From contig JACCQN010000003.1 in NCBI GenBank assembly GCA_015709215.1, positions 1 through 64,000 of the forward strand: a DNA stretch of 64,000 bases. The letters are read 5' to 3'. The stretch's first letter is position 1. Each line of letters begins with the position of its first letter. A program made the translations under genes and the position numbers. Under the pieces are notes generated by a model, which saw nothing but the letters and a program-made list of their open reading frames with translations, did no database searches and was not told the origin of the DNA. Positions 1 through 64,000 of this stretch are shown in pieces. Source of the stretch: Bacteroidales bacterium (lineage in GTDB: Bacteria > Bacteroidota > Bacteroidia > Bacteroidales > F082).

Positions 1-598
1 TGAAATTTGCGTATTTTTTTGTTTTTTGGGTGGCATTTTTAACAAGTTGGGTTAGATTCATAATCATTATGGTCTGATTAGATTTTTTAATCTCTAAAAT
101 TTGCTGTACTGCAACTGCTGTGTCTAATATTTTTCAATAATTTGATTTCTCTATATACTGCCATACCTCCATGACTTTATTTTAATAAACCACATTATGA
201 GGAGAAAGTATGATTGGATGTTGTAAATCGTAAGGAATAAGTACTGCAAATGCTGTACAAGAAATCAGATGATATTATTATTCAATAATTTACACCGTTA
301 AAGATATTTTTTGCCTGATAACAACGTATCGATTTACATTTTTTGATCCTGTAAATAATCTTTTGTTAATGATAGTTGACACCAAGAGCCTGCTGAAAAA
401 GTTTAACACATTGATATAATGGAAATTGCGTTGAATAATTCAGAATTTACTGCAAGGTTTTTGATTGAAATCTTGACAAACCTTTGCAGCACATCAAAGT
501 ATTTGAATCCAGTTAATGCAACAAATTTAAATCCGAATTAATTTATGTCTTGAAACTTCGTGTTGGTCATGTAGTACGACAGGCTTTTTCAGCAAACC
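1..598. other. Intergenic region without a recognisable gene
   Basis: AT-rich stretch with no convincing reading frame on either strand. It holds an imperfect direct repeat: 106-143 and 241-291 share GTACTGCAA-TGCTGT and then TTCAATAATTT. The second copy begins with the near-palindrome GTACTGCAAATGCTGTAC at 241-258. It also holds the inverted-repeat element described separately at 388-597. The window edge cuts the region, so a gene could lie further left. Confidence 0.6.
388..597. mobile_element. MITE-like / IS-end remnant bounded by 11-bp inverted repeats
   Basis: TGCTGAAAAAG at 391-401 is repeated as its exact reverse complement at 584-594, about 204 bp end to end. The left end reads GAGCCTGCTGAAAAAGTTT, and I recall similar ends from IS1182/IS5-type elements. 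A second imperfect hairpin lies inside (CTGCAAGGTTT 450-460 against AAACCTTTGCAG 478-489). No transposase frame remains. The right end sits 5 bp from the stop of the neighbouring minus-strand gene. The family assignment is inference; the repeats are seen directly. Confidence 0.4.
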
Positions 599-1426
599 TT
601 ACTTAGAAGTCAACTCTGTATAACTGGTCATTTTCATTGGCATTTTCTGGCCTTGCTGTTCCATTTCCATTTCCAGACTTTGCAAAGAAGTTGAGCTGAT
701 TAACCAACCTGTTTTACTGTCAATAGTAGCTTTTCCACTTATTGTTCCGCTTAGTTGTGCAGGTGTGCCATTCATTTCCGTTCCGGTAACAGTGCCATCA
801 AAACTAATAACTGCCGTTTTACTTTTAAACTCATCCAGTTTGTAAACAGCAGTAATGGCAAAATCACTTGACGGGTCGGGTTTTGTTACAACTTCCCAGG
901 TGTCACCCACTGATATTTCGTGATCTGGAAAAACAACAAGCATTCCCATTTCAAAGCCTGAAATATTTGTTTCACCAAGCACTTCGGAACCGTTATTTGT
1001 AATTGGATTTCCGAGTGGATCGATAGTAGCAGTAACTGTTTTTTGAATCACATTATTAAGCTGAGCTGCAATCTGTTGTGCCATCATATTTCCTTCGGAA
1101 GCTTCCGGATTGTCCGAATCCCATTCCACTTCCATGCCCATGGCATTTTGTTTAAATCGGATACGATCATAAACAATGGAAAAGTCAATATTACCCTCGC
1201 TACTTACGTTGGTTATTTCAACTGATTGATTTAGTGTAACATCCTGTTTGATGTTTACACTTTGACCCGACATAGTCATTGAAATGTTCTGATTGGTTTT
1301 TATTTCAATTTCCGATTTTGTTCCTTTTTCCAGCTTGTAAGAGAAAAGAACTGATTTAGCGGGAACAAACGCAAAGCCAATCATACCAAGGAGAACAAGG
1401 ACTGATGCAAATTTATTGATTTTCAT
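599..1426 (-). CDS. Secreted protein of unknown function (DUF6263-like)
   Basis: 275 residues beginning with an uncleaved-looking hydrophobic N-terminus (residues 8-25) typical of a Sec signal, so export to the periplasm or outer membrane is likely. The rest is beta-rich and Ser/Thr/Met-rich, without catalytic motifs. The pattern 'ISVGDTWEV' followed by a repeated beta-strand region resembles DUF6263-type Bacteroidota proteins; this is a weak recognition. It lies 18 bp downstream of dnaB on the same strand, so the two may be co-transcribed, although a functional link is not obvious. Its 3' end abuts the inverted-repeat element at 388-597. Function unknown. Confidence 0.75.
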   Translation of the reverse strand: MKINKFASVLVLLGMIGFAFVPAKSVLFSYKLEKGTKSEIEIKTNQNISMTMSGQSVNIKQDVTLNQSVEITNVSSEGNIDFSIVYDRIRFKQNAMGMEVEWDSDNPEASEGNMMAQQIAAQLNNVIQKTVTATIDPLGNPITNNGSEVLGETNISGFEMGMLVVFPDHEISVGDTWEVVTKPDPSSDFAITAVYKLDEFKSKTAVISFDGTVTGTEMNGTPAQLSGTISGKATIDSKTGWLISSTSLQSLEMEMEQQGQKMPMKMTSYTELTSK

Positions 1427-1444
1427 AACTATTTAGTTTTAAGG

Positions 1445-2971
1445 TTAAAATGGATCTTCATTATCAGGTTCAGGCTCAAAATCATCATTCATTTTGGAAC
1501 CAATTGTTTTTGTTGCGGGCATTTCGAAACCGGTATTTGGGCTCAATTCTGCATGCTGTTCAAAGCTTTCAGGTTCTTCAAATTTTGCGAATTGACCCAC
1601 AAATTTCAGGTTCACATCACCCAGCTTTCCATTACGGTGTTTAGCGATATTTATAACTGCTAATCCCTGCACGGAATTACCTTCTCCATCGTCGTTAATA
1701 CCGTAATATTCAGGGCGATAAATAAAAATAACCATATCAGCATCTTGCTCTATTGCGCCAGACTCGCGCAAGTCGGAAAGGATTGGCTTTTTAGAACCGG
1801 GGCGGCTTTCAACATTTCGACTAAGCTGAGAAAGGGCTAAAACCGGGATGTCGAGTTCTTTTGCAAGACTTTTAAGCGAGCGTGAAATATTACTTATTTC
1901 CTGTTCGCGATTGCCCCGGTTGTCGCCGCCGGCAGTCATAAGTTGCAGGTAGTCAATAAATACCATTTGAATATCAAACTGCTGTTTCAAACGGCGACAC
2001 TTGGCACGTAGCTCAAAAATTGAAAGCTGAGGTGTGTCGTCGATATACATTTGGGCTTTTACGAGGGGATCGATCTTTGTGTTAAGCTGCTGCCATTCGT
2101 ATTCTTCCAAATCACCTTTGCGAAGCTTTTCGGCCGGGAGATAAGTTTCACTTGAAATCAACCGTGTTACTAATTGCACCGAAGACATTTCCAGAGAAAA
2201 AAAAGCGACAGGTTTATTGAATTCAACGGCTGCATTACGTGCCAGATTTAGGGCAAAAGCTGTTTTACCCATACTTGGGCGTGCAGCAAGGATGATAAGA
2301 TCCGACTTTTGCCAGCCCTGTGTTATTCGATCCAGACCAGTATATCCGGAAGGCACACCGCGCAAATTAGCATCACTATTTTTTGCACTTTCGATATCAT
2401 CAATAGCTTTTTTTACCAGTTCGGGCATCGAGCTAAAGCTTCGTCTTAAGTTATTTTCGCTTACTGCAAAAAGTCCGCTTTCGGCTTTATCGAGCAAGTC
2501 AAAAACATCAGTAGTGTCTTCGTATGCATCTTTGATGATATCCGACGAGATCAGGATTAATTCGCGCTGTATGTATTTCTGTATCAGTATGCGTGCGTGG
2601 AATTCAATATTTGCGGCTGAAACAACCCTGTTTGTAAGCTGAGAAATAAAATATGGGCCTCCAACGATGTCAAGTTCTCCCATGCTTTTAAGCTCATTGG
2701 TAACGGTAAGGATATCAATGGCTTCCGATTTAGAAAAAAGCTGGTGTATTGCTTTAAAAATTTTCTGGTGAGCGTCCTTATAAAAGACTTCAGGATTGAG
2801 GATGTCAATAATTGCGTTCACGGCATCCTTTTCGAGCATCATGGCGCCAAGCACTACCTCCTCGAGATCGACGGCCTGAGGTGGAACCCTTCCATGTTGC
2901 AGCAATACTTCTTTGAGCTGATCACCCGCAGGCTTGGTATTTTTTGTTGTGCGTTTGGTGTTTTGATTCAT
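1445..2971 (-). CDS. dnaB: Replicative DNA helicase DnaB
   Basis: 508 residues, usual length for DnaB. The helicase unwinds DNA ahead of the replisome as a hexamer. The N-terminal primase-interacting domain is visible in 'LEEVVLGAMMLEKDAV'. The RecA-like C-terminal domain has Walker A ARPSMGKT near residue 230, the 'ALSQLSRNVE' motif and the arginine-containing 'DLRESGAIEQDADMVIF' segment. The frame can be extended upstream to a TTG at 2986, but the ATG at 2971 (MNQNTKRT) is the sensible start. It is preceded on the same strand by the two nuclease genes, with a gap of about 100 bp. No intein is present. Confidence 0.97.
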   Translation of the reverse strand: MNQNTKRTTKNTKPAGDQLKEVLLQHGRVPPQAVDLEEVVLGAMMLEKDAVNAIIDILNPEVFYKDAHQKIFKAIHQLFSKSEAIDILTVTNELKSMGELDIVGGPYFISQLTNRVVSAANIEFHARILIQKYIQRELILISSDIIKDAYEDTTDVFDLLDKAESGLFAVSENNLRRSFSSMPELVKKAIDDIESAKNSDANLRGVPSGYTGLDRITQGWQKSDLIILAARPSMGKTAFALNLARNAAVEFNKPVAFFSLEMSSVQLVTRLISSETYLPAEKLRKGDLEEYEWQQLNTKIDPLVKAQMYIDDTPQLSIFELRAKCRRLKQQFDIQMVFIDYLQLMTAGGDNRGNREQEISNISRSLKSLAKELDIPVLALSQLSRNVESRPGSKKPILSDLRESGAIEQDADMVIFIYRPEYYGINDDGEGNSVQGLAVINIAKHRNGKLGDVNLKFVGQFAKFEEPESFEQHAELSPNTGFEMPATKTIGSKMNDDFEPEPDNEDPF

Positions 2972-3075
2972 TGGCCAAAAATACAAATATGATTCTTCCG
3001 ATAGGGTAGGTGTTTATAACTTTAGCTTTTGCGCTTTGGTTTTGAATTAGCGAGAATATTTGGCATTATAAAAAG

Positions 3076-4482
3076 TTAAATTTCATTTGATGAAATAAGG
3101 TATTTATGAATTTCTTCGAGGTTTTTACTATACAGCTCAAGCTGAAAGTTTATTTTCCTGCTATTTTTTTCAGGATCATCCAGCAAATCTTTCAACAACC
3201 ATGCTTCATCTTTAAGCGGTTTTTGATTTGGAAAAATATGTTGCTGAATAAGCTTCTGATCCGGATTTTCACTGATAGAAGGGATCATAAAATCGGATTC
3301 AGAAAGTAGGACTGCATAATTTATCCATTTGATTTCCGGATGTATCTCGTTAGTTTTCTTTAAGAATTCATCAAATATCCTATCCTCGTGGATGATAAAT
3401 ACGCTGGATGATTTCCAAAGTGTATTTAAAAATTGAAAAATATTTTTCCATTCACTGATCTCCACTGCGCAGCTCCAATGATGGATTTGCTGTACCGTAT
3501 TTGATGGTTGAAAAGCGCTAACAGCCAAAATAATAGGTTCATAAGGTTTCATGCCTCTGAGCTCCGGTACAGCAGCCTGATGAAATAAAAACTTGAGATA
3601 GGCAGGTTTCGCCATATCAAAGTTTTTTAGATTTTTCATCAGCAGATTATGATTAACAAAAAGCTTTTGTTCATTCAATGCCATTAACTGATCTGCCAAT
3701 TCTGCATTATGTAGTTGTTCAGGAAGTCGTATGTTGTTATTAAACCAGTCAAAACGTTGCAGAAACGGTTGAGAGGAAAGATACAAAAGGCTGTTTTGTG
3801 GTACATTTTTCCAGCAGTGGCCAATAAAATCGCAGGGATAAGGCTTGTAGCAGTGTGTTCCAATTGATACTTCGGGCGATTTAGTAAGTTGCAAAGTTGC
3901 TTTCGCCTTCTGAATTTGTGAAGCAGTTTTTTCAAATGCTTCCTTTGCCTGCACCAGCACGCTTTGAGAAATAAAAAGTTCATCAAGGATCAATTTATCT
4001 TTTAAAATATAATCCTCATTAACATAGATCAATTCAAAATCAACAAGTGGTATCCCATTACCATTTAATACATAATACTGTAAATAAGCATCTTGCAAGT
4101 AGGTTTCCGACAATCCACGTGAGCTTTTTACTTCTATTGCCCGCCACTTATCGCCTTCACGTGCCAAAATATCCAACATGATCAACACGTCATCATATTG
4201 AAAAACAGCTTCGTAAATGGCCGTTATTTCGGGATTTTGGAGCGCAAGCAAAGTTTCATTTCTCTTGCTCTGGTATTGAGAAGGCGATTTTGGTGTCATA
4301 TCAATGCCGCCGGGATACAGGTTGCGTGCTAAAACACCAACTGCTGTTCCCCTGCGGAATTTGGCCAACTGAACGGCACTCATTTTGTCTCTTAAAAATG
4401 GCCGTTTTTTATGCAGATAAAGTGCTTTCTGACATTGTAAACTTTTGATATAGGTAGATTTGGAAAGCAAATGTTTGGCCAT
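3076..4482 (-). CDS. DUF2779-type protein, Cas4/AddB-like Fe-S PD-(D/E)XK nuclease
   Basis: 468 residues. The N-terminal half reads as a PD-(D/E)XK nuclease: a lone Cys near residue 17 (SLQCQKALY), an acidic residue in 'IMLDILA', the 'IEVKSS' catalytic strand near residue 117, and a Q-x-Y helix (YLQDAYLQYY). Three clustered cysteines follow (HCYKPYPCDFIGHC, about residues 211-224). One early Cys plus three late Cys is the Fe-S ligand layout of Cas4 and AddB nucleases. The C-terminal half would be the DUF2779 region. Its stop to the next gene's start, and its start 12 bp after the exonuclease stop, suggest an operon with the DEDD exonuclease. No cas genes are nearby. Substrate is unknown. Confidence 0.75.
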   Translation of the reverse strand: MAKHLLSKSTYIKSLQCQKALYLHKKRPFLRDKMSAVQLAKFRRGTAVGVLARNLYPGGIDMTPKSPSQYQSKRNETLLALQNPEITAIYEAVFQYDDVLIMLDILAREGDKWRAIEVKSSRGLSETYLQDAYLQYYVLNGNGIPLVDFELIYVNEDYILKDKLILDELFISQSVLVQAKEAFEKTASQIQKAKATLQLTKSPEVSIGTHCYKPYPCDFIGHCWKNVPQNSLLYLSSQPFLQRFDWFNNNIRLPEQLHNAELADQLMALNEQKLFVNHNLLMKNLKNFDMAKPAYLKFLFHQAAVPELRGMKPYEPIILAVSAFQPSNTVQQIHHWSCAVEISEWKNIFQFLNTLWKSSSVFIIHEDRIFDEFLKKTNEIHPEIKWINYAVLLSESDFMIPSISENPDQKLIQQHIFPNQKPLKDEAWLLKDLLDDPEKNSRKINFQLELYSKNLEEIHKYLISSNEI

Positions 4483-4494
4483 TGAGTACTGGAA

Positions 4495-5208
4495 TTAATT
4501 GTCAGAATAAATAATATTTTCTTCTTTGATAAGGGGCAGGTTGAGGTACCGTCGCATTAGTTGAGCAATGGCCAGCACATCTTTCTGACAATATTCACGG
4601 ATACGTTCCAGATCTTTGTCTTGCCAATATACTTTGCCAACCATACTGCCGTCGATATCATCTTTTGGTGTAGGAATTTCGAATACTGCTGTAAGCAAAT
4701 CGAGTGAAGTGTAATTTTTAAAATCACCGAATTTCCATAGTTCCATTGTATCCAAGTGACGAATTTCCCAGGGTTTTTTGCCGGCTATTTGCAAAATTAA
4801 TGGCAGATCGATACCGTTAATCAGCATGCGTCGTGCAATGTAGGGGAAGTCGAACTCTTTGCCATTGTGAGCACAAAGCATGCTGTCGGGATAGTTATAA
4901 TAACGATTGAGCAACTCGGCAAATTCCTCAAGCAGGAGTTTTTCGTCATCACCATAAAATGACTTTACTCTGAATTCGTGGCCATTTAAAAAGCCTACGG
5001 AGATCACAATAATTTTCCCAAATTCGGAGTAAATACCGGCTCTGTCGTAAATACTTTCGGGCGTGTCCGATTCGTCTTTTATAATTTTAGCAGCCTTTTT
5101 ATCCCAGAGCTTTTGCATACGCTCGTTCAGGTTTTGATAGGTAGGTACTGCTGGAACGGTTTCAATATCAAGGAAAAGAACCTGTGAAAACTGGAGGTTG
5201 TATAACAT
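4495..5208 (-). CDS. Predicted 3'-5' exonuclease, PolB-like DEDD family
   Basis: 237 residues with the ribonuclease-H-like exonuclease motifs in order: Exo I 'FLDIETVP' near residue 13 (Asp and Glu metal ligands), Exo II 'CAHNGKEFDFPYI' near residue 115, and Exo III 'YCQKDVLAIAQL' near residue 208 (Tyr-x3-Asp, DEDDy type). This matches the stand-alone PolB-like exonuclease family (PF10108 type), which lacks a polymerase domain. It is the first gene of a tight pair with the Cas4-like nuclease, 12 bp apart, so the two probably act together on DNA ends. The upstream neighbour (5277) is divergent. Biological substrate not known from sequence. Confidence 0.88.
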   Translation of the reverse strand: MLYNLQFSQVLFLDIETVPAVPTYQNLNERMQKLWDKKAAKIIKDESDTPESIYDRAGIYSEFGKIIVISVGFLNGHEFRVKSFYGDDEKLLLEEFAELLNRYYNYPDSMLCAHNGKEFDFPYIARRMLINGIDLPLILQIAGKKPWEIRHLDTMELWKFGDFKNYTSLDLLTAVFEIPTPKDDIDGSMVGKVYWQDKDLERIREYCQKDVLAIAQLMRRYLNLPLIKEENIIYSDN

Positions 5209-5276
5209 GGCTCACATTTTTATTGTTAAGCAATTTATGATTTATTATTTTAGCCAAAGTTAAAAAGTCTGCAGCA

Positions 5277-6557
5277 GTGAAGCAACTCTATCCTAAAGCT
5301 TTTTGGATTTTATTTGTTATCTTATTGATTGCTTGTCGAAAAGAAACAAATAATAGCATTCCTGTTATCAATTTTGTATATCCACAGGGTGAATCGCCAG
5401 ATTTTAATCGGCTAGGTGAGCAAATTATTTTCAGCCTAACGGATGATCAGCTCATTCGGCAGGCACGTATTGGATGGGTTAACGAGGATTTTATACCCTT
5501 GAATAATCCGGAATGGATTGAAGTCAACAGCCTCGACACAACCCTAAATTATTGGTTAAGCGCCACTGATATTCCTTCGGGGAAGGCTTATATTCAAATC
5601 AGGGTTGATGATGGTGAGCATACAAAGTTGAAGTATCAGCCGGTAAATGTGAGCGAAGAACAGGGTTTAAGTCAGAAAATTATTTTTGGCTTTAATGAGA
5701 TGCAAAAGGGCTTTCTTTTCGGCTATGATACGACATCCGTTTACCCTGAAAAGTTTCTCATCACTCCTTATCCAATAAAACGGATTGAAGGTAATGCCGA
5801 AAACGATTTGCTTGCAATGCTTTCGGAAAATTTATCTTTTGTAGAAATCTGGTCAGGCAAGGATTCTATCGCGCTTTGGCGACAGGAGGCTTCGTTTCCT
5901 GAACCTAAATTTAGCGATTGGTATCTGGACGAGCATGCTATTTTACTGTCTGATTTTAATGGCAATTTGCGTTTGCATCATTTCAGAACAGGTCTCACCC
6001 AGGTAACTACCAAATTGGAAGCCGTTTATCGCATTTCAGCTGTGGCTTTTGATCAAGAATATATTTACGCCGCCGTCCGTGATATGCAAACGGACAGAAA
6101 GTGGCTTTACCTGTTTTATAAAGTTAGCGGTACTTTTTACAAGCGTTTTGAACTGACTTATTTGCCGTTCGATTTAATTCCAGTAGCTCACGACCACAGC
6201 TTGGTTATGTTTGCTGTTGACACCCAAACAACACACCTTATACATTTTAATACAATTACCGAAAGATTTATGCTGAAGAATTCACTTTCAAATTTTAAAC
6301 TGACGGGACCTGTTGTCAGGCAAGATGATAATTATTTTTTGCATGATTCAAGGGTTATCCAACTTTGGTCTTCTGTTTCAAACGTGACCAGCCTGCTAGC
6401 TAAAGGTATCCATATCAATGGAGTAGCAACGTTTAATACAGGAGTATTTGTTTTTTATCTGGATGATGACGTTTTTGAAGTTGTACATCCAAGTCCTCAA
6501 TATTCAGGTTATACTTTGCACAAACCTTTAACTTTTATCACAAGCAGCAGGGAATGA
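5277..6557 (+). CDS. Lipoprotein of unknown function, possible beta-propeller
   Basis: 426 residues with a lipoprotein signal: charged start, hydrophobic stretch, lipobox LLIAC with Cys near residue 20, then a polar segment. Export and lipid anchoring are therefore likely. The N-terminal 100 residues look Ig/cadherin-like, with 'IRVDDGEHTKLKYQPV'. The remainder contains repeated beta-strand segments reminiscent of a WD40/propeller (for example 'DLLAMLSENLSFVEIWSGKDS'). No catalytic motif is seen. The start is GTG. Its stop overlaps the ATG of mnmD (ATGA at 6554-6557), so the two are translationally coupled although functionally unlike. Family not recognised. Confidence 0.8.
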   Translation: MKQLYPKAFWILFVILLIACRKETNNSIPVINFVYPQGESPDFNRLGEQIIFSLTDDQLIRQARIGWVNEDFIPLNNPEWIEVNSLDTTLNYWLSATDIPSGKAYIQIRVDDGEHTKLKYQPVNVSEEQGLSQKIIFGFNEMQKGFLFGYDTTSVYPEKFLITPYPIKRIEGNAENDLLAMLSENLSFVEIWSGKDSIALWRQEASFPEPKFSDWYLDEHAILLSDFNGNLRLHHFRTGLTQVTTKLEAVYRISAVAFDQEYIYAAVRDMQTDRKWLYLFYKVSGTFYKRFELTYLPFDLIPVAHDHSLVMFAVDTQTTHLIHFNTITERFMLKNSLSNFKLTGPVVRQDDNYFLHDSRVIQLWSSVSNVTSLLAKGIHINGVATFNTGVFVFYLDDDVFEVVHPSPQYSGYTLHKPLTFITSSRE

Positions 6558-7270
6558 AAAACAAGCAAAAAGCAGCACTTGAGTATGAACTTATTTCAAC
6601 TGAAGATGGCAGTTCGAGTTTACGTGATTTGCAGACCGGAGAAACTTTTCATTCTACCCACGGAGCACTAACCGAATCACAACTTGTTTTTATCCAAAAC
6701 GGTTTGGAATATTTGATTGAAAAAGAATCAATCAGGACAATCAACCTACTCGAAATCGGATTTGGCAGCGGACTTAATGCCTTGCTTAGTTTATCAGTAG
6801 CTAAAATTCGCAGCATACAAATTAACTACACAGCTATTGAAGCTTTTCCATTACGTTCTGAACAAGTTGAAAAGCTAAATTTCGTTGATCAGCATTTATT
6901 AGAGCCTTTTAAAAGTGAATTTAGAGATTTTCACAGCAGTGAAGAGTTAGAAAAATCTTTTTGTGAAGGTTTGTTTCATTTAAAAAAAATGAAAGTCGAT
7001 TTACTTGCATTCGAGCCCGCTAAATCCCATTTCAATCTGATTTTTTTTGATGCTTTTAGCGCTAATGTTCAGCCAGAGCTTTGGACAAAGGAAGTTTTTC
7101 AGAAACTATTTCATTCCCTAAAATCTTCGGGTGTGTTGGTAACTTATAGTGCAAAAGGAATAGTAAAAACAGCTTTGCGCGACAGTGGTTTTATTGTTGA
7201 ACGCCTCACTGGCCCTCCCGGCAAAAGGCATGTAATAAGAGCCTTAAAATCAAATTTTAGCGAAGCCTGA
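6554..7270 (+). CDS. mnmD: tRNA (mnm5s2U34)-methyltransferase-type protein MnmD (stand-alone MnmC N-domain)
   Basis: 238 residues. The N-terminus matches the MnmC methyltransferase domain: a 'DLQTGETFHSTHGALTESQLVF' segment (residues 20-41), the SAM-binding loop 'LLEIGFGSGLNALLSL' near residues 68-83, and the acidic motif 'FFDAFSANVQPELWT' near residue 165. The C-terminus 'GPPGKRHVIRA' is also typical. It methylates the nm5 group of U34 in tRNAs read by MnmE/MnmG products. The FAD oxidase half of E. coli MnmC is absent, as is normal for the MnmD form. It overlaps the upstream lipoprotein by 4 bp and the convergent MBL gene by 14 bp. Confidence 0.9.
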   Translation: MKNKQKAALEYELISTEDGSSSLRDLQTGETFHSTHGALTESQLVFIQNGLEYLIEKESIRTINLLEIGFGSGLNALLSLSVAKIRSIQINYTAIEAFPLRSEQVEKLNFVDQHLLEPFKSEFRDFHSSEELEKSFCEGLFHLKKMKVDLLAFEPAKSHFNLIFFDAFSANVQPELWTKEVFQKLFHSLKSSGVLVTYSAKGIVKTALRDSGFIVERLTGPPGKRHVIRALKSNFSEA

Positions 7271-7973
7271 CTTCTATTTCATGCACGTCTTTTAGGAGTT
7301 TAGTCAATTCGTTTAAGGGAGTATCGCCATAATGGTATGGATACAGCACTTTTGGCTGAATCATTTTTGCAGCATTGGCCGCCATTTGGGGTGTCATGGT
7401 ATAAGGAACATTCATTGGAATAAAGGCGATATCAATTTCACCCAGATGCTTCATCTCCGGAATATCTTCGGTATCGGCCGCAATGTATAAACGGGTATCG
7501 CCAAAACTAAGCACATAGCCGTTTCCTCTGCCTTTGGGATGATAAGGCTGGCCATTATCGCGTTGATGCACGATATTGTATGCCGGAACTGCTTCAATTT
7601 CAATTCCTTCAAAAGTGGTTTTATTGCCATTAGACAAAATCTCTTTTTGGCCTGCAAAATTTAATATACTATCACACACCTTTGTGTAAATCATTTTGGT
7701 ATCCGTGGCAGTAATTTTATCCAAAGCCTTCTGATCCAAATGATCACGATGTTCGTGCGTAATCAAAATTAAATCGGCATCAGGAAGCTTTTCATAATCT
7801 CCAAGCTGCGACCAGGGATCGACATGGATAACTTTTCCCTGAAACTGCAGCATCAGGCTGGCATGGCCAACAATGGTAATTTTTAGCTCACCATCGCTTG
7901 TTGCAAATTTCTCCTGAGCGTGTAAATTTGATAAAATCATGATAAGTGTAAGTGTAGAAATAAAGCTTCTCAT
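7257..7973 (-). CDS. Exported MBL-fold metallo-hydrolase (UlaG-like)
   Basis: 238 residues. A signal peptide covers roughly residues 1-19 (ends LHAQ). The metallo-beta-lactamase fold is shown by 'HASLMLQF', 'HVDPWSQLGDY', and the metal motif THEHRDHLD near residue 74, followed by an aspartate in 'YIAADTED' and a late His (YPYHYGD). These are the UlaG/MBL-lipase-like subfamily marks; the substrate cannot be named. The gene is last in a tight minus-strand run (acyP 12 bp upstream) and overlaps the 3' end of mnmD by 14 bp on the opposite strand. Confidence 0.88.
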   Translation of the reverse strand: MRSFISTLTLIMILSNLHAQEKFATSDGELKITIVGHASLMLQFQGKVIHVDPWSQLGDYEKLPDADLILITHEHRDHLDQKALDKITATDTKMIYTKVCDSILNFAGQKEILSNGNKTTFEGIEIEAVPAYNIVHQRDNGQPYHPKGRGNGYVLSFGDTRLYIAADTEDIPEMKHLGEIDIAFIPMNVPYTMTPQMAANAAKMIQPKVLYPYHYGDTPLNELTKLLKDVHEIEVRLR

Positions 7974-7984
7974 AGTTATTTTTT

Positions 7985-8260
7985 TTACTTGATTTTGAAA
8001 TCTGAATAATTAAGTGGAGGTATCTCCTGAAATTTTACTTCCTTAACCCTTGCCCAGGTAGGACCCTGATGGCACCAAAGCAAGAATTCATTAAGATTTT
8101 TTTCAATCCCCTCTGCTTCAATAAACACGCTTCCGTCGGCTTTGTTTTTTACAAAGCCCTCAATCTCAAGCTCATAGGCCTTTTTCTGTGTATAGTACCG
8201 AAATCCAACACCTTGCACACGACCATAGACTTGAATTTGCATTGCGATTTTATTTTCCAT
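7985..8260 (-). CDS. acyP: Acylphosphatase
   Basis: 91 residues, standard acylphosphatase length. It shows the signature 'VYGRVQGVGFRYYTQKKA' (active-site Arg near residue 22) and the 'GFVKNKADGSVFIEAEG' segment with the catalytic Asn near residue 38. The enzyme hydrolyses carboxyl-phosphate bonds of small acyl phosphates. It is packed between the MBL hydrolase (12 bp) and an unknown protein (2 bp), so it is part of a polycistronic transcript. Nothing unusual. Confidence 0.96.
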   Translation of the reverse strand: MENKIAMQIQVYGRVQGVGFRYYTQKKAYELEIEGFVKNKADGSVFIEAEGIEKNLNEFLLWCHQGPTWARVKEVKFQEIPPLNYSDFKIK

Positions 8261-8262
8261 AA

Positions 8263-8832
8263 TCAGGGTGTAAGTCGTCTCATTACCAATTCGTTAATTT
8301 GATTAAAAAGTTGATCGGGTTCTAATGCGCGCCAGTTGAAACCGTCAAATTTACCTCCAAAAGCGAGGTAATAATCTAATCTGGCTCTAATAAATTCATC
8401 CACTACATGGTCTCTGAAATTAAGGCAAACAATCCAGCCATCTTCAATATTGTCAAACCATTCCTGGTAATAATCATCACCATCGGCATGAAAGTTGAGG
8501 ATGTTTTCGCCGATCAGTATAAAATGTCTAATCCCCTGATCCAGCATGTCTTCAATCACATTTCTGTAAAAAAACATGATGTCATTGTACAGCAGGTCGT
8601 TCCATTCACCCAGCAGTTCTATCACGGTATATTCATGCTGGTAATCGCATTGTAAAACCTTTAAATATAAGGTAGCCGAACCAAATTCATCCCACTGCGG
8701 ATGTATCACATAATTGTAAACCGCATGGCTAAAATAGATTTCGCTGTAAGTGCGCCCATGGAAAGGCGATCGGATGTCGTTGGCAGCGATATAATGATGG
8801 CGCCAGTTGTAAAAAGGTTCTAACTCGTGCAT
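8263..8832 (-). CDS. Conserved-looking cytoplasmic protein of unknown function
   Basis: 189 residues, no signal peptide or membrane segment, acidic and rich in aromatic residues (Trp, Tyr, Phe, His). Features include 'EPFYNWRHHYIAANDIRSPFHG' near the N-terminus and 'FHADGDDYYQEWFDNIEDGW' in the middle. I do not recognise a named family. The tight packing (1 bp after crcB, 2 bp before acyP) and ordinary codon use argue that it is a real gene. Conserved aromatic and acidic patches could bind a ligand, but no function is claimed. Confidence 0.8.
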   Translation of the reverse strand: MHELEPFYNWRHHYIAANDIRSPFHGRTYSEIYFSHAVYNYVIHPQWDEFGSATLYLKVLQCDYQHEYTVIELLGEWNDLLYNDIMFFYRNVIEDMLDQGIRHFILIGENILNFHADGDDYYQEWFDNIEDGWIVCLNFRDHVVDEFIRARLDYYLAFGGKFDGFNWRALEPDQLFNQINELVMRRLTP

Positions 8833-8833
8833 T

Positions 8834-9220
8834 TCACCTGATAATTTTTATGCCATAATATCCTAAACCGCATAACAGTAGGCCAAGCACATTGTTCAAT
8901 AAAATGTTCACCAACATCATCTTGAATTGGCCTTGATTCAACAAGTAAAAACTGTCGTAAACAAAACTCGAAAATGTTGTGAAGCTGCCTAAAATTCCTA
9001 TTATCAATAATAATCTTACTGCCGGCGAAACTGCTGTTTTTTCGAGCAGTCCCCATACGAAACCGATAATAAAAGAACCGAAAAGATTTACCAATAGCGT
9101 ACCCCATGGCAGATGTTGATTCAAGTATTTATCCGCAAATTGATAAATCAAATAACGTAAAATAGTGCCCAGACTGCCACCTGCTGCCAAAAGAATAAGC
9201 TGATTTCCGAAATTCCCCAT
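8834..9220 (-). CDS. crcB: Fluoride ion channel CrcB/Fluc
   Basis: 128 residues with four predicted membrane helices. Diagnostic motifs are 'GGSLGTILRYLIYQ' at the N-terminus, 'WGTLLVNLFGSFIIGF' (pore Asn), and 'GILGSFTTFSSF' (Phe box and central Na+ site). The protein forms dual-topology dimers that leak fluoride out of the cell. Its ATG overlaps the DUF493 stop (TGATG at 9218-9222). No fluoride riboswitch can precede it in this tightly packed position, so it is likely expressed constitutively with the operon. Confidence 0.95.
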   Translation of the reverse strand: MGNFGNQLILLAAGGSLGTILRYLIYQFADKYLNQHLPWGTLLVNLFGSFIIGFVWGLLEKTAVSPAVRLLLIIGILGSFTTFSSFVYDSFYLLNQGQFKMMLVNILLNNVLGLLLCGLGYYGIKIIR

Positions 9221-9537
9221 CAGATGGCAAATTTTATTTCTTTTATTTCTTCCAAACCGGAATAGAGTGCTTTCATATGAGGTTTATCCAGCAGGGTGAC
9301 ATTAAACGTTAAACTTGTGTAATTCCCCTTTGAGCTGGGTTTTTCTGAAACAAAAACAAAAGGTACTTTGAGCCTGTTGAAAAGCTTTTCTATTTCTGCC
9401 TGCAGTTCCGCTTTTGGCCTCGACAGGATGATAACGATCTTTAATGCAAAGCTGACAGGAAACTTAACATTTTCATTATTGAAAGTTTTTGGCGAACTTC
9501 CGTTTCTTCCATTTAGATGCGGGTGTTGTATTTTCAT
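9220..9537 (-). CDS. DUF493 (YbeD-like) family protein
   Basis: About 105 residues from the ATG at 9537. A longer frame reaches a codon at 9576, but that would overlap the upstream gene. The C-terminal 'FPVSFALKIVI', 'VPFVFVSEKPSSKGNYTSLTFNVTLLDK' and 'LYSGLEEIKEIKFAI' segments fit the small ferredoxin-like DUF493/YbeD fold, thought to be a regulatory ACT-like domain in lipoate metabolism in E. coli. It is 5 bp after the LpxR-like gene and touches crcB. The role in this organism is not known. Confidence 0.82.
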   Translation of the reverse strand: MKIQHPHLNGRNGSSPKTFNNENVKFPVSFALKIVIILSRPKAELQAEIEKLFNRLKVPFVFVSEKPSSKGNYTSLTFNVTLLDKPHMKALYSGLEEIKEIKFAI

Positions 9538-9542
9538 AGTTA

Positions 9543-10754
9543 TCAAATGGTGTAGAGGAGGCTTAAACTGCCCCAATTATGTTGTTTTGCATTTTGAAAT
9601 TCTGGTGATAAATAAGTCCATTTAAGGCCTAGTCCTAATTTGCGATAATGCCAGGAAAAACCAGCTGAAAAACGGACGAGGCTGTGGTTTATTTCGTTGT
9701 AGCCGAAGGAATGTGGACTGCTGTCGTTGAATAAGCCACCATTAAGGCTTGCATTATAAGCCATAAAATGCCATGCTGGTTCAATGAAAAACCAAAAACT
9801 TCCGGCAGGCTCATAACTGTCATTTACAGGATTCAACTCGGGAAAATAACCATTTGGGATGCTATTAAGCAATCCAACACGAAATTGGAGAGCGCCTCCA
9901 CCATAGGTTTGATAGCTTCCCAGACCTAAATCAAGCATGCCGCTTAGCTGCCAAAAATCTCCTTTCAGAAACATTTTTTCCAGGCTAAAATCATAATTAA
10001 TCAACAGGTCGTTGGCCATTTGGTAATTCCAGCCAAAGGGTTTTAGCTGATGCATTGCTGTTTGCAAGGCTTCGGCCATCGAAGCCTTGCCTATTACACC
10101 CAGCCGAAAGCTTGCATGCATATTGATTCCTCTTGCCGGTATCTGACTCAATTTGAAATATTCAGCTAATAGCACGCCGGCAAAAGGTCTGTCGTTTCGA
10201 TCAATCTCAATGGACTCAGGATTTTGAGGTGTAAACATAAATTGATACACCCGAATTCCGGAAGTATTGAAAGCGTTAGATCCTAAACCAGCTAAGATAT
10301 TATTAAAAAAACCTGAAGCAAGTTTTGGATGCACCATGCCAATCGAAAAGCCGTTGGTGTAGTAATAGTCAGTCCCGGCAAAAATATCGTTATCGAAAGT
10401 TATCAAAAGCAAAGCCGGATGATTTATCTCAGAAGAATTTAACTTAAATAAGGGTTTTTGTGTGATTGTATAGATCTGATCCTGACCTTGTTCAATGTTT
10501 ATTTTTGTGATAGAATTCCCGGGCGACAAAGTCCCGATATCTTCCAGAAAATATTTAGTTGTTGATTTTTGGGGAAGTATAAACTCTCTTTCGAAAAGCT
10601 TTTCGTTTTTCAGATCAACTAGCTCTGAAACTTTCTTTGCCTTGATAGGAATGTTTTTGACCCGATTATCCCGTCTGATATTTTTATTGCCGCGCTGGTT
10701 TTCACAAGCTAGTGAAAATAGCAAAACAAAAATAATCAGCATTCGAAACAGCAT
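9543..10754 (-). CDS. LpxR-like (DUF2219) outer-membrane lipid A deacylase family protein
   Basis: 403 residues. The N-terminus carries a lipobox (LLFSLAC), then a basic, disordered region. From about residue 120 the sequence fits DUF2219/LpxR: 'LITFDNDIFAGTDYYYTNGFSIG' with the Asn-Asp and Tyr-rich motif, then 'FMFTPQNPESIEIDRNDRPFAGVLLAEYF', and alternating beta-strands ending in aromatic residues. LpxR enzymes remove the 3'-acyloxyacyl chain of lipid A. The lipoprotein-type start and a roughly 100-residue N-terminal extension are unusual for LpxR (about 320 residues), so activity is uncertain. It precedes DUF493 by 5 bp. Confidence 0.78.
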   Translation of the reverse strand: MLFRMLIIFVLLFSLACENQRGNKNIRRDNRVKNIPIKAKKVSELVDLKNEKLFEREFILPQKSTTKYFLEDIGTLSPGNSITKINIEQGQDQIYTITQKPLFKLNSSEINHPALLLITFDNDIFAGTDYYYTNGFSIGMVHPKLASGFFNNILAGLGSNAFNTSGIRVYQFMFTPQNPESIEIDRNDRPFAGVLLAEYFKLSQIPARGINMHASFRLGVIGKASMAEALQTAMHQLKPFGWNYQMANDLLINYDFSLEKMFLKGDFWQLSGMLDLGLGSYQTYGGGALQFRVGLLNSIPNGYFPELNPVNDSYEPAGSFWFFIEPAWHFMAYNASLNGGLFNDSSPHSFGYNEINHSLVRFSAGFSWHYRKLGLGLKWTYLSPEFQNAKQHNWGSLSLLYTI

Positions 10755-10849
10755 AAAACAACCAATTGTGGCAAAGATAAATCATATCTTATTTACGATC
10801 ATCAGCATAAGACCTGAAGCCGGTTGAGGAAAGTAAAATCAGACTTTCG

Positions 10850-13273
10850 TTAAAAGATTTTAGGATAGCGTACAGGATTGTATTCATGCATCAAGTTGTA
10901 AACAACATCAAAAACATCTTCGGCATTGGGATTCGAAAAATAATCGCCATCGGTACTGTAAGCCGCACGGTGATCGCGGGCTGTAAGTGTTTTGGGTTCA
11001 GCATCAAGGTATTTATACCCTTGCTGAATCTCAAGTACCTGCTGCATCATATAAGAAGTAGCGCCACCCGGAACATCTTCATCAAAGAACAAAATCTTGT
11101 TTGTTTTCTTCAGGGATTCTGCAATAAGGTGGTTAGTATCAAAAGGCAAAAGGGTCTGTACATCAATGAGTTCCACATCAATTCCAAATTCCAGCAACTG
11201 AGCTACCGCATCTTCAGCGATACGCACACAAGAACCATAGGTAACCAGCGTAAGGTCAGAACCTGTTTTAAGAATATCGGGAATTCCAACAGGAGTCCTG
11301 AATTCTCCAAGATTTTTTGGTTTTTGCTCGCGCAACCGATATCCATTCAATGGCTCGATAATCAAGGCAGGTTCGTCAGAAGCCAGGAAGGTATTATAAA
11401 AACCTGCAGCTTGTGTCATATTGCGCGGGATGGCAACATGCACGCCTCTGATGGAATTGATAACCATACTTAAGGGAGATCCGGCATGCCAAATACCTTC
11501 GAATCGGTGACCACGTGTGCTAATAATCAGTGGAGCTTTTTGGCCTCCTTTGGTGCGGTATTGCAAGGTTGCCAAATCATCAGAAATAATTTCGAGGGCG
11601 TATAACAAATAGTCAAAATATTGAATTTCGGCGATAGGTTTTAATCCCCTCAGAGCCATACCAATGCCCTGACCAATAATCGTAGCCTCACGGATTCCGG
11701 TATCGCTGATGCGCAGGCTGCCGTATTTTTTCTGAAGCCCTTCATAGGTTTGATTTACACCTCCAATTCTACCCACATCCTCGCCAAAGACAACCAATTC
11801 GGGATATTTTTCGAAGAGTTTGTCAAAATTATCCCTCAATATTTCTCTTCCCGGGACAAGCTCTGCCTGGTCATCAAATATTGGATCAATTCCAGGAATA
11901 TTTTTAACGGCCATGTCAGATTCAGAATATAAATGACTGCTGTAGGCTTCACGTCCTTCGGCCAGTTCTTTTTCGAGCCAGTTGGTGACATTGGTTTTAA
12001 GGGAGTTTTCGGGATTGGTACAAGAATTACAAATAAGCCTTAGTATCTTTTTTCCTGAAGATAAAATATCTTTTCGTATGGGTTCACCAATTTTTGCCAG
12101 GTCACTTTTTATGGCTTCAATTTTCTTTGTTTTTGCGCAGTTGCATGTTGTAACGTCCGTAACACGAATAAAGTCATTTCTTTTGTTCAGAAGCGGTTGT
12201 TCAAAGTTTTTCCATGCCTTTTTACGTGCTTCACGAGCTTCATTTGCAGCATCTTTTTCAATGTGTACCAGCTCTTCGGTAGTGGCCAGATTTTCTTTCA
12301 AAATCCATTCGCGCAGGCGAACAAGTCCATCACGACGTGCTTCATCTTCGAGTTGCTCCTTTGATTTGTAGCGCTCGTGCGAACCAGAAGTAGAATGGCC
12401 CTGAGGCTGCGTGCATTCGGTGATATGAAAGAGTATCGGCACATGCTCTTTACGGCATTTATCAATCCCTTCCCGATACACTCGAATCAGTTCAGGATAA
12501 TCCAATGCGCTGGCTTTGTAAATGTAGTATCCGTTTGAGCTGTTTTCCTTTTCAAATCCCTTGAGAATTTCTGAGATATTTCCTTTTGTGGTTTGAAATT
12601 TTTTTGGAACCGAAATACCCCAGCCGTCATCCCATACCGATATTGCCAACGGAACTTGCAGCACTCCAGCAGCATTAATGGTTTCGAAGAAATGGCCTTC
12701 AGACGTTGAAGCATCTCCGATTGTCCCAAAAGCCACTTCGTTACCATTTTTAGAGAAGAATTCTGATTTAGCAAGTGCCTTATTCTGACGATAGTATTTT
12801 GATGCCAGAGCAAGACCTAACAAACGTGGCATTTGACTGGCAGTAGGGGAGGTGTCGCACGAAGAAATCTTAATGTTGGTTTGTTTCTTCCATTTTCCCT
12901 GCTCATCCAGAATGCGTGTGCTGAAGTGGTTGTTCATCAGGCGACCACCATTACCGGGATTGGCTTGCAAATTTGTGTCACCATAGAGCTGCGCAAAGAG
13001 CTCCTCGGGAGTAACCATGCCAGTAGCAAGCATAAAGGTTTGATCTCTGTAGTAGCCCGAACGCCAGTCGCCAGGCTCAAAAACCTTAGCCATAGCCAGC
13101 TGTGGCACTTCTTTTCCGTCTCCGAAAATGCCAAATTTGGCTTTGCCGGTGAGCACTTCTCTACGTCCTAAAAGGCTGATGTTACGGCTCAGCCAACCGA
13201 TATAATAATCAAAAAGAATTTCTTCTTTATTCCATGAAAGAGCCTTTTTTTCTGCGGCTTTTGTCTTACTCAT
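10850..13273 (-). CDS. Fused 2-oxoacid dehydrogenase E1 alpha-beta (branched-chain or pyruvate type)
   Basis: 807 residues. Residues about 20-380 are an E1 alpha domain with the thiamine diphosphate motif GDASTSEGHFFETIN near residue 187. Residues about 470-807 are an E1 beta domain ('VVFGEDVGRIGGV', 'SDTGIREATIIGQGIGMALRG'). A linker with Cys residues (CNCAKTKK, CNSCTNP) joins them. The enzyme decarboxylates a 2-oxoacid and passes the acyl group to E2 lipoyl. Such fusions are common in Bacteroidota; the substrate is not decided by the sequence. No E2 or E3 gene is nearby. It lies between the LpxR-like gene and the MATE transporter. Confidence 0.93.
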   Translation of the reverse strand: MSKTKAAEKKALSWNKEEILFDYYIGWLSRNISLLGRREVLTGKAKFGIFGDGKEVPQLAMAKVFEPGDWRSGYYRDQTFMLATGMVTPEELFAQLYGDTNLQANPGNGGRLMNNHFSTRILDEQGKWKKQTNIKISSCDTSPTASQMPRLLGLALASKYYRQNKALAKSEFFSKNGNEVAFGTIGDASTSEGHFFETINAAGVLQVPLAISVWDDGWGISVPKKFQTTKGNISEILKGFEKENSSNGYYIYKASALDYPELIRVYREGIDKCRKEHVPILFHITECTQPQGHSTSGSHERYKSKEQLEDEARRDGLVRLREWILKENLATTEELVHIEKDAANEAREARKKAWKNFEQPLLNKRNDFIRVTDVTTCNCAKTKKIEAIKSDLAKIGEPIRKDILSSGKKILRLICNSCTNPENSLKTNVTNWLEKELAEGREAYSSHLYSESDMAVKNIPGIDPIFDDQAELVPGREILRDNFDKLFEKYPELVVFGEDVGRIGGVNQTYEGLQKKYGSLRISDTGIREATIIGQGIGMALRGLKPIAEIQYFDYLLYALEIISDDLATLQYRTKGGQKAPLIISTRGHRFEGIWHAGSPLSMVINSIRGVHVAIPRNMTQAAGFYNTFLASDEPALIIEPLNGYRLREQKPKNLGEFRTPVGIPDILKTGSDLTLVTYGSCVRIAEDAVAQLLEFGIDVELIDVQTLLPFDTNHLIAESLKKTNKILFFDEDVPGGATSYMMQQVLEIQQGYKYLDAEPKTLTARDHRAAYSTDGDYFSNPNAEDVFDVVYNLMHEYNPVRYPKIF

Positions 13274-13387
13274 TCGCTAAATTAATTTACAAATTGGTTA
13301 AGGGAATGGCGGCAAAGATAACAATTTGGATTGTTGATCGCAATCGGTTGTTAGAGCATTTACACCCGAATAAAACATCAAATATTC

Positions 13388-14680
13388 TTATATGTTCAGG
13401 GCTTTTGGTGCGAAAAGTGTCATCAATACACCTCTGCTGATCATAAACAGATGAAAGGCAAGCCATAGTCCGTGATTGCCCCAATATTGAGATCCGAAAT
13501 ACCATGCTGGGAGGAAAACACCAATCGATGCAATCAGCATAGTGTTGCGCATGGCAACGGAAGCAGTGGCACCAATATATATCCCATCCCAAATAAAGGC
13601 TGCAAAAGTGCTGATAGGGATCAAAATCATCCACCACTTATACTTCAATGCAGAAGCAATCAAATCGGTGTTATCAGTAATCAGCCTAATTAAATCGTTA
13701 TGAAAAAATCCATAAGCTAATATGAATGGCAAACTCATTCCAAATCCCCAAAGTAATAAATAATGAATGGTACTTTTGATTTTTTGGCTGTCGTTTGATC
13801 CTGTATATTTACCTACTAAAGCTTCGCCTGCATAGGCAAACCCATCCATGAAATAAGAGAACACAAAAAAGTACTGTAACATCATGCTGTTGAGTGCCAG
13901 CACGCGATTACCAAGTCCGGCAGATTCACTTGTAAAAAATGAAAGTGTAAGAATGAGAACAATGCTGCGAATCAGGATGTCGCGGTTTACCTTAAAGAAA
14001 CGTTTTAACATTTCGAGATTTAAAAGCACTTGCTTTTGCAAAGGCAATAAATGCATACGAAAGTTTTTGAGCAGCAGAAAAATTCCAAAAGCTAATCCGC
14101 CATATTGTGCTAACAAAGTGCCCCATGCTACGCCATCAACATTCATGTCAATCACATTTACAAAAAACAAGTTAAAAGCAATATTCAGAATATTGATAAA
14201 AATACTGAGATACATAGGGATTTGCGTGTTTTGCATTCCCACAAACCAACCCATTAGAGCCATCAGGCCAAGTGTGGCAGGTGCTGCATAAATCCTGATA
14301 TAGAAATATTTACGTGCCAGCGCTTTTACATCAGCGCTACCATTAAGCAGGAAGAAACTAATTTTTTCGATCGGGATTTGCAAAATTATCAGCAGTAAAG
14401 CCAGAGAACCTGCAATTAAAAGCGGCCGGTAGAGCCCGTGTGCTATTTCTTGCTTGTCGTTTTTGCCAAATGCTTGTGCAGTAAAGCCTGTAGTTCCCAT
14501 CCGTAAAAATCCCAGGCTGAGATACAAAACATTAAAAATAACACTCCCTAACCCGATTGCACCAATATAAACTGGCGAGCTAAGATGACCCATCAAAGCC
14601 AAATCGACCATTCCCAGCAACGGCACTGTTATGTTGCTGATGATATTGGGTATGGCAAGTCGTAATATTGATTTGTTCAT
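13388..14680 (-). CDS. MATE-family efflux transporter (DinF-like)
   Basis: 430 residues with about 12 hydrophobic helices. The N-terminus 'LAIPNIISNITVPLLGMVDLALMGHLSSPVYIGAIGLGSVIF' is the DinF/NorM-type MATE signature, and the pseudo-repeat occurs again in the second half ('MLQYFFVFSYFMDGFAYAGEALVGKYTG'). MATE proteins export organic cations or drugs using Na+ or H+ gradients. Substrate cannot be predicted. It sits 21 bp after cysH on the same strand and 114 bp before the E1 gene. Confidence 0.92.
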   Translation of the reverse strand: MNKSILRLAIPNIISNITVPLLGMVDLALMGHLSSPVYIGAIGLGSVIFNVLYLSLGFLRMGTTGFTAQAFGKNDKQEIAHGLYRPLLIAGSLALLLIILQIPIEKISFFLLNGSADVKALARKYFYIRIYAAPATLGLMALMGWFVGMQNTQIPMYLSIFINILNIAFNLFFVNVIDMNVDGVAWGTLLAQYGGLAFGIFLLLKNFRMHLLPLQKQVLLNLEMLKRFFKVNRDILIRSIVLILTLSFFTSESAGLGNRVLALNSMMLQYFFVFSYFMDGFAYAGEALVGKYTGSNDSQKIKSTIHYLLLWGFGMSLPFILAYGFFHNDLIRLITDNTDLIASALKYKWWMILIPISTFAAFIWDGIYIGATASVAMRNTMLIASIGVFLPAWYFGSQYWGNHGLWLAFHLFMISRGVLMTLFAPKALNI

Positions 14681-14701
14681 CAGCCGGTCGCAAAAGCGTG
14701 A

Positions 14702-15406
14702 TCAGGATTTATGCAGGCCGCATTCTTTTTGTTCGGGTTGTTCCCACCACCAACGTCCTGCACGGATATCCTCTCCAGGTTCAATGGCTCGCGTACAGGG
14801 CTGGCAGCCAATACTAGGAAAGCCTTTATCATGCAGTTTGTTATAAGGAATCCCTTCTTTTTTAATGAACTGTTCTACTTCTCCTACCGTCCAGTTGATC
14901 AGTGGATTTACCTTGATGAGGCCGTGCATCGCATCCCATTCGATGGCTTGCATATGAGTGCGGGTAACGGCTTGTTCTCGCCTCAAACCCGTTATCCAAG
15001 CATCTAGTCCTGAAAGTGCTCTTTTCAGAGGTTCGGTCTTGCGCACGCCACAGCACAATTTTCTATTTTCGACAGAGTGGTAAAACAAATTGATTCCCTT
15101 CTGGTTAACCATCTCTTCAACTTGTTTATAATCCGGGAAATATACCTCTATATTTGTCTTATAACGCGCCACAGTGCGATCAATCAAATCATATGTCTCC
15201 GGAAAAAGACGGCCTGTGTCCAAGGTAAAAATTGGAATTGGAAGATTTTTTTTGGCTATGAAATGTGTGATAATTTGATCTTCATAACCCAGGCTGCTGG
15301 CAAACTTTATCTTTCCGGGAAAGAGTGCGGCAACCTTTGTCAGAATTTTTTCAGCATTGGCTTTAGCAAGTGTTTGATTCAACTGATTGATATCTTCCTG
15401 TTTCAT
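14702..15406 (-). CDS. cysH: Adenylyl-sulfate (APS) reductase, [4Fe-4S] CysH type
   Basis: 234 residues from the ATG at 15406 (MKQEDINQ). A longer frame to 15490 is not needed. The PP-loop-like nucleotide fold is seen in 'KFASSLGYEDQIITHF'. Two cysteine pairs, 'KLCCGVRKTEPL' near residue 118 and 'GCQPCTRAI' near residue 201, form the [4Fe-4S] site that marks APS rather than PAPS reductases. The C-terminal 'KECGLH' carries the catalytic Cys. It reduces activated sulfate to sulfite in assimilation. No cysD/N/C/J/I genes are nearby, so the rest of the pathway must be elsewhere. The divergent neighbour is mpl. Confidence 0.93.
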   Translation of the reverse strand: MKQEDINQLNQTLAKANAEKILTKVAALFPGKIKFASSLGYEDQIITHFIAKKNLPIPIFTLDTGRLFPETYDLIDRTVARYKTNIEVYFPDYKQVEEMVNQKGINLFYHSVENRKLCCGVRKTEPLKRALSGLDAWITGLRREQAVTRTHMQAIEWDAMHGLIKVNPLINWTVGEVEQFIKKEGIPYNKLHDKGFPSIGCQPCTRAIEPGEDIRAGRWWWEQPEQKECGLHKS

Positions 15407-15543
15407 ATTTATAAAGGCTGTAAATGAGTGCGTGCAAAGATAAACAATCCACCGATAAGATAATTTGTACCACTGAGCATTTCGGTTCATTGCCTCAAAT
15501 TGTTTAGCTTCGCCGGATAGATCAATTCTTCAATTTGAGATTT

Positions 15544-16896
15544 ATGGCTCATATACATTTTATTGCCATTGGCGGGAGTGCGATGCATAACCTGGCTATT
15601 GCACTTTATCACAAAGGCGAGCAAATTACAGGTTCGGATGACGAAATTTTTGAGCCTTCCAGAAGCCGCTTGGAAAAGCTGGGATTGCTACCTGAAAAAT
15701 TGGGATGGTTTCCTGAGAAAATTCAACAGGGCATTGATGCTGTTATTTTGGGTATGCACGCCAAAGCTGATAATCCCGAACTTTTAAAAGCGCAAGAGCT
15801 TGGTATTCCTGTATTTTCCTATCCTGAATATCTTTATGAACAGAGTAAGGATAAAATGCGTGTAGTGATTGGTGGCAGCCATGGCAAAACAACCATTACA
15901 GCCATGATTTTGCATGTTTTAAAGCATTCCAGCATTGATGCCGACTATATGGTTGGAGCGCAGCTGGAAGGTTTTGAAGTGATGGTGAAATTAAGTGATA
16001 CTTCCAAATGGATGATCATTGAGGGCGACGAATACCTTACATCGCCCATCGACAGGGTGCCAAAATTCCTGCATTACCATCCGCATATTGCTGTGATTAG
16101 CGGCATTGGCTGGGATCATGTAAACGTTTTCCCAACTTTTGAAAATTACCTGCATCAGTTCAGGCTTTTTATTCAGGCCATCGAAAAAGGCGGCAGCTTG
16201 ATTTATAGTGCGTCTGACCCTGAAGTGGTAAAAATTGCTGCTGAAACATCGCTGGAAAAAATTCCCTACTACGCGCACAAATCTGTAACTGAAAACAATA
16301 TTACCAGCTTGTTAAGCAAAGTAGGAAAAACGCAAATTCAGGTTTTCGGGCAACATAATCTAATGAATATTAGCGCTGCGCTGGAGGTTTGTCGCAAGAT
16401 GGAAGTGACGGATCAACAATTTTATCAAGCCATTGGAAGTTTTAAAGGCGCTTCAAGGCGCCTGGAGCCCTGGTTTGAGATAGACCAATTTATCGTTTAC
16501 CGCGATTTTGCTCATGCACCTTCCAAGTTGAGTGCAACTGTTGCTGCTTTGCGTGAGCAGTACCCCAGTCGCAAACTGGTGGTTTGCTTTGAGTTGCATA
16601 CTTATAGTAGTCTAAGCGAGCAATTTATTGATCACTACCAAAAAAGTCTTGATCCTGCTGATGAGGCTGTTGTCTTTTATGATCCACATGCGGTGCAAAT
16701 CAAAAAACTCGAGCCGATGCCTATTGACCGTATCCGCTCTGGTTTTGGGAAAATAAATCTTGTTGTATTAAGCACTAAACAAGATTTACTGGATTATTTA
16801 TCTGCTTTAGAAACAGCAAATACTGTTTTGGCTTTAATGAGTTCTGGCAGTTTCAATGGCTTGGACCGGAACGATATCATCGAACTCTTCCAATAA
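15544..16896 (+). CDS. mpl: Mur ligase family, Mpl-like peptidoglycan recycling ligase
   Basis: 450 residues from ATG at 15544 (the frame opens at a TTG nine bases earlier). Motifs: N-terminal Rossmann 'HFIAIGGSAMHNLAIAL', ATP loop 'VIGGSHGKTTITAMIL' near residue 110, the 'IIEGDEYLTSPIDRVPKFLHYHP' segment, and 'FKGASRRLEPW'. The EGDEY...KF.HY segment is the Mpl version of the MurC/Mpl family, so it likely joins recycled tripeptide to UDP-MurNAc. In MurC this region differs. An efficient bidirectional terminator follows at 16899. No other mur genes are adjacent. Confidence 0.9.
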   Translation: MAHIHFIAIGGSAMHNLAIALYHKGEQITGSDDEIFEPSRSRLEKLGLLPEKLGWFPEKIQQGIDAVILGMHAKADNPELLKAQELGIPVFSYPEYLYEQSKDKMRVVIGGSHGKTTITAMILHVLKHSSIDADYMVGAQLEGFEVMVKLSDTSKWMIIEGDEYLTSPIDRVPKFLHYHPHIAVISGIGWDHVNVFPTFENYLHQFRLFIQAIEKGGSLIYSASDPEVVKIAAETSLEKIPYYAHKSVTENNITSLLSKVGKTQIQVFGQHNLMNISAALEVCRKMEVTDQQFYQAIGSFKGASRRLEPWFEIDQFIVYRDFAHAPSKLSATVAALREQYPSRKLVVCFELHTYSSLSEQFIDHYQKSLDPADEAVVFYDPHAVQIKKLEPMPIDRIRSGFGKINLVVLSTKQDLLDYLSALETANTVLALMSSGSFNGLDRNDIIELFQ

Positions 16897-16898
16897 AA

Positions 16899-16932
16899 AA
16901 CCGCTTCTGAATATTCTCTGAAGCGGTTATTT
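16899..16932. terminator. Bidirectional intrinsic terminator between mpl and the S9 peptidase
   Basis: Perfect 9-bp stem AACCGCTTC (16899-16907) with GAAGCGGTT (16920-16928) and a 12-base loop. The plus side is followed by ATTTTG and the opposite side ends in an A-run that reads as T6 on the minus strand. It lies between two convergent genes. Confidence 0.85.
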
Positions 16933-16951
16933 TGTCTATTAATTTTCAGGC

Positions 16952-19051
16952 TTATTTCAGCCACTGATCAAGCCAGTTGAAGAAGCGACGCTGCCAAAGG
17001 ATGCCATTTTGAGGTTTGAGCACCCAATGGTTTTCATCCGGAAAATAAAGGTATTCGGCGGGGATATCGCGCAAAACAGCAGCATTGAAAGCTTGCATGC
17101 CCTGTGAGGCAACAATACGGTAATCCAGCTCGCCATGCACAACCATAATGGGTGCGTCCCAGTTTTGCACAAAGCGATGTGGTGAATTGGCATAAGACCA
17201 TTGCGTCACCGGATTATCCTTATCCCAATATGGCCCGCCCAAATCCCAGTTTACAAACCACATTTCATCTGTCTCGAGGTATTGAGCTTCCAGGTTAAAC
17301 ATGCCATCATGGGCTATAAACGCCTTGAAACGCCCGTTGTGATTGCCTGCCAGCCAATATACCGAAAATCCGCCATAGCTTGCTCCAACGGCTCCCAGCC
17401 TGTCTTCATCAATAAAAGGTTCTTTGGCCAGTTCATCGATAGCGGCAAGATAATCGCGCATATTTTGCCCGCCATAGTCGCCACTGATCTGTTCGTTCCA
17501 TTCCTGGCCAAAGCCGGGCAGGCCACGCCGGTTGGGAGCAACGATAATGTAATCGTTAGCAGCCATCATCTGGAAATTCCAGCGATACGACCAAAACTGA
17601 CTGACTGTACTTTGCGGGCCACCCTGACAGTAAAGCAAGGCCGGATACTTTTTGTTGGGGTCGAAATGAGGCGGATAAATCACCCAGGTGAGCATCTGTT
17701 TGCCATCAGTAGTTTCGATCCAGCGTTCTTCAACTTTTCCCATTGTGAGCTGGTCGAGCAGAGGTTTATTCACGAAAGTGAGTTGTGATTGTTTACCACT
17801 TGCTTCATCAACTTGAAAAATTTCGATGGGGCTCGACATCGACATGCGTGTTGCCAAAAGCTGATCTCCGGCTGGAATTAATCCAGTGTAACTGTGAACA
17901 CCATCGGTAATTTTTTGGATTGTTCCAGAGTTAATTGTGAGACTATAAAGCTGATCCAAAGCGTGATGATTACTGATAAAATAAATTTTAGAACCATCAT
18001 CAGACCATTGCAGACTTTGCACATTCTGATCAAAACCTTCTGTGAAATCAGCAACTGTACCTTTACTTAGGTTTTTCACCATCAGTCGCACTTTATCTGC
18101 CTCATAACCATCACGTTCCATACTTTCCCATGCCAGTAAATTTCCGTCGGGCGAAAAAACCGGAGCCAAATCGTAACCCATCATTCCTTCGGTGAGGTTT
18201 ATTGTTTTTCCTGATTTCAGTTCATATTGATAAATATCTGCATTGGTAGAAATACTGTACGCTTTGCCAGTCTTTTTCCGGGCACAATAAATCAGTGATT
18301 GGCTATCCGGAGCCCATTGCAATTGTTCCATTCCGCCAAAGGGACGTAAAGGAGTTTCCCAAGGTTCATCTTTCATCAGATCTATAGGATTACTAATAGA
18401 AGAACCGTTGTAATCAGCCACAAAAACATGGCTGTAAGTATCTACCCAATGATCCCAATGACGATACATCAGATCATTATTAATACGGCCTGTTGCGAGT
18501 GGCAGATCGGGATAAATATCCTGTGTTGAGGGCTTTAGTTTAACTTCAGCAGTCAACAGGATTTTAGACTGATCGGGGGCATAATCAAAACCAGTGATGC
18601 CGCCTTCGATACTGGAAATCTGTGTGCTACCAGTGCCATCCGGATTCATTTCCCACAGCTGCATGCTACCGCTTTTTGCCGATAAAAAACCTATCTTTTT
18701 ACCATCGGGTCTCCAGCGTGGGTTGTATTCCCCCCATGATGTATGCGTTAGCTGAATCGATTCAGCGGCGGCTAAATCCATCAGGTAAAGTTCAGTATTG
18801 CCTTTGTTTTGTTCGATACTGTAGTAAGTGATGCCATACAGCAGTTTGGTTTTGTCGGGCGACAGTGCTGTTTCGCCGATTCGCCCGAGCGACCACAGCA
18901 CTTCGGGGCTTATTTTATCCGAACTTAATGTAAGTGATTGCGGCCCAATGGGCTCCTTCATTTTTTGCTGTTCCGGATTCATTTGAAAATCACAAGCGGA
19001 TGCAAAAGTGATTAACAAGATTAAAATCAGTATGTTCCTTGATTTTTGCAT
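16952..19051 (-). CDS. Lipoprotein S9 family peptidase (prolyl oligopeptidase / acylaminoacyl-peptidase type)
   Basis: 699 residues. Signal peptide with lipobox TFASAC near residue 20. The first part (about 40-430) is a WD40-like beta-propeller with repeats such as 'WRPDGKKIGFLSAKSG' and 'FSPDGNLLAWESM'. The C-terminal alpha/beta hydrolase has the nucleophile motif GASYGG near residue 557, Asp in 'GELDYRIV' near 642 and His in 'DENHWV' near 674. It hydrolyses peptides in the periplasm or at the cell surface. A single gene between the convergent mpl and the GH-like gene (50 bp away, same strand). Confidence 0.94.
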   Translation of the reverse strand: MQKSRNILILILLITFASACDFQMNPEQQKMKEPIGPQSLTLSSDKISPEVLWSLGRIGETALSPDKTKLLYGITYYSIEQNKGNTELYLMDLAAAESIQLTHTSWGEYNPRWRPDGKKIGFLSAKSGSMQLWEMNPDGTGSTQISSIEGGITGFDYAPDQSKILLTAEVKLKPSTQDIYPDLPLATGRINNDLMYRHWDHWVDTYSHVFVADYNGSSISNPIDLMKDEPWETPLRPFGGMEQLQWAPDSQSLIYCARKKTGKAYSISTNADIYQYELKSGKTINLTEGMMGYDLAPVFSPDGNLLAWESMERDGYEADKVRLMVKNLSKGTVADFTEGFDQNVQSLQWSDDGSKIYFISNHHALDQLYSLTINSGTIQKITDGVHSYTGLIPAGDQLLATRMSMSSPIEIFQVDEASGKQSQLTFVNKPLLDQLTMGKVEERWIETTDGKQMLTWVIYPPHFDPNKKYPALLYCQGGPQSTVSQFWSYRWNFQMMAANDYIIVAPNRRGLPGFGQEWNEQISGDYGGQNMRDYLAAIDELAKEPFIDEDRLGAVGASYGGFSVYWLAGNHNGRFKAFIAHDGMFNLEAQYLETDEMWFVNWDLGGPYWDKDNPVTQWSYANSPHRFVQNWDAPIMVVHGELDYRIVASQGMQAFNAAVLRDIPAEYLYFPDENHWVLKPQNGILWQRRFFNWLDQWLK

Positions 19052-19100
19052 AAGATTTAAAGCTTAATGAAGGCTTAAAAGTACCGAATTTTGCTTAAAT

Positions 19101-21278
19101 CTAATCTGTTAACTCAAAAATAATCGGAAAGCCGCTTAGTTTTTGTAATTCAGAATGCTCTGCTTTCTCCCATTCATGCATAGCGTTTCCATCCAGTTTG
19201 AGCATTTGTTTTGCCTTTTTGAAAGCACTATGTTTAATGACTAAAGATTGTTCGGGATCATTTTCGTGATGCAACCAGGCAACAAGGAAAACTTTCCCGC
19301 CCGAAAGTTCTTGGAAGCGATAAATGCTGTGAGTTTTTTTTTCTTCAACAATTTCGGTTAAGGTAGTATTGCCTAAAACACTCATTAGCTTTTCAAAAGC
19401 AAAATATGCAGGTTTGGGCTCAAAGTTATTTTTTGCAGAAGCTGTAAGCCCACTGCGGCTGTGGTAATAAGAGTCGGTATTTTCGTTAGCATAGAAGTAC
19501 CAATAAACACGGTCAGCACCTTCGCGTAATAGTTTTAGAGTAGCTCGTACCCCCCAGGCCACCTGCTTTTCGGCACTTATGCAATTGCTATGGGTGCAGT
19601 TTTCGCCTCCTCCATCACTATCATAACCAAATTCTGTTACCCAAACTTCCGCCTGAGGAGCATAACGATCGCGGTAGAGCAGCATATTTCTTAACGCATT
19701 AATCGGTGATTGTGGGTTTTCGGGAGGCAATGCGATAAGGTTTCCAAGGCTGTCGTTGGCATAAGAGTATAGGTGAATATTGAGTGCATCCGACTGCTTT
19801 ATCATGCTTGTTGTGATAAAATCAGGAAGGAAATTATTTTGATCATCATAGGAATGTTGCCTAAAAGTTGCTTGAAAAGCTGCCGGAAGGCGCAAAAGGT
19901 TGGAATTTGCATCCGTAAATCCCTGCATCATGCCACTTCCCAGTTTTTGGTAAAATGCGGGCTGGTAATCCCAGGGTTCATTTCCTGCTTCAACAGCTTC
20001 GGCAAATTTTTTAGTGCCAAAATGTATAGCAAATTCACGTCCAATTGCATGAGCTTCTGCTTCAGGCATCTGCCAGAGGCTGTCAGGAAAAGTACTGTTT
20101 TTGAATAAGATGGTTGAAAGAATCTCGAATCCCTGCGATTTCAAAAAGCCATATTCACGATCCCAGTTGAGCCACCAGTTAGCAGCTGTTCCTTTTGCTG
20201 CCATCGATTCATAAGCTGCTGAAATACCAGGTTTTGGAATATCCCAGTAAAGGAAATGATAGAGCCTGAGTTTTTTGAAAATGCCGCTGAATTGCCGCCA
20301 GCCCTTGCTATTGTTGATTTGTTCGCTGTATTGTTGTTGACCCCATCCCCAAACCATATTCAGACCTATCCGGTTAATGAGCGGTTCTATTGATGGCTTA
20401 AAGCTGAGGGCGGCTCCATAAGGTCCGTTTTTATCAAAAAGTTTCAACTCCCACAAAACGGCCTTGGTGTAGTCGGTATTGGAAAGGTTGAAACGAATTT
20501 TGAAATACCGAACGGCTGTTGGATGATTCAGAACAACAGGAATCATTCCAATTGCCATTGGATTAGCCCGATGAAGTAGATTCCATTTTTTACCATCCTC
20601 CGAACCCAAATATTGGATGCTTTCAGTTTTTCCGCTATTGAAGTGGCGGCTGTAGATTTGTCCCAGCTGAACAGTTTTGTTTAAGTCGAGTTGGAAATCA
20701 ACAAAGGGTTTTTGGCTCAAACAAGCCACTTCAAACAATTGAAAGGATGCTGTGCTCTCCATTAATATATGGGAGATGTATTTGCCATTATCAGGAAATA
20801 AGGCAATCAGACTATATTTTTTTTCTGTATTAATATCATTTACAAAAATTGACCCGTCAGCAAAGGCGATAGTCAATTTTACAATCTCGCTGTTTCCAAG
20901 TTTGACGCTGATTCTGTAAGATTTTACCGGCTCTAAAAGGGTAATTTTATGACTAAAAACTGCCAGTGTTCTTTTTTGATTGATGTTTATTGCTGTATTG
21001 AGATCCGCATCTGTTGCTGCATCAGAACTCCTTATCAATCTGTGAGCTGCACGTGGGTGAAATGCGTTTAGATCAGGATTATAAATGTAATTCTCGGGTA
21101 GGGGAGCATCTGATTCCCAAAAAGTATGGATATTTTGATCTATTGCCTGGTTGGGAGCTATACCCTGTGTGGTTTGATTTATGGCCTGTTGAGCATAATC
21201 CTGTGGCAGAAAATCTTCACTTTGAGCAAAAAGCTGTGTTGTAAAAAACAGTAAAACGGGTAAAATAAGCCATTTCAT
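19101..21278 (-). CDS. Secreted clan GH-A-like (GH5/GH39-like TIM barrel) protein
   Basis: 725 residues with a signal peptide ending in FAQS (residues 1-18). Residues about 25-300 are beta-rich; a part around 230-275 resembles an F5/8-type C module, plausibly for carbohydrate binding. From about residue 330 a TIM-barrel pattern appears. 'EAGNEPW' near residue 430 fits the acid/base Glu and 'VTEFGYDS' near residue 548 fits the nucleophile Glu; this spacing is normal for clan GH-A. I cannot name the family or substrate. Located 50 bp upstream of the S9 peptidase and not linked to SusC/D-type genes. Confidence 0.7.
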   Translation of the reverse strand: MKWLILPVLLFFTTQLFAQSEDFLPQDYAQQAINQTTQGIAPNQAIDQNIHTFWESDAPLPENYIYNPDLNAFHPRAAHRLIRSSDAATDADLNTAININQKRTLAVFSHKITLLEPVKSYRISVKLGNSEIVKLTIAFADGSIFVNDINTEKKYSLIALFPDNGKYISHILMESTASFQLFEVACLSQKPFVDFQLDLNKTVQLGQIYSRHFNSGKTESIQYLGSEDGKKWNLLHRANPMAIGMIPVVLNHPTAVRYFKIRFNLSNTDYTKAVLWELKLFDKNGPYGAALSFKPSIEPLINRIGLNMVWGWGQQQYSEQINNSKGWRQFSGIFKKLRLYHFLYWDIPKPGISAAYESMAAKGTAANWWLNWDREYGFLKSQGFEILSTILFKNSTFPDSLWQMPEAEAHAIGREFAIHFGTKKFAEAVEAGNEPWDYQPAFYQKLGSGMMQGFTDANSNLLRLPAAFQATFRQHSYDDQNNFLPDFITTSMIKQSDALNIHLYSYANDSLGNLIALPPENPQSPINALRNMLLYRDRYAPQAEVWVTEFGYDSDGGGENCTHSNCISAEKQVAWGVRATLKLLREGADRVYWYFYANENTDSYYHSRSGLTASAKNNFEPKPAYFAFEKLMSVLGNTTLTEIVEEKKTHSIYRFQELSGGKVFLVAWLHHENDPEQSLVIKHSAFKKAKQMLKLDGNAMHEWEKAEHSELQKLSGFPIIFELTD

Positions 21279-21306
21279 AGTTGAAATTTAGGCTTGCAAA
21301 ATAATC

Positions 21307-21340
21307 AAAAAAAAGTCTGCCGAAAAACCGACAGACTTTT
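21307..21340 (-). terminator. Intrinsic terminator of the tRNA
   Basis: On the minus strand the tRNA is followed by AAAGTCTGtCG-loop-CGgCAGACTTT and then at least eight Ts. This stem-loop separates the tRNA from the secreted GH-like gene just downstream. Confidence 0.85.
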
Positions 21341-21343
21341 GTG

Positions 21344-21417
21344 TAGCGAGACCGAGAGTTGAACTCGGGACCTCCGGGTTATGAATCCGACGCTCTAACC
21401 ATCTGAGCTATCTCGCC
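21344..21417 (-). tRNA. tRNA with CAU anticodon (tRNA-Met, or tRNA-Ile2)
   Basis: 74-nt cloverleaf on the minus strand. The 5' acceptor GGCGAGA pairs with TCTCGCT (terminal G-U pair). D-arm TAGCTCAGATGGTTAGAGC, anticodon loop ATTCATAAC with CAT, and TPsiC arm GAGTTCAACTC are all present. CCA is not encoded (CAC follows). Elongator Met versus lysidine-modified Ile2 cannot be separated by eye. The initiator signature (three G-C pairs in the anticodon stem) is not seen. Confidence 0.93.
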
Positions 21418-21431
21418 ATAATTTTGAGGTG

Positions 21432-21461
21432 CAAAAGTAGTTTTTTCCGAATAAATGACAA
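21432..21461 (-). promoter_or_regulatory. Bacteroidota-type promoter of the tRNA
   Basis: On the minus strand TTG (21461-21459), a 19-bp spacer, and TACTTTTG (21439-21432) match the Bacteroidota consensus TTG - about 19 bp - TAnnTTTG. The -7 element lies 15 bp ahead of the tRNA 5' end. Confidence 0.75.
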
Positions 21462-21870
21462 GAGAATTGGGGAAGTTTTTTTGATTTGATTTTTATCTCT
21501 TGATAGGTAGAAGCAAATTTCGAAGTGTTTATTGTTAATCCTAAAAATTAAAGAAGCAATTTTTGGATGTTATCAGCGTATGTTTTTGCGTTGGCTATTA
21601 AAGGAAATTGATTAAGAGTGAGGAATTAATGAAAGCTGACCTTGTATGTTGACTAAGCTTCGACTCTTATTTTTCAATTTTTAAATAAGCAAAGCTGCCT
21701 CTATTAATATTTAAATAAATTAATTTAATATTTGATAATCAATAGAATAGAAGACTTGTTAGAAGCTTCTGTAAGTTAAAAATCAGGATTCAAAAAAGTA
21801 GATAGTATCAGATGATTCACGTATTGTGCTTACATTTACAACTTCAAAGCAGCATTTTATCTTTATTTCC
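21462..21870. other. AT-rich intergenic region
   Basis: Roughly 400 bp between the tRNA promoter and the histidine kinase. It is strongly AT-rich with no reading frame of interest on either strand and no clear hairpin. It presumably holds the kinase promoter, which I cannot place. Confidence 0.5.
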
Positions 21871-24015
21871 ATGAAACTACAACCTTCAAATTTCCGATTT
21901 CTATTCCTTATAATATTTTCAATTTTATTATCAACCAGCACTTTATATGCGAAGGATAAATTTTCATACGAATCTGATTCCATCGTAATCTCCAGATGGG
22001 TAAAACCAATCAGAGATTCACTTTTTTCAAATCCTTATGTGGTTTTACCATGGTTGGATTCTCTGGAGGAGTTTTCAAAATCCAGTTCAAGTCCTTACAT
22101 TAAATATAGTTATAATAACTTGAAAGCCAATTTTTTTTGGGCTACAATTCGTTATGATTCTGCCAGAATTTATTATCATCGAGCTTTGTATAATGCCAAA
22201 AAAGGTAAATTGGATCAGCCATATATCAACGTACTGGGAAATTTGGGTATTTTATTTAATTTTTTGGACAACTTTGATTCCTCATCTTATTATTACTCAA
22301 AAGCAGTCGAACTGGCAAAATCAAAACAATTCTATGAGCTATATGTAAGAAATATCATCAATTACAGTAATATCTTTACTCAGCAAGGCTATTTTGCTAA
22401 ATCCATTGGTATGCTAACTGATGCCCAGCAAATGAGTAATGCAATGAAAAACAGCGAACTGGATGCAATGTTAGCTTCGGCCATGGCAACAATTTATTAT
22501 TCGCTTGGCGATATTAAACAAATGCATAAATATTATCACAAGGCGATCAGTCATTATAAAGTAACTCATAATCAAGCAGTTCTTGCTACAATTTATATGA
22601 ATATTGCAGAATCCTTTTCGAGCTTGGTAATTAATTATGATTCTGCTGTTTATTATTTTGATCAGGCTTTGGCAATCAGCAATAACCGGAATCGTGCAAA
22701 TATTTTAACTATGATCGACCTTACAAAGGGTAACTTACACTATAATGCTGGTCGGTACGATTCTGCAGAAGTCCGTTACTTAAAAGCAATTTATAATCCA
22801 CTGACAGAAAAACATCTCAGACGAAAAACAGCACTCCATATCAATCTGGCTAATGTTTATCGAAAAATTGGAAATTTTAACAAAGCAATGCTGTATTATT
22901 CAATTGGAGAGCGTTTGGCTGATTCATTAAATCTTGTCGATTACCATATTAATGCCTTGAATGGTATGATTTTAATTGATAGTGTTATGGGTGATTTTGA
23001 ACAGGCTTTTAACCGAAATAGACATTATCAGCGTTTGAAAGAGGTTTTAAATAAAGACAAAAGCATTAACGATCTGAAGGCTATGGAGGTGGAACGTGCA
23101 CTTGAATTACAAAAACTTAAATATGACCTGCTTGAAACAGAAAATAGCCTGCAGCAAAATCAACTCAGAAATCAGCAAATTTTAGGGATATTGATTTTGC
23201 TGGCCTTTATCAGCTCCCTGATTTTTACTGTTGTGCAAATACGAAACACAAGGAAAATCAGGCATTTAAATAAATTATTGAATGACAACATACATGAGCT
23301 TGACCAACAAAAGAGTGCTCTTGAAAAAGCAAATCAGGCCAAGGATAAATTCTTTGCCATTTTAAGTCATGATTTGCGCGGGCCTTCAGCTACCCTCCGA
23401 ACGGGTTTAGACATGCTTAACAATGAATGGCCTGAGTTTTCGGAAGAGGAAAGAACAAATTTGGTTCAACAACTTGATAATTTAGCTAATAGCACCTACG
23501 CGTTGCTTGAAGATTTGCTCGAATGGAGTCGTTTGCAACAAGGTATGATGAAAGTGGTTGAAACTAAATTTCGGCTTTTGGATATTGTTGAGGAAATTAA
23601 GCTGTTATTTTTCATGGCTTTTACTCAAAAACAGCAGGTTTTTAATTTAAAAATTACACCGGAAATTGAGGTAAAAACCGATTATCAAATGCTAAAACAA
23701 ATACTTCATAATCTTGTAGCTAATGCCATTAAATTCACACCTCGCGGAGGTACAATTAGCATCGAAGCAAGAGATACTCCTTCCGAATTGATTATTTATG
23801 TTAAGGATTCAGGGATTGGTATTCCTGTTGAAAAACTGGATCGTTTGTTTGAACTGGATGCTGATTTTGGCAGACCTGGAACCGAAGGCGAAAAAAGCTC
23901 GGGATTGGGACTAATCTTATGCAAAGATTATGCAACGCTTCTGGGCGCCACCTTAAAAGTGGAATCAGAACCGGAAAAAGGTTGCACATTTAGCCTTAGA
24001 TTTTCTAAAAGCTAA
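21871..24015 (+). CDS. TPR-repeat sensor histidine kinase
   Basis: 714 residues from ATG at 21871 (signal peptide about residues 1-29, ends LYAK). A longer frame to 21826 would place non-signal residues ahead. Residues about 60-400 are tetratricopeptide repeats, probably periplasmic. A membrane helix 'ILGILILLAFISSLIFTVVQI' lies near residue 430, then a coiled-coil linker. The HisKA motif 'FAILSHDLRGP' (phospho-His near 500) is followed by the HATPase motifs N ('NLVANAIKF'), G1 ('DSGIGIP') and G2 ('GLGLILCK'). No receiver or output domain and no response regulator gene is adjacent. The nearest regulator is the AraC-type gene 380 bp downstream. Confidence 0.93.
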   Translation: MKLQPSNFRFLFLIIFSILLSTSTLYAKDKFSYESDSIVISRWVKPIRDSLFSNPYVVLPWLDSLEEFSKSSSSPYIKYSYNNLKANFFWATIRYDSARIYYHRALYNAKKGKLDQPYINVLGNLGILFNFLDNFDSSSYYYSKAVELAKSKQFYELYVRNIINYSNIFTQQGYFAKSIGMLTDAQQMSNAMKNSELDAMLASAMATIYYSLGDIKQMHKYYHKAISHYKVTHNQAVLATIYMNIAESFSSLVINYDSAVYYFDQALAISNNRNRANILTMIDLTKGNLHYNAGRYDSAEVRYLKAIYNPLTEKHLRRKTALHINLANVYRKIGNFNKAMLYYSIGERLADSLNLVDYHINALNGMILIDSVMGDFEQAFNRNRHYQRLKEVLNKDKSINDLKAMEVERALELQKLKYDLLETENSLQQNQLRNQQILGILILLAFISSLIFTVVQIRNTRKIRHLNKLLNDNIHELDQQKSALEKANQAKDKFFAILSHDLRGPSATLRTGLDMLNNEWPEFSEEERTNLVQQLDNLANSTYALLEDLLEWSRLQQGMMKVVETKFRLLDIVEEIKLLFFMAFTQKQQVFNLKITPEIEVKTDYQMLKQILHNLVANAIKFTPRGGTISIEARDTPSELIIYVKDSGIGIPVEKLDRLFELDADFGRPGTEGEKSSGLGLILCKDYATLLGATLKVESEPEKGCTFSLRFSKS

Positions 24016-24397
24016 ATATCCAGCAGATGTAGTGCTTTTATACTATAAAGTTATCTGATTTCCATTTTTTTAATAGAAACGATTGAGGCCTCAAGCGTGA
24101 GATTAAGCAATACCTGATCTAAATTATCCACCTAAAGAGCCAATGATATGCAAATTTGTTTCTTTCGTGAGATGCGAAATCTTTGGGATTTTAAAATTGA
24201 AAGTAATATTTTTTTCAAATTCAACATTTTAGCATAACTTCGTAAGAAAATTGTGCTAATGCAATTATCGTGGGTATTCGCCAAAAAGTACAATAAATGT
24301 GAAGATGGATAAATACTGATTGTTTGTTCTGATCGGGTGATAGCATACACTTTTAAGTTCAATGTTTGTATCTGTTTTTTAATGCTAAAAGAATAAA
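24016..24397. other. Intergenic region before the AraC-family gene
   Basis: 382 bp, AT-rich, no coding frame. Short imperfect inverted sequences are present but no terminator with a T-tract. The AraC gene promoter is presumably here; no site matching the TGTAAC repeats of the downstream cluster was found in it. Confidence 0.5.
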
Positions 24398-24958
24398 ATG
24401 GTCCTTTACATCCGGTATATGGTTAGCCTGCGCTGCAAAATGCTAGTGAAAAAGGAGCTTAAGAAGCTGGGGCTTTGGTATGTATTTGTCGACCTTGGCA
24501 CAGTCGAAATCCAAGGCGAGATTACTGACGAACAACGACAGCTACTAAAATCAAACCTTTTAAAATCTGGGCTGGAATTACTTGATGATAAAAAAAGTAT
24601 CCTGATTGAAAGAATAAAAAATGTTGTGATCGAAATGATTCATTACAATGAGGAATTGCCAAAAATAAATTTTTCAAGTTTTATAAGTCAAAAAATCGGA
24701 TATGATTACACCTATTTATCCAATATTTTTTCGGAGGTAAAAGGGATTACTTTACAGCAATATATTATCATGCACCGGATTGAAAAAGTAAAAGAAATGT
24801 TGCTTTACGACGATCTTTCATTAACCGAAATTTCTTACCGGCTGCAGTACAGTAGTGTTGCACATTTATCTAATCAATTTAAAAAAGTAACCGGGCTCAC
24901 ACCATCTTATTTTAAGCAGTTGAAGCAAAAACGACGAAGAAACCTCGAAAATCTGTAA
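24398..24958 (+). CDS. AraC-family transcriptional regulator with ferredoxin-like (HMA-like) N-domain
   Basis: 186 residues. The N-terminal 60 residues ('YIRYMVSLRCKMLVKKELKKLGLWYVFVDLGTVEI') have the beta-alpha-beta pattern of a heavy-metal-associated domain but only one cysteine of the CxxC motif (SLRC), so metal binding is doubtful. Residues about 80-180 are the two AraC helix-turn-helix motifs, ending in 'YSSVAHLSNQFKKVTGLTPSYFKQL'. The type is common in Bacteroidota ahead of stress genes. It is followed by a small membrane protein, an OmpA protein and further small genes whose upstream regions share a direct-repeat motif, so it is the obvious candidate activator. Confidence 0.9.
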   Translation: MVLYIRYMVSLRCKMLVKKELKKLGLWYVFVDLGTVEIQGEITDEQRQLLKSNLLKSGLELLDDKKSILIERIKNVVIEMIHYNEELPKINFSSFISQKIGYDYTYLSNIFSEVKGITLQQYIIMHRIEKVKEMLLYDDLSLTEISYRLQYSSVAHLSNQFKKVTGLTPSYFKQLKQKRRRNLENL

Positions 24959-24962
24959 AATA

Positions 24963-24994
24963 TGTAACACTTTGCCAGAAGTGTGTAACGTTTT
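24963..24994 (+). promoter_or_regulatory. Candidate activator site 1: two TGTAAC repeats, 21 bp apart
   Basis: TGTAACACTTT at 24963-24973 and TGTAACGTTTT at 24984-24994, in the same orientation and 21 bp apart (two helical turns). It starts 5 bp after the AraC-family stop and ends about 60 bp before the next gene. Direct repeats on one face of the helix are typical of AraC-family binding. The assignment to the neighbouring AraC protein is inference. Confidence 0.6.
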
Positions 24995-25053
24995 TTCTCC
25001 TTACTCATCGCAACTTTGACTTTGTCAATATTGACATAAGTAAAGTAATCAAA

Positions 25054-25266
25054 ATGAAAATTTTAGGAATTTCAATCCTGCTTATTGGTTTGGTAATCAC
25101 ACTGATAACAGGATTTAACTATGTAACCCGCGAAAAGGTTATGGACATCGGCGATATGGAAGTCACTGTGAATAAAAATCATTCGGTGGCTTGGTCACCT
25201 ATTGCCGGAGCGGTTGTAATGGCTATTGGTGGCGGAATTTTACTCTTTGGAGTTAAAAAGCCTTAG
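25054..25266 (+). CDS. Small two-helix membrane protein
   Basis: 70 residues. Two hydrophobic segments, 'ILGISILLIGLVITLITGF' (residues 3-21) and 'AWSPIAGAVVMAIGGGILLFGV' (about 46-67), flank a polar loop. Resembles DUF3185-type membrane proteins. Function unknown. It is the first gene after the first TGTAAC repeat site, 87 bp after AraC, and therefore likely regulated by it. Confidence 0.75.
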   Translation: MKILGISILLIGLVITLITGFNYVTREKVMDIGDMEVTVNKNHSVAWSPIAGAVVMAIGGGILLFGVKKP

Positions 25267-25358
25267 AGCTATTATACCTATCAGTAGCTGCTATTGATTC
25301 AATGAATTTGTTAAACGCTTCATTTTTAGGGAATATTACTGGAAAAATGAGTGATCGA

Positions 25359-25390
25359 TGTAAATCTTTTTCAGACTTCTGTAACACTTT
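25359..25390 (+). promoter_or_regulatory. Candidate activator site 2: two TGTAA repeats, 21 bp apart
   Basis: TGTAAATCTTT at 25359-25369 and TGTAACACTTT at 25380-25390. The second half-site is identical over 11 bp to the first half-site of site 1, and the spacing is again 21 bp. It lies about 70 bp upstream of the OmpA-family start. Confidence 0.6.
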
Positions 25391-25458
25391 ACCCTATAAA
25401 CGACCGCAATTTAACACCTTCAGATTCAAGTTTTAATTATCAAGCTAATTTCAAAAAA

Positions 25459-26799
25459 ATGAAAAAATCTATCTTTTTAATTGCCTTGTTAATTGCAGTT
25501 TCTTTTGCTGCAAATACACAAAACAGAACGCGACCGTGGCTGGTTGGTGTAAGTACAAACTATGTTGATTTCCATGCCGTTAGAATGCCCGTTAGCGACC
25601 AGTTGACGGATATGAACTGGATGGGAAACACGATTGTATCCCAGTTAAAAGTTGGCCGTTTGCTGAGTAAAGAAGTTGTTTTCAGTATAGAAGTGTCGAT
25701 GCTTAATCTGGAAACCGACAAACTGAATAGCTGGGGTTCTCTGGAACAGCCTATCACAAAGACCAATGATATGATGCGATTTCAGGGGCAGTTTGAATAC
25801 AAATTTGCTAATGGCTACCTGTTGAAGGAAGATGCCCTGTTTGATCCTTACTTTTTTTTGGGTGTGAATGGTAGCCGGATAGACAAAACCACATATATGG
25901 CTCAATCAACTGGAATTGGTCTAAATATCTGGTTAACAAAGTGGTTGGCAGTAAATGCCGAGGTGTCATATGACTATCTTTTCGACTTTAATGACTATAT
26001 GCATTATTCCTTTGGCATTGCTACAAGATTCAATAAGAGATCAGCTAAAGCGGCTCCTGTCGAGGCAGTTACAGAACTTGTTGCCATAGCTCCTGATAAA
26101 GACGGTGATGGTGTGCCTGATCATAACGATCGTTGTCCAGATGTTGCCGGTCTATCATGGTTCGATGGCTGTCCGGATTCTGATGGTGACGGCGTACCGG
26201 ATCATCTTGACGAATGTGCTGATATTGCTGGACTTGCGTGGCTCAACGGCTGTCCCGACAGTGATGGCGACGGCATTGCCGATCATTTAGATGATTGCCC
26301 AAATGTGGCAGGTGATGCTAGCGCGAAAGGCTGCCCCGATGCTGATGGCGATGGCGTTACGGATGAGTTGGATAATTGCCCTGAAGAAGCCGGCCCTGCC
26401 GAAAATTATGGCTGTCCGATGCTCGATTTGGTTAAAATCAGAGAAATTGAATCTACCCTTCAAAGTTTTGCAGATCGTATTGAGTTTGAAACTGCCAAAT
26501 TCATTATCAAGCCAAGTTCTTATCCTAAAATGGATGAAATCATTCAGACGATGGAAAAATATCCAAATGCGAAATTTGAAATTGAAGGACATACCGATAA
26601 TGTTGGTAGCGAAGAAGATAACCAAACACTTTCGGAAAGCCGTGCTTATGCCGTACGTCAGTATTTTGTTGATAAAGGTGTTGACACCAGTCGTTTGAGC
26701 TTTAAAGGATATGGCGAATTGCGTCCGAGAGACACGAACGAAACCGCTGCCGGAAGGGCAAATAACCGACGTGTGGAAATAAGGCTGCTACAACAGTAA
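25459..26799 (+). CDS. OmpA-family outer-membrane protein with thrombospondin type-3 repeats
   Basis: 446 residues from ATG at 25459; an upstream in-frame extension to 25351 would run through the activator site. Signal peptide about residues 1-21. An N-terminal beta-barrel-like domain follows (to about residue 195). Then four calcium-binding-type DxDGDGxxD repeats (from 'DKDGDGVPDHNDRCPD' on, each ending in GCPD). The C-terminal OmpA domain binds peptidoglycan ('EGHTDNVGSEEDNQTLSESRA'). It is the largest product of the AraC-linked cluster and likely anchors the envelope. Confidence 0.93.
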   Translation: MKKSIFLIALLIAVSFAANTQNRTRPWLVGVSTNYVDFHAVRMPVSDQLTDMNWMGNTIVSQLKVGRLLSKEVVFSIEVSMLNLETDKLNSWGSLEQPITKTNDMMRFQGQFEYKFANGYLLKEDALFDPYFFLGVNGSRIDKTTYMAQSTGIGLNIWLTKWLAVNAEVSYDYLFDFNDYMHYSFGIATRFNKRSAKAAPVEAVTELVAIAPDKDGDGVPDHNDRCPDVAGLSWFDGCPDSDGDGVPDHLDECADIAGLAWLNGCPDSDGDGIADHLDDCPNVAGDASAKGCPDADGDGVTDELDNCPEEAGPAENYGCPMLDLVKIREIESTLQSFADRIEFETAKFIIKPSSYPKMDEIIQTMEKYPNAKFEIEGHTDNVGSEEDNQTLSESRAYAVRQYFVDKGVDTSRLSFKGYGELRPRDTNETAAGRANNRRVEIRLLQQ

Positions 26800-26855
26800 T
26801 TTACGAAACAATGAGGAACCCCATTAGTAATTGGTCTTACAATACAAATGCTTTA

Positions 26856-26887
26856 ATTACCACATTTTATGATAATTGTAATACTTT
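26856..26887 (+). promoter_or_regulatory. Candidate activator site 3: weaker TGTAAC repeat pair, 21 bp apart
   Basis: TGTAATACTTT at 26877-26887 matches the motif at 10 of 11 positions. A half-site matching at 7 of 11 positions (ATTACCACATT) starts 21 bp earlier at 26856. It sits about 60 bp ahead of the small membrane protein gene at 26948. Confidence 0.45.
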
Positions 26888-26947
26888 CTTTACTGATGGG
26901 CTCCCTCTTTTTTAAAAACAGTTTATTCATTCAGAAAATTAGAAATC

Positions 26948-27103
26948 ATGTCAAATATTCTTTACATCATTGCTGTAATACTTATCGTTTTGTGGGCAAT
27001 TGGTTTTCTGGGCTATAATGCCGGAGGAATCATTCATATATTACTGGTCATCGCCCTTATTGCAGTAATTCTCAGAATAATTCAAGGAAAGAAATTACTC
27101 TGA
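26948..27103 (+). CDS. lmo0937-family small membrane protein
   Basis: 51 residues, translated by eye from ATG 26948 to TGA 27101-27103. Two hydrophobic helices: 'ILYIIAVILIVLWAIGFLGY' and 'IHILLVIALIAVILRII', with the short linker 'NAGGI'. The pattern 'A-GFLGYNAGGIIHILLVIA' is the lmo0937-type stress-induced membrane peptide. The function in the cell is not established. Preceded by activator site 3 and followed after about 40 bp by a Lys-rich small gene. Confidence 0.8.
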   Translation: MSNILYIIAVILIVLWAIGFLGYNAGGIIHILLVIALIAVILRIIQGKKLL

Positions 27104-27144
27104 TTTTTAAGAAAAGCTATTTATTCATCTAACAATAAATCAAA

Positions 27145-27300
27145 ATGTCACACGAAAAGGTTCCAAAAGAAAAGTCAGATAAAAAGACTCCGGTCAAAAA
27201 CCTGAAAGAGAAACGGGCTGCCAAAGCGGCAAAACGTAATGAGAAAAAAAGAGGGTTTAAAATTGACGCTTTCGCTGCGTCCTTAAAAGCTAAAAATTGA
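27145..27300 (+). CDS. Small Lys-rich basic protein
   Basis: 51 residues from ATG at 27145 to TGA at 27298-27300, translated by eye. About a third of the residues are Lys or Arg ('KKTPVKNLKEKRAAKAAKRNEKKRG'), with no membrane segment and no Cys. It could bind nucleic acid or be a stress-related disordered protein; that is inference. It lies 41 bp after the lmo0937-type gene without an intervening promoter, so likely in the same transcript. Confidence 0.6.
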   Translation: MSHEKVPKEKSDKKTPVKNLKEKRAAKAAKRNEKKRGFKIDAFAASLKAKN

Positions 27301-27393
27301 ACTGATATTTTCTTTAATACTGGCCAGCAAAGCCTAAAGCCGGGCAGTATCCGAAAGGCCATAAGAGTAGGGTAACAAAAAACGAAAAACAGT

Positions 27394-27870
27394 ATGAAAA
27401 TAAAAATAGGATTAACAATATTTTTTGCAACATGTCTTTTTTTCTTTGTCAACGCACAGGATTACAATACAGGAATAGGCTTCAGAGGAGGGTTTTCAAA
27501 CGGATTAACAGTAAAGCACTTTTTTAGTCCCAAAGCCGTATTCGAAGGGATTCTTTCTTCACGATGGTCAGGTTTTCAAGTCACCGGACTTTACAAAATT
27601 CACAATCGTGCCTTCAATACCGATCGATTGAATTGGTATTTTTGATTTAGAGCTCATGTCGGATTTTGGAATGGCGACAAAGTTCCACGGTCAGATAACA
27701 ATGATAAACATACTGTAGTGGGAGTTGATGGCATTTTGGAATTGGAATATAGTTTCAGGGAAATACCTATAAATCTGAGTATTGACTGGAAGCCTGAACT
27801 CAATTTTTATGGTCACAATGGTTTTTGGGGTGATGGCGGCACTTTGTCGATACGCTATATTTTTAGCTGA
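27394..27870 (+). pseudogene. Outer-membrane beta-barrel protein with an in-frame TGA
   Basis: Begins with a signal peptide (MKIKIGLTIF...FVNAQ) followed by a beta-barrel pattern ('TGIGFRGGFSNGLTVKHFF'). The frame is open for 83 codons, then meets TGA at 27643-27645, and continues open for about 75 more codons to TGA at 27868-27870. The continuation reads as the rest of the same barrel ('FRAHVGFWNGDKV...ELEYSFREIPINLSIDWKPEL'), so a single base change (for example GGA to TGA) broke it. A sequencing error cannot be excluded. Related OM proteins in this size class exist in Bacteroidota. Confidence 0.72.
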
Positions 27871-28200
27871 TTGACCAGGCTGAGTTACGACCTTCAAAGC
27901 CGGGAAAATGCTGGCAAAGCATCAATTGAAACCATTGTACCTCAGGAATTTTCGGAAGTATTTATTACTGCCGAAAAGAACGGACAAATTTCCTATCCAA
28001 ATGGTGTGGAAATATCACGGGTCAAGTTTAAAAAATAACGCATTTTATCAGGTGATCTTACCTGATACTCTACGATATAACTACTTACAGGGCATATCCT
28101 GCTGGCACTTTACGGGTGCTGCATTAATAATAAACCGCCTGTAGCAGGCACGGATGAGCTCCCTTTGGAGTTCATCTTGCCTGGTAATGGCAACGTAAAA
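27871..28200 (+). other. Decayed coding fragments
   Basis: Two in-frame segments without start codons look like remnants of once-coding DNA. One (about 27871-28038) reads 'LSYDLQSRENAGKASIE' and ends 'ISYPNGVEISRVKFKK', continuing the frame of the broken barrel gene after its natural stop. Another, ending at the TAA near 28210, reads '...NNKPPVAGTDELPLEF ILPGNGNVKFTL'. Neither is recognised. A start-to-stop frame from 27908 is out of phase with these and is probably spurious. I call no intact gene here. Confidence 0.4.
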
Positions 28201-28220
28201 TTTACCTTATAAGACACAAA

Positions 28221-28571
28221 ATGGAAAACAGAGAAATGGAAAAGGGGAAATCGTTCATTATAGTCGAAATAATAGAATATGTTCCAAATTCAGTGGTAAT
28301 CAAAACGATAGTCAAGAAGACAACAGGAAATGTTAGTGCTGTTTCATTTGATTCCGGCGAATCTCTGACAGACAGGATTTCACCTTTCGACAACTTCATA
28401 CAGATCATTGACGGTAATGCTGAAATCATTATTGATTATAAAAGCAATAAGCTACAAACTGGTCAGGCTATTATCATTCCGGCACATACTTCCAATACTA
28501 TCAAGGCTAACGAACGCTTTAAAATGATAACAACCATGATTAAAAGTGGTTATGAGGAAGTATGCGCCTAA
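28221..28571 (+). CDS. Small cupin-domain protein
   Basis: 116 residues (an internal Met at 28236 is an alternative start). A cupin barrel is suggested by 'SPFDNFIQIIDGNAEIII', 'LQTGQAIIIPAHTSNTIKA' and the final strand 'FKMITTMIKSGYEEV'. The single His and the absence of the first HxH motif make metal binding doubtful. It ends the AraC-linked cluster. Ligand and role unknown. Confidence 0.82.
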   Translation: MENREMEKGKSFIIVEIIEYVPNSVVIKTIVKKTTGNVSAVSFDSGESLTDRISPFDNFIQIIDGNAEIIIDYKSNKLQTGQAIIIPAHTSNTIKANERFKMITTMIKSGYEEVCA

Positions 28572-28770
28572 TTTATTTGCTTTTCCAGAGCAAAATATGC
28601 TGAATCATTTTTTGCATAGACAAAGATTTGCAGAAGATAATTGCCTATCGCTTTCCATCGAGGAGAATCTTTGTCTTGCTCTTTACACTGATGGAAAATC
28701 TTATCCTGCTAAAAAATTAACAGAAAGTAAAATATTCAGAAATTTTAACTTCGTTTCTGCATAGAATTAT

Positions 28771-28778
28771 TAATTTTG
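28771..28778 (+). promoter_or_regulatory. Probable promoter -7 element of the DUF1573 gene
   Basis: TAATTTTG matches the TAnnTTTG element, 45 bp ahead of the DUF1573 start. A weak upstream element (TTC about 18 bp earlier) is the only -33 candidate. Confidence 0.4.
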
Positions 28779-28822
28779 TAGGCATCAATGTTATTTTAAT
28801 TCAATAAAAAAAGCTTAGTACA

Positions 28823-29278
28823 ATGAGAAACATAGTTTTATTATTTGTCATGTTTTTTGGGTTTAGCCTGATGAGTGTGGCACAATCTGAGGAAAAGAAA
28901 ACCACTAATGGTCCTGAAATTACTTTTGAAGAAACAGTTTTTGACTATGGTGAAATCATGCTTAACAGCGATGGCACACATGAATTTGAGTTTACCAATA
29001 CAGGTAATGAGCCTTTGATTCTTTCCAGGCCAAGGTCATCCTGTGGATGCACCGTGCCAACATGGCCGCGCCAACCCATTTTGCCGGGCGATAAAGAAAA
29101 AATCAAAGTAACTTACAACACCAGCAAAGCCGGTGCTTTTAATAAAACCGTAACTATACTTTCAAATGCTAAAAATGCGAGCAGTTTAGTTCTTCGCATT
29201 AAAGGTACAGTGGTCGCCACACCAGAAGAGGCCTTGCCCTCAAAAACCGAAAACAGTGGAGCTCCGGTTAATAAATAG
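28823..29278 (+). CDS. DUF1573 secreted protein
   Basis: 151 residues. Signal peptide about residues 1-20 (ends SVAQS). The domain shows the DUF1573 marks: 'FEETVFDYGEIMLNSDGTHEFEFTNTG', 'PRSSCGCTVPTWPRQPILPG' (conserved CGC) and 'KVTYNTSKAGAFNKTVTI'. These are Ig/MSP-like folds common in Bacteroidota secretomes; function unknown. A terminator follows it at 29308. Confidence 0.92.
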   Translation: MRNIVLLFVMFFGFSLMSVAQSEEKKTTNGPEITFEETVFDYGEIMLNSDGTHEFEFTNTGNEPLILSRPRSSCGCTVPTWPRQPILPGDKEKIKVTYNTSKAGAFNKTVTILSNAKNASSLVLRIKGTVVATPEEALPSKTENSGAPVNK

Positions 29279-29307
29279 GAAAAGTTCAATCATGAATTAA
29301 CATTCTC

Positions 29308-29334
29308 CCGGTTGTATTCAGCCGGGATTTTTTA
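29308..29334 (+). terminator. Intrinsic terminator of the DUF1573 gene
   Basis: CCCGG (29308-29312) pairs with CCGGG (29323-29327), followed by ATTTTTT. The first Met codon upstream of the aminotransferase falls inside this hairpin, which supports the downstream start at 29357. Confidence 0.75.
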
Positions 29335-29356
29335 CGTATTTCAAAAGTATAACCCT

Positions 29357-30553
29357 ATGCCAAGTATTTCGATCAAAGGCAAAAAAATGCCTGAATCGCC
29401 TATCCGAAAATTGGTACCTTATGCCGAAGAAGCAAAGAAACGTGGCATAAAAGTGTATCACCTTAACATCGGTCAGCCCGACATTCCTACACCGGAAGTA
29501 GCGCTTAATGCCATCCGCAACTTTTCTCAAAAAGTAGTAGCATACAGTCATTCGGCTGGTGTGCTTTCCTACCGCGAAAAGTTGACTACTTATTACAAAA
29601 AGCATGATATTCATATCACTGCCGATGATATTATTATCGGGGCAGGAGCTTCTGAGGCTTTGCTTTTTGCTTTCCAAACAATTATGGATCCAGGTGATGA
29701 AGTAATTATCCCTGAGCCTTTTTATGCTAACTACAATGGATTTGCTGTAAATGCCGGTATTAATGTTAAACCAATCTTCAGTTCAATCGAAACAGGTTTT
29801 GCTTTGCCGCCTATTGCTGATTTTGAACAAGCTATTGGTCCAAAAACAAAAGCCATTTTAGTGTGTAACCCAAATAATCCTACCGGTTATTTATACAATG
29901 CTGAAGAGCTGGAAGTTCTGCGTCAACTAGTGATTAAATATGATTTGTATCTGATTGCAGATGAAGTTTATCGCGAGTTCGTTTACGACGGAAATCAACA
30001 TTATTCCTGCATGCACCTCAAAGGTATTGATGATCATGTGATTCTGATCGATTCTGTTTCTAAACGCTACAGTGCCTGCGGTGTGAGAATTGGCTGTATG
30101 ATTTCCAAAAATCGCGAGGTGATGAAAACAGCCCTGAAATTTGCTCAGGCTCGTTTAAGCCCGCCAAGTATTGGACAGGTTGCTGCTGAAGCCGCTATTG
30201 ATACACCTGACAGCTATTTTGAGGAAGTATTAAACGAATACGTGCAACGACGCAATACTGTGGTCGAAGCAATCAACAAAATAAAAGGTGCCTACTGCCA
30301 AAGTCCAAAAGGTGCATTTTATGTTGTTGCCCGCCTTCCTATTGATGATTCTGATAAATTCTGCCAATGGCTGCTCGAAGATTTCAATTATCAAAAACAG
30401 ACTGTGATGCTTGCACCCGCCAGTGGTTTTTATTCGACCGAGGGCAGAGGCAAAGATGAAGTGCGGATAAGTTATGTGCTGAATGTTGATGATTTGAATC
30501 ATGCTATGAAAGCCCTTGAAGAAGCCTTAAAAGTGTATCCAGGCCGTAAATAG
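29357..30553 (+). CDS. Class I/II PLP-dependent aminotransferase (aspartate aminotransferase-like)
   Basis: 398 residues from ATG at 29357 (MPSISIKG); a longer frame to 29312 would start in a terminator hairpin. The order of motifs is 'YHLNIGQPDIPTPE', 'GASEALLFA', 'CNPNNPTGYLY', 'ADEVYREFVYDG' and the PLP lysine in 'DSVSKRYSACGVRIG'. This fits fold-type I aspartate-family aminotransferases of about 390-400 residues. The exact amino acid cannot be inferred. It starts only 23 bp after the terminator's T-tract. Confidence 0.95.
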   Translation: MPSISIKGKKMPESPIRKLVPYAEEAKKRGIKVYHLNIGQPDIPTPEVALNAIRNFSQKVVAYSHSAGVLSYREKLTTYYKKHDIHITADDIIIGAGASEALLFAFQTIMDPGDEVIIPEPFYANYNGFAVNAGINVKPIFSSIETGFALPPIADFEQAIGPKTKAILVCNPNNPTGYLYNAEELEVLRQLVIKYDLYLIADEVYREFVYDGNQHYSCMHLKGIDDHVILIDSVSKRYSACGVRIGCMISKNREVMKTALKFAQARLSPPSIGQVAAEAAIDTPDSYFEEVLNEYVQRRNTVVEAINKIKGAYCQSPKGAFYVVARLPIDDSDKFCQWLLEDFNYQKQTVMLAPASGFYSTEGRGKDEVRISYVLNVDDLNHAMKALEEALKVYPGRK

Positions 30554-30704
30554 TTAAATCCGGATTAGAATAAAAATTATGGAGCCGGATGTTCTTCATT
30601 GGTAAATATTCTCCTTAAGGAATCCGGATATGTTTGGATTTGTTAATTAATAAACAGATGTTTTTTCTTGTGCTTTTGCCTAAAAAGTAATCCTCAAAAA
30701 CTTT

Positions 30705-31321
30705 GAAGGGAATACTTTCTTCAAAAATCATTGACCGGCTTAGCTTTTACAGGTAATTATTGTTAAAAAATGACAATGCTCAGCAATTTCATATTAATTC
30801 GGCTCAATTATCGCGACTTACAGGAACTACACAGGAAACCGTTCGCTGTGATTTGATGCTGATTGGTCTATCAGTTAAACATCAGAAAAGGTTACCAGGT
30901 GCAGGACATGATAGATTGTATCAGTAAAAAGTTTCTGACCCTTTTGATCTTTCAGGGATAACGCTTGTAGGTTATAATTACGCTTTTACAAAGACGCTTT
31001 TCTTTGTATAAATAGGAGAACAAGCACATCAGATTAGTAGCTGTGTTTGATCTTGATACCGTAATCGAAGAATTCAGCCACGATGATTTGCATAGGTTTC
31101 ATTTTGATGGATTGCACGATACCTTCTGAAGTTTAGAGGTTAAGCTTGTAATCCTTAAAGTGCTAGCCGCATTTACTTGTCAAACTGCTGATATACTGAT
31201 AAATGCCGGCGTTAAAGGGATTATAAATTTAAGCCCTGTTCATCTTGAATCCAAAGGAATATACGTGGAAAACCTCAACATTATCACTGCAATACAGAAG
31301 GCAGGCTACTTTATGAAATGA
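30705..31321 (+). pseudogene. rex: Decayed redox-sensing repressor Rex
   Basis: No intact frame, but three aligned fragments on the plus strand read as Rex. The N-terminal DNA-binding part has 'IDRLSFYR', then a stop, then 'LLLKNDNAQQFHINSAQLSR' and 'TVRCDLMLIGLS'. The Rossmann part reads 'SGITLVGYN' and, in another frame, 'RLVAVFDLDTVIEE'. The C-terminus reads 'NAGVKGIINLSPVHLESKG' and 'YVENLNIITAIQKAGYFMK' with TGA at 31319-31321. Stops and at least two frame changes make it non-functional. It fills the gap between the aminotransferase and the oxygenase. Confidence 0.75.
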
Positions 31322-31345
31322 CGGCAATAAGTTTAGTTGATCGCC

Positions 31346-31975
31346 CTAAAGAAATCCCAATCCGATTGGTTTTTTGAGCATCCAACCAGTAATGCTGAAT
31401 CTTTCGAAATGTGTTGTAAGCACTTCATGCTCAATCTGATCACTCATGAAGCAAACTAAAGTGCCAGCATGTGGTTCTACTATTACGGGTTCAGCATTAG
31501 TCCTGTATATAACTAATTCGCCACCCATACCTGGCTGCCAGTGCTGATTAAGATATAACACCACGGAAATTAGACGATTACTCCGTTTGTTGAACTGATC
31601 GAGGTGACGCTGATAAAAGGTTCCGGGCGGATAAATGGCCATATGCATTTCAATGTCCTGCAAACCCAGAAAAAGCTCACGGTTGAGGCCTTTTCGCAAA
31701 GCTGATATACTTTGCATCCATTCCTGTAAAATAGTTTCTTGAGGATATCGGCTGATCCAATGAATAAAATCCCCACGAACACTACTATTAAGTTGGAAAT
31801 CATGTCCAGTGCCAATGCCAGCCTTTTTAAACTCGGCTGTTTGCTTTGTTTTGAGGATAACATCTTTAAAACTTTCAACAGCAAGCTGATTGATTGCATC
31901 AGGGATAACGAACCATCCTTCATCGGCCAGTGCATCAGCATATTGAGGCAATTTGGCCAAATTAATCATTTGCAT
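31346..31975 (-). CDS. 2-oxoglutarate/Fe(II)-dependent oxygenase (prolyl 4-hydroxylase-like)
   Basis: 209 residues (M3 at 31969 is an alternative start). The double-stranded beta-helix motif is clear: 'YQRHLDQFNKR' (HxD iron ligands near residue 125), 'GGELVIYRT', then 'GTLVCFMSDQIEHEVLTT' with the distal His, and 'RFSITGWM' with the 2-oxoglutarate Arg. This is the P4H-type 2OG-oxygenase family (PF13640-like). The substrate could be a ribosomal or other protein; unknown. It is followed on the opposite strand by the rex pseudogene. Confidence 0.88.
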   Translation of the reverse strand: MQMINLAKLPQYADALADEGWFVIPDAINQLAVESFKDVILKTKQTAEFKKAGIGTGHDFQLNSSVRGDFIHWISRYPQETILQEWMQSISALRKGLNRELFLGLQDIEMHMAIYPPGTFYQRHLDQFNKRSNRLISVVLYLNQHWQPGMGGELVIYRTNAEPVIVEPHAGTLVCFMSDQIEHEVLTTHFERFSITGWMLKKPIGLGFL

Positions 31976-32289
31976 ATCATGGTGGAAAAAGTGCGCAAAT
32001 GTACACCTTCTTCTATTCGGTGATACATGATGTTGAAAATATTGTAATATTAGCTGTGCATGCTGTTACGGCTCTTCTTTTCGAGATAAATCTTTATTGC
32101 CAAACCGGTGTTGGTAATGCTAAAGAATTCATTGCTCTGTCCAAAATTTTGAGATCTCCCCATGTAATGGGTTACGATGGCGGATACAACCAGGACTGCT
32201 AAGGGTGGCGCAAGAGATAAATTAGAAAATGGTATAGGCTTTGTTCTATGGGTTTAATCCCTAATCCTTGTGGTCCTGAATTTTTTTGC
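31976..32289. other. Intergenic region, nothing convincing found
   Basis: The plus strand has a 67-residue frame (31999-32202) and the minus strand has a run of sense codons without a start. Neither shows a recognisable family, a signal peptide or good context, so no gene is called. The promoter of the TonB-C gene begins at its right edge. Confidence 0.4.
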
Positions 32290-32321
32290 TTGAAAATTGT
32301 TATTCAATTTCCTTACCTTTG
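32290..32321 (+). promoter_or_regulatory. Bacteroidota-type promoter of the TonB C-terminal protein
   Basis: TTG (32290-32292), a 21-bp spacer, and TACCTTTG (32314-32321) match the consensus. The predicted transcript would start near 32328, about 13 bases before the ATG at 32341. Confidence 0.65.
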
Positions 32322-32340
32322 TTTGTAACTGATACCCAAA

Positions 32341-32751
32341 ATGCCCTACAAAAAGGAAAAGAAATTTATTGATTTGCCGCGCTATTCAGGTGGAAAAGAT
32401 GCTTTGTCGAAGTTTATTCGCGAAAACTTGAAATATCCAAAAGAAGCACTCGAAGCTAAAGTTGAAGGTAAAGTAGTGATTGATTTTGATGTTGATGATA
32501 ATGGAGCTGTGCATAATGTTCGCCTGGTTCAGGGGATAGGTTTCGGCTGTGATGAGGAAGCTATGCGGATTGTTAGTTTATTGCGTTATCAGAAAGTAAG
32601 GAACAGGGGTAGGAGAGTTCTGATGCACAGCAAATTGAATATCAGGTTTAAACTACCCCAATTCCTGATTAACTATAAGATTGTCAACAATAAAGCAAAG
32701 GCTAAAGAGCCAAATAAAGACCATACTATTTCGTATATCATAAAACTTTAA
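32341..32751 (+). CDS. TonB C-terminal domain protein
   Basis: 136 residues. 'GKDALSKFIRENLKYPKEALEAKVEGKVVIDFDVDDNGAVHNVRLVQGIG' followed by 'EEAMRIVSLL' is the TonB family C-terminal fold. It has no N-terminal membrane helix or proline-rich linker, so it is not a full energy transducer. It may work as a stand-alone domain in the cytoplasm or be a fragment that has lost its anchor. A clear promoter precedes it. Confidence 0.86.
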   Translation: MPYKKEKKFIDLPRYSGGKDALSKFIRENLKYPKEALEAKVEGKVVIDFDVDDNGAVHNVRLVQGIGFGCDEEAMRIVSLLRYQKVRNRGRRVLMHSKLNIRFKLPQFLINYKIVNNKAKAKEPNKDHTISYIIKL

Positions 32752-32764
32752 AAAATACTTTTTA

Positions 32765-32802
32765 ACAAGTACTTGTAATCGATTTATTATGTCGTATGTT
32801 TG
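32765..32802 (+). promoter_or_regulatory. Promoter and palindromic operator of the arsenic operon
   Basis: TTG (32773-32775), 19-bp spacer, TATGTTTG (32795-32802) form a consensus Bacteroidota promoter. The perfect 12-bp palindrome ACAAGTACTTGT (32765-32776) overlaps the -33 box. ArsR proteins bind such dyads as dimers, and arsenite releases them, so this is the probable autoregulatory operator. Confidence 0.72.
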
Positions 32803-32819
32803 CAACATAAAACAAACTA

Positions 32820-33146
32820 ATGATAAAGACAGATCTTTTTAATCAGCAGGATCGGGAATTAGCCTTGATAGCTAAAGCTTTATCTCATCCGGCGCGCATA
32901 GCCATACTCAATTTTCTGGCACATTCCAATAGTTGTATCTCGGGAGATATTTCAAAAGAAATCCCATTAAGTCGCACAACAGTTTCACAGCACCTAACTG
33001 AGCTCAAAAAAATGGGTTTTATCAAAGGAACCGTTGAAGGTATTACAATCAATTATTGCCTTGATAACCAGAAGCTAAATGAAATTAAGCTGGCTTTTGA
33101 ACTCTTTTTTGGAAAACTTTTGTCATACCCAAATCCAACATGCTAA
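32820..33146 (+). CDS. arsR: ArsR-family arsenite-responsive repressor
   Basis: 108 residues with the winged helix pattern 'LALIAKALSHPARIAILNFL', 'DISKEIPLSRTTVSQHLTELKKMGFIKGTVEGITINYCL'. Cys residues occur near residue 40 (SNSCIS), in 'NYCLD', and at the C-terminus (YPNPTC); which of them bind As(III) is not known, and the classical ELCVCDL motif is absent. It is first of a compact operon with arsC, arsM and acr3. Repression of its own operon is inferred from context and the palindrome upstream. Confidence 0.93.
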   Translation: MIKTDLFNQQDRELALIAKALSHPARIAILNFLAHSNSCISGDISKEIPLSRTTVSQHLTELKKMGFIKGTVEGITINYCLDNQKLNEIKLAFELFFGKLLSYPNPTC

Positions 33147-33148
33147 GT

Positions 33149-33565
33149 ATGAAAATTCTTATTCTCTGCACAGGCAATTCCTGTCGTTCACAGATGGCCG
33201 AAGGTTTTCTAAAGTCCTTTGATCCTGATCTTGAAGTTGTTTCAGCAGGAACAAATCCTTCATCAGAAGTACATCCTAAGGCGATAGCAGTAATGCGCGA
33301 ATCCTTTATTGACATTAGCAATAACAAGCCTAAAAATGTTGAACAGTTTCTGGATCAGGCATTTGATTATGTAATTACGGTTTGCGGCAGTGCTAATGAA
33401 AATTGTCCGGCATTTACCGGCGATGTAAAGCAAAGATTGCATATTGGTTTTGATGATCCTGCAAAGGCCATCGGCACTGAAGAAGAAATCCTTTCGGTTT
33501 TCAGGCAGGTGCGCGACGAAATAAAAAATGAATTTTTTAAATTTTATAAAACAATAAAACGATGA
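33149..33565 (+). CDS. arsC: Thioredoxin-coupled arsenate reductase (low-MW phosphatase type)
   Basis: 138 residues from ATG at 33149 (MKILILC); an in-frame ATG at 33140 overlaps the arsR stop. The P-loop CTGNSCR near residue 7 (Cys-x5-Arg) and the pair 'VCGSANENC' (Cys-x6-Cys, the redox relay spacing of the S. aureus enzyme) are intact. It reduces As(V) to As(III) for efflux or methylation. It overlaps arsM by 4 bp (ATGA). Confidence 0.93.
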   Translation: MKILILCTGNSCRSQMAEGFLKSFDPDLEVVSAGTNPSSEVHPKAIAVMRESFIDISNNKPKNVEQFLDQAFDYVITVCGSANENCPAFTGDVKQRLHIGFDDPAKAIGTEEEILSVFRQVRDEIKNEFFKFYKTIKR

Positions 33566-34344
33566 AAACTCCTGATGATCTTAAATTTGTTGTCAAAGAA
33601 AAGTATGGAGCGATAGCTTCTCAAAATGAAAAATGTTGTTGTGGTTCTTCTTCTTCATATAGTATTTTCAGTGAAAGCTACAGCCATTTGAAAGGTTATA
33701 CGGCCGAAGCAGATCTGAGCCTGGGATGCGGTGTTCCCACAGCATTTGCTAAAATAAAGGAAGGTGACACTGTAGTAGATTTAGGCTCAGGTGCCGGAAA
33801 TGATTGTTTCGTAGCTCGCGCTATTACAGGGTCTAAAGGAAAAGTGATTGGGATCGATATGACTGAAGAAATGCTTGAACGGGCCAACCAAAACCTAAGC
33901 AAGCTTCCATTCGAAAATGTGTACTTTCTTTTGGGAGATATTGAAAACATCCCGCTTGATAAGGATTTGGCTGATGTGGTAATCAGTAATTGTGTACTGA
34001 ATCTAGTACCGGATAAGCTCAAAGCTTTTTCTGAGATTTTTCGAATCCTCAAACCAGGAGGACATTTCTCGGTATCAGATATTGTGCTTGAAGGCGAATT
34101 ACCTGATAGCATACGCTCAGCTGCCGAATTGTATGCAGGGTGTGTGGGCGGAGCCATCCAAAAGCCGGCTTATCTGGAAATGATCAGTCAATCTGGCTTC
34201 AAAAACATACTGGTTCAAAAGAATAGGAAACTGGAACTACCTGATGAGCTTTTATTAAAGCATATCTCTAAAGAAGAACTAAGAGCATTTCATATGCTTG
34301 ATACTGGTATTTATTCCATTACGGTTTATGCCGAAAAAAACTAA
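33562..34344 (+). CDS. arsM: Arsenite S-adenosylmethionine methyltransferase
   Basis: 260 residues. '[35 protein letters not shown]' is the SAM-binding motif. Cysteines conserved in ArsM are present: 'SLGCGVPT' near residue 55, '[12 protein letters not shown]' near 147 and 'YAGCVGGA' near 193, plus an N-terminal CCCG cluster near residue 25. It methylates As(III), giving mono- to trimethyl arsenic. It overlaps arsC by 4 bp and precedes acr3 by 17 bp. Confidence 0.94.
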
Positions 34345-34361
34345 ACAAATTAGCACGGCTA

Positions 34362-35390
34362 ATGGATGAAAAACGCAGCATTGGATTTTTTGAAAAATAC
34401 CTCACACTTTGGGTTGCGATGGGCATTGCTGCCGGCATCCTTATCGGAAATCTATTTGGAAATACCATTCAGGTGCTCAGCGAATGGGAGATTTATAAAG
34501 TAAATATTCCGGTTGCCATACTGATTTGGGCCATGATTTATCCCATGATGCTTCAGGTGGATTTTTCGCGCCTGAAAGACGTTAGGAAAACTCCCAAAGG
34601 GCTGGCACTAACCTTGGTCGTTAACTGGCTGATCAAACCTTTTACCATGGCTTTTTTTGCCTGGATATTTTTTGATAAACTGTATGGTGCTTTTATCAGT
34701 CCTGATCAGGCAGGTGAATACATTGCCGGAGCCATTTTGCTGGGCGCTGCGCCTTGTACAGCCATGGTTTTTGTATGGTCGTATCTCACCAATGGCGATC
34801 CAAACTACACTTTGGTGCAGGTTTCGGTAAACGATCTGATTATTCTGGTAGCTTTTGTCCCGATTGTTGGTTTGCTTTTGGGTATTACCAATATTACCAT
34901 TCCATATAACACGCTGGTTGCCAGTATTGTAGCCTTTGTTGTGATTCCGCTGATTGCCGGTTATTTTACTAACCGTTTACTCATCAAATCGAAAGGGGAG
35001 GAGTGGTTTAAAAAGGCATTTCTCCCACGCTTTAAACCAGTGAGTATCGTAGCTTTGTTACTTACACTTGTTTTACTTTTTGCTTTTCAGGGAGATATTA
35101 TTACCAAAAATCCATTCATCATCCTGCTGATTGCCATTCCGTTGGTGATACAAACCTATTTTATCTTTTTTATCACCTGGTTTGCAGGCAGAAAATTAAA
35201 ACTGAAACATTCCATCTGTTCGCCAGCGGCCATGATAGGTGCAAGCAATTTCTTTGAACTGGCTGTGGCTGTAGCGATTTCTCTTTTTGGGCTGCAAAGT
35301 CCGGCAGCCTTAGTAACGGTTGTGGGAGTTTTGGTAGAAGTGCCGGTGATGCTTTCGCTGGTGGCTTTGGCCAATAAGTGGAAGTATTAG
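34362..35390 (+). CDS. acr3: Arsenite efflux permease ACR3
   Basis: 342 residues with about ten membrane helices. The conserved '[27 protein letters not shown]' segment (transport Cys near residue 129) and '[40 protein letters not shown]' at the C-terminus are ACR3 signatures. It exports As(III). Last gene of the arsenic operon; the rhodanese gene on the opposite strand ends 2 bp after it. Confidence 0.96.
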
Positions 35391-35392
35391 TT

Positions 35393-35764
35393 TTAATACA
35401 AGCCTTGCGTTGTGGGTAAATTTTGAATTTCCCACTGCTCAAAAGCACCATCCATATTGATAACGTCAAGCTGAGAATTTTCCTTTAAATACGCTACAAG
35501 TTGCACACTGCGGATGCCATGCGCACACATCACTACAATGGTTTTATCTTTGGGTAGGCTGGCAAGATGATGAATAATTTGCGACATAGGAATATGCATG
35601 ATATGCTCGCTCAAATTTGGCCGACCTTGTTGTACCTCCCAATCTTCGCGAATATCCAATATGATTGCTTCACCTGATTTGATGATTTCATAAGCTTCTA
35701 CAGGCGCAATATGAGATACGTTATCAAAAGTGTATTGCTGAAATTTGGGTGTTTTGTAAACCAT
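35393..35764 (-). CDS. Rhodanese-like sulfurtransferase domain protein
   Basis: 123 residues, single rhodanese domain. 'AIILDIREDWEVQQG' and the active-site loop 'VVMCAHGIRSVQLVAYL' (Cys near residue 88) are intact; the protein ends '...MDGAFEQWEIQ'. It carries sulfur as a persulfide, and some arsenic loci contain rhodaneses, but it is on the opposite strand, so the link with arsenic genes is weak. Confidence 0.93.
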   Translation of the reverse strand: MVYKTPKFQQYTFDNVSHIAPVEAYEIIKSGEAIILDIREDWEVQQGRPNLSEHIMHIPMSQIIHHLASLPKDKTIVVMCAHGIRSVQLVAYLKENSQLDVINMDGAFEQWEIQNLPTTQGLY

Positions 35765-35908
35765 CTAACAATAACAGCGATAATCCTGAAATGTTGAGAT
35801 TGATGGAGCTATTATCAATCTCTCTCTTACTTATACAATGATATTTTCTGCTCTTTTTTTGCAAACTCCTTAGTACTTGTAAGGCAGTCAAAAATCCATG
35901 CGGTTTAT

Positions 35909-35916
35909 TAAATTTG
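35909..35916 (+). promoter_or_regulatory. Possible -7 element near the ECF sigma gene
   Basis: TAAATTTG matches TAnnTTTG. If used, transcription would start at or after the first in-frame TTG/GTG codons, moving the real start of the sigma gene downstream. No good -33 box is seen. Confidence 0.35.
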
Positions 35917-35917
35917 T

Positions 35918-36460
35918 TTGGTGCTATTGTCACAAAACACAAGTTTTAACAGACTTATTATAAACGCATCTGAATTGAATCAATTTGAAGCCACATATCA
36001 GGAAAACTATTCTAGGATGTTCAATATCGGACTTAAGATGACGAACAATGAAGATGTGGTTAGAGATATTATTCAGGATATTTTCGAAAAATACTACTTA
36101 AGGACTAAAAATGGAAATTCTATTTCTAAACCTCAAAACTGGCTTGTGAAAGCAACAATATACAGCTGTATCGACTGGAACAAAAGTCGAAAGCGATTTA
36201 AAGACTATGAAAGCGCTCTCAATCAGGTTTCGGATGAAAAACAGTTTGCTGCTATTCAAAACAATAATGCTCTTGATTATGCCTTATCAAAACTCAGATC
36301 CAAAGAAAGAACCATTATTATCTTGTACAGCGAGGGATTTAAGTACCTTGAAATAGCCGAAATTACTGATATGAAGCAAACATCAATCGGGCAAACCATT
36401 GCACGCATATTACGAAAGATGGAAAAAACTTTAAAAACAATAGACTATGAAATGTATTAA
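35918..36460 (+). CDS. ECF RNA polymerase sigma factor
   Basis: Up to 180 residues. Sigma2 is seen in 'YSRMFNIGLKMTNNEDVVRDIIQDIFEKYY', sigma4 in 'ALSKLRSKERTIIILYSEGFKYLEIAEITDMKQTSIGQTIARILRKMEK'. No ATG is suitable: the frame opens with TTG/GTG, so the exact start is uncertain. It overlaps the anti-sigma gene by 14 bp, and a promoter-like TAAATTTG sits just before the frame. ECF factors direct polymerase to a small target set in response to envelope signals. Confidence 0.87.
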   Translation: MVLLSQNTSFNRLIINASELNQFEATYQENYSRMFNIGLKMTNNEDVVRDIIQDIFEKYYLRTKNGNSISKPQNWLVKATIYSCIDWNKSRKRFKDYESALNQVSDEKQFAAIQNNNALDYALSKLRSKERTIIILYSEGFKYLEIAEITDMKQTSIGQTIARILRKMEKTLKTIDYEMY

Positions 36461-36893
36461 GGAAGGGAAGCTTCTTGCTTTTTTGGATGACGAACTCTCA
36501 TCAGATGAGAAAAAATTGATCCAGGAACATATCAACCAATGTGATAAATGTGCCGGTGATCTGAGACTATTGCAACAGCGGAGAGAAAATCTGATGGCAT
36601 TAATGAAAGATAACATCGCCAAGGATTGTGTCGTGCCTCCCTTTAAATTTAAATCACAATCAACAAAACACTTCACTTCAAATAGAAAAAGGAAATATCA
36701 GAAAATTGTTTTTTATGTAGTTGCAGCGGCCATTCTAGCTATGATGCTTTTGGTGCTTAAACCAAAAACAACTGATAATTACATTATTTATTCTTACGAT
36801 CTCACCTCCGAATTCGATGCCAATCAGCCAATCATAAAACAAGAAATGACCATCCATATTTATTCAAACAATGATTTCTCCGAAATCAATTAA
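36447..36893 (+). CDS. Membrane anti-sigma factor with ZAS zinc finger
   Basis: 148 residues. The N-terminal anti-sigma domain has 'HINQCDKCAGDLRLL' (His-x3-Cys-x2-Cys zinc site, near residue 28), and one membrane helix 'IVFYVVAAAILAMMLLVL' near residue 90. A short periplasmic tail of about 45 residues follows. It overlaps the sigma gene by 14 bp, the usual arrangement for binding its partner. Confidence 0.88.
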   Translation: MKCIKEGKLLAFLDDELSSDEKKLIQEHINQCDKCAGDLRLLQQRRENLMALMKDNIAKDCVVPPFKFKSQSTKHFTSNRKRKYQKIVFYVVAAAILAMMLLVLKPKTTDNYIIYSYDLTSEFDANQPIIKQEMTIHIYSNNDFSEIN

Positions 36894-36924
36894 TCATTAG
36901 TAATTAAACCAAATACAAATTATC

Positions 36925-38178
36925 ATGAAAAATTTAATGCTGTGTTTCGTCCTTAGTTTGGGTGTTGTATCAGGGTTTTCGCAAGAGTTGCAAAACATTT
37001 ATAAATCCGGTAAGGTAAAACTTGTCGCAGACAAAAATTATGCTCAGGGAAATGACTGGAATACAATTTTCAGGTCATATAACGATTCCCATCATGGTTC
37101 TAGAAAATCCTTGTTGGTATTGCCGGACGGGTCTGTGATTGTTAATCATGCCAGTCAGAAGTATCATTCAAAATTTTCTCCTTCAGGTGCTTTCATCAAA
37201 GAAATTGTTGTTGAAAACTCATCACATCGTCCGTTATTAGGAGTATTGAATGGCGATAAAATGTTTACAACTATTGATAATATGGGTAAGCTTTTTATTA
37301 CGGACTTAAACGGCAAGCTGATCAAAACACTTCATCTCGATTATATGTCGCGTCAAGTGGTTGCACTCGGTGATGATAAGCTGGCTGTTTCCGGATGGGC
37401 GATTTGGGCCAAAAAATTCAGAAGTTTTGTTTCTATTGTTGATTATCAAACCAATGAGGAAAAAATAATTTGGGAACATTTTACTGATAGGCCAGAAGTC
37501 ATAGCTGAAAATAATAGAAAAAGTAGGCCATTTAACTATTCAGTCAAACTTAAAAATGGACTTATATATAGCATTTCTTCCATGCCATATACTTCATTTA
37601 CCGGAAAAGGACTTCCTGTTGAAATCACCAGCTTGAAAGATAAACTATTGCTAGCTAATCCAAATACAGGAGAACTGATACTATTTGATGCAGATGGAAA
37701 TCAGCTTAAAAAAGAAAAAGTAAACTGGGCAAACAAAAGAATCTCGGTGGAAGATCAAAAAGTAATACAATCAAAGGCAATTGAGGAATATAAGACACTT
37801 CTGGGAGGAAATGATACTCAAATCGAATTGAATCAAAAGGAGTATCAGCAATTGATTTCAGATATGGAGTATGATCTTAATAACATTACTAAACCCATCG
37901 TTAAACCCTATTTTTCAAATATTATCAAGGACTCCGATGATAACATCCTGATCTTTGAAATACCTGATGAAGAGAATGCTAATCAATTCCATGTGTGGGT
38001 GTTAGCAAATGAAGGCAATTTTATCAGCTCATGTACATTTTTGGCTGACGACTACAATTTGAGTATAAGTGCCTCAAAGATGGTGTTTCATGATGGCTAT
38101 CTTTACAGCCTACAGGTTTTGAAAGATGCTGTTGCGAATCCACTTAGACTGGTTAGATTTAAACTTGTTGCCGATTAA
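36925..38178 (+). CDS. Exported protein of the ECF cassette, propeller-like
   Basis: 417 residues, signal peptide about residues 1-19 (ends GFSQ). Contains repeated beta-strand segments ('FTTIDNMGKLFITDLNGKL', 'DDNILIFEI') as in the BF3164-type 6-bladed propellers of Bacteroidota. No catalytic motif. It lies 31 bp after the anti-sigma gene in the same orientation and is followed by a terminator, so it is likely the third gene of the cassette. Whether it is a sensor or a target is unknown. Confidence 0.78.
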   Translation: MKNLMLCFVLSLGVVSGFSQELQNIYKSGKVKLVADKNYAQGNDWNTIFRSYNDSHHGSRKSLLVLPDGSVIVNHASQKYHSKFSPSGAFIKEIVVENSSHRPLLGVLNGDKMFTTIDNMGKLFITDLNGKLIKTLHLDYMSRQVVALGDDKLAVSGWAIWAKKFRSFVSIVDYQTNEEKIIWEHFTDRPEVIAENNRKSRPFNYSVKLKNGLIYSISSMPYTSFTGKGLPVEITSLKDKLLLANPNTGELILFDADGNQLKKEKVNWANKRISVEDQKVIQSKAIEEYKTLLGGNDTQIELNQKEYQQLISDMEYDLNNITKPIVKPYFSNIIKDSDDNILIFEIPDEENANQFHVWVLANEGNFISSCTFLADDYNLSISASKMVFHDGYLYSLQVLKDAVANPLRLVRFKLVAD

Positions 38179-38201
38179 AGCGAAATTTTTATACAAAGCT
38201 T

Positions 38202-38237
38202 AATCTGTGGATTCCTTCAAGTTTTCACAGATTTTTT
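38202..38237 (+). terminator. Intrinsic terminator of the ECF cassette
   Basis: AATCTGTG (38202-38209) pairs with CACAGATT (38226-38233), followed by six Ts. It also faces the convergent rmuC gene, and reads as a terminator only in the plus direction. Confidence 0.8.
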
Positions 38238-38257
38238 CATTGGATTTCAATCTTACT

Positions 38258-39793
38258 TCAGGATTCCAGGTCCTCGTCAAAAAGCAAATCCTCATCAATC
38301 AGCTTGTTTTCGTCAGCAGCAGGCAGTTCCTGCACAGCGCGCAATTTTCGGGTTAAAACATTGGTGCGTGTTGTTACCAAACGATCAATTTCGGTATTGG
38401 CTTCCGTAATTTTTTGTTGGGCTTTTTTAAGTACATCACCAAACTTTCCGAATTCTGTTTTTACTTCACCTAAAATACGCCACACCTCGCTGCTGCGCTT
38501 TTGAATGGCAAGCGTTTTGAAGCCCATCTGTAAGCTGTTAAGAATAGCTGCAAGGGTAGTAGGACCGGTCACAATAATCTTAAACTCGCGCTGCAACTGC
38601 TCAACGAGATCGGTATGCCTGATTACTTCGGCATACAAGCCTTCGATGGGCAGAAACATGATGCCAAAATCAGTGGTATAGGGCGGATCGAGGTATTTGT
38701 CGCGAATATCTTTGGCAAATGTTTTAATGGAACGCACGAGAATTTTTACGGCTTCATCCACTTTGGTCATATTTCCCTCATCATAAGCCTGTTGCAGTAG
38801 GTGATAGGCTTCCTGCGGGAATTTGGCATCGATGGGCAGGTAAACGCTTCCGCCATCTTCATCGCGGCCGGGGAGTTTAATAGCGAACTCCACATGATCG
38901 CCGCTCGAACGTTTAGTTTTTACATTTGTTTCGTACTGTTCGGGAGCCAGAATTTGTTCCAAAATATTTCCCAATTGTATTTCGCCCAGCACTCCTCTCG
39001 TTTTCACATTAGATAGCACGCGCTTAAGACCACCAACATCCTGTGCAAGGCTTTGCATCTCGCCCAAACCTTTTTGAACACTCTCGAGTTGCTTGCTCAC
39101 CAGTTCAAATGATTGCCCAAGTCGTGTCTCCAGAGTTTTCTGAAGTTTCTCGTCAACCGTTTCGCGCATTTTTTCAAGTTTCAATTCGGTTGAAGTGATC
39201 AACTCGGTTTGTTTCTTTTCCAGGTCGCCAAACTTTTCACGTTGTAAATCGTTGAAAGCCTTTACGTTTTGCGAAAAAGCTTCCTGAAACTGCCGCAAGG
39301 ATTTTTCCAATTGTGCTACTTCGGCATCGTTTTGCTCTTTTTGGGCTTTACCCAAATCCGATAGTTTTCGTTGAATTTCTTCATTCAGCGCTTTTAAATT
39401 CTGGGCTAATTCCTGACGGCCAATACGACTGCTTTCTTCATTTTTATTAGTCAGCAACGAAAGCTTTTCCTCCAGCGTTTGATTCAGGTTAAAAATCGAT
39501 TGCCGGCTTGTTTCGCTGATATTTTTCATTTGTTCCTGCTGGGAGCGGTTGATCTCGCGCAGGGTTTCCAGAAATTGTTCCTGAAAATTTTTCAGGTTGG
39601 CAGCCAATTCAGCTCTGTTTTCCCTAAATTCATTGCTTATATCCTGCTCAAAACGCTGATTGTTTTTTTCTATAAAGTCTAATCGGGAAAGCAATGGATT
39701 AACGTCTGTTTGATTATTTTTTTGACGAAAAACTAAAATAATAATGATAATCAGTAGAAATATTGACGCCGAAGCGAGCCAGATTTCAAGCAT
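38258..39793 (-). CDS. rmuC: DNA recombination protein RmuC
   Basis: 511 residues. An N-terminal membrane helix 'IWLASASIFLLIIIIILVF' is followed by a long coiled coil (about 40-250). The C-terminal RmuC nuclease-like domain contains 'GVLGEIQLGNILEQIL', 'HVEFAIKLPG', 'LPIDAKFPQEAY' (catalytic-type DxK) and 'GIMFLPIEGLYAEV'. RmuC limits inversion-type recombination and processes DNA near the membrane. Convergent with the ECF cassette. Confidence 0.95.
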   Translation of the reverse strand: MLEIWLASASIFLLIIIIILVFRQKNNQTDVNPLLSRLDFIEKNNQRFEQDISNEFRENRAELAANLKNFQEQFLETLREINRSQQEQMKNISETSRQSIFNLNQTLEEKLSLLTNKNEESSRIGRQELAQNLKALNEEIQRKLSDLGKAQKEQNDAEVAQLEKSLRQFQEAFSQNVKAFNDLQREKFGDLEKKQTELITSTELKLEKMRETVDEKLQKTLETRLGQSFELVSKQLESVQKGLGEMQSLAQDVGGLKRVLSNVKTRGVLGEIQLGNILEQILAPEQYETNVKTKRSSGDHVEFAIKLPGRDEDGGSVYLPIDAKFPQEAYHLLQQAYDEGNMTKVDEAVKILVRSIKTFAKDIRDKYLDPPYTTDFGIMFLPIEGLYAEVIRHTDLVEQLQREFKIIVTGPTTLAAILNSLQMGFKTLAIQKRSSEVWRILGEVKTEFGKFGDVLKKAQQKITEANTEIDRLVTTRTNVLTRKLRAVQELPAADENKLIDEDLLFDEDLES

Positions 39794-39953
39794 GTCAAGT
39801 GTTTTTACATGAATTGATTCAGGTACAAAGTTCGCAAAAAAAACAGTGCCCGATGCTATGATTGTAATCTATTGGCAATAAAATTCTTCTCCTGCTTTCG
39901 GTATTGCCGGCATCTTGCTATTTTTGCAACTTAAATATAAAACATATAACACT

Positions 39954-40664
39954 ATGGGTAGAGCGTTTGAATATCGCAGAGCAGCTAAGGAAAAGCGATG
40001 GGACAAGATGTCGAAAGTATTTCCAAAACTCGGGAGACTAATCACTATTGCAGCCAAAGAGGGAGGTCCCGATCCTGATTTGAACCCAAAACTTCGACAA
40101 GCCATTCAAAATGCCAAGGCAGAAAATATGCCAAAGGAAAATATTGATTCGGCTATCAAGCGCGCTGCGGGTAAAGATGCAGAAGCCATGGTGGAAGTGG
40201 TTTATGAAGGTAAAGGCCCGCATGGCGTTTTGGTTGTTGTAGAATGTGCTACTGATAACCCTACACGTACTGTTGCTAATGTGAAGTCGTATTTCAACAA
40301 GGCCGGTGGTTCGTTTGTTCCGTCGGGTTCACTGGATTTTATGTTTTCACGTAAAGCTGTTTTTGAGTTTAAACTTACTGAAAATATTGATATTGAAGAG
40401 CTTGAGCTTGAATTGATCGATGCAGGACTAGAAGAAATTGAAGTTCATGAAGAGAAGGCCTACGCCTACGCTGACTTTACCAATTTTGGCAGTTTGCATG
40501 AAGCCCTCGAAGAAAAGAAAATTGAGATTGAAACTTCTAAGCTTCAGCGGTTTCCAAACTCACCCGTTAACTTTAGCGAAGAACAAATGGCTGATATTGA
40601 AAAGTTCCTTGATAAAGTGGAAGATGATGACGATGTGCAGGCTGTTTTTACCAACATCGGTTAA
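39954..40664 (+). CDS. YebC/PmpR-family protein (TACO1-like)
   Basis: 236 residues from ATG at 39954; a longer frame begins upstream without ribosomal context. '[71 protein letters not shown]' is the conserved N-terminal region, the rest the three-domain fold. Known members are transcriptional or translational regulators. A possible -7 element TATTTTTG lies at 39919-39926. Confidence 0.93.
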
Positions 40665-40666
40665 GG

Positions 40667-41845
40667 TTATTGTCCTTTCGTTGCACGTTTAAAGGGTTTG
40701 CTGCGGTCAAAAAGATAGCGGTAGGTGATGTGGGTTTTATAAATTTCACCTCCAATACTTTCTACCACTTTCATCATGGGTTGATTGAAATCTCCTATCC
40801 AATTCATTTGCAGCTCTTTGTAAGGAAAATTCTTCTTTAGTGCTACGTTTTGAAATGCGATAATCAAGCCGCCATCAACCCCTTTTCCCTGATGCTCCGG
40901 AACAATACCAAAAATTCTGCCGATGATTCTGTCCACTCGTTTAAAAAGTTTTAAATCTGCCATTAGCCTCAATTTATTGAACCAGTCAAGCTTACCATTA
41001 AACTTTCGGATAATCTGATTCAAATCCTGCATCATGATAAAAAAGGCGATTGGCTCATCTTTGTAATAGCCATAATGCACTAAACGAGTATCTAAAATGG
41101 GTTTTAGCTGATTGAGCAAAGCCATTGCATGTGCATGCGCTATTTTCTTTACGCCCGGAATACTTCCCCATGCTTTATTATAAATGACCATAAAATCTTC
41201 GGCAAACTTGTTGATGTTTTTCCAGCTGATCATCCGAAATTCATAATCTGGATTACGAAACAGACGGGCGGCTTTTTCCTTAACAACGGGACTCAATCCG
41301 CCATCGTATATTAGTCTTCGATAGGTGTACTGATTAAAGTAATTTTGAAACCCGTAGTTTTCAAAAAGCTTATTATAGTAAGGAAAATTATAAGGCATAT
41401 TATAAAGTGGTTCAGTAAACCCCTCGGCCAAGCAGCCCCAGAAATTATCCCGATCACCAAAATTTACCGGCCCGTCCATAGCTTCCATACCACGTTGTTT
41501 GTGCCAGTTTTTGGCTGCATCAAATAAAACATTTGCAGCAGCCTGATCATCTATACAATCAAAAAAACCACAACCACCCGTTGGCTGATCGTTGTTTTTT
41601 GCAGTGTTTGGATCAATGAAAGCCGCAATACGTCCAACAACCTGATTGTTATCGAACAACAAAAAACGCACGGCTTCGCCTTTTCTCATCAGCTTATTTT
41701 GTTTTTTATCAAATAGTCGGGTTACATCCTGATCGATAGGACGCACATAGTTAGGATCTTTTTTGTAAAGCTTTGTAGGAAATGAAAGCCATTTTTTTTC
41801 ATCATCAGAAGTTTTCACTTCTTTTAGGGTATATTTTTCAGACAT
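40667..41845 (-). CDS. Large GNAT-like N-acetyltransferase of unknown substrate
   Basis: 392 residues, no signal peptide. 'FLLFDNNQVVGRIAAFIDP' and 'GIVPEHQGKGVDGGLIIAF' fit the GNAT fold with a motif-A acetyl-CoA site (QGKGVDGG near residue 325). The N-terminal half carries 'MDGPVNFGDRDNFWG', typical of a Bacteroidota family I know only as a predicted acetyltransferase. It is convergent with yebC (2 bp gap) and precedes nothing on its strand within 60 bp. Confidence 0.78.
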   Translation of the reverse strand: MSEKYTLKEVKTSDDEKKWLSFPTKLYKKDPNYVRPIDQDVTRLFDKKQNKLMRKGEAVRFLLFDNNQVVGRIAAFIDPNTAKNNDQPTGGCGFFDCIDDQAAANVLFDAAKNWHKQRGMEAMDGPVNFGDRDNFWGCLAEGFTEPLYNMPYNFPYYNKLFENYGFQNYFNQYTYRRLIYDGGLSPVVKEKAARLFRNPDYEFRMISWKNINKFAEDFMVIYNKAWGSIPGVKKIAHAHAMALLNQLKPILDTRLVHYGYYKDEPIAFFIMMQDLNQIIRKFNGKLDWFNKLRLMADLKLFKRVDRIIGRIFGIVPEHQGKGVDGGLIIAFQNVALKKNFPYKELQMNWIGDFNQPMMKVVESIGGEIYKTHITYRYLFDRSKPFKRATKGQ

Positions 41846-41907
41846 AAACTACAAGCGATTTTAGATCAAAGCGCAAAAAAACAAAATTTTAAGGAAAGAA
41901 CAGCGAT

Positions 41908-43209
41908 TTAACTTAGGGCTTCCTTATAAGTGCTGATAGCCCTTTCTCGTGCAAATTTATGATCTACAATAGGTTGCACATAATTTAACGCATTCCATTC
42001 AGGAACCCATTTATTCACATAAGTATTTTGCAGATCAAATTTTTTGTGCTGTTCCATTGGATTAAAAACCCTGAAATACGGTGCAGCATCACAACCTGTT
42101 CCAGCTGCCCATTGCCAGTTACCATTGTTGGAAGCCAATTCGTAATCGAGCAATTTTTCCGCAAAGTAAGCTTCGCCCCAGCGCCAGTCGATAAGCAGAT
42201 GTTTGGTTAAAAATGACGAAACAACCATTCGAACCCTGTTGTGCATAAAACCTGTGGAATTGAGCTCGCGCATACCGGCATCCACCATGGGATAACCTGT
42301 TTTTCCATCACACCAATTTTTAAAGTCTTGCTCATTATTGCGCCATTGAACACGATCATATTTTGCATTAAAATTCTGCGTTTCAACGTGCGGAAAATGA
42401 TACAAAATCTGCATAAAAAACTCCCGCCATATCAATTCGTTCAGGTAGGTTTCGCTTTTTTGCCTTGCCAAACTAACAAGTTTTCTCACGCTGATCGTTC
42501 CGAACCGAAGATGAACGCCGGTTTTCGTAGTGCTGTCGGGGGCGGGAATATTACGGGTTTCCTGGTATTTTTCAAGTCTTTCATCATCCAAAAGCGGTTC
42601 AGGAAGTTTTATTCCTGTTGGCTCAAAACCAATTTCTTGCAAACTTAGAAAAGTGCCTTTCTGTTTTAAAAAATTATCCAAATGCCTTTCGGATGGGAAA
42701 TTTGAAAATGACTCTTCCAGCAATCTTGATTTCCATTTACGCGAATAAGGAGTGTAAACCGTATAAGGCTTGCCATCGCCTTTTACCACTTCGCTTTCCT
42801 CAAAGATCACTTGATCTTTAAATAGCTTTAAATCAGCATGATTAGCTATCAAAAGTTCTTTTACTTCCTCATCACGCTGCAAGGCATAAGGCTCATAATC
42901 TTTATTCGCATACACGGATTTAATTTGCTGATTTGAAAGTAATTTCTGGAAAATTTCCAAAGGTTTGCCATGTGCTACATACAGACCAGATCCATGACGA
43001 TTGAGTTCTTGATGAATTTGTTCGAGATGTTGGTGTATAAAAGCAATGCGGGCATCTTTTTTTGATGGCAATTTATCCAGAATTTCCGTATCAAAGATGA
43101 ATAAAGGCAGCACAGGAAGTCCACTTTTTAAAGCTTCAAAAAGTCCGTGATTATCTTCCAGACGCAAATCGCGCCGGAACCAAAAAATTACAACTTCTGA
43201 TTGATTCAT
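41908..43209 (-). CDS. phrB: Deoxyribodipyrimidine photolyase (cryptochrome/photolyase family)
   Basis: 433 residues. 'VIFWFRRDLRLEDNHGLFEAL' at the N-terminus and the FAD-binding C-terminal segments 'FMHNRVRMVVSSFLTKHLLIDWRWGEAYFAEKLLDYELASNNGNWQWAAGTGCDAAPYFRVFNPMEQ' are class I photolyase signatures. It repairs UV-induced pyrimidine dimers with blue light. Presence suggests exposure to light at times. Confidence 0.95.
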   Translation of the reverse strand: MNQSEVVIFWFRRDLRLEDNHGLFEALKSGLPVLPLFIFDTEILDKLPSKKDARIAFIHQHLEQIHQELNRHGSGLYVAHGKPLEIFQKLLSNQQIKSVYANKDYEPYALQRDEEVKELLIANHADLKLFKDQVIFEESEVVKGDGKPYTVYTPYSRKWKSRLLEESFSNFPSERHLDNFLKQKGTFLSLQEIGFEPTGIKLPEPLLDDERLEKYQETRNIPAPDSTTKTGVHLRFGTISVRKLVSLARQKSETYLNELIWREFFMQILYHFPHVETQNFNAKYDRVQWRNNEQDFKNWCDGKTGYPMVDAGMRELNSTGFMHNRVRMVVSSFLTKHLLIDWRWGEAYFAEKLLDYELASNNGNWQWAAGTGCDAAPYFRVFNPMEQHKKFDLQNTYVNKWVPEWNALNYVQPIVDHKFARERAISTYKEALS

Positions 43210-43270
43210 GATTTTTAAAACAACGCTTGATGTAAATAGTTTCGAACGAAATAAAAACGATCAATAACGC

Positions 43271-44107
43271 TTATTCCTTAAGAATCCAGGCGTCTTTGTA
43301 AGTGCTACCAAGTTTTTCCTTGGCCTCTGTAGCGTCGCGAAGATTATCAAAAACATTGAGTGCGACCCGGGTGCGATTGTCAGATTTTAATATCATAGCA
43401 TTTTTAAAACCACTTTTCTGGTAGCGTTTAACGGCTTCCTCGGCATCGCCCTGATAGGCAAAACTTCCAAAAATCAGGTAATATTTTTCGTTGCCTGAAT
43501 CACTCATTTCTTGTTTTCTTTCTGACGCTTTAAGTTCCTCACAATTTTTGGGTTTACCATTAGCATCAGCCCTTTGTCCAAACCAAACACTCACATAATT
43601 ATCTCCTACGCCAACACCCATTGTTTCCCACTTTTTGGAGTAATGGTTTCCGGCTGTAAGCAGCATATCTTTAGTATCCTCGCTCTTCATCCAAACCTTA
43701 AAAACACTGTCAACATTAATAAGTTCCTCCTGAAAATAACTCAGCTCATAACCTCTGAAAGGGTAGGAGGTGAGCTCTTTCGGTTTGGCCCACATACATT
43801 CCTGATTTACAATGTATTTGTTATAACAACAAGCTGTCCAGGTTCCATTTTCTGACCAGCTTGCCGTAAGGCAAATGCTGGTATCTGGTCTGTTTTCCTG
43901 GAGGTCGTTTATATGTATCTGAGCCACAAAGCTTAGCGCTGTTGATAAAGGCAACACAGGCTTTTTATTTGCTTTTCTAAAATCATTGATAAGCTCCGCC
44001 AGTCTTAACTCACTCTGATTCAGACACACTTGTTTTGAATCAAACTGCTGCGCAATTAATGGTGTTATCAAAAAAACTAACAGAAAAAGCAGAATAGAAT
44101 TTTTCAT
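43271..44107 (-). CDS. Secreted CAP-domain protein with C-terminal SPOR domain
   Basis: 278 residues from ATG at 44107 (MKNSILLF), signal peptide about residues 1-19. Residues about 30-195 fit a CAP/SCP fold ('LAELINDFRKANKKPVLPLSTALSFVAQIHINDL', 'WETMGVGVGDNYVSVWFG'), including Cys-rich loops. The last 75 residues are a SPOR peptidoglycan-binding domain ('YYLIFGSFAYQGDAEEAVKRYQKSGFKNAMIL'). Likely acts at the division site or cell wall. Some catalytic residues of active CAP proteins cannot be confirmed by eye. Confidence 0.86.
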   Translation of the reverse strand: MKNSILLFLLVFLITPLIAQQFDSKQVCLNQSELRLAELINDFRKANKKPVLPLSTALSFVAQIHINDLQENRPDTSICLTASWSENGTWTACCYNKYIVNQECMWAKPKELTSYPFRGYELSYFQEELINVDSVFKVWMKSEDTKDMLLTAGNHYSKKWETMGVGVGDNYVSVWFGQRADANGKPKNCEELKASERKQEMSDSGNEKYYLIFGSFAYQGDAEEAVKRYQKSGFKNAMILKSDNRTRVALNVFDNLRDATEAKEKLGSTYKDAWILKE

Positions 44108-44153
44108 AAGCTGTAAAGTGTTCAGCAAATGTAAGGTTTATGATGAAATCAAT

Positions 44154-44981
44154 TTATTTGTGCCTGGCAATATACTGCTGAATCAGTTTATCATAAAGTT
44201 TAATAAACCTTTGTAAAACAGGATGATCAACCTGATATAACTTAGGATGATCAAGTATGGATTTTACGGGCAATATCTTGGGCGAAGTACCTGTTAAAAA
44301 TACGGCATCAGCTTCCAGCAAATCTGCAAGGACAAGATTTTTTTCAAAAAGCAGGATGTTATTATCTTTAGCAAGCTCCACCACTTTTGTCCGTGTAATT
44401 CCCTGCAAAACTTGATCTGAAGGAGCAGTAAACACTTCATTATTTTTGATCAGAAAAACGTTTGTTTTAGTACCTTCGGTTAATGCTCCGTCAGGAATAA
44501 GTAGGACCTCAAAAACCTGTTGTTCCTTTTTTTGTTTTAAAATCCGTTCCTGAAACTCAGCTCTCCAAACTTTGGCCTTCGGATTGTATCTTCCTTCATC
44601 CAGCAAGCCGATGATAACGCCATTACTGTACATTTCGGCAGCAGGATAAGCATGTGGCTGAAACCAGGCCGCATAATAAACTCTGTTTGCCGAACGATTG
44701 CCTAGCACACATTTAATATTTCCTTCACTTACCTTGTTGTTTATAATCAAGGCTTTAAAGCTTTGGGTGATAAATTTTTCAGAAACAGGCAATTTTATTG
44801 CTGCTGCTTCTGCTGAAGCTTTAAGTCTGTTGATGTGATCATCCAAAAACAGCGGCACTCCATCAATTACTCTAACTACTTCGTAAACAAAACCAGTCAA
44901 ACTCGTTTCGTCGCCGTTAAAATCGCAAGTGCTTCGCAGTTCTTCGTTACGTACAAAATAAGAATGCAGACACGAATCCAT
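44154..44981 (-). CDS. Aminotransferase class IV (branched-chain type / ADC lyase-like)
   Basis: 275 residues. 'FVYEVVRVIDGVPLFLDDHINRLKASAEAA', 'LIPDGALTEGTKTNVFLIKNNEVFTAP' and 'VLQGITRTKVVELAKDN' are fold-type IV PLP enzyme motifs. The candidate Schiff-base Lys is in 'NPKAKVW'. It may be a D-amino acid or aminodeoxychorismate-lyase-like enzyme. It is 17 bp from the DUF2007 gene on the same strand. Confidence 0.9.
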   Translation of the reverse strand: MDSCLHSYFVRNEELRSTCDFNGDETSLTGFVYEVVRVIDGVPLFLDDHINRLKASAEAAAIKLPVSEKFITQSFKALIINNKVSEGNIKCVLGNRSANRVYYAAWFQPHAYPAAEMYSNGVIIGLLDEGRYNPKAKVWRAEFQERILKQKKEQQVFEVLLIPDGALTEGTKTNVFLIKNNEVFTAPSDQVLQGITRTKVVELAKDNNILLFEKNLVLADLLEADAVFLTGTSPKILPVKSILDHPKLYQVDHPVLQRFIKLYDKLIQQYIARHK

Positions 44982-44998
44982 TCTGGAAATTTAAATGT

Positions 44999-45229
44999 TT
45001 ATCGGGACTTGAGATAGTCGTCAATGAGTTTTTTGGCAGCTTCGTAATGTGTTGTTTCCACATATAATCTTGCAGCGTCTTCAGGTGATCCTGAAGCCCA
45101 GCCAGCAATTACACTTTCGCCTAACGAATCGCGCAAAATACTGGTTAAGTTGTTCTTTTCCAGTATTTCGGCCAGGTATCCGGCTTCAATTATTGAACCG
45201 GTGTACACCAATTTGAGATCTTCCGACAT
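44999..45229 (-). CDS. DUF2007 small protein
   Basis: 76 residues, soluble. 'LVYTGSIIEAGYLAEILEKNNLTSIL' followed by 'VETTHYEAAKKLIDDYLKS' is the DUF2007 (putative signal-transducing protein) fold, with an ACT-like arrangement. No partner identified. Upstream of the aminotransferase IV gene. Confidence 0.88.
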   Translation of the reverse strand: MSEDLKLVYTGSIIEAGYLAEILEKNNLTSILRDSLGESVIAGWASGSPEDAARLYVETTHYEAAKKLIDDYLKSR

Positions 45230-45304
45230 GGTATCCTCCTTTTTAAAAGGTTTGTTTGCTAAGATACAAAAATTTGAATCTGATAGCTATCGTTCCCGAA
45301 GAGA

Positions 45305-46240
45305 TTATGAAATTTTCTCTGGTTCTGAATTTAATCTGAAAATAGCAAGCAACATTGCGATGGCCGCTAACCATTGCACCGTGGTTAACATGCTGTCGTT
45401 AATCAGGTAGTCAAAAATAACTGCAGAAAGCGGAAACATTAGCTCGCTGATAGTAGCCAATATTGCCTTCACTTTTCTTAAACCATAGTAATACAGAAAG
45501 ATAGCCCCTGAACCGGTTGTAAGACCGATGATAATGATAAATATCCAATTATCTTTGGTTGTAAGTGCAAACTGACCAAAATCACCCCAAAGTATCATAT
45601 AAGCCAGCATAATTACAGTTGTAAAACCATAACGATAAAATGTTGAAGTAATAAAGCTATAGTTACCCAGGATTTTCTTTGAGAAAACGGTTGAACTTCC
45701 GAATGAAAAAGCCGCCAGCAAAGCCAATAAGGACGCATAAATCGTGTTGATATCAGCATTCAAATCCGGCAAACCCCACCCAAAGGTGAGGAAATATCCG
45801 GCCACAATAGCTAGCGAAGCCCAAAGTAGAAAGCGTTGTTTCAACTTCTCTCCTAAAATTGTTCGTGCCAGAAAGATTGCAAAAACAGGTTGCAACTTTT
45901 GCAAGAGAACCACAACTGACAAATGATTAAAATTGAGTAAAAACAATGCTTTTACGATAGAGAGCGTCCCAACTGCTCCTCCAAAAAGACTAATCAAAAA
46001 GAAAATGAACACATCTGTTTTAGGCATATGAGACAAAAACCGATAATGCCGAAACAAAAACAGATTCATCAGCAGGAACGGAAAAGCGTGTAGTATAAAA
46101 ACTACATAACCCACGTCAAGGTTAAAAAGTCTGGGAGTTAATACAACTCCGTCAACGCCCCAAAGCACAGCAGAAATAGCAATAGCAACCGAACCTTTTA
46201 GCACAAGGGAGCGTTCAGAATTTGACATGATTTCTTTCAA
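45305..46240 (-). CDS. DMT-superfamily permease (EamA-type)
   Basis: 311 residues (start at 46228, MSNSERSL, is an alternative). Ten hydrophobic helices with duplicated EamA domains ('AISAVLWGVDGVVLTP', 'FSFGSSTVFSKKILGNYSFITSTFYRYG'). Such carriers move amino acids or metabolites. Substrate unknown. Divergent from the SDR gene. Confidence 0.9.
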   Translation of the reverse strand: MKEIMSNSERSLVLKGSVAIAISAVLWGVDGVVLTPRLFNLDVGYVVFILHAFPFLLMNLFLFRHYRFLSHMPKTDVFIFFLISLFGGAVGTLSIVKALFLLNFNHLSVVVLLQKLQPVFAIFLARTILGEKLKQRFLLWASLAIVAGYFLTFGWGLPDLNADINTIYASLLALLAAFSFGSSTVFSKKILGNYSFITSTFYRYGFTTVIMLAYMILWGDFGQFALTTKDNWIFIIIIGLTTGSGAIFLYYYGLRKVKAILATISELMFPLSAVIFDYLINDSMLTTVQWLAAIAMLLAIFRLNSEPEKIS

Positions 46241-46333
46241 TTAGGGCGCAAAAATACGGAAATCCTTAGCTTTACTGAAAATTCTGGTCAATAATCATAC
46301 ATATTTGTACCTTAGCATCAAAAATTATTGATA

Positions 46334-47110
46334 ATGGATTTACAACTTAAAGATCGCTTTTTCATTGTAACGGGTGCCGGTAGCGGATTTGGAAGAGCAA
46401 TTGCTGAGCGACTGTTAGAAGAAAATGCTCACGTATTGGCAATTGCGCGCAGCAAGGATGTGTTGGAAGATTTCCAAAAGAAAGTCGGTGCGAATTTGGA
46501 AACCTTGGCTTTGGATGTTTTTGAAGAGCAAAGCGCAGATAAGATTGTTGCAGCTTGCAAAAAAAGAAAAATTGATGGCATTTTGGTTAATGCAGGAGGC
46601 CCTCCGGCAAAAACTGTGATGGAAACCACTTTAAACGATTGGGATGAAGCCTATCGTACAATTTTTAGATGGAAAGTCGCGCTTACTCAAAAATTTGTGC
46701 CACTGCTTCTAAGCCAAAAATATGGCCGAATGGTTTTTATAGAAAGCGTTTCGGTTAAACAGCCGGTTGAAAATCTGGTTTTGAGCAATTCGCTTCGCGC
46801 TGCCGTAACTGGATTTGTGAAAACACTTTCACAAGAGATGGCTGCCGAAGGTCTCACATTCAATGTCTTGTCTCCCGGTTATCATGACACCGCTTCCATG
46901 AAACGTCTTTTTGTGAAAAAGGCAGCTCTCGAAGGAATCACTGAAAAGGTGGCTAGACAACAATTTGAAACGAGTATTCCGATCAAAAGAATGGGAAAAG
47001 CAGACGAAATGGCTGTGCTGGCTTGCTGGTTACTTTCGCCCTTATCGGGTTTTGTAACAGGTCAAAGTTTTAGTCACGACGGAGGTCTGGTACGTGGTTT
47101 GTTCGGCTAG
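46334..47110 (+). CDS. Short-chain dehydrogenase/reductase
   Basis: 258 residues from ATG at 46334; the frame opens with TTG two codons earlier. NAD(P)-binding 'VTGAGSGFGRAIAERLLEENAHVLAIAR' (TGxxxGxG), 'VNAGGPP' and 'SVSVKQPVENLVLSNSLRAAVTGFVKTLSQEM' are present. The usual YxxxK active site is altered here: the Tyr position reads differently (S-N-S in 'VLSNSLR'), a departure worth noting. Some SDRs lack Tyr, so activity is uncertain. C-terminal 'GFVTGQSFSHDGGLVRGLFG' is normal. Confidence 0.88.
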   Translation: MDLQLKDRFFIVTGAGSGFGRAIAERLLEENAHVLAIARSKDVLEDFQKKVGANLETLALDVFEEQSADKIVAACKKRKIDGILVNAGGPPAKTVMETTLNDWDEAYRTIFRWKVALTQKFVPLLLSQKYGRMVFIESVSVKQPVENLVLSNSLRAAVTGFVKTLSQEMAAEGLTFNVLSPGYHDTASMKRLFVKKAALEGITEKVARQQFETSIPIKRMGKADEMAVLACWLLSPLSGFVTGQSFSHDGGLVRGLFG

Positions 47111-47126
47111 GAATTGAATGACATTT

Positions 47127-47208
47127 ATGAAATTTGTTGATAAACTTGCCAAATTTCAATGAATTTGTTAAGTTAACTTGCCTAATTTATACGAATTTGT
47201 TAACTTTG
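47127..47208 (+). repeat. Three tandem ~32-bp promoter-like repeats
   Basis: Imperfect direct repeats start near 47127, 47159 and 47191 with a period of 31-32 bp. Each has AATTTGTT followed by a TAA/AACTT-type block (ACTTGCC in the first two). The third contains TAACTTTG (47201-47208), a -7 element, with TTG (47178-47180) 20 bp upstream. The second contains the palindrome GTTAAGTTAAC. Likely promoter plus protein-binding sites for the DUF4143 gene. Confidence 0.6.
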
Positions 47209-47227
47209 TTCAAAATTCATAAAAAAG

Positions 47228-48376
47228 ATGAAATGGTTTGACCGATTTTATGAAAAGGAAGAAAATTTTCTGCAAAAAGGGAAAGTTAACCTGTTATACG
47301 GTCCCAGAAGAGCTGGAAAGACAGCATTAATTCTGAAAATGCTTGGAAATTATAAATCAAAAGTCTTTTCAGGAACTGGAGATGATTCAAGCTTACGCGA
47401 AGTATTTGGATCTCAGAAGAAAGCTTTGATTTTAGGCCTATTAACAGATTATGAAGTCATCTTTATCGATGAAGCACAGCGAATTCCAGATGTTGGCTGG
47501 GGTTTAAAAATCCTTGTTGATAACCTCCCTGAAACTATTATCATTGCAACTGGCTCGTCCAGTTTTCGTTTGTCTTCTGAAGTTGGTGAACCCTTGACAG
47601 GCAGATCAGTTACAAATTTATTATACCCTATTTCACTTTTTGAACTCGCAGAACAATGGGGCAGAATGGATGTATATCAACAGATTGAAGAGTTTCTGTT
47701 ATTTGGGTTGTATCCTGAAACCCTGCAGCTGTTAAATCACCAGGATAAAATCTCTTATTTGCAAGAATTAAAAAGTGCCTACCTGTTTAAAGACATTCTT
47801 GAACTTGACAGCATCCGAAATTCTGACAAATTACTGGATCTGCTGCGCTTATTAAGTTTTCAGATCGGTAACGAAGTTTCTTTGAATGAATTATCAAAGG
47901 CCCTTGGAATTGCCAAACAGACTGTAAGCCGATATCTAGACTTACTCGAGAAAGCTTTTATCATTAAGAAACTTGGAGGATTTTCGAAGAATCTGAGGAA
48001 AGAGGTTACCAAATCGAATCGTTACTATTTTTACGACAACGGAATTCGAAATGCAGTAATCAATAACTTTAACTTGCTAACAAGCCGAAATGATATTAGT
48101 ATGCTTTGGGAAAATCTAATGTTTATGGAACGCATAAAATCACTTCATTACCAAAAGGTTTTCAGCAATAATTATTTCTGGCGCACTTACGATCAAAAAG
48201 AGGTGGATTTGGTCGAGGAACGCAATGGAAACTTGTATGGCTACGAGTTGAAATGGAGTGCTAACACATCAAAAACTCAAAAACATTGGCTAAACGCCTA
48301 TCCTGAAGCATCATTTGAAATCATCAACAAAGAAAATTTTATTCCTTGGCTTATAAATCCTAAAAGTAGCGTTTAA
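47228..48376 (+). CDS. DUF4143-type AAA ATPase
   Basis: 382 residues. Walker A 'YGPRRAGKTALILKML' near residue 25 and Walker B 'VIFIDEAQRI' near residue 80, followed by 'IATGSSSFRLSS' and 'GRSVTNLLYPISLFEL'. The C-terminal DUF4143 part contains a winged-helix pattern ('GIAKQTVSRYLDLLEKAFIIKKL') and a PD-(D/E)XK-like core ('EVDLVEERNGNLYGYELKWS'). Related proteins are widespread orphan ATPases, variably present among strains. Tandem repeats precede it. Function unknown. Confidence 0.9.
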   Translation: MKWFDRFYEKEENFLQKGKVNLLYGPRRAGKTALILKMLGNYKSKVFSGTGDDSSLREVFGSQKKALILGLLTDYEVIFIDEAQRIPDVGWGLKILVDNLPETIIIATGSSSFRLSSEVGEPLTGRSVTNLLYPISLFELAEQWGRMDVYQQIEEFLLFGLYPETLQLLNHQDKISYLQELKSAYLFKDILELDSIRNSDKLLDLLRLLSFQIGNEVSLNELSKALGIAKQTVSRYLDLLEKAFIIKKLGGFSKNLRKEVTKSNRYYFYDNGIRNAVINNFNLLTSRNDISMLWENLMFMERIKSLHYQKVFSNNYFWRTYDQKEVDLVEERNGNLYGYELKWSANTSKTQKHWLNAYPEASFEIINKENFIPWLINPKSSV

Positions 48377-48380
48377 AATC

Positions 48381-49463
48381 TTACCTGCCCGAATACCTGT
48401 ACCAAGCAGCACAAGCGCCTTCGTTGCTTACCATACAAGCTCCCACAGGATCAGTTGGGGTGCATGATTTTCCAAATAGTTTGCAATCTGATGGTTTGGC
48501 TATACCTTTTAATATACTTCCACAGATGCAGCCTTTGTCGCTTCTTGTGGGCTCAATCGTTACTTCGAATAATTTTTCAGCATCAAAACGAGCATATTTT
48601 TCTTTTATTTGAAATCCGCTAGCTGCCAACACACCTAAACCACGCCACCAGTCATCGCGCAATTCGAAAACCTCTTGGAGCATTCCCAGCGCTTTGGTAT
48701 TTCCTTCCGGCTTCACGACACGGCTATACTGGATTTCGACTGCCGGACGGCGGGATTCGAATTGGTTTACTAACATCAAAATAGATTGCAGAATATCAGT
48801 TGGCTCAAAACCACTTATTACAACGCCCAAGCCATAACGTTCTGCAATAAAATCATACATCCCTGAGCCTGTGATTGTACTCACATGGCCAGGACCCAGA
48901 TAGCCATTAATTTCAACACCCGCATCAATCAAAGCAGCCATTGATGGTGGCATAATTTTATGAGCGCTCAAGACTGAAAAATTAAAAAGCCCAGCCATCT
49001 CTGCTTTTAAAATTCCGGCAGCAGTTGCCGGGGAGGTGGTTTCAAAACCTATTCCCAGAAAAACAACATTCTTTCTTCGGTTTTGTTTGGCAATTTCAAG
49101 TGCATCCAACACTGAATAAACAATTCTGATATCGCGTCCGGCAGCTTTTTCGCCATCAAGACTCGAGCTTGAGCCGGGCACACGAATTAAATCGCCATAG
49201 GTTGTGATAATTACGTTGGGCAAACGTGACAGCGCAATAGCATGGTCAATATAGGATCGGCTTGTTACGCAGACAGGACAGCCCGGACCACTAATCAATT
49301 CAATGGTTTCGGGTAATAAGGATGGAATTCCAAAACGCTGGATAGCCATGGTGTGCCCACCACAAACTTCCATGATCCGCATTTTATGTCTGGAAGTTTC
49401 TTTGATTTGTCTGAGCAGATACTGAACTGTCTCTTTATTGCGATACTCGTCAATATATTTCAT
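48381..49463 (-). CDS. hypD: Hydrogenase maturation protein HypD
   Basis: 360 residues. 'EVCGGHTMAIQRFGI', 'ISGPGCPVCVT', 'GYLGPGHVSTITG' and 'SGFEPTDILQ' are HypD signatures; cysteines at the C-terminus ('CICGSILKG', 'CKLFGKSC') hold the [4Fe-4S] cluster. HypD with HypC builds the Fe(CN)2CO unit of [NiFe] hydrogenases. Adjacent hypC (5 bp) forms the pair. No hydrogenase structural genes or hypA/B/E/F occur in the window. Confidence 0.97.
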   Translation of the reverse strand: MKYIDEYRNKETVQYLLRQIKETSRHKMRIMEVCGGHTMAIQRFGIPSLLPETIELISGPGCPVCVTSRSYIDHAIALSRLPNVIITTYGDLIRVPGSSSSLDGEKAAGRDIRIVYSVLDALEIAKQNRRKNVVFLGIGFETTSPATAAGILKAEMAGLFNFSVLSAHKIMPPSMAALIDAGVEINGYLGPGHVSTITGSGMYDFIAERYGLGVVISGFEPTDILQSILMLVNQFESRRPAVEIQYSRVVKPEGNTKALGMLQEVFELRDDWWRGLGVLAASGFQIKEKYARFDAEKLFEVTIEPTRSDKGCICGSILKGIAKPSDCKLFGKSCTPTDPVGACMVSNEGACAAWYRYSGR

Positions 49464-49468
49464 AAGCC

Positions 49469-49738
49469 CTACACAATTCGTTCTCCGCTTTGCTTTTCTT
49501 CGCTGTCGAGCTCTTTGTTAAACGCTTCGAATTCTTCAAAAAGCTTCAGAGTTTCCAAAGCCTCTTCTTCACTTATTTTCTGAAGTGCAAAACCGGTATG
49601 CAGCAACACATAATCTCCAACAGCTATTTCATTCAGATCGAGCATTGTAAGGCTGGCATCATAAAAGGCTTCCCCAACGGAGCATCTGGCCATTTCGCCA
49701 TTAATGGATTCTATTCGGGCTGGTATGCTTAAACACAT
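49469..49738 (-). CDS. hypC: Hydrogenase maturation chaperone HypC
   Basis: 89 residues. Starts MCLSIPARIESI with the invariant Cys2. 'DYVLLHTGFALQKISEEEALETLKLFEE' is the standard helical C-terminus. It carries the Fe unit between HypD and the large subunit precursor. Transcribed with hypD. Confidence 0.96.
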   Translation of the reverse strand: MCLSIPARIESINGEMARCSVGEAFYDASLTMLDLNEIAVGDYVLLHTGFALQKISEEEALETLKLFEEFEAFNKELDSEEKQSGERIV

Positions 49739-49918
49739 AATTTTATCACATTTTTCGTTGGTTCAAAAGTACATTTTTTTTGTGTCTCATAATTTAAGTG
49801 ATTACGTTAATGTCATAATTGTATCACTGGTGTACGAAGTCGCAAATGAATTTATTGAATGGAAAAGATTATTTTTGTCCCTTTGCATCTCTTAAAAAGA
49901 TCGACAAACACAAATATA

Positions 49919-52570
49919 ATGTTCATGCAAACACTCCGAAAATCAAGACTGTTTAGTCTGTTATTAATTGTTTTAGCTTTAATTTTTTCTTATCCTGTTC
50001 AAGCAGCCTGGCTCAAAGATCAACAGGTTGCCGTAGTACAACCCGATGGCACAAAGCTGCATTTGTTAGCTACTGGCGATGAGTTTTACAACTGGCTTCA
50101 CGATGCTGCAGGTTATACTATCATCCAAAGCGAAACAGACGGCTATTTTTATTATGCCATTATAAATAACGATCAACTTGTACCGTCTTCACACAAGGTG
50201 GGTTTGGTGGATCCTTCTACAACAAATTTGCATCCGGGCATAAATATCAGTGCGGAGCAGCGATTGGCCATCCGAAACTATATGGAGCAGGAAATGCAAT
50301 TTGTTGAACCAAATAGAAGCTACGAAAGGGCTATCGGAACTTTAAACAATTTGGTCATCTACATTCGTTTTGCTGATCAGGAGGAGTTTACTTCTGATAC
50401 ACTATTGAATTACAATCGTTTTAACAATGATAATGCCAACGCAAATTCAGTGCTAAATTATTTTGATGAAATATCCTATGGTCAGCTGGATTTACGATCC
50501 TTTTTCTATCCTGTACCACCTGACGAATACATTTTATCTTATGAAGATGAATATCCCAGAAGCTATTATATGCCCTATAATGCAGTTACAAATCCTGATG
50601 GATATGTTAATGATAATCAAAGAACTAATAGAGAACATACCTTGTTGGTAAATGCTGTAGAATGGGTAAATATCAATTCGCCTGTACCTGTGGAACTTGA
50701 CCTGGATTATAATAGCGATAATCGCGTAGATAACGTTGTTTTTATTATTAGGGGAGGCACAACAGCTTGGTCAACATTGCTATGGCCGCATCGTTGGAGT
50801 CTTTATTCACAGGATGTTTATATCAATGGAAAGAAAGTGCATGATTACAATTTTCAGCTCGAAACGAGTTTGGCCAGCAGCGGGGTTGGTGTTTTATGCC
50901 ATGAGATGTATCATAGTTTAAGCGCCCCCGATTTGTATCGTTATGTGAATGACGATATTACACCAGTGGGCTCATGGGATATTATGGCAGCGAACAATAA
51001 TCCGCCGCAGTATATGAACGCCTTTATGAAAATGAAATATGGGGGATGGATTACAGATATTCCATGGATTACCGAAGCCGGGACCTATACACTTAATCCT
51101 TTGCAATCGGACGAGAACAATGCCTGGCGAATTCCGTCACAGAACACGTCTTCAGAGTATTTTGTTTTGGAATACCGCAAAAAAGACGGCACTTTTGATG
51201 GCACACTACCAAAATCGGGGATGTTAATTTATCGCATCAACACTAATGCCGGAAATGGCAATGCGCAAGGACCTCCCGACGAGGTTTATATTTTCCGCCC
51301 CGGCGGTAATCCCTCAAATAATGGTAATTTGAATGATGCTGTTTTTGGTGCTAATTATGGCCGAGAAGAATTTACTGATTTTAGTAACCCATATGCTTTT
51401 TTGCAGAATGGAAATCTGGGAGGTGTCACGATTTATGATATTTCTGAAGTTGGTGAAACAATGAGTTTTAAAGTTGATTTTCCGGGGCAGGTGGCGGCCA
51501 ACTTCACATCGGATGTAAAGGTTGCTTGTGCAAATGATGTGATTGGGTTTTACGATGCATCAACTGGTATTCCGAACAGCTGGGAATGGCAATTTGAGCC
51601 CATGTCATTCGAATTTGTAGAGAGCGATGCAAATGACAAAAATCCGAAGCTTCGGTTTTTAGAAGACGGACAATATTCGGTTTCGTTGGTTGTAAGTAAC
51701 GAATATGGCGAAGATGAAGTGATCTCTGAAAACTATCTTACTATTGGCGCTGAGTCAGGACATTTTCAGGACAATTTTGAATCATGGACATTTACAGATG
51801 GATCATGGATGGTTGAGAATCCTGACAACAGCGAAACATGGGAGCTGTACAATGTAGGCGGTAATGGAAGTGAAGTGGCAGCGGGAATTAATTTTAGGGA
51901 TTATTATTCGATCATGCAACGCGACCGTTTAATTTCTAAGCCTTTCGATTTAAGCGACTTATCAACAGCTTATATGAGTTTTGATCATGCTTATGCCCAA
52001 AATGCTACTTACACCCAGGTAACAGATTCACTTATCATTCTCATTTCAGCTGATTGTGGAGAAAGTTGGGAACGTATTGCTGCATTTGGCGAGGATGGCA
52101 GCGGAATTTTCGCAACACACCAGCCTACCGATGATATTTTTTGGCCTGTTGAAGCAACTGATTGGTGCGGACAAGGCTGGGGAGCACCATGTAATACAAT
52201 CGACCTAAGCAATTGGGCAGGAATCAGCGATGTGCGTATTGCATTTGAAACCGTTAGTTTTTATGGTAATCCGCTTTTGATCGATAATGTGGTTGTTTCG
52301 CAATATGTGGCTGTCGTCGAAAATTTAAGAGATGATCAATTGGTCATTAGTCCAAATCCGGTAAAAGATGTATTAAAAATTAAAGCTTTAGACAAAGACG
52401 GAACGCTTAACCAACTCACTATGTATGACCTTTCTGGAAGGATTGTTCACAGTCAATTGTATCAAAATGAGCTTTCTGTTCAGCGAAAACCGGGCTGGAG
52501 AAGTGGTGTTTATATCATTGAAATAAAATCGAAAGATCAGTTGTATCTACAGAAATTGATTCTTAAATAA
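49919..52570 (+). CDS. M6-family metalloprotease with T9SS type A sorting domain
   Basis: 883 residues from ATG at 49919 (49925 is a near alternative); a longer frame to 49859 precedes the signal peptide (about residues 1-30, ends VQAA). The zinc motif HEMYH lies near residue 329 ('GVLCHEMYHSLSAPDL'). A PKD-like domain ('DVIGFYDASTGIPNSWEWQF'), a MAM/choice-of-anchor-J-like segment ('NFESWTFTDGSWMVENPDNSETW') and the sorting domain ('VISPNPVKDVLKI', ending 'KLILK') follow. Secreted and probably bound to the surface. A possible -7 element TATTTTTG lies at 49870-49877. Confidence 0.93.
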   Translation: MFMQTLRKSRLFSLLLIVLALIFSYPVQAAWLKDQQVAVVQPDGTKLHLLATGDEFYNWLHDAAGYTIIQSETDGYFYYAIINNDQLVPSSHKVGLVDPSTTNLHPGINISAEQRLAIRNYMEQEMQFVEPNRSYERAIGTLNNLVIYIRFADQEEFTSDTLLNYNRFNNDNANANSVLNYFDEISYGQLDLRSFFYPVPPDEYILSYEDEYPRSYYMPYNAVTNPDGYVNDNQRTNREHTLLVNAVEWVNINSPVPVELDLDYNSDNRVDNVVFIIRGGTTAWSTLLWPHRWSLYSQDVYINGKKVHDYNFQLETSLASSGVGVLCHEMYHSLSAPDLYRYVNDDITPVGSWDIMAANNNPPQYMNAFMKMKYGGWITDIPWITEAGTYTLNPLQSDENNAWRIPSQNTSSEYFVLEYRKKDGTFDGTLPKSGMLIYRINTNAGNGNAQGPPDEVYIFRPGGNPSNNGNLNDAVFGANYGREEFTDFSNPYAFLQNGNLGGVTIYDISEVGETMSFKVDFPGQVAANFTSDVKVACANDVIGFYDASTGIPNSWEWQFEPMSFEFVESDANDKNPKLRFLEDGQYSVSLVVSNEYGEDEVISENYLTIGAESGHFQDNFESWTFTDGSWMVENPDNSETWELYNVGGNGSEVAAGINFRDYYSIMQRDRLISKPFDLSDLSTAYMSFDHAYAQNATYTQVTDSLIILISADCGESWERIAAFGEDGSGIFATHQPTDDIFWPVEATDWCGQGWGAPCNTIDLSNWAGISDVRIAFETVSFYGNPLLIDNVVVSQYVAVVENLRDDQLVISPNPVKDVLKIKALDKDGTLNQLTMYDLSGRIVHSQLYQNELSVQRKPGWRSGVYIIEIKSKDQLYLQKLILK

Positions 52571-52576
52571 TCAGCT

Positions 52577-53941
52577 ATGCAAGTCCAATCAAAAGTCTCA
52601 ATAATTGCTATTGTTGCGATTACTTCCTTCATGGGGTCTTTTTTGATCTCAGCAGTAAATATTTCGTTGCCAGCAATTGAAGTGCAATTTGAAATGAATG
52701 CTATTGCCTTAAGTTGGGTAATAACATCTTTTTTATTGTCGAATGCGATGTTTTTGTTGCCTGCAGGCAGATGGGCTGATTTAACAGGAATAAAAAGAAT
52801 GTTTAAACTGGGGGTGGTGTTATTCGCACTGTTTTCGATAGCCAGCGGCTTGTCACCCTCCGGATGGTGGCTGATATTTTTCAGGTTTTTGCAAGGTACA
52901 GGAACGGCATTAACCAGTACTACAGGACCGGCAATTTTGGTTTCAACATTTCCGGCAAGCAGCAGGGGAAAGGTTTTGGGAATTTCTGTTTCAGCTGTCT
53001 ATCTGGGCCTTGCAACAGGTCCTTTTATTGGAGGGATGCTGACACAGCTATATGGCTGGCGTTCTGTTTTTTATGTAGCATCTTTATTTGGTGTTTTGTC
53101 AACTCTGTTAGCATTTTTGGTTTTAGGAAAAGATGAGCCTAATGCAACTCAGAAAAAGATTGACTTAAAAGGTACGCTGCTTTTTATGACTGGTTTGGTA
53201 GCATTAATATACGGGGCTTCAAACCTACCTCAAAGCTGGTGGATGATGTTACTGGGTGTTATAGCTTTATTTGGTTTTTGGTTTTTGGAAGCTCGTTCTA
53301 AATTTCCGGTTATTGATACCAAACTTTTTACACAAAACCGGCTTTTTACTTTTTCTAATCTGGCCTCACTCATTAATTACAGTGCAACATTTGCCATTGT
53401 GTTTCTGCTAAGCATTTATCTTCAAAAAATAAAAGCATTAAGTCCAAGCGAAGCAGGGACTATACTGGTTTCACAACCTATCATGATGGCCTTATTTTCG
53501 CCATTGGCCGGAAAATTATCAGACCGCATTCAACCCCGTTTTCTCACAACAATCGGAATGATAATATGCACGCTTGGATTGATAGGATTTGCCTTTGTTA
53601 ATGAATCTACCCCTGTTTGGTTTATCGTCGTCAATTTGCTTTGGCTTGGATCTGGTTTTGGTCTGTTTTCTTCACCTAACATGAATACTATTATGAGCGC
53701 CGTTGCAAAAAACCAATATGGTTTAGCTTCTGGAACTGCCGCTACCGGACGGGTAATCGGACAAATTGTTAGTATGACAGTTGTTGCCGTATTGTTCTCG
53801 CTGACTATTGGCAATCAGGTGTTGAAAAATATTGATGATCAGAAATTTATCGAAATTGTAAGAAATGGGTTTATCATTTTCTCGATAATGAATTTATTTG
53901 GGATTTACTTTTCGTATCAACGTGGAAAAATTGAAAGGTAA
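52577..53941 (+). CDS. MFS efflux transporter (EmrB/QacA, DHA2-like)
   Basis: 454 residues with 12-14 membrane helices. Motifs: 'LLPAGRWADLTGIKRMFKLGVVLF' (motif A) and 'RFLQGTGTALTSTTGPAILVSTFPASSRGKVLGISVSAVYLGLATGPFIGGML' (antiporter motif C). Exports drugs or metabolites. It follows the M6 protease gene by 6 bp, so it may share its transcript. Confidence 0.93.
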   Translation: MQVQSKVSIIAIVAITSFMGSFLISAVNISLPAIEVQFEMNAIALSWVITSFLLSNAMFLLPAGRWADLTGIKRMFKLGVVLFALFSIASGLSPSGWWLIFFRFLQGTGTALTSTTGPAILVSTFPASSRGKVLGISVSAVYLGLATGPFIGGMLTQLYGWRSVFYVASLFGVLSTLLAFLVLGKDEPNATQKKIDLKGTLLFMTGLVALIYGASNLPQSWWMMLLGVIALFGFWFLEARSKFPVIDTKLFTQNRLFTFSNLASLINYSATFAIVFLLSIYLQKIKALSPSEAGTILVSQPIMMALFSPLAGKLSDRIQPRFLTTIGMIICTLGLIGFAFVNESTPVWFIVVNLLWLGSGFGLFSSPNMNTIMSAVAKNQYGLASGTAATGRVIGQIVSMTVVAVLFSLTIGNQVLKNIDDQKFIEIVRNGFIIFSIMNLFGIYFSYQRGKIER

Positions 53942-54410
53942 AAAATGATCCCTACTCAAATTGTTTATCAATAACTAAAGTTTGGCGCTTGCCTAATCTA
54001 AGCTGATTTGTTTTAGCAAACATATTATAAGTATTTATTCTGTTTTTGGATAAGATTATTATCTGCCCTTTGCTCCCAACGCTACCTGGCCTGCCGATAG
54101 TGGGCAATATGCAAATTGTAAGCACAGTGCAGATTGAGCTTGGTTGTGAAGCATTTATATATATATTTTAAATGTGGTTATGGGCTGTTGGCAATGCTAT
54201 GTGGTCTGCTACAAATCTTTCGCTGCCTACGATGCTAGTATTCCAACTTAAAATAAAAATGGAAGGTTTTAAAACGCTGATTATAGTTGTTTTATCGATT
54301 TTTTAACCTTCATTTCCACCTTATTAAAAGAACCTTAATCAAGGTGTAAAACTTCTGTAAAATTAGTACATCCCGCTTTGTGAAAAACAGTTTCTTAAAA
54401 TTAGCGACAT
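53942..54410. other. Intergenic region with a long imperfect hairpin
   Basis: About 470 bp without a coding frame. AAATGGAAGGTT (54257-54268) pairs imperfectly with AACCTTCATTT (54305-54315), enclosing a second stem AAAAC/GTTTT. GC-rich patches (54060-54120) with TTGCTCCCAACGC and GTTATGGGCTGTTGGC have a recombination-site flavour but no attC structure I can complete. Nothing else is recognised. Confidence 0.4.
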
Positions 54411-55184
54411 TTGCCAAAAAAATACCGCGTGCGATACTTTATTCATCTGGCATATAATGGAACAGCTTATCACGGCTGGCAAAGGCAGAATAATGCGCAT
54501 ACCGTTCAGGCAGAGCTCGAGAAATGTTTAAGCCTCAAACTTGGCGAAACCATCAGTATAATAGGATGTGGTCGGACAGACACAGGGGTTCATGCGAGAA
54601 ATTTTTATGCACATTTCGACCTTGAAACATATAATCAAACTATTGAATCTATGAGTTTTGCAAACCAGCTTAACCGATTTTTGCCTCCTGATATAGTAGT
54701 TTATCGCATTTGGGAAGTTTCGGAGAAGCTACATGCCCGTTTTGATGCGTTATCACGTATTTACCGCTATTATTTGCATACCGAAAAGGCTGTTTTTGAA
54801 CCTCATTCCTATTATTTTCCTCAAAAGCTGGATTTACAGCAGATGAATAAAGCAGCAAATTTATTGCTCAATCACACTGATTTTACCAGTTTTTCGAAAC
54901 TTCATACCCAGGCACGAACCAATAATTGCCAGATCACCTATGCCCATTGGACTAGTCATCAAAACCAGCTTATTTTCGAAATTAGAGCCGATCGTTTTTT
55001 ACGTAATATGGTTCGCGCAATTGTAGGCTCTTTGATAGAAGTAGGGCTACATAAAGGCAGCCCGCATGATTTTGAACAACTTATTTTGGCTAAAAACAGA
55101 AATGCAGCAGGTTATTCTGTTCCGGCTCATGCCTTATTTTTGGAAGACGTGATTTATCCGCCGGAATTATTGCAAACCCATTAG
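54411..55184 (+). CDS. truA: tRNA pseudouridine(38-40) synthase TruA
   Basis: 257 residues. 'YFIHLAYNGTAYHGWQRQ', the active-site 'GCGRTDTGVHARNFYAHF' (Asp near residue 60) and 'RFLRNMVRAIVGSLIEVG' are TruA signatures. No ATG is available; the first codon is TTG at 54411, with GTG at 54429 as an alternative. It overlaps the opposite gene by 18 bp at the 3' ends. Confidence 0.93.
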   Translation: MPKKYRVRYFIHLAYNGTAYHGWQRQNNAHTVQAELEKCLSLKLGETISIIGCGRTDTGVHARNFYAHFDLETYNQTIESMSFANQLNRFLPPDIVVYRIWEVSEKLHARFDALSRIYRYYLHTEKAVFEPHSYYFPQKLDLQQMNKAANLLLNHTDFTSFSKLHTQARTNNCQITYAHWTSHQNQLIFEIRADRFLRNMVRAIVGSLIEVGLHKGSPHDFEQLILAKNRNAAGYSVPAHALFLEDVIYPPELLQTH

Positions 55185-55886
55185 TTTGTAATAACGATCG
55201 CGAATTGCTTTCAATTTACTAACATTAATATTCTCACGGTAAATCCGCACAAGCTCAATAATTTGGTTGTTAGTAAATATACTTGCTGTTGCTGCATCAA
55301 AATAGAGTAAGCCCACTTCATTTTTTGCTTCAGCGGTTAATTTTTTAAAGTGATTCCAATCGATAGGCTCCGGGATCACAAAATAACCATGGTGCGCTTG
55401 CCGGGCATCAAAAAATAGTCCGTCTTCCAATTCTTCAAGAAAGAAAAACTTTTTTAACTTAATGATGGCATTGTTAAGCAGGACGCCCTTGTTGTGTTTT
55501 TGCAACGGTAGCCCTACATCCCGAAACTGTTGCTGAAGAATACTGATCTCGCTATATTGCTGCAAATCACGAATGCGAAGTGCCGGCATTTCCGGATGAT
55601 CGGGCACGGTGATAGTAGCCCAAACAGCATCAACGGTATGTTTTAATAGCTTGTTTACTTGCAAGAGGATCCTTTGTAAGTCTATGAAATCTATTTGCCG
55701 ACCCAGCATCAGATAAAGGTATTGTGGTTTTGGCACTTTTGGGCCACCAACTGCATAGTAGCCAAAAAAAGGATTTACGGATTCTAAAACACAACTGTCC
55801 TTAATTAATAAGTCATCCTCCAAGCATTGTAGTGACTCTTCTTTGGTCAGGGAACCAATATACTCCTGAACGTTTTTCTGTTTCAT
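55167..55886 (-). CDS. Conserved-looking protein of unknown function
   Basis: 239 residues, soluble, no signal peptide. Contains 'CVLESVNPFFGYYAVGGPKVPKPQYLYLMLGR' near the N-terminus and ends with a basic helix. It looks like a Bacteroidota-specific family without a name that I know. It overlaps truA convergently by 18 bp and stands alone on its strand. Confidence 0.75.
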   Translation of the reverse strand: MKQKNVQEYIGSLTKEESLQCLEDDLLIKDSCVLESVNPFFGYYAVGGPKVPKPQYLYLMLGRQIDFIDLQRILLQVNKLLKHTVDAVWATITVPDHPEMPALRIRDLQQYSEISILQQQFRDVGLPLQKHNKGVLLNNAIIKLKKFFFLEELEDGLFFDARQAHHGYFVIPEPIDWNHFKKLTAEAKNEVGLLYFDAATASIFTNNQIIELVRIYRENINVSKLKAIRDRYYKLMGLQ

Positions 55887-55958
55887 TTGGATTGTGTTAT
55901 TTTCGGTTCTAAGATACGAAGATAACTCACATTTTCGAAATAAATGAACAGAATTATT

Positions 55959-55998
55959 AAAAAAAAGCGGGCGATCACTCCAATTAAGTATTCGCCCG
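55959..55998 (-). terminator. Intrinsic terminator of the acyl-CoA dehydrogenase gene
   Basis: On the minus strand CGGGCGA (55998-55992) pairs with TCGCCCG (55974-55968), then CTTTTTTTT. It lies 27 bp past the stop. Confidence 0.85.
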
Positions 55999-56024
55999 TA
56001 TAATAAAGCTGCTTTTACAAAGCG

Positions 56025-57803
56025 CTAGAACTTATATACATTGTCTTCGATCAGTTTATTTGCAATTCTTCTACGCGCTTCTTTGATATTAACAGGAGAA
56101 GTTTTGCAGTGGATATAGAGCGCTTCTCGGAATTTTTCAAGTAGTTCGGGTTGTGCATAACTAACCACTGCATCCCAACCAGATTTCTGAACGATTGCTG
56201 CAACGTCGTGAATCAAAACATCCAGAATATCTTTGTAAACACTCATTTCATTTTCGGTCTTTATTTTCTCCAGTTTGATTATTCTGTAAAGTGTTGATTC
56301 TGCAACATAAACCTGCATCAGCATATCAGCCAGGTTCATCATCACCTCTTCTTCTTCAGCAATTTTTCGGCCGAAAGTCTCTGTAATAGAAGGAATAAGC
56401 ATTAAAACTGCTTTTTTAAGATTCTTAACCGTAGCCATCTTATCATCGAAATAAGAATTTTTGGAAGCTTCGTTTGGTTTATTGAGGCTACCAGCTGCAA
56501 CATCTGCTAATTCGCGCAGGTTAAAACTACTTTTTGCACCTTTTTTCAACAAAGCATCAACAGCAAGTAAACGGTTGATTTCGTTAGTGCCTTCAAAAAT
56601 TCTATTGATACGTGAATCTCTGTAGGCTCTGTCGACGGGCGTTTCGCTTGAGAAACCCATGCCACCATAAATCTGAACTGCTTCATCAACAACATAATCC
56701 AGAGTTTCGGAGCCATACACCTTCATCAAGGCACACTCTGCCGAAAACTCCGCAACACCCTCTATATTTGCCTTGCCATGTGGATGCCCTGCAACTTTGA
56801 GCTCGTTAATATGATCCTGAATATCTTTACTTGCCCTGTAAACAGCTGATTCTGTCGCAAAAGTTTTAACAACTTGCTGAGCCAGCTTATGTTTGATAGC
56901 ACCAAAGTTTGCAATTGCTTTACCAAACTGTTTGCGTTCGTTAGCATAATTTACAGAATGCAGTATAGCTCTTTTGGCACTCCCCACAACAGTTGCCGCT
57001 AATTTTATACGTCCCAGGTGCAAGATATTTAATGCAATCCGATACCCTTCGCCTCGTTTTCCCAACATATTTTCAACTGGGACTTTCACATCATTATAAA
57101 AAATCTGCCGGGTAGATGAGCCTTTGATACCCATTTTCTTTTCCTCGGGATTCATTGTTACGCCCTCCCATGCCCGTTCAACAATAAAGGCACTCAATAC
57201 ACGGTCGTTATCAACTTTTGCAAAAACAGTTTGTATATCAGCAAATCCACCATTCGTAATCCACATTTTTTGACCATTGAGGATGTAATGCTTTCCGTCT
57301 TCTGACAAAACGGCTTTCGTACGACCGGAGTTAGCATCCGAACCTGCACCTGGCTCTGTAAGACAATAGGCTGCCATCAATTCGCCGGTGGTAAGTTTGG
57401 GGATGTATTTTGCTTTTTGCTCTTCGTTGCCATAATAAAGAATGGGCAAAGTGCCGATTCCGGTATGCGCCATGATAGCTACAGAATAGGAATGGGCTGC
57501 CCCCATGGCTTCGTTGGCGCGCATCACTGTTAAAAATGATTGCTCAAACCCCTCATATTCCTCAGGAACTGACAAACCCAACAAACCAAGTTCACCAGCC
57601 TTTTTTAGCAAGGAAGCCATCAAACCTTGTTCCTGACTGTCGATTCTGTCAAGATTTGGAAAGATTTCTGTTTCCAGAAAATCCTGGCAGGTTTCAGTGA
57701 TCATATTGGTTTGTTCATCAAATTCTTCAGGGATAAATACGGCTTCAGCTTCTATGTCCTTAATAAGGAATTCGCCGCCTTTGAGGGGATTTCGTGTACT
57801 CAT
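56025..57803 (-). CDS. Acyl-CoA dehydrogenase (VLCAD/ACAD9-like)
   Basis: 592 residues. 'AYCLTEPGAGSDANSG' and 'MWITNGGFADIQTVFAKV' (FAD and substrate binding) and 'IYGGMGF' plus 'IFEGTNEINR' (catalytic Glu in FEGT near residue 400) are intact. The extended C-terminal 190 residues resemble long-chain enzymes. It oxidises acyl-CoA thioesters in beta-oxidation. Single-gene unit with its own promoter and terminator; no ETF or thiolase genes nearby. Confidence 0.94.
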   Translation of the reverse strand: MSTRNPLKGGEFLIKDIEAEAVFIPEEFDEQTNMITETCQDFLETEIFPNLDRIDSQEQGLMASLLKKAGELGLLGLSVPEEYEGFEQSFLTVMRANEAMGAAHSYSVAIMAHTGIGTLPILYYGNEEQKAKYIPKLTTGELMAAYCLTEPGAGSDANSGRTKAVLSEDGKHYILNGQKMWITNGGFADIQTVFAKVDNDRVLSAFIVERAWEGVTMNPEEKKMGIKGSSTRQIFYNDVKVPVENMLGKRGEGYRIALNILHLGRIKLAATVVGSAKRAILHSVNYANERKQFGKAIANFGAIKHKLAQQVVKTFATESAVYRASKDIQDHINELKVAGHPHGKANIEGVAEFSAECALMKVYGSETLDYVVDEAVQIYGGMGFSSETPVDRAYRDSRINRIFEGTNEINRLLAVDALLKKGAKSSFNLRELADVAAGSLNKPNEASKNSYFDDKMATVKNLKKAVLMLIPSITETFGRKIAEEEEVMMNLADMLMQVYVAESTLYRIIKLEKIKTENEMSVYKDILDVLIHDVAAIVQKSGWDAVVSYAQPELLEKFREALYIHCKTSPVNIKEARRRIANKLIEDNVYKF

Positions 57804-57827
57804 AAAATTCTAAATTAAGTTAGTTGG

Positions 57828-57861
57828 CAAACTTACTTAATTTACTTTTATAGTGAGGAAA
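57828..57861 (-). promoter_or_regulatory. Promoter of the acyl-CoA dehydrogenase gene
   Basis: On the minus strand TTTC (57861-57858), a 22-bp spacer, and TAAGTTTG (57835-57828) fit the Bacteroidota pattern, 25 bp ahead of the ATG. Confidence 0.6.
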
Positions 57862-58033
57862 TTGAATATGTTTCGAGGCTTATTTAAAATGATTCTAACA
57901 CAAATAAGCTTATCGAAACCAGTTGGAGTGAAAATTTGGAAATTCTTTTGGGCCTTGGTGTCAAATGAATACCTTTTAATACCTTCGCTAAGAATTTGAA
58001 CAAATCCACTTGCAGTATCAAATCTCTAAAACC

Positions 58034-58804
58034 ATGAAAACAAAATGTTTACTTTCGATCATGGGATTATTTGTGCTTGCCTCAACAAGAATTACATTTG
58101 GCCAATCCTTTAGTCCGGATCGTCCAGGAGCTGGTGATGGCGTTGCAACTGTTGAACCACGCTATTTTCAGTTGGAAGCAGGCTTGGATTTTAGTAAAGC
58201 TAACGCAGGAGAATTAAGCGAGTTTACTGCTAATTCTCTTCCTGTTTTAGTGTTAAGATATGGATTAACAGAAAATATTGAGCTACGTCTCACAGAATCA
58301 TTTGTTATACATGACATGCCTAATTATTCTGTTTTTCAGCAAACTACCGGATTATCCAATCTCACTTTAGGAGGTAAATTTAAGATTTGCGAAAGTCCTG
58401 AATGGGGAACGCAGGCAGCAGTTTTGGCAGAAGTTTTCGTGCCCACAGGTTCTGCAGAGGTTGCAGATGATGCGCTAGGGCTTAGTTTGCGATTCCTCCA
58501 TAGCTGGGATTTCTCTGAGCAAGGAAACCTAGGTTCAAACATTGGTGTATATTGGTTCGAAGAACAAGACCTGAGCCTGATGTTTAGTTTTGCCGTAGGG
58601 TATGCCCTTACTGAAAAACTTGGTATTTTTGTCGAGCCTTATGGAAATTATTTTCAGTTTGATGATTTCAGTTTATCCATCGACGGTGGGTTCTCCTATC
58701 TTTTAAAGCAAAATTTTCAACTCGACTTAAGTGCCGGAATCGGAATATCTGATGATCAATACTTTATTGGGCTGGGATTTAGCTGGCTTATCGGAAAAAT
58801 TTAA
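58034..58804 (+). CDS. Outer-membrane channel-like protein (MetA-pathway/PF13557 type)
   Basis: 256 residues from ATG at 58034, signal peptide about residues 1-23 (ends FGQS). The repeated beta-strands ('FSPDRPGAGDGVATVEPRYFQLEAGLDFS', 'LRYGLTENIELRLTESF', 'LTLGGKFKI') resemble the family annotated as 'MetA pathway of phenol degradation', a presumed OM barrel of uncertain role. It lies 20 bp ahead of the ATP-grasp gene, so an operon is likely. Confidence 0.8.
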   Translation: MKTKCLLSIMGLFVLASTRITFGQSFSPDRPGAGDGVATVEPRYFQLEAGLDFSKANAGELSEFTANSLPVLVLRYGLTENIELRLTESFVIHDMPNYSVFQQTTGLSNLTLGGKFKICESPEWGTQAAVLAEVFVPTGSAEVADDALGLSLRFLHSWDFSEQGNLGSNIGVYWFEEQDLSLMFSFAVGYALTEKLGIFVEPYGNYFQFDDFSLSIDGGFSYLLKQNFQLDLSAGIGISDDQYFIGLGFSWLIGKI

Positions 58805-58824
58805 ACTTATTACCTAAAAAATTT

Positions 58825-60306
58825 ATGCTGTCAACAATTTTGATTCTGGACGAACTTGATCAATGGAAACCTTATTATGATACTGATAGTATCCTAACAT
58901 CAGGCGATTACTTAAAAAATCAAGATTTAAACCAAAAGCACTTTTTTGTGATAAACCTGTGCAACAAGCTCGATTATCATTCCGAAGGTTATTATTGTTC
59001 CCTATTAGCCCAGGCAAGGGGGCATAAGGTATTGCCTGATATTGAAGTAATCAATCGTTTGGAATCGGGAGCGGTGATGCGATTGGATTATCTGTTGCAA
59101 AAAACAACCTATAAGTGGCTGCAAACCAGCCAAAAAAAAGAGGAAGAAAGGGTTTCTCTGGATATTTTCTTTGGCACCTGTGCCGAGCCGGCTATGGATA
59201 AAGTGGCACGCTACATTTTTGAGCAAAACCCCTGTCCAATGTTGAGGGTGCAATTTGCAGTAAGGGAAAAGAATCAAATCGAGAACATCAGACCATTAGG
59301 ATTAGATGAACTTACAGAATATCAGCAAGATATATTTGCTCAGGCACTTGATAGTTTCAGCAAAAAAGTATGGCGACAGCCGCGCAGCAAAAAACCATCA
59401 CGGTATGACCTTGCGATTCTTTATGATCCTGAAGAAACTTTTCCACCCAGTAATAAAATGGCTTTAAATCAATTTCTGAATCAAGCTAAAAAATTGCAAA
59501 TCAATGCCGAACTAATCACTGCACAAGAGGCTCATCGCTTGATGGAATACGATGCATTGTTTATTCGCCAGACTACTTCACTCAATCACATTACTTACAG
59601 GCTTGCACAACAAGCCCAACAGGCCGATATGGTGGTGATTGATGATCCGCTTTCGATTATAAGGTGTACAAATAAAGTTTACCTGAAGGAATTGCTCGAC
59701 AAAGAGGAGATACCAACGCCTAAATCGGAATTAATTTTTAAATCGGATACATACAGCTGGGACGAAATCAAAGAAATATTGGGTTCGCCTATAGTCCTTA
59801 AAGTTCCGGATGGATCTTTCTCACATGGGATGGGAAAAGCCTCAACAGCTGAAGAATATGAGAAAATTATTGATGTTTTATTTGAAAAATCAGCTATTGT
59901 ACTGGCTCAGGAATTTCTGCCTACAAGTTTCGACTGGCGTATCGGAATATTAAATGGATCGCCACTTTATGCCTGTAAGTATTTTATGGCTCGGGGACAT
60001 TGGCAGATTTATCACCACAACGATTCCGGCAAATCTCAAGCTGGGTCATTTGAAACTGTGCCGGTGCATAAAGTGCCCAAGCATGTGTTGAGAAATGCAC
60101 TGGATGCAGCCAATGTCATCGGTAAAGGACTTTATGGAGTTGACGTAAAAGTCATTGAAGATAAGTCTGTAATCATTGAAGTAAATGACAACCCTTCAAT
60201 AGATTATGGCGTTGAAGATGCCATTTTGGGCGACGAACTATACCGCTTAATTCTCAGAGAGTTTTTAGACAGACTGGAACGCAAACATCACGCGCATGGA
60301 TCCTGA
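58825..60306 (+). CDS. RimK-family ATP-grasp amidoligase with N-terminal RLAN domain
   Basis: 493 residues. The N-terminal RLAN (RimK-like ATP-grasp N-terminal) domain is shown by 'ILDELDQWKPYYDTDSILTSGDYL' and 'FFVINLCNKLDYHSEGYYCSLLAQARGHKVLPDIEVINRL'. The C-terminal ATP-grasp has 'TNKVYLKELLDKEEIPTPKSELIF', 'GSPIVLKVPDGSFSHGMGKA', 'QEFLPTSFDWRIGILNG' and 'IIEVNDNPSIDYG' (Mg/ATP ligands). It ligates an amino acid or amine to a carboxylate. It overlaps the GNAT gene by 11 bp. In other bacteria related genes neighbour acetyltransferases and peptidases; the product is unknown. Confidence 0.9.
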   Translation: MLSTILILDELDQWKPYYDTDSILTSGDYLKNQDLNQKHFFVINLCNKLDYHSEGYYCSLLAQARGHKVLPDIEVINRLESGAVMRLDYLLQKTTYKWLQTSQKKEEERVSLDIFFGTCAEPAMDKVARYIFEQNPCPMLRVQFAVREKNQIENIRPLGLDELTEYQQDIFAQALDSFSKKVWRQPRSKKPSRYDLAILYDPEETFPPSNKMALNQFLNQAKKLQINAELITAQEAHRLMEYDALFIRQTTSLNHITYRLAQQAQQADMVVIDDPLSIIRCTNKVYLKELLDKEEIPTPKSELIFKSDTYSWDEIKEILGSPIVLKVPDGSFSHGMGKASTAEEYEKIIDVLFEKSAIVLAQEFLPTSFDWRIGILNGSPLYACKYFMARGHWQIYHHNDSGKSQAGSFETVPVHKVPKHVLRNALDAANVIGKGLYGVDVKVIEDKSVIIEVNDNPSIDYGVEDAILGDELYRLILREFLDRLERKHHAHGS

Positions 60307-60742
60307 GATCATTACGCATGCACACCCTGAGCATTTAGCTGCCATCATGCAGATTGAACAAGCTTGTTTTGGAATTGATGCATTCAACTTCAAACAAATG
60401 CGCTATTTAATACATTCCGGAAATCCTTTTTTCGTTGTGTTCTATGACTCAATTTTGGCAGGATATTCCATCTTGCTGGTTCGAAAAAAAAGCAAGGTAA
60501 TCAGACTTTATGCGTTGGCAGTTCATCCTGATTACAGAGGCAAAGGATTGGCCAATAAGCTTTTACAAACGGCTATAGAGCTTTCCCAAAAGATGAATAT
60601 GAAGCAGATTAGCCTGGAAGTGAGAACTGACAATGAAGCTGCCATAAAGCTTTATGAGCGAAAGGGTTTTCAAATCACAGAGCGTTTGCCACAATATTAT
60701 AAGGATCTTGCAGATGGGTTTAAAATGAAACTAATGCTTTAG
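60296..60742 (+). CDS. GNAT N-acetyltransferase (RimI-like)
   Basis: 148 residues. 'LYALAVHPDYRGKGLANKLLQTAIELSQ' (acetyl-CoA motif RGKGLA near residue 80) and 'EVRTDNEAAIKLYERKGFQI' are typical. Overlaps the ATP-grasp gene by 11 bp, so they are translated together. Likely modifies the amidoligase product or its precursor; inference. No C39 peptidase domain is fused, unlike some relatives I recall. Confidence 0.92.
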   Translation: MDPEIITHAHPEHLAAIMQIEQACFGIDAFNFKQMRYLIHSGNPFFVVFYDSILAGYSILLVRKKSKVIRLYALAVHPDYRGKGLANKLLQTAIELSQKMNMKQISLEVRTDNEAAIKLYERKGFQITERLPQYYKDLADGFKMKLML

Positions 60743-60884
60743 GAATTGAAGTAAATCAGTCTTTTTTGCGGGATTTAAATACAGCGTTTTATAAATATGT
60801 AATTATCATCTACTTGAATATCAGTATTATATAATTATTAATTGTGTTCTCAATTGGTTTTATATGTTTTGAATTCTTCGACAA

Positions 60885-60917
60885 TTTATACTAATTCTAA
60901 ATAATTGTTTAAGTTTG
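60885..60917 (+). promoter_or_regulatory. Possible promoter of the 977-residue T9SS protein
   Basis: TAAGTTTG (60910-60917) matches the -7 element 26 bp ahead of the ATG. A weak TTT about 22 bp upstream is the only -33 candidate. Confidence 0.4.
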
Positions 60918-60942
60918 CGCACAGTAATTCTAAACGCAATTT

Positions 60943-63876
60943 ATGAAATCAAATTTAAGCTATCTCTTATTGTTGTTATTAATTCCTTTATTAGGACAAT
61001 CACAACAAGTAAAGACAAATCCAACATCAATTACAAATTTACCTGCGCCGGTAGTTGTTCCGAGCATTGCCAAGCAAATTCAAAACGGGACATTCGTAGC
61101 GCAGGATCCCGATGCACCTTTACGTATGGGACAGCCCAAGCGTGCCGGAGCTAATATGACAGTGCCAGGCAAAGGTTTGCCCAAAGGCGATGACCCATTG
61201 GTTACGCGGCAGACAAAAGTTGCCCGCAAGGCCAGCCGAGATCCTTTGATGGTATTCAACGCCAATGTTTCGAGTTACACTCCCAGTGACCCAACTGGTG
61301 CAGTTGGTCCAAACCACTATTTAGGCGGTTGGAACGTTGGGTTTCGTGTTTTTGATAAGAATGGCGAGCCACTAACTCCTGCGGCTTCTTTATCGACGAT
61401 TTTTCCCGGAAATAATTCAGGCGACCCTATCATGCTTTATGATGCAGCCGCAGATCGCTATATCATTACCGAATTTGATTTTTCGCCCAATGGCCTTAAT
61501 TTTGCCATTTCTGCTGGACCTGATCCTGTAAATGACGATTGGTATGTTTATACCACGGGGCTCACAACAGGTCAATTTCCAGATTATCCAAAATTTTCAA
61601 TCTGGTCTGACGGTTATTATGTTACTGCCAATATTGGCGCCACCAACAGGGTTTTTGTAATTGAAAGAGACTCTGTTTTAGTTGGTGCAATTCCGCGATT
61701 TCTTGCATTTCCACTTCCCGGAATTCGTACCTCAGGTTTCTATAGCCCACAATTTTTTAATGTTACAAACGGAGATCTTCCACCAGCTGGAAACGCAACA
61801 GTCGTTTATCTGCAGGATGACGCCTGGAGTGGTGTTTCAGAAGATCATATGAAGCTTTGGACACTTAATGTTGACTGGGAAACACCGGCAAACTCAGAAA
61901 TTTCTGATCCAGAGGAAGTACTAACAACTCCCTTTATCTCAGTTTTTGATGGTGGTTCTTTTTCGAACAGACCACAGCCTTCCGGACCAAATATCGATAT
62001 TTTGCAGGCTACTGTGATGCAACAAGCACAATATCGCAGGTTTGCAGATTATAATTCGGCGCTTTTCAACTTTGTTGTTGATACTGACGGAACATCAGGT
62101 GAATTAGCTGGTATTCGCTGGCTTGAGATGCGTCAGTATGGCGATGATGCACCATGGGAAATTTATCAGGAAGGAACCTATATTTCTCCCTATAATAATA
62201 AGGATGCTTTTTCGGGAAGTATGGCAATGGATGCGCAAGGTAATATTGGGATGGCCTACACTACAGTGAGTACTTCTGAAAGTATCGCCATTTATTTTAC
62301 AGGTCGTTATGCTTCAGATCCATTGGGAACTATGACAGTGGATGAAACTTTGATCGCTCAGGGAAATTCAAATAACCCTTCTAATCGTTTGGCTGATTAT
62401 GTACATCTTACACTTGATCCGGCTGATGATATGACCTTTTGGCACATTGCAGAATATTTTAATAATAATCAGCGAACCGATGTTGTTGGTGTTTTCCAGA
62501 TTGCTTCTGATCTGGCCAATGATGTTGGTATGGTAGAAGTTGTTGAACCTGTCAGTGGTGAGTTATTGGCAGAGCAACCAATCACCATCAATATTTTCAA
62601 TTTTGGAACCGAAGATGTGGATAGTATTCCGCTTGGCTATTTCCTCCCGGGAAGTGACACTATTTACGAAATGTATGTTGATACGCTCTTTGCCGGCGAA
62701 ACAGTTGATTTTACTTTTGAAGCAACCTATGACATGAGTGCAGTAGGTGATACTTTTAATCTTACTGTTTTTACAGCGCTTTCCACTGATGAAAACCTTA
62801 TGAATGATAGCCTTAACCTTAATATTGTACATCTCTACAGCAATGATATAGGTGTAACGGCTATTACAAATCCTGAATCGGGAACAGGACTTACACAAGA
62901 AGAGACAATCAGCATAACCCTTACAAACTTTGGCGCCGCAAATCAAACAGAATTTGAAGTGACTTATGATCTGGAAGGGACAGTTGTTACTGAAACTTAT
63001 ATGGACACACTTTATGCTGGTACTGAAGCTGGTTTCGATTTTGAAACTACAGCTGATTTTTCAGCTCTGGGTGCTTATAATTTACTCCTATACACTTCAT
63101 TGGAAGGTGATTCAGACTTGAGTAATGACACTACTTCGGCCACGATCATTAAATCCAACTGCCAGCCAGAATCAGATTGCTCATCTGGTGATGCAATCCT
63201 TTATGTGGAGCTCAGGGATTTAATCAACGAATCTGAATGCAGTGAAAACGGCTACAACGATTTCACTGAAATGAATACAGATATAGAAACTGAATCGACA
63301 AATGAGATGATCTTAACCGTTGGTTATGGGGATGAATTTGTTCGCGTTTGGGTCGATTTTAATGATGATTTCATTTTCGACTTAGATGAGTTAATCATTG
63401 ACAACCACGAAATTGCTAATGGTGAAAGTAGTGGTGAATATACTGATACTCTTACTTTTATCATCCCTGAAGATGCTCAGCTGGGCGAACATTTGATGCG
63501 TATCAAAACGAACTGGAATGCCGGCGTGCCAGATGATGCCTGCGCAGAAACCGAGTATGGCGAAACAGAAGATTATACACTTAATGTTGTGCTTCCAACA
63601 GGAACCATCGCTTTACGCGAAATGGACAGCGAACTTGAAATTGTTCATCTTGGAAATAATCATTATGAAGTATCGTTAATCACTGAAAAGCTGGATAATC
63701 AGGTGATTATTAATCTCCACAATAGTTTAGGGATTAATCTGGTTGAGAACAAAGTAACCTATGTAAATGATCGTTACACTTATCCGCTCGATATGTCGTA
63801 TGCCACTTCAGGTGTTTATATCATCCGAATGGGAACGCATAAGTATGGGAAAGTCAAAAAGTTGATCATAAAATAA
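60943..63876 (+). CDS. Large secreted T9SS protein with CARDB-like and GEVED domains
   Basis: 977 residues, signal peptide about residues 1-20 (ends GQSQ). Residues about 100-520 form an uncharacterised domain with 'PSDPTGAVGPNHYLGGWN' and repeated beta-strands. Two CARDB-like Ig repeats follow (each starting 'NDVGM/NDIGV' near 525 and 630), then a GEVED-like domain (Cys-rich 'CQPESDCSSG' to 'ETEYGETEDYTLNV', about 735-885). The C-terminal sorting domain ends 'GVYIIRMGTHKYGKVKKLIIK'. Surface protein of unknown role, possibly adhesive. Confidence 0.9.
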   Translation: MKSNLSYLLLLLLIPLLGQSQQVKTNPTSITNLPAPVVVPSIAKQIQNGTFVAQDPDAPLRMGQPKRAGANMTVPGKGLPKGDDPLVTRQTKVARKASRDPLMVFNANVSSYTPSDPTGAVGPNHYLGGWNVGFRVFDKNGEPLTPAASLSTIFPGNNSGDPIMLYDAAADRYIITEFDFSPNGLNFAISAGPDPVNDDWYVYTTGLTTGQFPDYPKFSIWSDGYYVTANIGATNRVFVIERDSVLVGAIPRFLAFPLPGIRTSGFYSPQFFNVTNGDLPPAGNATVVYLQDDAWSGVSEDHMKLWTLNVDWETPANSEISDPEEVLTTPFISVFDGGSFSNRPQPSGPNIDILQATVMQQAQYRRFADYNSALFNFVVDTDGTSGELAGIRWLEMRQYGDDAPWEIYQEGTYISPYNNKDAFSGSMAMDAQGNIGMAYTTVSTSESIAIYFTGRYASDPLGTMTVDETLIAQGNSNNPSNRLADYVHLTLDPADDMTFWHIAEYFNNNQRTDVVGVFQIASDLANDVGMVEVVEPVSGELLAEQPITINIFNFGTEDVDSIPLGYFLPGSDTIYEMYVDTLFAGETVDFTFEATYDMSAVGDTFNLTVFTALSTDENLMNDSLNLNIVHLYSNDIGVTAITNPESGTGLTQEETISITLTNFGAANQTEFEVTYDLEGTVVTETYMDTLYAGTEAGFDFETTADFSALGAYNLLLYTSLEGDSDLSNDTTSATIIKSNCQPESDCSSGDAILYVELRDLINESECSENGYNDFTEMNTDIETESTNEMILTVGYGDEFVRVWVDFNDDFIFDLDELIIDNHEIANGESSGEYTDTLTFIIPEDAQLGEHLMRIKTNWNAGVPDDACAETEYGETEDYTLNVVLPTGTIALREMDSELEIVHLGNNHYEVSLITEKLDNQVIINLHNSLGINLVENKVTYVNDRYTYPLDMSYATSGVYIIRMGTHKYGKVKKLIIK

Positions 63877-63897
63877 AATGAAATCCGTTTTGATTAG

Positions 63898-63930
63898 AGA
63901 CCTCTTGTTTAACGACAAGAGGTCTTTTCT
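63898..63930 (+). terminator. Intrinsic terminator of the T9SS protein gene
   Basis: Perfect 11-bp stem AGACCTCTTGT (63898-63908) with ACAAGAGGTCT (63915-63925), 6-base loop, then TTTCT. Strong on the plus strand. Confidence 0.88.
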
Positions 63931-64000
63931 ATTTTAGCTCAGATTTTATTGACTCGTACCACTCATTCCATTCCATTTTATCAGCTAATTTAATAGCAGG
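63929..64000 (-). CDS. Partial 3' end of a minus-strand gene (tentative)
   Basis: The minus strand is open from the window edge to TAG at 63931-63929, giving 23 residues '...KLADKMEWNEWYESIKSELK'. The helical, charged composition is plausible for a protein C-terminus and it would be convergent with the T9SS gene, but the piece is too short to identify. Confidence 0.35.
   Translation of the reverse strand, partial: PAIKLADKMEWNEWYESIKSELK

Follow-up and report, generated by a model that had tools for sequence, protein, structure and literature searches.

The first 64,000 nucleotides of contig JACCQN010000003.1 from a Bacteroidales bacterium (assembly GCA_015709215.1; this whole stretch is referred to as the window) carry an AraC-type gene followed by repeats and by genes of envelope proteins, which raises the question of whether the product of this gene controls its neighbors through a shared operator. 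We consider it likely that the protein encoded at 24398-24958 is an AraC-type activator with an HMA-like sensor, which would act at tandem operators of 21-bp spacing on stress and envelope genes. The features of the locus are listed in Table 1.

Table 1. Features of the locus in window coordinates
Feature	Position	Strand	Details
AraC-type regulator, 186 aa	24398..24958	+	HMA-like N-terminal domain (residues 1-63) and AraC double helix-turn-helix
Operator 1	24963..24994	+	half-sites 24963-24973 and 24984-24994, 21 bp apart; 0 mismatches
-7 box of promoter 1, CAACTTTG	25011..25018	+	fixed offset in 13/13 training loci (chosen by eye)
70-aa membrane protein, predicted promoter 1 target	25054..25266	+	ATG 91 bp from site start
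Operator 2	25359..25390	+	half-sites 25359-25369 and 25380-25390, 21 bp apart
Degenerate -7-like box of promoter 2, CAATTTAA	25407..25414	+	position only; without final G
OmpA/TSP3 outer-membrane protein, predicted promoter 2 target	25459..26799	+	Pfam OmpA 2.8e-22, TSP_3 1.8e-13; ATG 100 bp from site start
Doubtful third site	26856..26911	+	good half TGTAATACTTT at 26877-26887, degenerate partner, CTTTT at -7 place
lmo0937-family membrane protein, 51 aa	26948..27103	+	NCBIfam NF033488 1.5e-17, above cut-off
Small basic protein, 51 aa	27145..27300	+	reading frame
Cupin protein	28221..28571	+	55-59% identical to operator-preceded cupins in 7 other loci or genomes

An AraC/XylS-Type Regulator with an HMA-Like Domain

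The regulator is of the AraC/XylS type, as it has the double helix-turn-helix domain (Pfam HTH_18, 1.3e-18, 67.5 bits with a cut-off of 33.6; HTH_AraC, 1.6e-12, 47.6 bits with a cut-off of 26.6). Tandem half-sites beside a promoter, typical of this family, were found as well, as 21-bp direct repeats at a fixed offset from a -7 box, which the regulator would bind. In its AlphaFold2 model (pLDDT 92.2) the DNA-binding part matched the folds of MarA (Z 12.6), SoxS (11.9) and the AraC domain (11.5), and the order of elements in the N-terminal domain fits a beta-alpha-beta-beta-alpha-beta fold. The latter domain gave profile matches to the HMA domains of CopA/CopZ (best 8e-4) and structure matches to GolB, Atx1 and HAH1 (Z 7.2-7.7), with ACT domains at 7.4, so that HMA did not stand out in the structural comparison. 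The window protein had no match to Pfam HMA (PF00403) at E 0.1 or E 1, and 9 of 42 relatives did (best 2.4e-7). In place of the CxxC metal site it has SLRC, with one Cys, and the second Cys of this position is invariant in 42/42 aligned members.

Other proteins were considered along with the regulator. A 38% identical paralogue (G000:C81, with MLCDCC) was rejected as operator-associated, its best nearby site scoring -7.4 bits. The gene of a TPR histidine kinase upstream (21826-24015) was found, at E 1e-30, only in the own genome and the closest relative, with about 1.5 kb of flank in many of the compared loci, and was rejected as a conserved partner on that ground.

Two Operators and a Doubtful Third Site

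The sequence-only reading had reported three TGTAAC-type pairs with 21-bp spacing, and those at 24963/24984 and 25359/25380 held. The pair at 24963/24984, which lies 4 bp past the stop of the AraC-type gene, a position common to relatives, is the sole match of TGTAAC-N15-TGTAAC without a mismatch in the 64-kb window. Operator 2 reads TGTAAA in its first half (25359) and TGTAAC in its second (25380), and has one mismatch to the half-site pattern, or three once the -7 box is counted. The 11-mer TGTAACACTTT, noticed previously at both sites, is indeed identical, but occupies opposite halves, upstream at 24963 in site 1 and downstream at 25380 in site 2. Sites 1 and 2 are thus real, each being a direct repeat of TGTAAnnnTTT with a period of exactly 21 bp.

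The bare hexamer pair appeared too weak to be diagnostic: with up to 3 mismatches it gave 70 matches in the window, close to the 53.3 expected by chance (sd 8.8; 2/100 shuffles reached 70). In the own genome, the two half-sites with up to 3 mismatches gave 79 matches vs 77 for the reversed control, and the half-sites with the -7 box gave 4 vs 2. A first matrix, from 13 sites adjacent to AraC-type genes in other genomes, ranked the three places 1, 2 and 3 on both strands of the window, with 2 of these sites coming from the two closest relatives and all 13 training loci picked by eye. A second matrix was built on 86 sites from other genera, which had been picked by pattern or matrix, so that their conserved columns are partly selected. 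It gave the three places scores of 45.1, 33.0 and 0.7 (ranks 1, 2 and 4 in the window); the best scores in 60 windows simulated by a first-order Markov model had a mean of 2.4 (sd 3.0, highest 10.5). The 86-site model placed sites 1 and 2 as the top matches in the 3.45-Mb genome, with E values of 2.1e-7 and 2.2e-6 and the next match at 0.145 (150 of 2404 first-look candidates scored). Thus, unlike the bare motif, the extended profile model separates sites 1 and 2 from the background. Random scatter of the full motif across the genome, which the sequence-only reading had named as refuting its proposal, was not seen. Firm sites in the own genome number two only.

The third pair (26856/26877) did not hold. 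Its upstream position, ATTACC, is unlike TGTAAC, its score of 0.7 bits falls inside the range of simulated maxima, and its partial match has an E value of 0.12 in the window. The site is present and equally degenerate in a 94%-identical relative (L009), and no counterpart was found before the lmo0937 gene of L010. It was rejected as an operator, its score being within chance.

Promoter Elements and Predicted Targets

At both operators, a -7-type box ends 56 bp from the first operator base. In the alignment of sites this box resembles the primary-type TAnnTTTG, the primary sigma factor box described in a passage of PMC9723704, and no conserved TTTG-type -33 box is visible. No Pfam family was found for the 70-aa membrane protein, whose orthologues lie downstream of the same site in G065 and G008. 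The lmo0937-family genes of relatives are preceded by strong sites, and in L012 and L018 such a gene is followed by a similar small basic protein; the small basic protein of the window likely shares a transcription unit with its lmo0937-family gene. None of the best matches belongs to the cupin gene.

In two matrix scans, no site in the upstream region of the AraC-type gene was among the best matches in the window, which leaves autoregulation unsupported. Of the compact regulon with a self-contained activator proposed from the sequence-only reading, the promoters with 21-bp-period operators adjoining the AraC-type gene stood, and the third site and self-containment as autoregulation were lost.

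Motif and Regulator in Related Genomes

Motif matches, with 3 mismatches at most, were counted across 149 genomes of the family, with the reversed motif as the control; the count is of a chosen pattern, and both the selection by regulator and the control are independent of the matrix. Genomes with a close orthologue of the AraC-type regulator (16) had 175 matches vs 27 for the control, 4-19 per genome, those with a distant regulator match only (45) had 79 vs 54, and those in which no regulator was found (88) had 67 vs 80, that is, background. Within five genera, 15 genomes with a close orthologue had a mean of 11.1 matches and 13 without it a mean of 1.5, a contrast reached in 1/200,000 stratified shuffles; this comparison omits G007, the sole close-orthologue genome without a partner in its genus. 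In selected genomes outside the family the motif proved weak: 16 that have the regulator gave 39 matches vs 17 for the control, and 16 without a regulator match gave 20 vs 20.

The spacing was also counted without the matrix or the -7 box: 45 of 150 listed pairs (of 192 matches, from 13/16 genomes) were 21 bp apart, and other spacings had a mean of 3.5 and a highest count of 12. Similarly, downstream of 75 homologues a pair at 21 bp occurred in 30, and at any other distance in 6 at most. The best match lay exactly 4 bp past the stop with more than 20 bits in 18 homologues, 10 of which are among the 86 training sites, and 25/75 exceeded 20 bits at any place examined. Near some close orthologues (e.g. 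L026, L027, L029, L031 and L033) no operator was seen in the stretches examined.

The genes preceded by the motif in relatives, taken as the longest ATG frame near each site and not as annotated genes, belong to stress and envelope families (CsbD, YtxH, lmo0937, OmpA, cupin) and recur by family; L009/L115/G065 are one organism, as are L010/L110/G008, and were counted apart in this tally. The motif recurs beside orthologues and at many other genes, so that the second refuting outcome named in the sequence-only reading, a lack of conservation at orthologues, did not occur either. A CsbD probe matched in G008 and G065 and not in G000 or G035, and a YtxH probe found only a 39%-identical protein in G000 and 81-100% matches in G008 and G065. 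Because these probes did poorly in G000 and well in G008 and G065, the regulon looks reduced in the own genome (completeness 97%), though this does not prove that genes were lost. Features absent from the sequence-only reading are the -7 box at its fixed position, the HMA-like domain, the wider regulon of the relatives and those relatives that adjoin metal-efflux genes.

Metal-Type Relatives and Loss of a Cysteine

Nine relatives that lie outside the window's clade and keep CxxC intact show the same architecture upstream of metal-efflux or HMA genes; among the 19 homologues beyond the stress clade, 10 are without an assigned target. In the window's (stress) clade, Ser mostly takes the place of the first Cys, and the targets are stress genes. 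With the first Cys mostly lost, a metal ion bound by two Cys is probably not what the stress clade senses. The best reading of these comparisons is that a metal-responsive AraC-type activator would have been re-used as a stress regulator, with its binding, activation and signal as predicted here.

A bolder scenario, which we offer tentatively and find possible rather than probable, is that a copper-sensing Bacteroidota regulator of the AraC type came to act as master activator of a regulon for general/envelope stress, comparable to that of sigma-B (CsbD, YtxH, lmo0937, OmpA, ferritin-like genes), that the targets switched first and the Cys was lost later, and that the invariant remaining Cys would be a thiol/redox switch. 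That targets changed first is suggested because deep-branching CxxC members already lie beside cupin and CsbD genes, in a quick tree midpoint-rooted for drawing, in which one branch (L158) is very long and the deep forks are poorly resolved.

Proposed Mechanism and Alternatives

From the computed sites, spacing, conservation, gene co-occurrence, domain architecture and target split, we infer the following course of binding, activation, start site and signal. The 24398-24958 gene would give an AraC-type transcription activator with a small HMA-like domain as its sensor. The double helix-turn-helix of one monomer would bind each TGTAAnnnTTT half-site, so that two monomers would sit head to tail, 21 bp or two helical turns apart, at about -60 to -29, adjoining the primary sigma factor's -7 box, and would recruit RNA polymerase in a class II-like manner. 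In the window, the OmpA/TSP3 gene and the gene of the 70-aa membrane protein would be the targets, perhaps along with the lmo0937 and cupin genes downstream; in relatives, the same promoter would serve some ten genes in each genome, many of which belong to stress and envelope families. That the AraC-type protein binds and activates, as proposed earlier, is well supported by inference from sequence.

Another co-inherited regulator might bind the operator, with the AraC-type gene merely adjoining it, and in some relatives a PAS-type kinase gene does follow the AraC-type gene (frames named by eye). We regard this as improbable: motif matches track the AraC-type gene within genera, the site lies 4 bp past its stop in many relatives, metal-type paralogues show the same architecture, and direct repeats of 21 bp fit AraC-family monomers, as at araI1-I2. 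Repression by the AraC-type protein, relieved by a stress signal, has similarly poor prospects. The downstream half-site is near the -7 box, which would suit a repressor as well as an activator; however, the layout is like the class II activator sites of AraC-family members, and the site alignment lacks a conserved TTTG-type -33 box, which fits activator-dependent promoters.

It is very improbable that the motif is no operator but the extended promoter of an alternative sigma factor. Such a factor would account for the fixed distance between motif and -7 box, but two equal direct repeats reaching out to about -60 are no sigma signature, motif matches track the AraC-type gene, and the box resembles the primary sigma TAnnTTTG in the passage of PMC9723704. 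Chance similarity of AT-rich intergenic stretches would suffice for the bare hexamer pair, which is near chance, and for site 3, for which it is not refuted as the origin. As a general account it is scarcely credible in view of the whole-genome E values, the genome survey, the count in 75 homologues, the 21-bp spacing peak and the within-genus shuffles, and for sites 1 and 2 it is refuted.

Comparison with Known Systems

The locus offers a stress response whose regulator, operator and list of genes can be put to the test, in a phylum, Bacteroidota, that is not known to have an RpoS or sigma-B counterpart. It also offers an example of an operator architecture that was kept as the metal site of the sensor and the set of targets changed. 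For genomes of this family, TGTAAnnnTTT-N10-TGTAAnnnTTT-N19-CTTTG predicts candidate regulon members from sequence. Among the titles listed from the open-licence PMC literature, no paper on this regulator or operator was found.

The double helix-turn-helix is common to the window regulator and AraC, MarA, SoxS and Rob, and the araI1-I2 half-sites of E. coli AraC are likewise direct, about two turns apart and adjoin the promoter. In contrast to E. coli AraC, which senses through an arabinose-binding cupin domain, the window regulator has a 63-residue HMA-like domain, and it differs from all four in the half-site TGTAAnnnTTT and the Bacteroidota -7 box. With the HMA domains of CopZ, Atx1, GolB and CopA it is linked by the order of elements in its predicted fold and by the CopA/CopZ profile match, and its relatives share CxxC; unlike HMA metallochaperones, the window protein has a single Cys (in SLRC) and carries a DNA-binding domain in the same chain. 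CsbD and YtxH are sigma-B genes of Bacillus. In Listeria, lmo0937 is listed as sigma-B dependent in a passage of PMC2813243, and it also stands in tables of PMC7690807, in a passage that does not include the table header. The operator-linked genes thus share target families with the general stress regulon that sigma-B controls in Listeria and Bacillus, whereas their control here would lie with an AraC-type operator and a primary-type -7 box.

Two firm operator sites beside the regulator gene

The sequence-only reading had proposed that three promoters beside an AraC-family gene carry TGTAAC-type pairs with 21-bp spacing. In counts over the window and its own genome, the bare motif occurred no more often than expected by chance. 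Other genomes yielded a longer motif: CTTTG or TTTTG was present at the same offset as in the window in 13 regions next to their AraC-type genes, picked by eye. A matrix built from these regions, two of whose 13 sites come from the closest relatives, placed the three candidate sites at ranks 1, 2, and 3 in the window. With a matrix derived from 86 sites of other genera, the scores were 45.1, 33.0, and 0.7 for sites 1, 2, and 3, respectively, as compared with a mean of 2.4 and a maximum of 10.5 for the best score per window in 60 simulated windows. When the whole genome (3.45 Mb in 106 contigs, 97% complete) was searched with a calibrated model built from the 86 sites and based on sequence alone, with 150 of 2404 first-look candidates scored, sites 1 and 2 came out on top (E 2.1e-7 and 2.2e-6), and the next match had an E-value of 0.145. 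Sites 1 and 2 are therefore firm and site 3 is not; the genome-wide scan, performed with the extended model, upheld the proposal for two of the three promoters.

Features of the regulator locus in the window
Feature	Position	Remarks
TPR-containing sensor histidine kinase gene	21826-24015	directly upstream of regulator
AraC-type regulator gene, 186 aa	24398-24958	
Site 1, first half	24963	TGTAACACTTT, starts four bases after regulator stop
Site 1, second half		TGTAACGTTTT, 21 bp beyond TGTAACACTTT
Site 1, CTTTG		starts 51 bp from first base of site 1
70-aa membrane protein gene		behind site 1, ATG at 91 bp
Site 2	25359/25380	precedes OmpA/TSP3 gene, ATG at 100 bp
Site 3 place	26856/26877	single good half; upstream of lmo0937-family gene, ATG at 92 bp
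Outer-membrane-like protein gene	27394-27870	interrupted by in-frame stop

The closest named records to the window are Bacteroidales and Bacteroidetes MAGs. The kinase lacks a receiver domain, is FimS-like (NCBIfam 8.8e-49, under the cut-off), and, among the loci compared, adjoins the regulator only in the closest relative. The in-frame stop in the outer-membrane-like protein gene may reflect decay or an assembly error; in the relative L009 this gene carries different damage, and in L012 it is an open frame.

Spacing and occurrence of the operator

Two spacing tests were run without the matrix and without the -7 box. Among the 150 matches listed, 45 half-site pairs were spaced by 21 bp, versus a mean of 3.5 and a maximum of 12 for the other spacings between 12 and 42 bp; a smaller excess (12/150 among the matches listed) was seen at 15 bp. 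In the 150 bp downstream of 75 regulator homologues, the 21-bp pair was found in 30 cases, and any other distance in at most 6.

Pattern counts (up to three mismatches) were compared with the best regulator match across 149 genomes from the family. The 16 genomes with a close orthologue (57-100% identity) contained 175 matches, 4-19 per genome, versus 27 for the reversed control. The corresponding numbers were 79 and 54 in 45 genomes with a weaker regulator match, and 67 and 80 in 88 genomes with no regulator match at E 1e-15. Within the five genera containing both kinds of genomes, the mean was 11.1 matches with a close orthologue (15 genomes) and 1.5 without (13 genomes), and among 200,000 stratified shuffles, 1 reached the observed sum. 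The signal was weak outside the family (39 versus 17 control matches with the regulator, 20 versus 20 without). The operator is real, conserved, and predictable from sequence beside this sub-type of AraC-type regulator.

The regulator carries an HMA-like domain

The AlphaFold2 model of the regulator is confident (pLDDT 92.2, pTM 0.82), with a beta-alpha-beta-beta-alpha-beta part followed by a long helix and the AraC double helix-turn-helix. The N-terminal part resembles in fold the metallochaperones GolB, Atx1, and HAH1 (Z 7.2-7.7), although ACT domains score similarly, and in a sequence-profile comparison it matches CopA and CopZ HMA domains (best 8e-4). Pfam HMA matched 9 of 42 relatives (best 2.4e-7) and did not match the window protein. 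The CxxC motif reads SLRC in the window protein, and the remaining Cys13 is invariant in 42/42 aligned members. A tandem regulator copy was noted in L181, and two tandem copies in Flavobacterium terrisoli (L016:6001-7213), where a PAS-type gene, named by eye, lies behind them.

Candidate target genes and a possible target switch

Among 103 candidate targets in relatives, the median distance from site to ATG was 95 bp, and 82 were within 60-130 bp. With family names assigned from one representative each, the recurrent candidate targets were OmpA types (11 labels, at most 10 organisms), CsbD (11), lmo0937 (7, named via the family of the window gene and its matches to the relatives' targets), cupin (7), YtxH (6), an AsmA/DUF748-like group (5, named by eye), and the Thivi_2564 membrane protein (3). 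Ferritin, rubrerythrin, and M48 peptidase were each found in single genomes. Several further groups consist of lipoproteins or repeat proteins that lack a clear name, so that the stress label covers only part of the target set. Excerpts of PMC2813243 and of the tables in PMC7690807 list Listeria lmo0937 as sigma-B dependent. The regulon in the window's genome is probably reduced to this locus, because a CsbD probe found no match there and a YtxH probe only a distant protein, whereas both matched in genomes G008 and G065.

In the tree of 74 homologues, the window protein belongs to a 55-member set (SH-aLRT 99) comprising all 51 SxxC members and four CxxC ones. Among the 19 homologues outside it, nine have a site beside a metal-type gene, as counted from 18 chosen loci, and no target is assigned for the remaining ten. 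The metal-type genes encode CusA/CzcA-type efflux proteins, an SO_0444-type Cu/Zn efflux permease, and HMA proteins; eight of nine were confirmed by Pfam (first 100 residues), with NCBIfam agreeing for three of them, and L199 was assigned by likeness. At L045 the second frame is the efflux gene. The site starts 4 bp after the stop in six of the nine cases, and the half-sites have diverged (TACAAC, TATAAC; matrix scores between 43.6 and -2.6). Three deep-branching CxxC members of the 55-member set lie near cupin or CsbD-like genes (L036 and L195 also via Pfam; L193 by eye, with cupin as the second frame), which suggests that the change of targets preceded the loss of the Cys, with the deep forks poorly resolved and the root placed by midpoint only. 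A second family member in the window's genome (L158, G000:C81:5550-6125) is 38% identical, carries the motif MLCDCC, sits on a very long branch, and has no good operator nearby.

Proposed mechanism and comparison with known systems

If the -7 box is taken at -12 to -5, as in an excerpt of PMC9723704, transcription from promoter 1 is predicted to start near 25023, which would place the repeats at -60 to -50 and -39 to -29. Two monomers could then bind them head to tail on the same helix face and contact RNA polymerase, and a Cys13 thiol switch is a possible signal input. Taken singly, the parts belong to known kinds; no paper in the searchable literature was found to describe an HMA-derived domain together with a stress-type regulon and an architecture common to metal-efflux relatives. 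AraC-family members include class II activators, which act by contact with RNA polymerase, and the contact proposed for the window regulator may be likened to theirs.
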